Positions 1 through 27,743 of a stretch of DNA of 27,743 nucleotides are shown piece by piece (positions within the stretch are counted from its first letter, which is position 1; the number at the start of each line of letters is the position of its first letter). Below the pieces are notes generated by a model. That model ran no database searches. It was not told where the DNA came from and saw nothing but the letters and a program-made list of their open reading frames with translations. The position numbers were made by a program, and so were the translations under genes. Source of the stretch: a virus; the IMG/VR virus record IMGVR_UViG_3300017751_000161, positions 1 through 27,743 of that record; one strand, 5' to 3'.

Positions 1-2
1 TT

Positions 3-3000
3 GCAAGCGGGCTGAGTACATCTTCCGAAGAGTTTACAGGAGTAATCCCTTTTTACGGCATTGCTATTGATACTGGCAATTCCAATGCCGAATCATATAA
101 GCCAGCTGCCAGACTCTTTACCAAGTTCACTAACTGTACGGAATCAGCTTTAGCTGGCCAAATGGTTTTTGAAGTCACGAAAGCTGGCGCTACCAATTGG
201 TCGATAAATAATCCAAACCCAAAAAATGTAATGGTACTAGATCCTGGCACTGTTACTATAGGAGTGGCGGGAACCTCAAATGCTTTAGATCTTACCGACT
301 TGGTGGTAAACGGTTCTTTAGACATAAACGGTAGTGCATCAATAGCGGGTGCTGTAACTGATGTAACAAATATTACGGCTTCTGGTGAAATAGAGGGTGG
401 TTCTTTAGACATAAACGGTAGTGCATCAATAGCGGGTGCTGTAACTGATGTAACAAATATTACGGCTTCTGGTGAAATAGAAGGCGGCTCTCTTGATATC
501 AATGGAAATGCTGATATATCAGGAAACACAACCTTATCATACCTTAACATTTATAATACTGATACTGATGCAAACTCTGACCCAAAATTAGATTTATACA
601 GAAACTCAGGCTCTCCTGCAGCTGGAGATAGTTTAGGTATTATTAATTTTTATGGTGAAAACGATCAATCTACTAAAACACAGTATGCTGCCATAACGGG
701 CAAAATAGATAGTGCTGGAGACTCAGGAGAGTCGGGCAAGATATCTTTTACTGTAGCAGGTCAAGGTACCTGGAACAATGACGCATTAACTATTGCACAA
801 GATGGTGTAACTATTAATGCAGTTGGTGGGCAAGATCAAAAACTAAGAGCAAATGTACCTATAACAACCACGAGTACTATTACAAGTGCCGGCACTATTA
901 CTGCGCCTACTTACACCTTTCCAGGGCTGCCTACAAATGAGACACTATCTATAGGTAGTTCCGTTGATAGCGATGCAGTCAAAATGAGATTTAGAATAGG
1001 CGACCCTAACGATAATGGTTTCGGGGGCGGCACAACTGCAACAAGAGATGGTTGGATCTGGGAAGGTAATTATTCTAATTTTGGCGGCTATCAGACGTTA
1101 ATGAGTCTAACAGTTGATAACCAACCTGCTACATTGAGTGTTCAAGGTAATATAACTGCCACAGGCGATATAGGAGCTCTTTCTTTTACCACTACAGGTG
1201 ATAATAACTTTATCTCTACAGGTGAGATGAATGTAGGTAACTCTGATGGAACAATTAATGTTCGTGGAGCTCTTGCTAATAATGCACCGCAACTATCTAT
1301 TAAAACTGTAAGTAATGATACAAGAATACAAGAGCACAACTCGGGTAATATAGACTTTCCTAGTACTACTCTTAGTGTTCCCACTGCTCCAACAGCCGGT
1401 GCTCACGTAACAAATAAAACATATGTTGATGCACAAGTCGCAGGAGTTGTTGATAGTGCACCAACAGCATTAAATACATTGAATGAATTAGCCGCAGCTC
1501 TTGGTGATGATGCAAGCTTTGCAACTACTACAGCTACTACGATTGGAGAGAAACTTGCTAAGGCAAGTAACTTATCTGATTTAGCTAATGCTGGCACTGC
1601 AAGAACGAATTTAGGATTAGGTACTGCATCAACTACTGATGCTTCTGCTTATGCGACTGCAGCTCAAGGTACAAAAGCAGATTCTGCTATTCAATCAGGT
1701 GATTTGGCAACTGTTGCAACATCAGGTAGCTATGCTGATTTAACAAATAAACCAACGCTTCTTACCATAGGAACATCATCAACGACTGCATTGGCAGGTA
1801 ATACCTCTTTATTCTCTGGTAGCTATGCTGATTTAACAAATAAACCAACGCTTCTTACCATAGGAACATCATCAACGACTGCATTGGCAGGTAATACCTC
1901 TTTATTAGCTTTAGGTACATCATCTACAACAGCATTAGCTGGTGATACTGCTTTATTTTCTGGAGACTACAGTGATTTATCAAATAAACCAACACTTCTT
2001 ACTTTAGGTACATCATCAACAACAGCATTAGCTGGTGATACTTCTTTATTAGCATTAGGTACATCATCAACAACAGCATTAGCTGGTGATACTGCTTTAT
2101 TTTCTGGAGACTACAGTGATTTATCAAATAAACCTACATTAGGTACTGCTGCTGCAACTGCTTCAAGCGATTATGCACCTGCTGCAGGTTCTGGTGATAT
2201 TGTTACAACTGGTGCACTCAGCTCTGGCTCTATTACTTCTGGCTTTGGAAACATTGATACTGGCTCAAACACTATAACCACAACAGGAGCTATTAGTGCA
2301 GGTACACTAGATACAGGCGATGTTTTAATCAAAGCAACTGCCACCGGTGGTGTCAATACAACAACAACACCAGTTTTAGAGTTATTCCAAAACGATGGCC
2401 CACAAGCTGATGACGGTGACGTATTAGCAGAAATAAAATTTACAGCTAATAACGATAATGGTTACAGTCCTGTAAAACATAAGTATGCAGGAATACACGC
2501 TGAGATTATTGATGAGTCTAATGGTACAGAAGATGGTTCTTTACACTTCACTACTGTTAAAGCAGGAGTAGAAGACAGTACCGTATTAACACTTAATGGT
2601 TCTGGTTCTACATTATTCTCTGATCTCATTGCGCCATTAACTATAAAAAGCACTACTACTGATGCTGACCTTATTATTACTAATAATACAAATTCTGCAG
2701 ATGCCAGTCCTATTATTAAACTTCGTAGATCGTCAGGTGCTGAAGGTAATGCTGACGGTGATGATGTAGGTAAAATAGAGTTTTACGGTGCTAATGATCG
2801 TAGCATTACCAGTGGCGGTCCAGAAGATGTTTTATATGGAAGTATGTTCACTGAAGTTGTTGACTCTTCTGACGGTACAGAAGATGGTCAAATAAAATTC
2901 ACTGCAATTAAAGCTGGTTCAGCTACTGATGTATTAACACTTAACGGTACTGAATCTACGCTCGACTCACAGCTAAACGTAAATGGCACGTTATCGGTTA

Positions 3001-3896
3001 ATTCTACTAGTGCAGACACTGCTTATAGCCCAGAAATAGTTTTAGAAAGAGATGGCGGCGCTGCTGCTGGTGATGATGGCGATAAGTTAGGTGTCATTAC
3101 ATTTAAGGGTGATAACACAAGCGGCGCACAAGCCGCATATGCTCAGATTGGGGCAAGAATAGTAGACGATGGCGCGGATAATACAGATACAAAAGGTGAG
3201 ATAAGAATAGCTTGCGGATATAATAATAGTGCAAGCTCCTTAGAAGACCCATCATTAAGAATAGACCATCTCGGCACTTGGATTAATGAGAATACAGTAG
3301 ATGGTACGCCAGCGGGCTCAAGTTTTTATAATGTATCTCGAGGCAATACTAGCGGTATAAAATACTGGGCTGGTTCTTCATCAGGCTACGCCATAGAAGT
3401 AAAAAGCGCTACACCTACTGCCGATAGAGATATAAAATTCCCTGATGTTTCGGGGTTTGTAGTTGTTTCTGGGGTTGCGGGTGGCTCTATGAATGGTGGC
3501 GGGGGTTTAGGAACCGCGCAAACCGCTTGGTCTCCTGAACAATTCATGGCTAACGCAAATACTGACTATTATCATTACACTGACTCATCTACAGATGTAG
3601 ATTTGTTAGTAGCTGTTCCTTTTGCTGGTATTGACCTCGGCGAGTTCGGTGCAAAGTACACTTTTCGTAATATAGCTGCTAACGCTAATTCTAAAATAAC
3701 TATAGACTTAGACGGCTTTACCTCTGTCACTTCACAAGGGCAAACACAGTATTATGCAATCAACAAATATGACGGCTCCACACCTTCATTAATAACTAGC
3801 GCTTCAGCTAATTTAGTTATAAGCGCGGGTGGGGTTATAGAGATGTCCCCTATTTCTGCTGCTGTTTGGCATGTAACTGGAATTGGTTTTGCATAA
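3..3896 (+). CDS. Phage tail fibre / virion repeat protein (5' partial)
   Basis: The reading frame is open from the first bases of the window, so the ATG at 162 is internal and the gene starts upstream; about 1297 residues are visible, ending in TAA. It is rich in Ser, Thr, Gly, Ala and Asn and low in Cys, as in beta-rich fibres. An early part carries 29-residue repeats starting GSLDINGSAS. A middle part has the NKTYVDAQVAG and LNELAAALGDD signature seen in marine phage fibre proteins, followed by repeats with YADLTNKPTL. Four diverged copies of a domain of about 80 residues (L-L-R...GD-LG-I-F-G-ND...EDG-I-F...LTLNG) lie near nt 580-820, 2370-2620, 2700-2970 and 3030-3290. The last ~180 residues are non-repetitive and may be the trimerisation or tip region. 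No enzyme motif was seen. A fibre or other extended virion protein is the best call; the exact virion position is unknown. Confidence 0.85.
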   Translation, partial: ASGLSTSSEEFTGVIPFYGIAIDTGNSNAESYKPAARLFTKFTNCTESALAGQMVFEVTKAGATNWSINNPNPKNVMVLDPGTVTIGVAGTSNALDLTDLVVNGSLDINGSASIAGAVTDVTNITASGEIEGGSLDINGSASIAGAVTDVTNITASGEIEGGSLDINGNADISGNTTLSYLNIYNTDTDANSDPKLDLYRNSGSPAAGDSLGIINFYGENDQSTKTQYAAITGKIDSAGDSGESGKISFTVAGQGTWNNDALTIAQDGVTINAVGGQDQKLRANVPITTTSTITSAGTITAPTYTFPGLPTNETLSIGSSVDSDAVKMRFRIGDPNDNGFGGGTTATRDGWIWEGNYSNFGGYQTLMSLTVDNQPATLSVQGNITATGDIGALSFTTTGDNNFISTGEMNVGNSDGTINVRGALANNAPQLSIKTVSNDTRIQEHNSGNIDFPSTTLSVPTAPTAGAHVTNKTYVDAQVAGVVDSAPTALNTLNELAAALGDDASFATTTATTIGEKLAKASNLSDLANAGTARTNLGLGTASTTDASAYATAAQGTKADSAIQSGDLATVATSGSYADLTNKPTLLTIGTSSTTALAGNTSLFSGSYADLTNKPTLLTIGTSSTTALAGNTSLLALGTSSTTALAGDTALFSGDYSDLSNKPTLLTLGTSSTTALAGDTSLLALGTSSTTALAGDTALFSGDYSDLSNKPTLGTAAATASSDYAPAAGSGDIVTTGALSSGSITSGFGNIDTGSNTITTTGAISAGTLDTGDVLIKATATGGVNTTTTPVLELFQNDGPQADDGDVLAEIKFTANNDNGYSPVKHKYAGIHAEIIDESNGTEDGSLHFTTVKAGVEDSTVLTLNGSGSTLFSDLIAPLTIKSTTTDADLIITNNTNSADASPIIKLRRSSGAEGNADGDDVGKIEFYGANDRSITSGGPEDVLYGSMFTEVVDSSDGTEDGQIKFTAIKAGSATDVLTLNGTESTLDSQLNVNGTLSVNSTSADTAYSPEIVLERDGGAAAGDDGDKLGVITFKGDNTSGAQAAYAQIGARIVDDGADNTDTKGEIRIACGYNNSASSLEDPSLRIDHLGTWINENTVDGTPAGSSFYNVSRGNTSGIKYWAGSSSGYAIEVKSATPTADRDIKFPDVSGFVVVSGVAGGSMNGGGGLGTAQTAWSPEQFMANANTDYYHYTDSSTDVDLLVAVPFAGIDLGEFGAKYTFRNIAANANSKITIDLDGFTSVTSQGQTQYYAINKYDGSTPSLITSASANLVISAGGVIEMSPISAAVWHVTGIGFA
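312..485 (+). repeat. 87-nt tandem direct repeat (two copies) in the fibre gene
   Basis: Two head-to-tail copies at 312-398 and 399-485 encode the same 29 residues. The first 83 nt of each copy (312-394 and 399-481) are identical, including wobble positions; only two bases near the end differ. A third, diverged and shorter unit follows (SLDINGNADISGN). Identity at silent sites indicates a recent duplication or gene conversion. Confidence 0.95.
1725..2134 (+). repeat. Nested tandem repeats encoding D-L-(T/S)-N-K-P-T-L units
   Basis: A 93-nt unit (31 residues) occurs twice in tandem at 1725-1817 and 1818-1910; the first 89 nt are identical. A second repeat of at least 65 identical nt lies at 1926-1990 and 2070-2134, offset by 144 nt (48 residues), and shares the STTALAG core with the first. 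All periods are multiples of three, so the frame is kept. These would vary fibre length by unequal recombination. Confidence 0.92.
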
Positions 3897-3913
3897 GTAA
3901 ACTATTAAACAAA

Positions 3914-3938
3914 GAAAAGGGGCTTTCGCCCCCTTTCT
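3914..3938. terminator. Hairpin terminator between convergent genes, probably bidirectional
   Basis: AAAGGGG pairs with CCCCTTT around a CTTTCGC loop; an alternative pairing is GGGGC-TTTC-GCCCC. It lies about 18 nt after the fibre stop codon and its left-hand end reaches the stop codon of the minus-strand gene at 3937. Flanking A and T runs on both sides would let it act on either strand. Confidence 0.8.
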
Positions 3939-4182
3939 ATACTACTTCACCTTCTTTGACTTCTTCGACTTTTTCAGGGTTTAAAGCAGTCCTTAATTTA
4001 TCAATAAATACCGTCTCTGCAGCGTTTAATTGACCTATTTCAGTCTCTGCTTTCATCCTTTTAGTATTTATATCATTTAAGTTAAAAACCATATATTTTG
4101 CTTCATCTGATATATTATCTACATCATAATCTACGCCATCTAGTGTGAATGTTTTTGCTTGTTGCTGTGTTTCGTTTTCCAT
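3937..4182 (-). CDS. Small acidic protein, DUF6447-like
   Basis: An 81-residue acidic protein that opens FTLDGVDYDVDNISDEAK, followed by a likely helical segment (NDINTKRMKAETEIGQLNAAE) and an acidic tail. The pattern TxDGxxYDxDxxSDEAK resembles the small phage proteins collected as DUF6447; this is recalled, not searched. Function is unknown. It is the last gene of the leftward arm, 8 nt after nrdB, with a good ribosome site (AGAGGAAATT before the ATG). Its TAG stop is next to the shared terminator hairpin. Confidence 0.7.
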   Translation of the reverse strand: MENETQQQAKTFTLDGVDYDVDNISDEAKYMVFNLNDINTKRMKAETEIGQLNAAETVFIDKLRTALNPEKVEEVKEGEVV

Positions 4183-4190
4183 AATTTCCT

Positions 4191-5153
4191 CTATTTAAAA
4201 ATATCTTGCCAGTTACCTGTAGTACTAGCTCGTGAGTATTCAGTTGCACGATTTTCAAAGAAATTCGCATGCTCAACTGCGTTTAACATATAATCAAGCC
4301 ATTTCAAAGGGTTTTCTTTACTGCCAAAAATCTCCTTTAAACCTAGGCCCAACAATCTGCGATCTGCTATATACCTAATATACGCTTTTACTTCTTCAGG
4401 GGTTAGATCGGGTACGTCAGCACCTTCAAAACATAAATCAATAAACGCATCTTCTAGTTCTACAGTGCGCTCTGCTGCACAATAGATCTCATACTTTAAA
4501 TCATCATTCCATAGCTCTGGATTCTCTTGTATGAAAGTACGGAAAAGCTTTGACATGCCTTCCACATGCAAACTTTCATCTCGAATAGACCAAGTAACGA
4601 TCTGACCCATGCCTTTCATCAAGTTGTGACGAGGAAAGTTCAACAAGATAGCAAAACTACTAAATAACTGTACTCCTTCGGTAAAACCTGAGTAAATAGC
4701 CATAGTTTTAGCTATATCCATCTTAGTTTCCATGCCAAAATCGCTAAGATGCTCATGCTTATCCATCATAGCTTTGTGCTTCATAAACTCTTTATATTCT
4801 TCCTCTGGAAACCCAAGAGTTTCTAGTAATAAAGAGTATGCTTCTTGATGTACTGCTTCCATTGCAGCAAACGCACTTAGCATCATTCGTACTTCAGGCT
4901 GTTTAAATGTTGGAAGATAATGCTTTGCATATCCACAACACACATCTACATCTGCCTGTGTAAAGAAACGAAAGATTTGAGAAAGCAATACTTTATTGCC
5001 AGGACTTAATTTCTCTCTAAAGTCTTTCAAGTCATCTGCTAGGTTTACTTCATCAGGCAACCAGTGCATGTGCTGTTGTTCTTTATAATGTTCAAATGCC
5101 CAAGGGTAATTAAACGGTTTATAATATTCTCTTTCTTCTAATAAATTACTCAT
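4191..5153 (-). CDS. nrdB: Class I ribonucleotide reductase, small (radical) subunit
   Basis: A 320-residue R2 protein holding the di-iron/tyrosyl radical used by NrdA to reduce ribonucleotides. The ligand set is complete: D68, E99 and H102 (EAVHQEAY), E159 (TEGVQ), E193 and H196 (RDESLH). The spacings D68-E99 (31) and E159-E193 (34) match those of E. coli R2 (84-115 and 204-238). Y106 lies four residues after H102, where the radical tyrosine is expected. Its ATG overlaps the thioredoxin stop (ATGA), so the two are translationally coupled in an nrdA-trx-nrdB operon. Length is close to short phage R2 proteins. Confidence 0.97.
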   Translation of the reverse strand: MSNLLEEREYYKPFNYPWAFEHYKEQQHMHWLPDEVNLADDLKDFREKLSPGNKVLLSQIFRFFTQADVDVCCGYAKHYLPTFKQPEVRMMLSAFAAMEAVHQEAYSLLLETLGFPEEEYKEFMKHKAMMDKHEHLSDFGMETKMDIAKTMAIYSGFTEGVQLFSSFAILLNFPRHNLMKGMGQIVTWSIRDESLHVEGMSKLFRTFIQENPELWNDDLKYEIYCAAERTVELEDAFIDLCFEGADVPDLTPEEVKAYIRYIADRRLLGLGLKEIFGSKENPLKWLDYMLNAVEHANFFENRATEYSRASTTGNWQDIFK

Positions 5154-5404
5154 TCGTACACATCTCCTAGCCAGTCTTTTATATAGTCCTGACTCTTGAC
5201 ACCAGAAAAGCGTTTTAAAGCTTTTCCAGTGGCATCTACCAAAATTACTGTAGGTACACCACGTACCCCATATGATCGTGCTAATACTTGTTCTTGGTCC
5301 ACATCCATATCTTCTACGGGGACACCAAAGTCTGTATCTTCCATGGTTTTTGATAATACTTTACAAGGTCTACACCAATCTGCGCTGAACTTTAATAATT
5401 TCAT
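5150..5404 (-). CDS. Thioredoxin-like protein
   Basis: An 84-residue thioredoxin fold with active site WCRPC and the conserved cis-proline loop (GVPTVI). Its likely job is to reduce NrdA after each catalytic cycle, as it lies between nrdA and nrdB and NrdA ends in a CxxC tail. An in-frame GTG at 5416 would add four residues, but the ATG at 5404 is preferred: GAGGG lies about 5 nt upstream and the ATG falls one base after the nrdA stop. The stop overlaps the nrdB start by 4 bp. A glutaredoxin-like role is possible because the protein is short, but the motif is thioredoxin-type. Confidence 0.93.
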   Translation of the reverse strand: MKLLKFSADWCRPCKVLSKTMEDTDFGVPVEDMDVDQEQVLARSYGVRGVPTVILVDATGKALKRFSGVKSQDYIKDWLGDVYE

Positions 5405-5405
5405 A

Positions 5406-7175
5406 TTATCCCTCACACGCTAGACATTCATTTTCATCAATACTGTCTAGAACATACTGTCTCAAGGCTTGCTCTGACACATTATCTGCTCTTTTCACTG
5501 CCTCACTACGGAGATAGTATAAAGTTTTTACCCCCTTCTTCCAAGCACTCATATGAATGGCATGTAGCTCTTGCTTTGATACATTGCCGGGAAAAAACAC
5601 ATTCAAAGACTGGCTCTGACATATGTACTGTTGACGATCTGCGGCATGTTGTATAACCCATTTCTGGTCTATTTCTACACCCGTTTTAAATACGTCTTTA
5701 GTATGTTGATCTAAAAAGTCTAGATGCTGCACGCTTCCGCCGCTTGTCATTATACTAGACCAAACTTCTTCTGTGTCCATTTCTATTTCTTGAAGAGCGT
5801 GTTCCAAATACTCGTTTTTAAGCAGACTAGATCCTGACTTAGTTTTTTGAGTAAATGCATTAGCGCGATAAGGCTCGATGCTAGGGCTAGTGTTACCACA
5901 AATAATACTGCTACTGGCATTAGGAGCAACGGCCAACAAATGGGCATTACGTACTCCATAACCTTTTGCGTCTGGGCATTCTCCTCTTTCTTCTGCGAGT
6001 TGTTTCGTTGCACGTACTGCCTCCGATTTTATTCTTTTAAACATTGTGTGATTTGAGCTTGCTGCCCACATACTTTCAAAGGGAATATCCTGTCTCTGTA
6101 AATAAGCATGGAAGCCCATTGCACCTAAACCGATACTTCTTTCACGTTCTGCACTTAACTTTGCTCGGTAAAGCTCATCAGGTGCGTTATCAATAAAGTA
6201 AGTTAAAACATTATCTAACATTCGTACTAAATCAGGAATGAATTGATCGTTGTCGCACCATTCGTCGTACTCTTCAAGGTTGACGCTCGACAGGCAACAA
6301 ACTGCAGTACGTTCTGCACTTGTCGCAAGTGTTATCTCAGAGCATAAATTTGAGTGATGTACCTGTAGACCTAAGTCTTTCTGAAATTGGGGTAAAGCGT
6401 CCTGAACCGTATCCTTAAACATAATGTAAGGTTCCCCAGTTTCAACACGGTTTTGGATAAGTTTAACCCAAAGTGTTTTCGCTGATACAGTTTTCGTAAC
6501 TTTACCACTATGAGGGTCTACTAGATCCCAGGAATCGTCGAAGCCCTCTATAAGAGTGGCTTGTTCGATTATTCTCATAAAGTCATCGCCAACCACAACA
6601 CCATGATGAACATTAACAGATTTTCTATTAACATCGCCTCCAGTTGGTTTACGAACATCCAAAAACTCCTCAATCTCTGGGTGATTGACTTCCAAATAAC
6701 CTGCATAACTACCTCTTCTTGTGACACCTTGTGAAAAAGCCAACATCTCTGCGTCAACTACTTTAATAAATGGAATTACTCCAGTACTCTCTGACCCCGC
6801 AGAGGTTTTAGATCCAACACTACGTACTTCACTCCAAGAACCGCCTATGCCGCCGCCAACAGAAGAAAGAAACGCATTCTCTGTATAATGACCTGTAAGA
6901 CCTTGTCTGCTATCCTCTACAAAGTTTAAAAAACAGCTAATAGGTAAACCACGCTTACTACCGCCGTTGCTAAGAACTGGAGTAGAAAACATAAACCAAA
7001 GTTTACTAGCATAGTCATACAGTCTTTGTGCGTGTGCATCGTCGTCTGAAAAGGCTATAGCAGCCCTAGCAAACGCATCTTGAGGAGAAGTTTCTCCTTC
7101 TAGTAAGTATCTATCCTCTAGAGTTTTTATGCTAAACTCTGAAAGGTACTTGTCTCTATTATAATTAATCTTCAT
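5406..7175 (-). CDS. nrdA: Class I ribonucleotide reductase, large (catalytic) subunit
   Basis: A 589-residue R1 protein that converts ribonucleotides to deoxyribonucleotides. The radical/catalytic motif N276-L-C278-S-E280 is intact. The redox pair is C81 (PISCFLNF) and C294 (CCLSSVNL), and the C-terminal shuttle cysteines are C584 and C587 (CLACEG). The PNASSSIICG loop is also present. It is short compared with bacterial NrdA and has no N-terminal ATP-cone, so the classical overall activity control by dATP is probably missing. AAGGAAAA precedes the start, which overlaps the stop of the 5' nuclease gene by 11 bp. Confidence 0.97.
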   Translation of the reverse strand: MKINYNRDKYLSEFSIKTLEDRYLLEGETSPQDAFARAAIAFSDDDAHAQRLYDYASKLWFMFSTPVLSNGGSKRGLPISCFLNFVEDSRQGLTGHYTENAFLSSVGGGIGGSWSEVRSVGSKTSAGSESTGVIPFIKVVDAEMLAFSQGVTRRGSYAGYLEVNHPEIEEFLDVRKPTGGDVNRKSVNVHHGVVVGDDFMRIIEQATLIEGFDDSWDLVDPHSGKVTKTVSAKTLWVKLIQNRVETGEPYIMFKDTVQDALPQFQKDLGLQVHHSNLCSEITLATSAERTAVCCLSSVNLEEYDEWCDNDQFIPDLVRMLDNVLTYFIDNAPDELYRAKLSAERERSIGLGAMGFHAYLQRQDIPFESMWAASSNHTMFKRIKSEAVRATKQLAEERGECPDAKGYGVRNAHLLAVAPNASSSIICGNTSPSIEPYRANAFTQKTKSGSSLLKNEYLEHALQEIEMDTEEVWSSIMTSGGSVQHLDFLDQHTKDVFKTGVEIDQKWVIQHAADRQQYICQSQSLNVFFPGNVSKQELHAIHMSAWKKGVKTLYYLRSEAVKRADNVSEQALRQYVLDSIDENECLACEG

Positions 7176-8004
7176 TTATTAATTTTCCTTCGATGTCGTT
7201 TATATTATCGACTCCTATTGCATCATCGCAATATGTTAGTAAATCCATCAGTTCGTAATTCTTTAGTATCTGTTCTGCGTGTAAGTTTACATTGTGTATA
7301 TACTTATACGACCCTGCCAAGGGGGTAGCGTCATAAATGTCCATAGCACTACCAAACTGCTCGATTAAACCTTGAGCGCGTTTTGGGCCAACCCCTGGAA
7401 TGCCTGGTACGTTATCTCCTTTATCTCCAGTTAGGCATTTAAGAGAGATATACTCTTCGATAGATACATCGTAGTGGTCTCTCCAATTGGCTTTAGTAAC
7501 TTCCTTTCGTGTCACATAAGAGAATCGAGATACTGTATCACTAATAAGTAAGTCCCAATCTCGGTCACTAGATACTAGCCATACTTTATCTAGTCCATAA
7601 TGCCCTTTAAACTTTACTAGGTGAGCTGCAATATCATCAGCCTCTACACCCTCGTAACGTAATACAGGATATATGTTCTCTAAAGCTGCAAGAGTTTTTT
7701 CATATTCTTGAAAGAATGCTTTAAATGCTGCCGCCTCTTCCTCTGTTTGCTCTGCGTATTTATCTTTTCGATTTTGTTTATAGCCAGGATCAAGATTCTT
7801 CCTATATGAAGAAGATCCTTGGTCTGCTGTGATTATGATCTTCTCACAGTTATATGAAGCAGCTAATGATTGTACTGTTCCTAGGTACTCTTGTACAAAA
7901 TCGGTCTTTCCGTTGTGCTTCCATCTAAATGCTAAGTTTAACGCATCTACTACTAGCGTTGACCCCGCATCTTTTTCAAACTTCTTTAAAAAACTAAATG
8001 CCAT
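7165..8004 (-). CDS. 5'-3' exonuclease / flap endonuclease (FEN family)
   Basis: A 279-residue nuclease of the PolA-N-terminal/T5-type family that removes RNA primers and 5' flaps. It shows the metal-binding acid clusters: the D of VVDALN, EADD, SSDRD and TGDKGDN, then a helix-hairpin-helix GIPGVGPKRA and the basic arch motif YRKNLDPGYKQNR. The first Met of the open frame (8061) lies inside the upstream gene. The ATG at 8004 is chosen because it starts at MAFSFL, has AGAAGGAAA upstream and leaves a short 31-nt gap. The PolA of this phage lacks such a domain, so this protein would supply it in trans. Confidence 0.93.
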   Translation of the reverse strand: MAFSFLKKFEKDAGSTLVVDALNLAFRWKHNGKTDFVQEYLGTVQSLAASYNCEKIIITADQGSSSYRKNLDPGYKQNRKDKYAEQTEEEAAAFKAFFQEYEKTLAALENIYPVLRYEGVEADDIAAHLVKFKGHYGLDKVWLVSSDRDWDLLISDTVSRFSYVTRKEVTKANWRDHYDVSIEEYISLKCLTGDKGDNVPGIPGVGPKRAQGLIEQFGSAMDIYDATPLAGSYKYIHNVNLHAEQILKNYELMDLLTYCDDAIGVDNINDIEGKLINED

Positions 8005-8035
8005 TATTTGTTTCCTTCTATTTAAGGTAGAAAAA

Positions 8036-8494
8036 CTATTTCTTAGTAATTGTCGTCTCATGGATAAAGTGTATCTCCTCCTGTGTCAGCCAATCCTCGG
8101 CTAACATAACGTAGCACCCCAGCCAACTAACATGGATATATTTAGTATGTTTAGGCAGCTCATCTACTACTACAAAGACCTTTGACCTATTATACTTAAA
8201 AAATAGCATAGGCTCTTGTTCTCCACCTTGTGCTTGCTGTACTACTTTTTTCCACCAACGAATAAGATTATTAGTCTTCTCTTGTGTAAACAGTTTATCT
8301 GTTAAAGGAGATTCTGCATAGTTTTTTACTTCTATACAATACTTATTTGCCTCTCTGGGAACATATAGATCCCCTTTTAAGTACTCTAAAGCTCCTGAGG
8401 CAGGCACCCTTTCAAACTTATGCCCCGTATGTTCTCGTAACATGTCTCGTACTAAGTATTCGCCTCTTGCACCTTTTGCTCTTGAATCTACCAT
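8036..8494 (-). CDS. PD-(D/E)XK nuclease, Holliday-junction-resolvase (Hjc)-like
   Basis: A 152-residue protein with the core of the Hjc/RecB-like nuclease fold: E12 in GARGEYLV, a serine/glycine stretch with D42 (LKGDLYV), then E55-V-K57 (CIEVKNY). This E...D...ExK arrangement is the expected metal and catalytic set. The family cuts branched DNA, and the neighbours (SbcC, SbcD, 5' nuclease) fit junction resolution or DNA-end processing. Its ATG overlaps the sbcC stop by 7 bp. A different substrate, such as single-stranded ends, cannot be excluded from sequence. Confidence 0.8.
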   Translation of the reverse strand: MVDSRAKGARGEYLVRDMLREHTGHKFERVPASGALEYLKGDLYVPREANKYCIEVKNYAESPLTDKLFTQEKTNNLIRWWKKVVQQAQGGEQEPMLFFKYNRSKVFVVVDELPKHTKYIHVSWLGCYVMLAEDWLTQEEIHFIHETTITKK

Positions 8495-10287
8495 TCTAAT
8501 TTACTCACGCTTCCATCTTTGACTACTTCTATCTTATCTAACAGAGGGTGTGTCCATCCGTGAGATACTACATAAGTATTCAGCTCGTCCTCTTTAATAA
8601 GGAGCTCTACCATTTTTTCTCTGCCTGTATCATCCAATACATTAATAACTTCGTCCAGGAAAAGTATATTAATTTTTGACTTTGAAATACTACTCATAAG
8701 TTTACGTATTGCAATAAGTGTGGCAGTATTTACTCTTGCTAACTCTCCAGAAGATAGAGCAAGAATGTCTACTATGTTGCCATTATCTGTGATTTCTACA
8801 TTGAGCTTATCTTTTTGCACATTGAAGCCTAGTGTAAACCTACCGTCTGAAAGCTCCGCAAGGTAAGTGTTGGCGACTACCTCTAGCTCTACTACTAGAT
8901 TTTCTATTTTGTAAGCTAGTAAACCATTAGTGCTAAAAGATTTCTTTAGTACCTCAAGGTTAGAATCTAACTGTCTGTGCTGATTTAAGGTTTTAGTTGC
9001 TTCTCCTAGTTGTGTTACGAACTCTTGGGTCTGCTCCTGTATAACCTGTATTCTAGTATTTCTTTTTGTTGTTTCAGTGTTCTGCTCTGTGAGAAGCCTA
9101 ATCTCCTCTCTTTTTACTTTTAATTTAACACTAAGATCTTCTGCTTTCTGAGTTAGCTCATCTTCGTCTTGAATACGAACAGGAAGACTTCTATCTATAG
9201 ACCTGAAGGTATCGGACCATTGTTTTTCTAAGTCCAAGGCTTCTTGTACTTTTTGATTTCTAAAGTTAGCACCCTCTATTATACCTTCTAGTACCTCTAT
9301 TTCTATATCGCATTGGTCTCTTTGTGCGATCTCAGCAGAGATTAAGTCACGTCTAAACTCTTCATTAATAGGCTGCTCACATACATGGCAGCTACTTTCT
9401 AACTTTGTTATCTTTTCTAGAGCTTTTATTGCTTGTAGACGTTTGGCTTTTAAAACATAAAGAGCTTCTTTATGTTCTGCCACAGGGACTTTATTGCCTG
9501 GTGCTTCCTGTACTGCTTTTTGTAAATCAAGGCTTTTGAGTACATCAATTAATCCATTATTTTTTATAATTTTTTTATTATTTTCTGATATATTTCTAAT
9601 TTCAGATAATAAAATACTTAATTGCTTCTCGTCTTCTTCTGTCTCAATTTCAATATTTACTATTGGAAGTATGTTGCTATCGGTCAATTTATTGTTTGTA
9701 AGCCATCGATCAATAGTCGCTATTTTAGCACAAGCTCCAGTAATTAAGGTATCTGAATCCCTTGATGCGGCTTTGAATATCTCAAATAGTTCCAGATATT
9801 CTTCTAAGTGCAATAAGTCTATTAAGAACTTTTTCCTGTTAGAATCTGTAGCTGTAAGAAACTGTAAGCTCGCATTGGTATTTTGGTATACTAGCTGGGA
9901 AAAGGTTTTAAAGTCTACTCCCATTATTTCCTGTAAGGTTTTATATGTATTAGTAGCCGTATGGCTAGAGATATCCTCTCCATTCTCTACTAACTTAACT
10001 TTGATACTACCTTTTCTATCAACAGATATAATGTACTCATTTGGTCCTTTACTGAACTCTAGTGATATACTATATCCGTCATTAACATATCTATTAGGTA
10101 TGTCCGCTTTTTTGATACCTTTAGAGTTTTTGTTGTATAACACCTCCTCTATAATTAACGGAATGGAGGATTTCCCCATTCCGTTAGTACCAATGATCTG
10201 AGTTACGGTATTATCTGCGAGATTCAACTCGTTTCCACTACCGTAGCTAAAGCAGTTATCCCATTTGAGCTTTTTGAGAGTAATCAT
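8488..10287 (-). CDS. sbcC: SbcC/Rad50/T4 gp46-like ATPase subunit of recombination nuclease
   Basis: A 599-residue SMC-type ATPase. It has Walker A G33-TNGMG-K39-SS, a long coiled-coil middle, a zinc hook C300-H-V-C303, a coiled-coil return, the signature LSSGE (511-515), Walker B ILFLDE (541-546) and an H-loop VVSHG (H576). It partners the SbcD-like nuclease upstream and would drive DNA-end resection for recombination-dependent replication. It is much shorter than E. coli SbcC, matching T4 gp46 in size. The start overlaps the sbcD stop by 32 bp, with AGGA upstream of the ATG. Confidence 0.95.
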   Translation of the reverse strand: MITLKKLKWDNCFSYGSGNELNLADNTVTQIIGTNGMGKSSIPLIIEEVLYNKNSKGIKKADIPNRYVNDGYSISLEFSKGPNEYIISVDRKGSIKVKLVENGEDISSHTATNTYKTLQEIMGVDFKTFSQLVYQNTNASLQFLTATDSNRKKFLIDLLHLEEYLELFEIFKAASRDSDTLITGACAKIATIDRWLTNNKLTDSNILPIVNIEIETEEDEKQLSILLSEIRNISENNKKIIKNNGLIDVLKSLDLQKAVQEAPGNKVPVAEHKEALYVLKAKRLQAIKALEKITKLESSCHVCEQPINEEFRRDLISAEIAQRDQCDIEIEVLEGIIEGANFRNQKVQEALDLEKQWSDTFRSIDRSLPVRIQDEDELTQKAEDLSVKLKVKREEIRLLTEQNTETTKRNTRIQVIQEQTQEFVTQLGEATKTLNQHRQLDSNLEVLKKSFSTNGLLAYKIENLVVELEVVANTYLAELSDGRFTLGFNVQKDKLNVEITDNGNIVDILALSSGELARVNTATLIAIRKLMSSISKSKINILFLDEVINVLDDTGREKMVELLIKEDELNTYVVSHGWTHPLLDKIEVVKDGSVSKLEW

Positions 10288-11215
10288 TGTAGGTTCCTAT
10301 AATATCTGATATTTTTTCTTCGGGTATTTGTAGTATATACGTTAAGTACTCAGCCAATTCTTCTTCTATAGTCATATCTTTATCCATAACTAAGGTTGCT
10401 TCTGTACTTCGTTTTACTACTTTCTTATCTAGCAATGTGGAGTCTTCTACGTTTGCTAAGTCTTGCATATCTCCTTCTACTTCATATATCGTATGGTCAT
10501 ATGGAGTAGCTACCATTTCTTCTGTGCTGCTTACAGTTTTTCTTAGTAGCTGAGGTAGTTTGAAAGGGTACCACAACCATTCCCAGGTGTGCTCGGAAAT
10601 TAGTAAGTAACCTGTTTCTACTTTATTTCTATGGAATGAAGTAGTCATTGGGCTACCTGGATACACTATATTTCTTTGCGTATTACTGTGGGAGTGCAAG
10701 TCACCTGCAAATACAACAGGAAAATCTTCAAATATATCTAGATTTACCTCTGGCTTAACATGGGGAGGTATCTCTCCTCTTACATGGGTAAATAAGGGTT
10801 GGGAAGCGTCAAAATGGTCAATAATACCTTTACGATGCAAGTCTGCATAAGGAAGTATACCAAAACCTAGATCATCATCTATGTAGGATATATCTATCAC
10901 TGTTACTAAAGGGTTTATATCTTTGCTCACCTTCTTTAAGTTGGTGAAAAAAGTTTTATGCTTCTTAGTTGCTTCATGGTTACCATCATAGATTATCGTT
11001 GGTATACTCACCTTTCTAATAAACAGAAAGTACAACTCTAATTCTTCCATTGTTGGCAACCTATCAAATAGGTCGCCTCCAATGATGTGCATGTTACATT
11101 CTTTTTCCAACTCATGAACCTGTTTGAAGAATAGAGAGTATCTATTTTTCGCCCAGTCAACTGGAACATTTTTCTGCCCCAGTTTAATATGCCAATCTGC
11201 TGTAAATAGTATCAT
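10256..11215 (-). CDS. sbcD: SbcD/Mre11/T4 gp47-like nuclease subunit
   Basis: A 319-residue calcineurin-like phosphoesterase with the five-part metal site: D7-x-H9 (TADWH), GGD48LFD, G78-N79-H80-E81, H144 (LFTHVRG) and G171-D-L-H174-S-H176. It is the nuclease partner of the SbcC-like ATPase encoded directly downstream, with which it shares a 32-bp overlap. Together they process double-strand ends and hairpins. The gene starts 6 nt after the SSB stop. Confidence 0.95.
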   Translation of the reverse strand: MILFTADWHIKLGQKNVPVDWAKNRYSLFFKQVHELEKECNMHIIGGDLFDRLPTMEELELYFLFIRKVSIPTIIYDGNHEATKKHKTFFTNLKKVSKDINPLVTVIDISYIDDDLGFGILPYADLHRKGIIDHFDASQPLFTHVRGEIPPHVKPEVNLDIFEDFPVVFAGDLHSHSNTQRNIVYPGSPMTTSFHRNKVETGYLLISEHTWEWLWYPFKLPQLLRKTVSSTEEMVATPYDHTIYEVEGDMQDLANVEDSTLLDKKVVKRSTEATLVMDKDMTIEEELAEYLTYILQIPEEKISDIIGTYNDYSQKAQMG

Positions 11216-11221
11216 ACTAAC

Positions 11222-11857
11222 TTAAAATCCTACTTTAAATTCATCTTCTAAAGACTCGTCTACATTATCTTCGCTGCCTTTACGTACTCGGTCAAGTAAT
11301 TCTTTCTGAGCATCAGGAGTAGGTCGAGCCATTACTAGATCCATTGATTTAAGCTCTTTGATAGCTGCTAACTCGTCATCTTCTAGGGCGCGAGGCTTAC
11401 ATTTAAGGGCTTGTAGTTGATATTCAACATTGTACGCTAAAGGGCCTGTCTTTACTCGCTTAAAGCAAACATCCCAACCTGTTGCTACATCTGTAGGATC
11501 GCCCAAGTCTTCAGCAGCAGTAATTATCTGCTCCCACAGCTTCTTTTTTAAGTTTAATACTTTAACTTGGCCATCTTTAAAGTCGATACACTGAGTAGCA
11601 TATGACCAACCACACTTAAGATCTGGGTAATACTCGCGAACCCAATCTTTTTCTTTGTTAGTAAATGCTTCTTGGTCTCGGTCGAATGATAAACATTCTA
11701 GAGGTAGGTTTTTATCGTTCTCACCTTTGATCCAGTATACGTAGCGCGCAAGAATATCGCCAACTATGCGAACTTTATTATCGCCATCTACGTACTTGTA
11801 AGAGTTGTTAGAGCTTTTCTGTGCTCCGCCAGTTTGTTTGTTAAATGATAGTGCCAT
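11222..11857 (-). CDS. Single-stranded DNA-binding protein (phage type)
   Basis: A 211-residue protein with an aromatic-rich, OB-fold-like middle (YVYWIKGEND, CLSFDR, CGWSYATQCI, LKKKLWEQI, TGWDVCFKRV) and an acidic C-terminal tail ending in EDEFKVGF. That tail is the hallmark by which phage and bacterial SSBs contact replication partners. This pattern matches T4 gp32-like SSBs of marine phages as I recall them; no zinc site is visible. It has the strongest ribosome site in its block (GGAGAAG, 6 nt before the ATG), fitting high expression, and lies next to sbcD and the helicase. Confidence 0.78.
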   Translation of the reverse strand: MALSFNKQTGGAQKSSNNSYKYVDGDNKVRIVGDILARYVYWIKGENDKNLPLECLSFDRDQEAFTNKEKDWVREYYPDLKCGWSYATQCIDFKDGQVKVLNLKKKLWEQIITAAEDLGDPTDVATGWDVCFKRVKTGPLAYNVEYQLQALKCKPRALEDDELAAIKELKSMDLVMARPTPDAQKELLDRVRKGSEDNVDESLEDEFKVGF

Positions 11858-11859
11858 TG

Positions 11860-12255
11860 TTATCTTCTCCGTTGGGCTTCTTCATATAAAAAATGGATTT
11901 GCTCATCTTTAATATAAAGTAGTCTATTGTTTTCTATATGATTGATTAAGTTGGGAGCGTGACGTACACTCAAAGTTTTCCTACCAAAAGCAATATAATC
12001 AGACAGCTTACGCCTAGCTGCCAAAGCGATATATACTGCTACTTCTTTAGGCTCATATCTGAAAGACATCTCCAAAAGAATTCCAGGCTCTAGTAGGAAA
12101 GAGTCCCCTGAAAAGCTTACGTCTCTATACTTATAGAGAGAATCGTATTTGTTATATGGTACTTTTCTATAGTATACCATTTCTATAATCTCTAAGACGG
12201 CAACGGAACTACCCTGCGCCTCTTCGTAAATCTTTTTCCAATTAAATAAGAACAT
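11860..12255 (-). CDS. Conserved phage protein of unknown function
   Basis: A 131-residue protein beginning FNWKKIYEEAQGS, with FSGDSFLLEPGILLEMSFRY and VYIALAARRKLSDY segments. It resembles a hypothetical protein common in marine tailed phages, always with the FNW...GDSFL pattern; no function is known to me. No catalytic motif or membrane segment is visible. The start is odd: the ATG at 12255 is only 2 nt after a perfect -10 box and has no ribosome site, so the mapped promoter would initiate inside the gene. Translation must rely on readthrough transcripts from the helicase gene, or on an internal start such as M27. Its stop overlaps the leader of the SSB gene. Confidence 0.75.
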   Translation of the reverse strand: MFLFNWKKIYEEAQGSSVAVLEIIEMVYYRKVPYNKYDSLYKYRDVSFSGDSFLLEPGILLEMSFRYEPKEVAVYIALAARRKLSDYIAFGRKTLSVRHAPNLINHIENNRLLYIKDEQIHFLYEEAQRRR

Positions 12256-12256
12256 T

Positions 12257-12285
12257 ATTATACCAAAAAATTAAGGGATTGTCAA
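12257..12285 (-). promoter_or_regulatory. Near-perfect sigma70 promoter (A)
   Basis: On the minus strand TTGACA (12285-12280), a 17-nt spacer and TATAAT (12262-12257), both exact consensus. The -35 is preceded by AAATAGTTC and the spacer carries CCTTA, as in four other promoters here. It starts a few nt after the helicase stop. Predicted initiation near 12250 would serve the SSB-sbcDC-nuclease-nrd block. Confidence 0.9.
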
Positions 12286-12298
12286 GAACTATTTTTCT

Positions 12299-13582
12299 TT
12301 AAATGTATGTTATCTCGTAGCCTTCTTTCATGTAGTGACCAATTCGGTTAGATGCCTGCCTTTTAGCAGTATTACCTTTTAGTTGTATATCTACTATTAC
12401 TGGTTGCACCTTACCTTCTCTCTTTCGAATGACTCGACCCACTAACTGAGTTAGGAGGGGCTCATTATTAATAGGAGTACCAAGAATAAGACAGCTAAGG
12501 ACATCAACGCTAATACCCTCGCTAAAAATACTTTGAGTGCCGAATAAAATGTTCTTATTAGTATGCTTGATTTCATTTATGATCTCTTCTCTTTCCTCAT
12601 GCGGTACCTCGCCCGTAACACAAACTGCTTTTTCACCTGCTAATTCGGCGCATACCTTCAAAAACTGGACACGATCGCTCACTACGAGCACTTTATGCCC
12701 TTTTGCGGCGTAGGCCGCAGCCAGCATAGCGACTGTGTGAATATATTCATCATTAGTAGACAATGCTGTTACGCGGTTTGCCCAGGGTGTCTTGTTGCCA
12801 TCCATAAATCGTACCTCGGATTGTACCAAATGCACTTTTGGTTGCATATAGTTCTCTTTAGGTGGTTTATAGACTTTATTTCCAAAGTAGTCTCGAAACA
12901 CAACGTGTTTACCATCTTTTCTTTGTATAGTGCCGGACAGCCCTATCTTATATCTACAGTAATTTGTATCTAAAAGTTTGGAAAAGGTAGGACTGCTAAC
13001 ATGGTGCATCTCATCTAGTATGATTGTACCGAACTCTTTTGCTATCTTTGGGATATTGCGGTATAAAGTCTGAGTATTCCCGATAACGATTGGAGCATCA
13101 ATTTCAAACTTCCCAGAGCCTATGATGCCAGGGGTAAACCCATATACTTTTTCTACCTCTTTTGCCCACTGATTACGTAGAGGTACGGTATGAACAATAA
13201 CAAGTGTTTTTAGACCAAGTTTACCCGCCATAGCTAAACCTGTAAAAGTCTTACCCCAACTGACCCAAGCGTTGACTATACAGTTGTCTTCGAGATCGTC
13301 ATATACCTCTTGTTGACTTGCCCGTAAATCAAACTTAAAGTCAGGAAAGTCTGCTTTCGGAGATAAACGTTTGTCTACTATTTCATAATCATTTGGTATC
13401 AAATCCATTCTTCCGATAGGTATAGAAATTAAACCCGATCGTATTATAGACATATTCTTAATAACCTGGGGAGGGTCATTCGGATTATGAGAGGCAATAG
13501 TATATGTAAGCTCCTTATCTATCTCTAATTGTAGAGGGATAGGAACTTCCATATATATTCTGTTACTAATTACTGCTTTCAT
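12299..13582 (-). CDS. UvsW-like superfamily 2 DNA helicase
   Basis: A 427-residue DEAD/DEAH-type helicase. Visible motifs: Walker A-like AWVSWGKT (105-112), DEMHH (190-194), GLSGT (214-218) and a C-terminal QLVGRVIRKREGK (about 379-391) of motif VI. Family members such as T4 UvsW unwind branched DNA, R-loops and stalled forks, which fits the recombination genes downstream. The first glycine of the usual GxxxxGKT is an alanine, although the GKT is kept. The start overlaps the thyX stop by 17 bp. The gene ends just before promoter A. Confidence 0.92.
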   Translation of the reverse strand: MKAVISNRIYMEVPIPLQLEIDKELTYTIASHNPNDPPQVIKNMSIIRSGLISIPIGRMDLIPNDYEIVDKRLSPKADFPDFKFDLRASQQEVYDDLEDNCIVNAWVSWGKTFTGLAMAGKLGLKTLVIVHTVPLRNQWAKEVEKVYGFTPGIIGSGKFEIDAPIVIGNTQTLYRNIPKIAKEFGTIILDEMHHVSSPTFSKLLDTNYCRYKIGLSGTIQRKDGKHVVFRDYFGNKVYKPPKENYMQPKVHLVQSEVRFMDGNKTPWANRVTALSTNDEYIHTVAMLAAAYAAKGHKVLVVSDRVQFLKVCAELAGEKAVCVTGEVPHEEREEIINEIKHTNKNILFGTQSIFSEGISVDVLSCLILGTPINNEPLLTQLVGRVIRKREGKVQPVIVDIQLKGNTAKRQASNRIGHYMKEGYEITYI

Positions 13583-14225
13583 TTAAGTCCACTGGGAATA
13601 GTTCATAAATAATTTCGCCACACGCTTTGGCTAAGTCCATATGCTCTTTTTGTGTTCCGTTACCAGAGCGAATATCAATATAGTGTATCCAACTACGAAG
13701 AGAGCCACTAACATATAACCTAGACTTTGTTAACCCTTCTGGCAATAGTGCTCTTGCCTGCTCTTTTGCAATACCCAACTTAATTGCAGCTTGGTACTGT
13801 TGTTTGCACATCCACTCTACGCGGCTTTGAATACGAAACCATTCTGTTTCAATTTTTAAATCGTTTACTTCTACCGAGTTTTGACGATTCTTTTCATCCT
13901 GCATTCTGGCTTCTCGTTTCTCAAACATATCATCGAACGCCTGGTCAGGGTTTGCGTATCTCTGAGAAAACTCTTGAAAAGTAAAAGACCTATGACGAAG
14001 TAACTGTCTAGCTATATCTCTAGTAGTCTCTATTTCTAGACACACATTTACCATTTCAAGGGGAGACCAGTGTTTATGTTTTATTAAGTACTTTACCAGT
14101 TTTTCACTTGTAGCACTATTGTTTTGATTACTAGGGTTACTAACTCTAGCACAATAGGCTACAAGCTCTAAAGGGGTTTTATCCCTTGATGGAGCCGCAC
14201 TATGGCTGATAATCTTAACCTTCAT
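13566..14225 (-). CDS. thyX: FAD-dependent thymidylate synthase
   Basis: A 219-residue flavin-dependent enzyme that methylates dUMP to dTMP using folate, FAD and NADPH. The diagnostic ThyX motif RHRxxSxxxxSxRY appears as RHRSFTFQEFSQRY (77-90); the substrate-binding R and S near the C-terminus (GLTKSRLYVSGSLRSW) are also present. With NrdAB it supplies precursors for AT-rich DNA. It overlaps the upstream hypothetical gene (start 11 bp inside) and the downstream helicase gene. AAGGAATC precedes the ATG. Confidence 0.97.
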   Translation of the reverse strand: MKVKIISHSAAPSRDKTPLELVAYCARVSNPSNQNNSATSEKLVKYLIKHKHWSPLEMVNVCLEIETTRDIARQLLRHRSFTFQEFSQRYANPDQAFDDMFEKREARMQDEKNRQNSVEVNDLKIETEWFRIQSRVEWMCKQQYQAAIKLGIAKEQARALLPEGLTKSRLYVSGSLRSWIHYIDIRSGNGTQKEHMDLAKACGEIIYELFPVDLNESSN

Positions 14226-14931
14226 TTAATTGATTCCTTATTCTTTTTAATAAAACTTTCTTTGTATTAAAACGCTTATAATTATCATAGTGCTTAGCAA
14301 GGGTACGAGAGCCTAGCACACTAGAGTTATTGGTATTATCGAACAAGTCCATTATATGCTCCTCGGGATAAAAGGGTATAAAGTTTATTTTCTTGTCAGT
14401 TTTAAATCTTATATAGTACAATGCATCGCCTTCTTTTATATCTAAGGCTTCTATCTTATCATCTCTAAGTTGAAAAGATAAGGATATAGACCTAGAATAT
14501 TTACCCAGATTGAACTGGCCTGGGACTACCTCGCACTGGTTGCTATAAACAGAGTTAGTCATGAAAGGGTGTATAATTTCTATTTCTAAGTCATTACAGT
14601 CCGTAGTTAGATATATTAAATGTTGCAAACTAAAGGCGTATCTCTTTCTATTATTCCCTTCGAAACCGTATCCTTGGGGGCAATATGAGCCTAAGTGCTC
14701 TTGCTTTTCAGGCATCCAAAAATCCATAGTAGAGCTATGTAATATAGGGTTAATACTTACTCTAGAGTCTACTGCGAATACATTTTTGCAATGATCCCGC
14801 AGAGAGGGACAATACATAAAGCTCTCTCCTTTCCACTCTGATAACTTTACAGGTCGAGGCGGCTTTTGGTTAGCCGCCGCTGCCGTAGTGTTTAGGTCAG
14901 AAGTCCAGTACACATTTATACTATCTTTCAT
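14215..14931 (-). CDS. Hypothetical protein downstream of phoH
   Basis: A 238-residue soluble protein of unknown function, with INVYWTSDLN near the start, several Trp/Tyr-rich stretches (FMYCPSLRDHC, DFWMPEK, YYIRFKTDKK) and a basic C-terminus (KRFNTKKVLLKRIRNQL). No catalytic motif is recognised. The ATG at 14931 is preferred over the one at 14952 because GGAAGTGGAAG lies just upstream and it gives the usual short overlap (11 bp) with the phoH stop. It overlaps thyX by 11 bp, so it belongs to the phoH-thyX-helicase run. Confidence 0.7.
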   Translation of the reverse strand: MKDSINVYWTSDLNTTAAAANQKPPRPVKLSEWKGESFMYCPSLRDHCKNVFAVDSRVSINPILHSSTMDFWMPEKQEHLGSYCPQGYGFEGNNRKRYAFSLQHLIYLTTDCNDLEIEIIHPFMTNSVYSNQCEVVPGQFNLGKYSRSISLSFQLRDDKIEALDIKEGDALYYIRFKTDKKINFIPFYPEEHIMDLFDNTNNSSVLGSRTLAKHYDNYKRFNTKKVLLKRIRNQLNEG

Positions 14932-15595
14932 CTTCCACTTCCATCTTTGCAATTATGTATTTTTTGACGAAATCACTTCTTACAATGTCGTCAACCCCAA
15001 ACTCTATAAAATCGAACTCTTGCATACGTTGAAGAATCCTTAGCCATCCTAGTAACTCATTGCGCTTCAAGTCACTCTGTCTAAAATCTCCGCAGAATAT
15101 TATACGACAGTTCTCTCCTACTCTTGTAATTATAGAGTCTAACTCGTGGAAACTCATGTTTTGACACTCATCTACTATGATGCAGGCATTTCTTAATGTT
15201 ATCCCTCGTATAAAGGAAGTAGTCATAAACTGTACTATACCTTTTTGCTTCATTATTTCATATGCATCACCTCTATCAAATAGATGGGTTGCAATATCTT
15301 TATAAGGCTCTTAGTATACCGCAGATTTCTCTTTATCCGTACCAGGAAGGAAACCAATATCCCTAGTAGGGACGGCACTTCTTATAATAATAAGGCTATC
15401 TAAGTAATTTTTCTCAATTTCGTAGTAGGCCAAGTAAGACGATATAAATGTCTTACCAGTACCCGCTAACCCATGTAAAACTAAGTTATTGTCTGACTCG
15501 AATGCAACACGTTGGTTTTCTGTTAAAGGACTAACATTTTGTAGTTTTAAGTTCAAATTCTGAACGTGTTGCTGACCTCTTTGTCGTTTTTTCAC
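14921..15595 (-). pseudogene. phoH: PhoH-like ATPase interrupted by one in-frame TAA
   Basis: The two halves are in the same frame, separated only by a TAA at 15313-15311. The N-terminal part has Walker A GLAGTGKT and the RSAVPTRDIGFLPG loop; the C-terminal part has Walker B CIIVDECQNM, CGDFRQSD and a V-R-S-x-xVK-type end. Around the stop the text is SAVY-stop-EPYKDI, where the family has VYExPY, so a Glu codon (GAA or GAG) appears to have become TAA by one or two base changes. The start is placed at GTG 15595, which overlaps the previous stop as GTGA with GGAG upstream; a TTG at 15607 is an alternative. An ATG at 15253 could start the C-terminal part but has no ribosome site. It could be a real nonsense allele, readthrough or a sequence error. 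PhoH proteins are phage-common ATPases of unclear role. Confidence 0.9.
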
Positions 15596-16086
15596 ACTTT
15601 TCTCCAAGTATCTTGTCTGGTTCTCTCGGAATACTCATAGAGAGTCCAAGGAAGGCCTCCTAGTAGTAGTATTCCAGCGTAGGAAAATCCTTCCTCTGGC
15701 GGTCTAGGCACAGTGAAAGGTGGGGCGACTCCTGCCAACCAAACAAGGCAGTAGTCATCTAATAATTCTGTTTTTCTTATTTTATAGTAGCGTAAGGTAC
15801 ACCGTATAGTTTTTTCGTAAATAAAAGGTCTACCCTGACTATCAATGAAAGTTTTTACATTTTGCTTGAGCATGCCCTGAAAGGAGTCTATTTGACTCCT
15901 TAAAGGATATAAATCTCTAAAGGCTGTCTGCAAGCGTCTCTTGCCTAAAGTGTTGCCTTCCATGTTTCTATCATCCACAACCTGTCCATCTAAAAACAAC
16001 AGGCCATCTGCAAACGACCAGTTATCGTGAGGCAGTATATACAGAGGGAAATCAAGTTTTAGCAAACTTTTATATGTTACTACCAC
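15592..16086 (-). CDS. Conserved phage protein of unknown function
   Basis: A 164-residue soluble protein. It contains DGLLFLDGQVVDDRNM, GKRRLQTAFRDLYPLRSQI, IYEKTIRCTLRYYKI, PFTVPRPPEEG and PWTLYEYSE. The combination is familiar from hypothetical proteins of marine tailed phages, without a known function. The start is GTG at 16086, sharing one base with the TAG of the preceding small gene; no good ribosome site is visible, suggesting coupled translation. Its TGA overlaps the phoH GTG start by 4 bp (GTGA). Confidence 0.75.
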   Translation of the reverse strand: MVVTYKSLLKLDFPLYILPHDNWSFADGLLFLDGQVVDDRNMEGNTLGKRRLQTAFRDLYPLRSQIDSFQGMLKQNVKTFIDSQGRPFIYEKTIRCTLRYYKIRKTELLDDYCLVWLAGVAPPFTVPRPPEEGFSYAGILLLGGLPWTLYEYSERTRQDTWRKV

Positions 16087-16235
16087 TATCTACTAGCCAT
16101 CATGTACAGACCTACATTAGCGAAAGCATAGCCAATATATGTGTACAACATAGGAAGATTATTAAACCTATAATACTGCTCCAGACCGACATACAAGTAT
16201 ATACCTCCAGTTAATGCAATTAATCCGCCACTCAT
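16086..16235 (-). CDS. Tiny membrane protein, two predicted TM segments
   Basis: A 49-residue protein: MSGGLIALTGGIYLYVGLEQ, a short hydrophilic turn YYRFNN, then LPMLYTYIGYAFANVGLYMMA. Both stretches are hydrophobic enough to span a membrane, giving a hairpin. The ATG at 16235 is chosen over 16283 because it overlaps the stop of the upstream gene as ATGA and has GGGTGG upstream. Function is unknown; small size and topology would allow a holin-like or accessory membrane role, but there is no lysis gene nearby to support that. Confidence 0.7.
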   Translation of the reverse strand: MSGGLIALTGGIYLYVGLEQYYRFNNLPMLYTYIGYAFANVGLYMMASR

Positions 16236-16414
16236 CCTATCCACCCTAAGTTTACCATACCCGAAGCTATAATGAAGCAACACGTAATCATGTTAAACAA
16301 GACCCATATAGTACGTACTATAGCTACTTTATCTGCTCTCTTGTCATCTTCGAAAGCCTTTGTACCCATAGCTTTACACCAAATCGTCCACATATCAGAG
16401 ATATAGCTTTTCAT
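16232..16414 (-). CDS. Small protein with one C-terminal TM segment
   Basis: A 60-residue protein with a mixed, charged N-terminal half (FEDDKRADK) and a hydrophobic C-terminal half (TIWVLFNMITCCFIIASGMV) likely to cross the membrane once. The open frame continues upstream into polA, but the ATG at 16414, giving a 20-bp overlap with the polA end, is the sensible start. Its TGA overlaps the ATG of the next small membrane gene by 4 bp, so the two are coupled and may act together. No function recognised. Confidence 0.65.
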   Translation of the reverse strand: MKSYISDMWTIWCKAMGTKAFEDDKRADKVAIVRTIWVLFNMITCCFIIASGMVNLGWIG

Positions 16415-18656
16415 ATTTGCCCATCGAATAATCGCCGCCAATCTCGAAGTCACAGCCCACAGGTGCACCCGGTATAAATATACCCCTATCTTGTTGAATG
16501 TATTTTTGAAGTTGCTCACAGTAATCCTCTATCTCATCGTCTGGAACCTCTGCCAGTATACTATCGTGTACTAGAGCAAAGATTCTGCTTTTCATTTTCT
16601 TGGCTTTGATATGTTCGTTCATATCAATGCCACCCATTAAGTTAATATCAGATGCAGCAGACTGCACCAGAAAATTAAGACCAGACCTAACGCTAGAGCT
16701 CGCGATACTGTTATCTGTTGACGCGACATTTGGTAATCTCCGTTTGCGACCGAAATAACTATAAATAAACCCATTTTTCTTAATGAAGTCTTCGTTATTA
16801 TCAATCCATGCTTTTAATTGGTGAAACTCATTGAAGTAATCGCTTATAACTTCTTGGGCTTCTTGTTTACTAAAGTATTTACCCGAATCTTTGGTAACTT
16901 GTTCACTGATTTTTGCAGGCCCTGCACCGTACATGATGCCAAACGTTACTGCTTTAGCTGCCTGGCGTTTATCGCCGTATAGCTCTGATACTTCCTCTAC
17001 TGCACAAGGTAGTCTAAATACTTTGTGTGCAATGGTTGAGTGAAAGTTACCACCACTACGGAATACATCCATAAGGGCTGTATCTTTTGCTAGTACCGCT
17101 GCTACATATACCTCCGCTGTTGTTAAATCCATTGCCACTATTTGGTGGCCTGGAGCAGCTTTAATACAGCCTTTAACAGTAGGGTTGTCACGAGGTAGCT
17201 GCTGCATATTAAGTTTACCACTACTAGATAAACGACCCGATGTTGTAGTGTGTAAGTTAAATCCTGTACGTAGTCTACTATCGCGGTCAAGCTGTGGTAT
17301 GATCTTATCAAGGTATGTATTCTTGATCTTACCTTTCTGTCGAATATCAATAATAAGTGCAGGTACTTGAGACTTTTGAGACAGTTCAGTTAGTACTTCG
17401 ACATCTGTACTGTTTGCACCTGTGCCAGTCTTCTTGCCTGTAGGCTGTAGACCGATAAAATCGAATAAAAGTGCCCGTAATTGCATAGTACTGTTAGGAT
17501 TGAACTCTTTGCCCTGAATTTTCTCGAATTCTGCAATCTTAGGGTTTTTGTACAACCCCGCTACGGCTTTATCAATATCTACTTGCATAATATCCTGAGA
17601 CGCTACTAGACGCTCTTGGTCAAAAGGAACTCCATTATCTTGTACATCTGTTAAGAAGCGGCAGCCAGGAATAAGTATGTTTTCATATACAGACTTGAGT
17701 TTAGCATTGCCTAATATTTTAACAAACTTTTCATATAAAAGGAACGTACATACAGCATCTAGTGAGGCATATGTGTACATAGTATCAAACGGAATCAAAT
17801 CCCACGTAAAATCTTTCTTTAACATGCCAGTTTGCTTTCTATAGCTGTCCATCCAGTCATACATTGGCTTCTCATAGTCCCCATACTTAGTGTATTTTAG
17901 AGAAAGCTCCTTTAGGCCATGACGTGAGTTCTCATCAATGATGTAGTGTAACAGCATTGTGTCTTCAAAACGTGGGAACTTGAAATTGAAATGGTACTCA
18001 AAGAATGCAATATCGAACTTAGCATTGTGAAAGATAACTCTCTTCTTTGTGAATAGCTCCTGCAGCAACTCCTCAGATTTCTCGTCTAAGCAAGTGGTGT
18101 CTATGTATACACCTTCATCTGGTCGGTAAGACAGGGATAAGCCTAGAATATGACCGTCCCTAGGGTACAGTCCTGTGGTCTCCGAATCTAGTGCAACGTA
18201 ATCTAAGTCCCAATCTATAGCTTTCTGAAAGTAATCATTAGCTTCGTCTGTATCTTGAATACCGCGAGCTACAGTCTCATCAATTACTACTTCTTGTACT
18301 TCCCCGTTGATGTATGCAATGATACTATCTCTAGAAGAGTCCCACGTGCTGCGAGCTTCTGGTTTGAAAGCTAGCATGGCAGGATTAATTACGGGCAAGA
18401 ACTTATCCTCTATGCATTTGCCAGAGTATTCGGTAACTGAATTGATTTTGGTAAAGTACTTTAGTGCGTCAGATCCGACTAAAATGATCCAGTCATAGGC
18501 ATCGATATCAATCTCAATATCGCAGTCCTTCTTTAAGACTTTCTTTAGTGTTGGGTCTGAGCATAGCTGATACTGGTCGAATTCAAAGGCGTTATCGAAC
18601 TCTTGTTTGAAGCGTGTTCTACTTGTTTTAGTTTCTACTAATGCAACTTTAGGCAT
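16395..18656 (-). CDS. polA: Family A DNA polymerase with 3'-5' exonuclease
   Basis: A 753-residue replicative polymerase. The proofreading domain has D157-x-E159 (LDSETTG), N211...D215 (FHNAKFD) and Y296...D300 (YASLD). The polymerase domain has motif A at D510 (MDLTTAEVY), motif B R564...K568...F572...Y576-G and motif C H697-D698-S699. Relative to E. coli Pol I, F762 is retained (F572) but the neighbouring Asn is Thr, and the Glu after His-Asp in motif C is Ser. No 5' nuclease domain is present; a separate gene at 7165-8004 supplies one. The start overlaps the primase stop by 8 bp. Confidence 0.97.
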   Translation of the reverse strand: MPKVALVETKTSRTRFKQEFDNAFEFDQYQLCSDPTLKKVLKKDCDIEIDIDAYDWIILVGSDALKYFTKINSVTEYSGKCIEDKFLPVINPAMLAFKPEARSTWDSSRDSIIAYINGEVQEVVIDETVARGIQDTDEANDYFQKAIDWDLDYVALDSETTGLYPRDGHILGLSLSYRPDEGVYIDTTCLDEKSEELLQELFTKKRVIFHNAKFDIAFFEYHFNFKFPRFEDTMLLHYIIDENSRHGLKELSLKYTKYGDYEKPMYDWMDSYRKQTGMLKKDFTWDLIPFDTMYTYASLDAVCTFLLYEKFVKILGNAKLKSVYENILIPGCRFLTDVQDNGVPFDQERLVASQDIMQVDIDKAVAGLYKNPKIAEFEKIQGKEFNPNSTMQLRALLFDFIGLQPTGKKTGTGANSTDVEVLTELSQKSQVPALIIDIRQKGKIKNTYLDKIIPQLDRDSRLRTGFNLHTTTSGRLSSSGKLNMQQLPRDNPTVKGCIKAAPGHQIVAMDLTTAEVYVAAVLAKDTALMDVFRSGGNFHSTIAHKVFRLPCAVEEVSELYGDKRQAAKAVTFGIMYGAGPAKISEQVTKDSGKYFSKQEAQEVISDYFNEFHQLKAWIDNNEDFIKKNGFIYSYFGRKRRLPNVASTDNSIASSSVRSGLNFLVQSAASDINLMGGIDMNEHIKAKKMKSRIFALVHDSILAEVPDDEIEDYCEQLQKYIQQDRGIFIPGAPVGCDFEIGGDYSMGKYEKLYL

Positions 18657-19476
18657 ATAATTTTTCTCTTAGTTTACGTACTCGTTGTTCGGTTAATGCG
18701 CCAGGGTCGGTATTGTTTAAGTGGATGTTTCTACACACCAACTCTACCTGCTCACACATTTCTTTAACTTTAGATGCTGCTTGCTGTCCGGCATCGTCAC
18801 CGTCAAAGAAAATGTCTACACTGTCTATCCCTTGTATTTTTAGCATGGATAGCTTATCTGTATTTATATTCTTTGTTCCAAAACAGCAAACAGCATTATC
18901 TAAACCTTTATCGTGCAAGTTTATCATATCGTAGATACCTTCTACTAATATGATGGAACCTTGAATTGGTTTTACTACGGGAAATAATGGCATCCTTGCC
19001 CCCGCTGGAGTGATCATATATTTCGGAATTCCTTGAGCTGTATGTCTACCATTAAAGGCAACTATTCTGCCTGACATATCTCGTACAGGAAAAACGATTC
19101 GACCAATGTGATCTTTGTCTACACTGTTGAAGGCTTCGAATCGTCTGTAGGTTTCCGGTTTTATATCTCTCCAGTTTCCAATATAAGGTACCGCACTCTT
19201 GGGAAAAGACAAACCAATGCTCTCAGCGCGTTTTTCGTTTATACGCTTCTTTAAAAGTTCACGCTTTAATTGCAGTTGGTTTGCCTTTTCCCCAAAATGC
19301 GTAAACAAGTTACCTTTGTATTCGCAACTAAAACATTGGAATACTCCAGTAACTTGATCAATTCGCATACTTGGATTTCTATCATTATGCTCAGGATTGA
19401 TACAACGAACCAAAAAGTCCTGACCTTTTGGTGTGTATTGTATATCTTTTTTCTCTAGTAAGTCCTGAACATTCAT
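18649..19476 (-). CDS. DnaG-type primase with zinc-binding and TOPRIM domains
   Basis: A 275-residue primase that lays RNA primers for lagging-strand synthesis. The N-terminal zinc site is C25, H30, C48, C51 (RCINPEH...QCFSC). The TOPRIM catalytic acids are E179 (LVEGIYD) and D225-x-D227 (FFDGDDAG). It is short and has no helicase domain; the DnaB-type helicase is encoded separately just upstream in the same direction, as in T4 (gp61/gp41) rather than T7 (fused gp4). It overlaps polA by 8 bp. Confidence 0.95.
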   Translation of the reverse strand: MNVQDLLEKKDIQYTPKGQDFLVRCINPEHNDRNPSMRIDQVTGVFQCFSCEYKGNLFTHFGEKANQLQLKRELLKKRINEKRAESIGLSFPKSAVPYIGNWRDIKPETYRRFEAFNSVDKDHIGRIVFPVRDMSGRIVAFNGRHTAQGIPKYMITPAGARMPLFPVVKPIQGSIILVEGIYDMINLHDKGLDNAVCCFGTKNINTDKLSMLKIQGIDSVDIFFDGDDAGQQAASKVKEMCEQVELVCRNIHLNNTDPGALTEQRVRKLREKLYA

Positions 19477-19478
19477 AC

Positions 19479-19664
19479 TTATACGGCTACGTTTCGTTTA
19501 ACTAATTCATTGCGGATTTTTTGCTGTACTTTAGGTACGGCTCTATCTAACTCTTTTAATAACTCGGCTGTAGGAGTATTTTTCATATAGAAGTGAACTA
19601 CTTTAGTTTTCTTACTTTTACGATCAATAACTACCTTTTGTGACTCTTTGAACTTAATTGGCAT
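19479..19664 (-). CDS. Small basic conserved phage protein
   Basis: A 61-residue, lysine-rich protein: MPIKFKESQK, DRKSKKTKVVHFYMKNTP, then an amphipathic helix AELLKELDRAVPKVQQKIRNELVKR. Similar short proteins starting MPIKFK with HFYMKNTPT occur in other phages from memory. Function is unknown; location just before primase and polA and the basic charge would suit a nucleic-acid or replisome accessory, which is inference. AGGAAAG lies 4-5 nt before the ATG. Confidence 0.75.
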   Translation of the reverse strand: MPIKFKESQKVVIDRKSKKTKVVHFYMKNTPTAELLKELDRAVPKVQQKIRNELVKRNVAV

Positions 19665-19665
19665 T

Positions 19666-19947
19666 TTACTTTCCTATATGTTTTATGTTGTCTAGTGGGA
19701 TTACTTGGTATGCACCTTTATTGTAGGCAGGAGCCAAAGTATATGATTTTGATACTTGTTGTTTGTAGGTATCGTCAGCCTTACCAGCAACTCCCATCAT
19801 AGGCTGAGACGGAATATACTCTGTCTCTCTACGGTAGGGCTGTGGTTGATTTAAAGGCTTGAAAGCAGGTTGTGCTTTCTTAACTTTTCGGTGGGTCTTT
19901 CTTTTGCGACCACTGGGGCTGTAATTGATACTACCGCTGACAATCAT
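19666..19947 (-). CDS. Small basic, probably disordered hypothetical protein
   Basis: A 93-residue protein, strongly basic at the start (SGRKRKTHRKVKKAQ) and rich in Pro, Gln and Tyr in the middle; no fold or catalytic motif is seen. It is the first gene behind promoter B, with an excellent ribosome site AAGGAGAA four to five nt before the ATG, so it should be well expressed. Gap to the next gene is one base. Function unknown; the basic tail suggests nucleic-acid contact. Confidence 0.7.
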   Translation of the reverse strand: MIVSGSINYSPSGRKRKTHRKVKKAQPAFKPLNQPQPYRRETEYIPSQPMMGVAGKADDTYKQQVSKSYTLAPAYNKGAYQVIPLDNIKHIGK

Positions 19948-19973
19948 ACACTTCTCCTTAATTTTGAAAAGAT

Positions 19974-20002
19974 ATTATATCAAAATCATAAGGAAATGTC
20001 AA
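19974..20002 (-). promoter_or_regulatory. Near-perfect sigma70 promoter (B)
   Basis: TTGACA (20002-19997), 17-nt spacer, TATAAT (19979-19974) on the minus strand, exact consensus. The -35 is preceded by AAATAGTTC and the spacer has CCTTA. The short leader ATCTTTTCAAAATTAAGGA recurs behind promoter C. It lies directly after the helicase stop and drives the small-gene/primase/polA run. Confidence 0.93.
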
Positions 20003-20014
20003 GAACTATTTCTA

Positions 20015-21364
20015 TTAGATGTCGTCTATGGGTTCGTCTGAACGATTTTCAGCATCCGCTTTCTCGTTAGGCGTAAGAGTAGACTCAGGACCTATCTTCA
20101 AGGTCTCCCAGCACATTTTAGACGAAAAGGACTTCATGGATGCGGAGCGCATCTTCACACAGTTCAATGTCATACAGTTATCTTCCTGCTCCCAAGTTTC
20201 TATCGAATACGCAGCATCTGCCGCATCTAGGATGCCTTTTGCAAAACGGGCTTCGCCACTTGCATCAGTTTGGTAAGGTGAGAATACTGGTACTTCAAAT
20301 TCTTGTGCCATAGCTTTCAAGGCTTTACTAACTTCGATTTGCTCCGTCCAATCATATTGACCGCCACGTGAGGGTAGACTGGAACGCTTTACTTGGTTGA
20401 TATAATCGACAATCACCACACCTACATCTAGAGTTTTAACCTTCTTATCAAGTTCTGCTCTGATCTTAGATAGTGTTAGAGAGGGGTCATAAACTACATC
20501 CAGCTGTTGAGTCGGGAGGAGCTCACAGGTGGTAGTAAGTTCATGATGAAACCTATCAAAATCACGATTTTCTCTATACTCTTTCAAACGTTCCTGTCCT
20601 TTCTCAAAACGAGCTGCCCACCATGAAGCTACTTTCTCCCACTCAGGCATACTAAGATTCTTAGTGCGTAAGCGGGCAAAAGGTATCTCCGTAGCGATAG
20701 CGCAGCATCTTTGCAGAATAGATCTGCTATCCATCTCAATAGTGAAATAAACAGCAGTCTTTCCTGATTTGAATACGTTATTCGCGACATTAGAACAGAT
20801 AACGGACTTACCTGCCCCTCGTTTACCACCCACTAAGATTAGATCTCGTGGGGAGAATTTGATCTCATGATCGTATTCAGTATTAAGGCCGAGGGGTAGA
20901 TAATTACCAATATCTTCATCATCCTCAAACAAGGTAATACGTTGCATACTATCTTGCGGTCGTTCTAGGTCTACTTTTTCTTCGACATCTAGTACGATCT
21001 GATGGAGATGATTTACTGATTCTTCTGCATCTTCAAAAGCTACAGAATTCTCAACATAGTCCTCAAGTGAGTTCAAGATCTCTTTCTGGGCGTACTCATT
21101 CTTGAGATACTCCAAAAGCATGAAGGCATCTGCATCCACCTCAACGGCTTCAATTGCATACAACTTCTCTCGAACCCCGCTATCACGGATTTCAAACTTG
21201 AGGTCGTCAAATGTAGGCATTTTGTGATATTTTTCACAATGATGATCTATGATTCCATACAGAGAATGATACTCCGTTGGTAGATAATTCTTGCGACAGC
21301 TAGTCCAGGTCTCGAAGTCCTGTAGCTCAAGCACTTGCTTTATAAGAGCACTAGCAATATTCAA
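20015..21364 (-). CDS. Replicative DNA helicase, DnaB/T4 gp41 type
   Basis: A 449-residue hexameric-type helicase. The RecA-like core has Walker A GGKRGAGKS (K186) and Walker B VVIVDYINQ (D320), with TIEMDSRSIL after Walker A and an FSPYQTD stretch where DnaB has its Q-motif. The N-terminal ~160 residues would form the primase-interaction domain, and the C-terminus is acidic. The start is TTG at 21364: the codon before it is a TGA stop and GGGAG lies about 8 nt upstream, so no longer form is possible. It follows the terminator of the HTH-repeat gene and no clear promoter is visible in the gap. Confidence 0.93.
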   Translation of the reverse strand: MNIASALIKQVLELQDFETWTSCRKNYLPTEYHSLYGIIDHHCEKYHKMPTFDDLKFEIRDSGVREKLYAIEAVEVDADAFMLLEYLKNEYAQKEILNSLEDYVENSVAFEDAEESVNHLHQIVLDVEEKVDLERPQDSMQRITLFEDDEDIGNYLPLGLNTEYDHEIKFSPRDLILVGGKRGAGKSVICSNVANNVFKSGKTAVYFTIEMDSRSILQRCCAIATEIPFARLRTKNLSMPEWEKVASWWAARFEKGQERLKEYRENRDFDRFHHELTTTCELLPTQQLDVVYDPSLTLSKIRAELDKKVKTLDVGVVIVDYINQVKRSSLPSRGGQYDWTEQIEVSKALKAMAQEFEVPVFSPYQTDASGEARFAKGILDAADAAYSIETWEQEDNCMTLNCVKMRSASMKSFSSKMCWETLKIGPESTLTPNEKADAENRSDEPIDDI

Positions 21365-21390
21365 TCAAAATTCTCCCGATTTGACATTCT

Positions 21391-21421
21391 AAAAAAGCCC
21401 CTGGAACTGGCCCAGAGGCTT
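21391..21421 (-). terminator. Intrinsic terminator after the HTH-repeat gene
   Basis: Reading the minus strand, AAGCCTCTGG pairs with CCAGGGGCTT around GCCAGTT, followed by a T run. One G-T wobble is tolerated. It lies about 20 nt after the stop of the gene at 21441-22166 and should end the ligase C-terminal/HTH transcript, separating it from the helicase gene. Confidence 0.9.
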
Positions 21422-21440
21422 AGAGTTTAACAACTACTTA

Positions 21441-22166
21441 TTAAGCAGATGCTTTTTCTTTCTTTGAAGCACCATCGTAGTCGGCAGCAACCAAACCACG
21501 ACGAGTAAGCATAGTTTTAACACCACGAGCAGTCTTGTCGATCGCTTCTGCGATTTGCTCAACAGTCATGCCAGCAACGTCACCAAGATCAGCTAAAGGA
21601 TCAGCTTTAGCTGCGCCTTTAGTTTCTTTTTGCTTAGGAATTGCAGAAATCAACTCACCGCGTAATAAGCTAAGAGCTTTACCACGAACACTGTTTACAG
21701 ATTTGCCTAAGGCTTCTGCGATTTCTTCAACGAAAGAGCCACTATTTACTAGGTCAACAAAGATTACTTCTTCAGCTTCAGTATAAGTTTTAACACTTTC
21801 TGGCTTAGGAGCAGCTTTAACGTGAGCAGTTAATTCCATAGATAAGATTTTACCTTGGATTGATTTTGGTGAGAATGCACCATCTTCAAAGTGACCAGCG
21901 ATATCAGCATAAGTGTACTGACCGCTGTTATCAGAAACAAAAGAGGCTAAAGTAGCTTCTTGAGCGTCTGAAAACGCACGAGTGGCTGATGCAGAAGCTA
22001 GTTCTACGTCAAAGCCCATTTTGCGAAGTTTGCTAGAAACTGAACGAGTCGAAGTTTCTAAGTTGTCTGCTGCGTCTGCAACAGTTGATTGAGATACAGG
22101 AGACTCATTTCCTACGAAAGAAGTAAGTTCTGCTGTACGCTCGTCTGTCCATTTTGGTAATGCCAT
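21441..22166 (-). CDS. Four-module HTH DNA-binding protein
   Basis: A 241-residue, Ala- and Ser-rich protein built from four related helix-turn-helix-like modules. They start at WTDERTAEL, FSDAQEATL, YTEAEEVIF and MTVEQIAEA, and each ends in a recognition-helix-like stretch: TRSVSSKLRKMGF, PKSIQGKILSMEL, VNSVRGKALSLL, ARGVKTMLTRRGL. The last ~15 residues are charged. The WTDE opening and SVR-L-GV pattern recur in the gene at 25189-25629, so the two are probably paralogues or share a domain. It follows the ligase C-terminal gene by 4 nt and has its own strong terminator. No catalytic motif is visible. Likely roles are genome coating or transcription control; this is inference. Confidence 0.75.
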   Translation of the reverse strand: MALPKWTDERTAELTSFVGNESPVSQSTVADAADNLETSTRSVSSKLRKMGFDVELASASATRAFSDAQEATLASFVSDNSGQYTYADIAGHFEDGAFSPKSIQGKILSMELTAHVKAAPKPESVKTYTEAEEVIFVDLVNSGSFVEEIAEALGKSVNSVRGKALSLLRGELISAIPKQKETKGAAKADPLADLGDVAGMTVEQIAEAIDKTARGVKTMLTRRGLVAADYDGASKKEKASA

Positions 22167-22170
22167 GTGT

Positions 22171-22920
22171 TTATATCTCCAAGAATTGTTGTAGGTTAGT
22201 TATAATTTGTATGCCAGCGTCTCTGGCTTTTTGTGTTTTTGCGGACTCTATACCACTCTCATTAACTAGAATGGTAACGTCTCGTGTCAAAGAAGCCTTA
22301 ATTGCGTAACCGTTCTGTTGTAGTATCTCGGAGGCTTCAGCTTTAGTTTTATAAGATTTTAACTTGCCTGAGATACATACTACGCCTTTCTGGGCTAGTA
22401 CAACTTGTGGTTTCTCGAACTTGAAAGAGAATGGGTGATCCAATAGGTCAATGCCGTTCTCGCTCAGGTATGAAAGTAGATTATCTGTTGCCTTGGGGCC
22501 TAGACCCGCTGACGCACAGGTACCTGGATTAATATCGTGTACTGTATCGCACACAGTTGCTAATTTTTTAGCTGCTGTGTTGCCGATCAAAGGAATACTA
22601 AGTGCAGGAATAACTACATTCATAGGTACACTCTTAGATACTTGTAACTCTGCAAAAAGCTTTGCACCTATCTTCTCAGATTCTAGGAGAGACACTAAGT
22701 CATCTTTAGTTAGCAAGTACAACTCTTGTGAAGTTGTGACCCCTAATTTCTCGATAGCTTTTGGTCCAAGCCCTTTGATTTTGAGGGTCTTTGCAAAGTG
22801 TTCTAGCTTTTTGTGAATTTTTGTACCGCAAGATGTGTTTTTGCAAAACAAAAGATTATTTATGACTACGATCAGCGAGTTGCACGAAGGGCAACTTGTT
22901 GGTGGTTCAATGTATGTCAT
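22171..22920 (-). CDS. NAD-dependent DNA ligase, C-terminal part (Zn, HhH, BRCT)
   Basis: A 249-residue protein equal to the C-terminal half of LigA. It has a four-cysteine zinc finger (CPSC...CKNTSC), a helix-hairpin-helix region (IKGLGPKAIEKLG, then a second GLGPKATD) and a BRCT domain from about residue 180 (VVCISGKLKSYKTKAEASEILQQ...IIT). It has no adenylation residues, which lie in the separate gene at 23509-24435. The halves would need to associate to form a working enzyme. It has its own promoter (C) and is followed closely by the HTH-repeat gene. Phage T5 also has its NAD ligase in two genes, from memory. Confidence 0.92.
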   Translation of the reverse strand: MTYIEPPTSCPSCNSLIVVINNLLFCKNTSCGTKIHKKLEHFAKTLKIKGLGPKAIEKLGVTTSQELYLLTKDDLVSLLESEKIGAKLFAELQVSKSVPMNVVIPALSIPLIGNTAAKKLATVCDTVHDINPGTCASAGLGPKATDNLLSYLSENGIDLLDHPFSFKFEKPQVVLAQKGVVCISGKLKSYKTKAEASEILQQNGYAIKASLTRDVTILVNESGIESAKTQKARDAGIQIITNLQQFLEI

Positions 22921-22946
22921 ATATGATTCCTTAATTTTGAAAAGAT

Positions 22947-22975
22947 ATTATAAGTTGTTTTAAGGTAAAAGTCAA
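22947..22975 (-). promoter_or_regulatory. Near-consensus sigma70 promoter (C)
   Basis: TTGACT (22975-22970), 17-nt spacer, TATAAT (22952-22947) on the minus strand, one mismatch from consensus. The spacer has ACCTTA and the leader begins ATCTTTTCAAAATTAAGGA, the same as behind promoter B. It drives the ligase C-terminal gene and the HTH-repeat gene up to the terminator at 21391-21421. Confidence 0.92.
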
Positions 22976-22993
22976 GAGTTATTTTTTCTTTGT

Positions 22994-23512
22994 TTACCAT
23001 AAGTTGACTTGCAGCCCACATCTAGTACCAGAAAAAATCTTAGATACTCTATGGAATTTTATAGGGTTAAACACTACCAATCTATTCTCTTTGGGCTGTA
23101 TACGCTCGTAGCTACCTGCGAAGTCGTTGTGATCTATCTCTAAATAACCTCCGACCAAATCTACAACTTTCCCGTACCATATAATACCTAGCAGGGGGTG
23201 TACTGTTTCTCCTACACTCTCTAGTAGTACTTCGTCTTTGTCTTGATGCCAGTCTAGTGGTTTAGATTTTGATAAATGATTTGCCCAATACTCTATTTTG
23301 GAGTAGTTGTAACTAGATAAGTTTAAGTACGTGTCACGAGTTAGGTATTGTATAAGCTCTTCAAAAATACTTTCTACAGAATTATCATTGTAAAACAATG
23401 TTTCTTTGTCATAGTTAAGATTGTTTTGCTTATCGTATGTATGCCATGAATCTTCGCACTCAAACTTACTTAACAAGTCTAAGTCTTTCAAATAATTATC
23501 AATGACAATCAT
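22994..23512 (-). CDS. 2-oxoglutarate/Fe(II)-dependent oxygenase (prolyl-hydroxylase-like)
   Basis: A 172-residue protein with the Fe(II) facial triad in order: H89-x-D91 (LDWHQDKDE) and H154 (IKFHRV), plus R164 for the 2OG carboxylate (SGTRCGLQVNLW) and the GGYLEI strand between. Small oxygenases of this kind occur in cyanophages and other marine phages; targets are mostly unknown (proteins, small molecules or nucleic acid). Its ATG overlaps the stop of the ligase N-terminal gene (ATGA), so it is translated with that gene. Whether this links it to DNA joining or only to a shared transcript is unknown. Confidence 0.85.
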   Translation of the reverse strand: MIVIDNYLKDLDLLSKFECEDSWHTYDKQNNLNYDKETLFYNDNSVESIFEELIQYLTRDTYLNLSSYNYSKIEYWANHLSKSKPLDWHQDKDEVLLESVGETVHPLLGIIWYGKVVDLVGGYLEIDHNDFAGSYERIQPKENRLVVFNPIKFHRVSKIFSGTRCGLQVNLW

Positions 23513-24435
23513 ACTCTTCTAACTACCCTAGGTATAATCTCTCCTGAGCGAATAATTTCTACGTCACATCCAATCTCTAGGTCCAGCTCTCTGATGTAAT
23601 CTATATTGTGTAGGGTAGCTCTAGATACAGTGGCATCTCCTACCAATACTGGCTCTAGTATTGCAACTGGACTGATAACTCCAGACTTACCTACTTGCCA
23701 GACAACATCTAATAGTTTTGTAACTACGCCTACCTGCTCTTCCTTGAGAGCAAACGCCCCACGAGGATGTTTAGCAGTATAGCCCATAGCATTAAAGTCA
23801 TAGTTATCATTGATACGGTAGACAATACCATCTTGCGGAAAGCCTGCCGTCATATGAGTATGTACAGTGTTGAAGCCTTGAAGAGCTAACCGTTGCATAT
23901 CTTCTGTCCAACTTTCTAAAATGTTATCGCACTGCACTCCATAAGCGTAAAATAAAGTAATTCTACTATCAAACTCTTTGATACATTTGAGGTTTAGTGA
24001 CCCCGCAGCGTAGTTACGAGAGTTTTCAATATTGTCAGGAGCTACTAGCTCACCAGTGATTTGTACTATGCCACTTTCTAATATCTCTGCAGGTACTCTT
24101 AGTGCCATCTTATCTGTGACATCTCTACCAAAGATACCGTCACCACGAGTAAGAGCTTGAGTAAACTTTCCTTTGACATAAACTAGAGATACGGCAGCAC
24201 CGTCAAGCTTAGGGGAGGACACAACGTCTTTACCTAATACGTGAAAAGGAGGCTTCAATATATCGAAACATTTTTGCAAAGAATACATCTGGAATATATG
24301 GCGAACGCCATCTGTAGGAGTATACCCAACATCATCATAATTAAAAACACGAGACAAGAAGTCCCACTCACCGTCACTGATGATAGGGTTGCCTTCGAAA
24401 TAAGCGTGTGCAGCTTTGTCTAAGAACTTCTTCAT
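23509..24435 (-). CDS. NAD-dependent DNA ligase, N-terminal part (Ia, adenylation, OB)
   Basis: A 308-residue protein covering the N-terminal half of LigA. The NAD-binding Ia region is reduced to AHAYFEGNPIISDGEWD (H10, Y12, D21, W24, D25). The adenylation domain has the nucleotidyl lysine K76 in KLDG and the GDGIFGRDVT motif, plus TGELV and DGIVYR (normally DGVVxK); the OB fold follows (GVISPVAILEPV...HNIDYI). It seals nicks using NAD+ only if joined by the zinc/HhH/BRCT half encoded at 22171-22920. It is preceded by promoter D, and AGAGG lies about 7 nt before the ATG. It is coupled to the oxygenase gene by a 4-bp overlap. Confidence 0.93.
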   Translation of the reverse strand: MKKFLDKAAHAYFEGNPIISDGEWDFLSRVFNYDDVGYTPTDGVRHIFQMYSLQKCFDILKPPFHVLGKDVVSSPKLDGAAVSLVYVKGKFTQALTRGDGIFGRDVTDKMALRVPAEILESGIVQITGELVAPDNIENSRNYAAGSLNLKCIKEFDSRITLFYAYGVQCDNILESWTEDMQRLALQGFNTVHTHMTAGFPQDGIVYRINDNYDFNAMGYTAKHPRGAFALKEEQVGVVTKLLDVVWQVGKSGVISPVAILEPVLVGDATVSRATLHNIDYIRELDLEIGCDVEIIRSGEIIPRVVRRV

Positions 24436-24465
24436 TACTTGCCTCTTTCATTGATTTAGATAAGT

Positions 24466-24494
24466 ATTATACTTAAAAAATAAGGAAAAGTCAA
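24466..24494 (-). promoter_or_regulatory. Near-consensus sigma70 promoter (D)
   Basis: TTGACT (24494-24489), 17-nt spacer with CCTTA, TATAAT (24471-24466) on the minus strand. The AAATAGTTC flank supplies the TAG stop of the preceding PC4-like gene, so promoter and coding sequence overlap by a codon. It drives the ligase N-terminal gene and the oxygenase. Confidence 0.92.
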
Positions 24495-24497
24495 GAA

Positions 24498-24797
24498 CTA
24501 TTTATACATATCTTCTAGCAAATCGCCAAAGTATTCTATGATAACTTCCTTTGATTCAGCTAAGGAGAGTATCTCTGTAAGACCTATAAAGAGCTCTCTA
24601 GAGTTTATAAAGTCTATAGGCATAGTTATTCCCTCTTTAGAGGGTTTCCATTCCTCTTCAAAGTCCATATAGTATTTTCTCAAACTAAGGTATTCTATTC
24701 CACGAAAAGTACTTACAGTCAGCCTGACTTGTGTTTGCTTAACAGCATCAAGGTGTATGATTCTTTCATACATTTCGGGGGCTTCATGAAGTTCCAT
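24498..24797 (-). CDS. PC4/p15-like single-stranded-DNA-binding protein
   Basis: A 99-residue protein whose middle matches the PC4 (transcriptional coactivator p15) fold: RLTVSTFRG, LSLRKYYMD, EWKPSKEGITMPIDF. The family pattern is V-D-x-R-x-YY...E-W-K-P-x-K-K-G-I-x-L. PC4-like proteins bind single-stranded DNA and melted promoters; phage T5 has a related small protein, from memory. A role in phage transcription or replication fits but is inference. It starts one base after the preceding stop, with GAGAAG upstream. Its stop is inside promoter D. Confidence 0.82.
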   Translation of the reverse strand: MELHEAPEMYERIIHLDAVKQTQVRLTVSTFRGIEYLSLRKYYMDFEEEWKPSKEGITMPIDFINSRELFIGLTEILSLAESKEVIIEYFGDLLEDMYK

Positions 24798-24798
24798 G

Positions 24799-25065
24799 CT
24801 ACTTCTCGTTTTTTAGTATATTAGATAGGGGCACTACAGTGGTTACACTTTCGGGCTTAAGAAGTCGATATGAGTCTGTATCCCAACAAAAGAATAACAA
24901 ACTACTTTCCGTCTCCTTGGCTCTATTTCTTTTACCTTGTATATACGGAGTAGAGAAATCTAGAGTACATACATTGTATTTTAACTTATTTGAGTTTTCA
25001 CTTCTATAAGTAATTACTGCGTCACCGTATTCGGCGACTTTATCTTTTAATTCTTGCTTTTTCAC
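24799..25065 (-). CDS. Small hypothetical protein
   Basis: An 88-residue protein ending WDTDSYRLLKPESVTTVVPLSNILKN, which resembles small phage proteins of unknown function. The start is GTG at 25065, chosen because AAGGAG lies 5-6 nt upstream; a TTG further up has no ribosome site. It is first in a two-gene unit with the PC4-like gene, downstream of the terminator at 25137-25168. No clear promoter is visible between that hairpin and the start. Confidence 0.7.
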   Translation of the reverse strand: MKKQELKDKVAEYGDAVITYRSENSNKLKYNVCTLDFSTPYIQGKRNRAKETESSLLFFCWDTDSYRLLKPESVTTVVPLSNILKNEK

Positions 25066-25136
25066 TTGAGCTCCTTTGGTAGCATTTGGCAACAATAATT
25101 ACTGTGTGCATACTCTTAGGTCATTTCTCTAGGCAA

Positions 25137-25168
25137 AGAAAAAGCCGGAGAGACAATACTCTCCAGCT
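25137..25168 (-). terminator. Intrinsic terminator after the short HTH gene
   Basis: On the minus strand, AGCTGGAGAG pairs with CTCTCCGGCT around a loop of about six bases, followed by a run of T. It lies about 20 nt after the stop of the gene at 25189-25629, with promoter E on the other side, making that gene a single-gene transcription unit. Confidence 0.9.
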
Positions 25169-25188
25169 ATTTCAATTAAGTAAACTAC

Positions 25189-25629
25189 TTAGTCGGCATT
25201 CGCTGTTAATACTTTTGTGAAGTACTGAGCGGCTTTACCAGTCAATTTACTTACTACGTCTTCGTCTACTTCCTGTCCAGCATCAGTGATGGCGGCAGTA
25301 AGAGCGTCTTGAGCAGCTTGCTTAGAAACACGAGTGCCTCCAGTGGAAGCGCCACCTGATGCTTTTGCAGCAGGAGTTTTCTTGACATAGACACCAGCTT
25401 TAGTAAGAATCATACGGACACCATTAGGTGACTCACCAAGATCATCGGCGATTTCTTTTACGATTTCCATGCTAGTTTCTGGGGTAGGGTTGGCAGCTTC
25501 GTATAGCTCTACTGCTTCAGCTTTAGATTCATCAGTCCAAGGCATTTTTCTGTTCCTTTTATTTGGGTTATTGTAGCCCGGGCAAGTACCCAGACGGTTA
25601 AGTTGTTGGTTGTAAAATCGGTCTCCCAA
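25189..25629 (-). CDS. Short HTH DNA-binding protein, Ala-rich
   Basis: A module WTDESKAEAVELY...IVKEIADDLGESPNGVRMILTKAGVYVKK resembles the modules of the gene at 21441-22166. An Ala/Gly/Thr-rich linker and a C-terminal helical part (SKLTGKAAQYFTKVL) follow. Two starts are credible. TTG at 25629 has AAAGGAAA upstream and gives a 146-residue protein with the lead peptide MGDRFYNQQLNRLGTCPGYN, which looks conserved in memory of similar phage proteins. ATG at 25545 also has AAAGGAAC and gives 118 residues from MPWTDES. Promoter E and a terminator bracket the gene, suggesting high expression. Function is unknown; DNA binding is inferred. Confidence 0.75.
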   Translation of the reverse strand: MGDRFYNQQLNRLGTCPGYNNPNKRNRKMPWTDESKAEAVELYEAANPTPETSMEIVKEIADDLGESPNGVRMILTKAGVYVKKTPAAKASGGASTGGTRVSKQAAQDALTAAITDAGQEVDEDVVSKLTGKAAQYFTKVLTANAD

Positions 25630-25661
25630 TTTTTATTTCCTTTCTCAAATTTTGAAATGAT

Positions 25662-25691
25662 ATTATAGTTGAATTTTAAGGTATTTGTCAA
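25662..25691 (-). promoter_or_regulatory. Near-perfect sigma70 promoter (E)
   Basis: TTGACA (25691-25686), 18-nt spacer with ACCTTA, TATAAT (25667-25662) on the minus strand. The leader ATCATTTCAAAATT is one base different from those behind B and C. It lies about 10 nt after the stop of the HTH gene upstream and drives the short HTH gene. Confidence 0.92.
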
Positions 25692-25700
25692 GAAGTTTTT

Positions 25701-26390
25701 TTAAATTGTTGCAAGGTTTACGCCATACTTCTCAAGATGAATTAGCTTACCTAAATCCTGTGCAAGATCAAAAGCAAAAAATCCTTGCGGGTTTCCCATA
25801 TCGTCTGTACACTCACGTACTGAGGTAGCATAACACTTAGACCCATACTTCTTTTCATAGTCGATACCATCAACTAGACCTTTCTTAGTGAGTGCGTACT
25901 CAGGGCTTAGCTCGTGCTGTATCTCTACAATAGCATGGTATCGGGCAGACCAAGCAAGCTCACCAGGAGCAAACTCTTCTGCTACACAAGTCTCAGGTAG
26001 ATACGATACATTCATACGCTCCTCTACTGAAGAAGGTTTGGTAGGTACTCCTAGTCTTTCTAGTATAGATTTCACAAACCCCGCAGAGCGGTATAAGCTC
26101 TGTGCAATATCTGTGATAGTGCTACCTTTCAGGTACATAGTAGCAGCTTCTTTAATCTCATACTCACTAGCGGCTTTACCTTTGTTACGGTTCTTGCGCT
26201 CTGTTTTGTATGCAATGTGCTCTTTATGGTCTGCAATAATTTTTGCAAGGCGTGTAGTGTTGTACGATATATGCAATATACCGCAAGCTTCTTTCTTTGT
26301 AATCGGCTTCTCGCCCTCTAGCAAAGTGATAACGTGTGCTACATTAGTATCACTTAGCTTTTCATGTTCTCGTTTCTTTACTCTAGGCAT
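25701..26390 (-). CDS. HTH-containing phage protein, unknown function
   Basis: A 229-residue protein. Two helix-turn-helix-like stretches are visible: TKKEACGILHISYNTTRLAKII and TITDIAQSLYRSAGFVKSILERLG, joined by a basic linker (KTERKNRNKGK). The C-terminal ~110 residues are a separate, unrecognised domain (LAWSARYHAIVEIQHELS...KCYATSVRECTDD...FFAFDLAQDLGKLIHLEKYG). The ATG at 26390 is preferred over 26426 because GAGG lies upstream and it gives an 8-bp overlap with the small gene before it. Possibly a regulator acting on the promoters downstream, but nothing shown here proves it. Confidence 0.72.
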   Translation of the reverse strand: MPRVKKREHEKLSDTNVAHVITLLEGEKPITKKEACGILHISYNTTRLAKIIADHKEHIAYKTERKNRNKGKAASEYEIKEAATMYLKGSTITDIAQSLYRSAGFVKSILERLGVPTKPSSVEERMNVSYLPETCVAEEFAPGELAWSARYHAIVEIQHELSPEYALTKKGLVDGIDYEKKYGSKCYATSVRECTDDMGNPQGFFAFDLAQDLGKLIHLEKYGVNLATI

Positions 26391-26535
26391 CTTCTTTTTC
26401 CTCAAAGTCACAGTAGTATGGTCCACTATCAGGAGCGGAGTACCACCAATCTTCTTCTAAAGCATTAATACAGTGAAAAGGCAGGGTATACCCGTCTCCC
26501 ATCATATCATCCCCGCAGCGATTACACCTATCCAT
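26383..26535 (-). CDS. 50-residue Cys-rich small protein
   Basis: A short open frame starting at ATG 26535 and ending TAG at 26385-26383. It encodes MDRCNRCGDDMMGDGYTLPF, then HCINALEEDWWYSAPDSGPYY, then CDFEEKEDA. The CxxC (C4, C7) with later H21/C22 and C42 resembles a small zinc ribbon. It overlaps the previous gene by 8 bp and the next by 8 bp, and it fills the only unexplained stretch in this block, which supports it being real. Function unknown. Confidence 0.7.
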   Translation of the reverse strand: MDRCNRCGDDMMGDGYTLPFHCINALEEDWWYSAPDSGPYYCDFEEKEDA

Positions 26536-26830
26536 CTTCGCCACCACTATAGACCCAGTCAGGGTGTTTTCCTTTGATACAGTCTTTATTCAGAGCAGGT
26601 TTCTTAAATGCTTCTAGGTACATAGAGACATCTGCTTTTAATTCTTCTAGCGTTTCTCCGAACGGAGACATACTATCTGAATATGCCCAGATTTCTCCAT
26701 CTTCGTTATAGTAAACCTCACGAATATCAAAACTAGACCAAGGCTCTGGCTGTTTTTTCTCACCATCTATTGAGTAAGCAAATGCTTTTCCATCATGCTT
26801 TTTCTCAAATACTCTATAATTCCACGTCAT
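26528..26830 (-). CDS. Conserved small phage protein (MTWNYRV family)
   Basis: A 100-residue protein starting MTWNYRVFEKK, with IREVYYNEDGEIWAYSDSMSPFGETLEELKADVSMYLEAF. Proteins with MTWNYRV...IHEVYYDEDG...P-GETLEEL are widespread in phages and bacteria without a known role. It overlaps the upstream gene by 17 bp and the Cys-rich gene by 8 bp. GGAG lies about 9 nt before the ATG. No catalytic motif is seen. Confidence 0.8.
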   Translation of the reverse strand: MTWNYRVFEKKHDGKAFAYSIDGEKKQPEPWSSFDIREVYYNEDGEIWAYSDSMSPFGETLEELKADVSMYLEAFKKPALNKDCIKGKHPDWVYSGGEDG

Positions 26831-27224
26831 TTATAAATTCTCCGTCTTGTACCTTAAACATAGCAAAACCATTGCCTCTTGTATAGGCTCGACCTCCGTC
26901 TATTGTTTTGCCATCTATTTTTTTGTAATCATGTCGATATCCGCTATAGTGCCACACACCAGAGTCATCTTTTATCATACCGAACTCAAGGTCTTCGATT
27001 ACGTCTGCATCGCGTATAAGCATAGACCCTTCACCATTTGAGCGTATTGCGAAGTATTTGTTTCCGTAATCAGGATGGGGTGTATCTCTATAGTACACAT
27101 CCCACTCCTTGTTACCAGAGTCTAGTGTAGTAGTACACACGTGTTTGATATTAACCCCTTCTTTTTTCTCGAAGTGTTTTAGTAGGCTAGATATTTTAAA
27201 TATTGGGTTGTGCTCTATTTTCAT
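26814..27224 (-). CDS. Hypothetical protein
   Basis: A 136-residue soluble protein with several aromatic and Gly-rich stretches (EWDVYYRDTPHPDYGNKYFAIRS in part; GVWHYSGYRHDY; GGRAYTRGNGFAMF). No known domain is recognised. Its ATG overlaps the stop of the upstream gene (ATGA), with AGAGGG upstream, so it is translated with that gene. The C-terminus overlaps the next gene by 17 bp. Confidence 0.7.
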   Translation of the reverse strand: MKIEHNPIFKISSLLKHFEKKEGVNIKHVCTTTLDSGNKEWDVYYRDTPHPDYGNKYFAIRSNGEGSMLIRDADVIEDLEFGMIKDDSGVWHYSGYRHDYKKIDGKTIDGGRAYTRGNGFAMFKVQDGEFINDVEL

Positions 27225-27743
27225 GTTGCTGTTACCCTCTTCTCATAATCTGCGTAATCTTCGCTCCACCAGTCTGGTTTATCTCGACCAGTCCATGCAG
27301 CAAAGGTAGCCTTATCTAGATGATAGTAATCGCGATAAGACTGAATGGGATTGTCGTAGTCTTTTAAATCATCAGGCATAGCTAGGCCGAACGTAGTAAA
27401 ACCTTTACGTTCCATATTCTCTGGCTCTGGTAGTATGTTGATGACTTCTTCTACTGATTTATGGCGTTTGCCATAACGATAGTAATACTCTTCGTTGAGA
27501 GCATTACCGTAACAATGAGTCCACTCGAAGTTGTCAAGACTTGACCTCACCCATATCGTGCAAGGATGGTTATACATCATTGGTAGATATGGGGTGAGGG
27601 GTCTATCCTTTGGAGGGAGGTGTTTGATCTCTTTCTTGAGATCGTTTAGCTTGTCCCGCTCTACTTTATTGAGAGCGCGAGGAACAAAGCCAAGGTGTTT
27701 GTCTACCCAGATAGCTGTACACAATAGTTGTGCAACTTCTAAA
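27221..27743 (-). CDS. Conserved phage protein, 5' partial
   Basis: The frame is open to the right edge of the window (LEVAQLLCTAIW before the TTG at 27724), so the gene starts outside. The visible part has YNHPCTIWVRSS, WTHCYGNALNEEYYYRYGKRHKS, FGLAMPDDLK and SYRDYYHLDKATFAAWTGRDKPDWW. These match a phage protein type I remember (MLCTARW...NHPC-WVR...EYTYRYGK-H...AYR-YY...K...W...PEW) with no proven function. About 167 residues after the TTG. The TTG itself is not a convincing start. Confidence 0.75.
   Translation of the reverse strand, partial: LEVAQLLCTAIWVDKHLGFVPRALNKVERDKLNDLKKEIKHLPPKDRPLTPYLPMMYNHPCTIWVRSSLDNFEWTHCYGNALNEEYYYRYGKRHKSVEEVINILPEPENMERKGFTTFGLAMPDDLKDYDNPIQSYRDYYHLDKATFAAWTGRDKPDWWSEDYADYEKRVTAT

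Follow-up and report, generated by a model that had tools for sequence, protein, structure and literature searches.

A marine phage orthologue of T5 gpD5 with four predicted HTH-type modules

Results

The gene at 21441-22166 encodes an orthologue of T5 gpD5

We analyzed a viral DNA stretch of 27,743 bases (the window), which is the whole of IMG/VR virus record IMGVR_UViG_3300017751_000161. The open reading frame at 21441-22166 on the minus strand, called as a gene in an earlier note on this DNA, is real, with an ATG start and 241 codons for amino acids. It lies among the following genes and features:

20015-21364, minus strand: DnaB-like replicative helicase (T5 D6), downstream of D5 (phrog_19, E=1.1e-43)
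21391-21420, minus strand: hairpin and T run resembling an intrinsic terminator, after D5 (10-pair stem, 5-base loop, then T-rich DNA)
21441-22166, minus strand: gpD5 orthologue, 241 aa, four predicted HTH-type modules (PHROG_323, AlphaFold2, alignments)
22171-22920, minus strand: NAD-dependent DNA ligase subunit B (ligB), directly upstream of D5 (phrog_3498, E=3.5e-59)
25189-25545, minus strand: D3 orthologue, DNA-binding (phrog_1725, E=2.3e-30 for the longer ORF 25189-25629)
25701-26390, minus strand: D2 orthologue, two predicted HTH modules and then a small beta domain (phrog_3611, E=9.4e-40; AlphaFold2)

In a profile search the best family for the 241-aa protein was PHROG_323, labelled "transcriptional regulator, D5-like" (E=1.6e-42), with a match across nearly the whole protein (residues 2-238 against positions 4-260 of the 319 in the profile). 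A tblastn search (E<=0.01) with this protein hit 898 records in a set of 50,697 from phages, and at least 80% of the query was covered in 895 of these. D5 of Vibrio phage VCPH heads the tblastn matches (49.8% identical), T5 D5 is 44% identical in alignment A1 (below), and close IMG/VR relatives reach 73-91% identity over the best segment (at least 80 loci, among those listed). A search of predicted viral structures had D5 of Vibrio phage vB_ValS_X1 as its first row (E=9.2e-24). The product of 21441-22166 is the counterpart by descent, or orthologue, of T5 gpD5, and the phage is a marine one of T5 type. The protein belongs to a family already known, as a marine relative of T5 D5, and is no new kind of protein.

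According to the T5 record, D5 binds DNA, is required for DNA replication and late transcription, and is involved in shutoff. The earlier note had proposed DNA bridging or coating, or operator binding, and gave neither role as known for the family. That statement fails, since the T5 record gives D5 a DNA-binding role in replication and late transcription, and a retron preprint discussed below also deals with D5. Because the family is known, the interpretation offered in the note has to change.

For comparisons within the family, we started from 216 loci and kept one copy of each distinct protein encoded by a closed D5 frame of 225-290 aa. The resulting set has 107 D5 sequences, of which 97 come from IMG/VR and 10 from named records. 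Alignment A1 holds ten phages, the window and nine named ones that are 36-49% identical to it. Identical or short rows were left out of the first family alignments, as was Aeromonas phage AhSzq-1 (L091), in which the D5 frame at 5992-6729 is annotated as two CDS. The neighboring helicase and primase CDS of AhSzq-1 are short, perhaps from sequencing errors.

D5 is predicted to consist of four HTH-type modules and a conserved tail

We folded the window protein with AlphaFold2 on an alignment of 48 sequences, the window and 47 of the 97 from IMG/VR kept at <93% mutual identity. Four separate small helical modules joined by flexible linkers were predicted (mean pLDDT 88.0, pTM 0.36), each of HTH type, as the note had anticipated from the sequence. 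With a pTM of 0.36, the mutual placement of the modules is not predicted, though the modules themselves are well formed. On the minus strand the parts of the protein are:

21996-22157, minus strand: module 1, residues 4-57, starting P-K-W-T-D-E; helices 8-18, 26-35 and 40-49; recognition helix 40-49, TRSVSSKLRK (AlphaFold2, conservation)
21813-21983, minus strand: module 2, residues 62-118; helices 67-79, 86-96 and 100-109; recognition helix 100-109, PKSIQGKILS (AlphaFold2; hhalign to module 3, 95.2%)
21636-21797, minus strand: module 3, residues 124-177; helices 130-141, 146-153 and 157-169; recognition helix 157-169, VNSVRGKALSLLR (AlphaFold2, VIA)
21600-21635, minus strand: Ala/Lys-rich linker, residues 178-189 (sequence; lowest pLDDT block, 62 over residues 181-190)
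21489-21599, minus strand: module 4, residues 190-226, shorter; short helix 197-199, helices 202-209 and 213-223; recognition helix 213-223, ARGVKTMLTRR (AlphaFold2, hhalign)
21444-21488, minus strand: conserved C-terminal tail, residues 227-241, D-Y-D-G-A, helix 232-240 (AlphaFold2, alignments A1 and A2); D229 and G232 are invariant in both alignments

Four tandem units of similar length had been described. The number holds, but module 4, at about 37 residues, is shorter than the 54-57 of the others. The motif S-x-x-S-V-(R/S)-x-x-L-x-x-x-G, said to end each unit, fits exactly in module 1 only. Module 2 (SPKSIQGKILSME) has neither the V nor the closing G, A replaces the L in module 3 (SVNSVRGKALSLLRG), and module 4 (TARGVKTMLTRRG) starts the motif with T-x-x-G.

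When sub-alignments of the modules were compared by hhalign, five of the six pairs fell at 69.5-95% (modules 1 and 2, 69.5%; 1 and 3, 75.4%; 1 and 4, 88.8%; 2 and 3, 95.2%; 3 and 4, 72.1%), and the sixth, modules 2 and 4, gave 12.1%. As controls, seven modules (four of D5, one of D3 and two of D2) were each compared with 36 segments, taken from neighboring proteins and from D3 and D2 outside their HTHs. All 252 control pairs stayed below 50%, the top one at 44.2%. The D5 modules are thus more alike than chance segments and likely share common descent, with the reservation that the control segments are not HTHs, so a general HTH likeness is not separated from common descent by this comparison.

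The protein is acidic overall (pI 5.07). Over their 44 residues, the four predicted third helices contain 13 K/R and lack D/E altogether; the remaining 197 residues contain 15 K/R and 35 D/E. Of the 43 columns invariant across the ten phages, 18 fall within these helices and 25 in the other 197 residues (Fisher p=5e-5). The AlphaFold2 prediction and these basic, conserved helices favor a protein with four DNA-contacting modules, as the earlier note had suggested.

We also searched for likenesses to known folds. In VIA-align the top row for module 3 was the GcrA DNA-binding domain, at Z 7.3 for 5yiu (48 residues aligned, rmsd 2.7) and Z 7.1 for 5yiv (44 residues, rmsd 1.4); rows for Lrp, DosR and Tn3 resolvase tied with these. 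The W-T-D-E-R start of D5 module 1 presumably resembles the start of GcrA. The Pfam GcrA model scored 15.0 bits in the window protein, below its cut-off of 26.9, and was found at E<=0.01 in only 4 of 48 family members; we therefore rejected the identification of D5 as GcrA. Sigma70_r4_2 reached 33 bits over the whole window protein against a cut-off of 25.7, with its best stretch in module 4, and was found in 47 of the 48 members at E<=0.01. No single stretch of the window protein reached E 0.01 alone with this model. In this profile test no Pfam row for Sigma70_r2 appeared at E<=1, and with that region missing from the Pfam rows identity as a sigma factor was rejected too. Against solved structures, phmmer returned a single weak row, for a chain called CAP REPEAT (E=0.00036); a profile search gave seven rows at E<=1, CAP REPEAT and engrailed homeodomain chains among them; module 1 alone gave no rows. 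Foldseek found nothing in the PDB at E<=0.001. None of the three sequence searches yielded a convincing solved structure of a D5 relative.

ligB and D5 form a conserved unit that ends in a terminator-like hairpin

The genes of the T5 record run D2, D3, ligA, ligB, D5, D6 (DnaB-type), primase, polymerase and D10, interspersed with small genes. The T5 order around D5 recurs in VCPH and, to the extent of their annotation, in nine more phages. Profiles for D2, D3, ligA, ligB, DnaB, primase and polymerase match the window in the T5 order, and ligB-D5-dnaB is common to both. The ligB gene lies immediately upstream of D5 at all 100 testable loci, window included; as a rule the two genes overlap or stand a few bases apart. 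The DnaB-type frame starts within 250 bases of the D5 end at 95 of 106 testable loci, again including the window. Eleven loci have this frame at least 250 bases from the D5 end (L187, L194, L197, L199, L202, L203, L204, L206, L209, L210 and L211). Between ligA and ligB of the window, an ORF at 22994-23512 on the minus strand matches a PHROG labelled DNA endonuclease V (E=2.2e-07).

Of 86 unique regions downstream of D5, that of the window among them, 61 have a terminator-like site at the D5 end, compared with 8 of 1,720 dinucleotide-preserving shuffles and 6 of 1,720 mononucleotide shuffles. By group, it is present in the window (1/1), in 9/9 named phages, and among the IMG/VR records in 36/57 marine, 4/4 T5-like and 11/15 others. 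Identical downstream regions entered the count a single time, and T5 and SP76 therefore share one entry. The site at 21391-21420 is absent from the list given by a consensus terminator scan of the window. The gene had been described as having its own terminator. The terminator is real and conserved, but with ligB directly upstream in 100 of 100 loci it closes a ligB-D5 unit. The two genes are probably co-transcribed.

T5 has a terminator-like hairpin after D5 as well (L085, 8098-8122), which is absent from the annotation of the T5 record and overlaps the annotated D6 start at 8110. Reading L085 8098-8161 by eye, we noticed an in-frame ATG after AAAGGAGA, about 51 bases on, which may be the true start of T5 D6.

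Promoters of the window share a TAnTTC element

Five near-consensus promoters are predicted in the window:

22947-22975 (22947-22981 with TAnTTC), minus strand: promoter of the ligB-D5 unit, TTGACT-N17-TATAAT, spacer with CCTTA
12257-12291, minus strand: promoter at position 12285, spacer with CCTTA
19974-20008, minus strand: promoter at position 20002, spacer with CCTTA
24466-24500, minus strand: promoter at position 24494, spacer with CCTTA
25662-25697, minus strand: promoter at position 25691, spacer with CCTTA

The repeated CCTTA core had been put forward as a candidate set of D5 sites. It is indeed in all five spacers of the window, but it is not conserved. In the marine set (the window and its close IMG/VR relatives), 62 loci have a promoter-like site at the place matching the ligB-D5 promoter, and CCTTA is found in 30 of 203 unique coding-strand promoter-like sites, those of the window included, at a varying distance from the -35 box. 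Four long relatives have it in 3 of their 35 TAnTTC-type promoters. Among unique spacers, CCTTA occurs in 11 of 40 before ligB (0.91 expected from shuffled spacers), 5 of 30 before D3 (0.48), 1 of 4 before ligA (0.07) and 4 of 25 after DnaB (0.47). It is not enriched across the window (48 found, 69.3 expected). CCTTA is therefore commoner than in shuffled spacers of the marine set, yet matching places do not conserve it. The spacers may bear a weak, degenerate signature; the counts of 30/203 and 3/35 led us to reject CCTTA as a conserved operator core, and with it the CCTTA spacers as D5 sites.

An extra element that is strongly conserved in the marine promoters is TAnTTC directly before the -35 box. 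Across 101 unique promoters with a 17-bp spacer, A at -5 and T at -2 are present in all 101, T at -6 and C at -1 in 99, and T at -3 in 91. Three of the five window promoters match TANTTCTTGAC exactly and the other two have one mismatch. The exact pattern TAnTTCTTGACW-N16-18-TATAAT has 7 to 11 copies in each of four near relatives (4/4), where the reversed-pattern control gave 0. It has 7 copies in one of four more distant IMG/VR records and none in the eight named T5-type records, T5 included, for 1 of 12 other records overall. Looser variants are also seen, such as ttcttc ahead of a -35 box of Vibrio phage VCPH or tagttc at certain freshwater loci. TAnTTC with TTGACW and TATAAT is, as judged from these counts, a lineage-restricted promoter class. 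Because the exact pattern is restricted to a lineage (0/8 named phages) and the conserved D5 helices are not, TAnTTC as a D5 site is not supported, and D5 is unlikely to read this element.

D3 and D2 carry modules that resemble those of D5

The N-terminal module of the D3 orthologue resembles D5 module 1 (hhalign, 96.6%) and module 4 (95.5%). For the D2 orthologue AlphaFold2 gave a pLDDT of 89.7 and a pTM of 0.75. The second HTH of D2 resembles D5 module 3 (94.2%) and D3 (94.5%); its first module had low hhalign scores in most pairs. Among 29 D2 members, only two Pfam families were found at E<=0.01, both HTH. Its small beta domain gave rows of Tudor/PWWP/KOW type with Z 6.0 or less, tied with others. 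D2 is labelled "helicase" in PHROGs, and the retron preprint calls it a helicase too (PMC13405049).

Tentatively, and mainly from the hhalign module comparisons, we raise the possibility that the replication block of T5-type phages contains one expanded HTH-module family, to which D5 contributes four modules, D3 one and D2 at least one, acting as a joint multivalent set that would coat phage DNA and hand it over from replication to late transcription. The shared modules of D2, D3 and D5 are mentioned in none of the literature titles and abstract openings covered, nor in the available parts of PMC13405049. Outside that preprint, the same titles and abstract openings do not mention the D5 modules.

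Discussion

The classic paper on T5 D5 is that of McCorquodale and others in J Virol, 1979. To our knowledge, there is still little explanation of how T5 turns on late transcription or of what exactly D5 does in that switch. The module map given here, with four HTH units, basic conserved third helices and a shared tail, makes a role of D5 in the late switch testable.

D5 has appeared in recent work on phage defense. According to a 2026 preprint (PMC13405049), T5 D5 triggers retron-Kva2 and is predicted to contact the stem of the retron-Kva2 msDNA through an HTH. In the same preprint, D5 is reported to be toxic alone and more so with the retron, D2 toxic regardless of it, and D3 not to cause arrest. 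Escaper T5.1 had four changes in D5 (G53D, W74*, V149I and G232D) and one in D2, escaper T5.2 had two changes in D3, and further mutations in polymerase and terminase genes are mentioned for the escapers. In our alignment G53 maps to the third helix of module 1 (window S44), W74 to the start of module 2 (F65), V149 to the first helix of module 3 (V140) and G232 just past the last helix of module 4 (G224). The shared module ties together D5, D3 and D2, three T5 genes studied in the preprint (PMC13405049). In Yersinia phage phiR2-01, D5 is listed among the major virion-associated proteins with an average spectral count >100, and that study reports that, unlike in phiR2-01, D5 was not found in T5 virions (PMC8624392). 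The phiR2-01 signal may be contamination; taken as it stands, the count is a hint of abundance.

We consider it fairly probable (about 0.6) that D5 is a multivalent, low-specificity binder of double-stranded DNA that coats replicating phage DNA and serves replication, late transcription and early shutoff. D5 would probably be an early product, encoded last in a ligB-D5 unit that the conserved terminator closes. Its four related HTH modules on flexible linkers, predicted as three-helix units like those of homeodomains, GcrA and sigma region 4 with the fourth shorter, would each lay a short basic helix against double-stranded DNA, and the four contacts, weak singly, would sum to tight binding of low specificity. 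D5 may in this way coat replicating phage DNA and support replication. The coated DNA may be marked for late transcription and early transcription damped, which would fit the T5 record. By analogy with that record, DNA binding, a need in replication and late transcription and a part in shutoff would apply to the marine protein; multivalent coating as the mechanism, its timing and the co-transcription with ligB are what we infer. Low specificity is suggested by the third helices, which hold 18 of the 43 invariant columns in the ten phages, and by a shared promoter element that differs between phages; the conserved helices could equally mean a conserved specific site. Two points speak against coating or a strict need for D5. 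An acidic protein (pI 5.07) is unusual for a plain coat protein, and a D5 stop (W74*) in a T5 escaper that forms plaques, as described in PMC13405049, sits badly with such a need.

Were D5 a sequence-specific regulator, its modules would read a repeated operator in promoters, the CCTTA spacer or TAnTTC, and shut off early genes. The recorded part of T5 D5 in shutoff would suit this, as would CCTTA in 5/5 window promoters and above its shuffled expectation in the marine set (ligB 11/40 against 0.91; D3 5/30 against 0.48) and a TAnTTC nearly invariant before the -35 box in the 101 unique 17-bp-spacer promoters. We nonetheless find it distinctly unlikely, with CCTTA in 30/203 sites of the marine set and 3/35 in the four genomes at a variable distance from the -35 box, and with an exact TAnTTC pattern found in 4/4 near relatives but 1/12 others and 0/8 named phages, when the helices are conserved in nine named phages. 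A recruiting role, in which D5 mainly brings in the replication proteins whose genes adjoin it (ligase B, DnaB and primase) and contacts DNA incidentally, is highly improbable: the ligB adjacency (100/100 testable loci) and the nearby DnaB-type gene (95/106) would be expected of it, but conservation is concentrated in the basic third helices, as DNA contact would give.

It is also unlikely, in our estimate, that D5 works as a GcrA-like transcription co-factor, with the modules on DNA and another surface on the host RNA polymerase or sigma factor, to switch transcription to late promoters. The recorded requirement of T5 D5 for late transcription and the conserved C-terminal tail outside the modules are both consistent with such a co-factor. 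The module 3 fold search points the same way through its top row (5yiu, Z 7.3), but that row is tied with Lrp, DosR and Tn3 resolvase. Sigma70_r4_2 passes its cut-off over the whole protein (33 against 25.7 bits; 47/48 members at E<=0.01), which also suits a co-factor, but no lone stretch of the window protein passes E 0.01 with it, and Pfam GcrA stays at 15.0 against 26.9 bits (4/48 members at E<=0.01), with no sigma-2-type domain in the Pfam rows. Bridging or coating of DNA, by multivalent contacts of low specificity, is the reading that we prefer.

Comparison with known systems

For sigma-70 region 4, the whole-protein Sigma70_r4_2 score of D5 is above the Pfam cut-off but no lone stretch passes E 0.01, and no sigma region 2 appears in the Pfam rows. 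GcrA of Caulobacter (5yiu/5yiv) is the top fold row for module 3, with a Z tied with those of other HTHs. GcrA differs in having one module against four in D5, and D5 misses the Pfam GcrA cut-off. GcrA recognizes m6A-methylated promoters and has a sigma-interacting domain (PMC7403470); no such domain was recognized in D5. T5 D5 is reported to mimic the winged-helix protein of retron-Kva2, with the same msDNA stem predicted as target (PMC13405049). That protein is a host defense component, unlike D5, and the likeness is by the account of the preprint.

For D3 and D2 of T5, the window orthologues carry modules matching D5 modules by profile (96.6% and 94.2%). Unlike D5, D3 has a single module and D2 a pair, and their C-terminal parts are different. 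The nearest known system is gpD5 of T5 itself. At 255 aa it is longer than the window protein, mostly through an insertion in module 1, and the promoter class around the gene differs between T5 and the window. The two are alike in a near-full-length sequence match, in gene order, in four aligned modules and in a terminator-like hairpin 3' of the gene.
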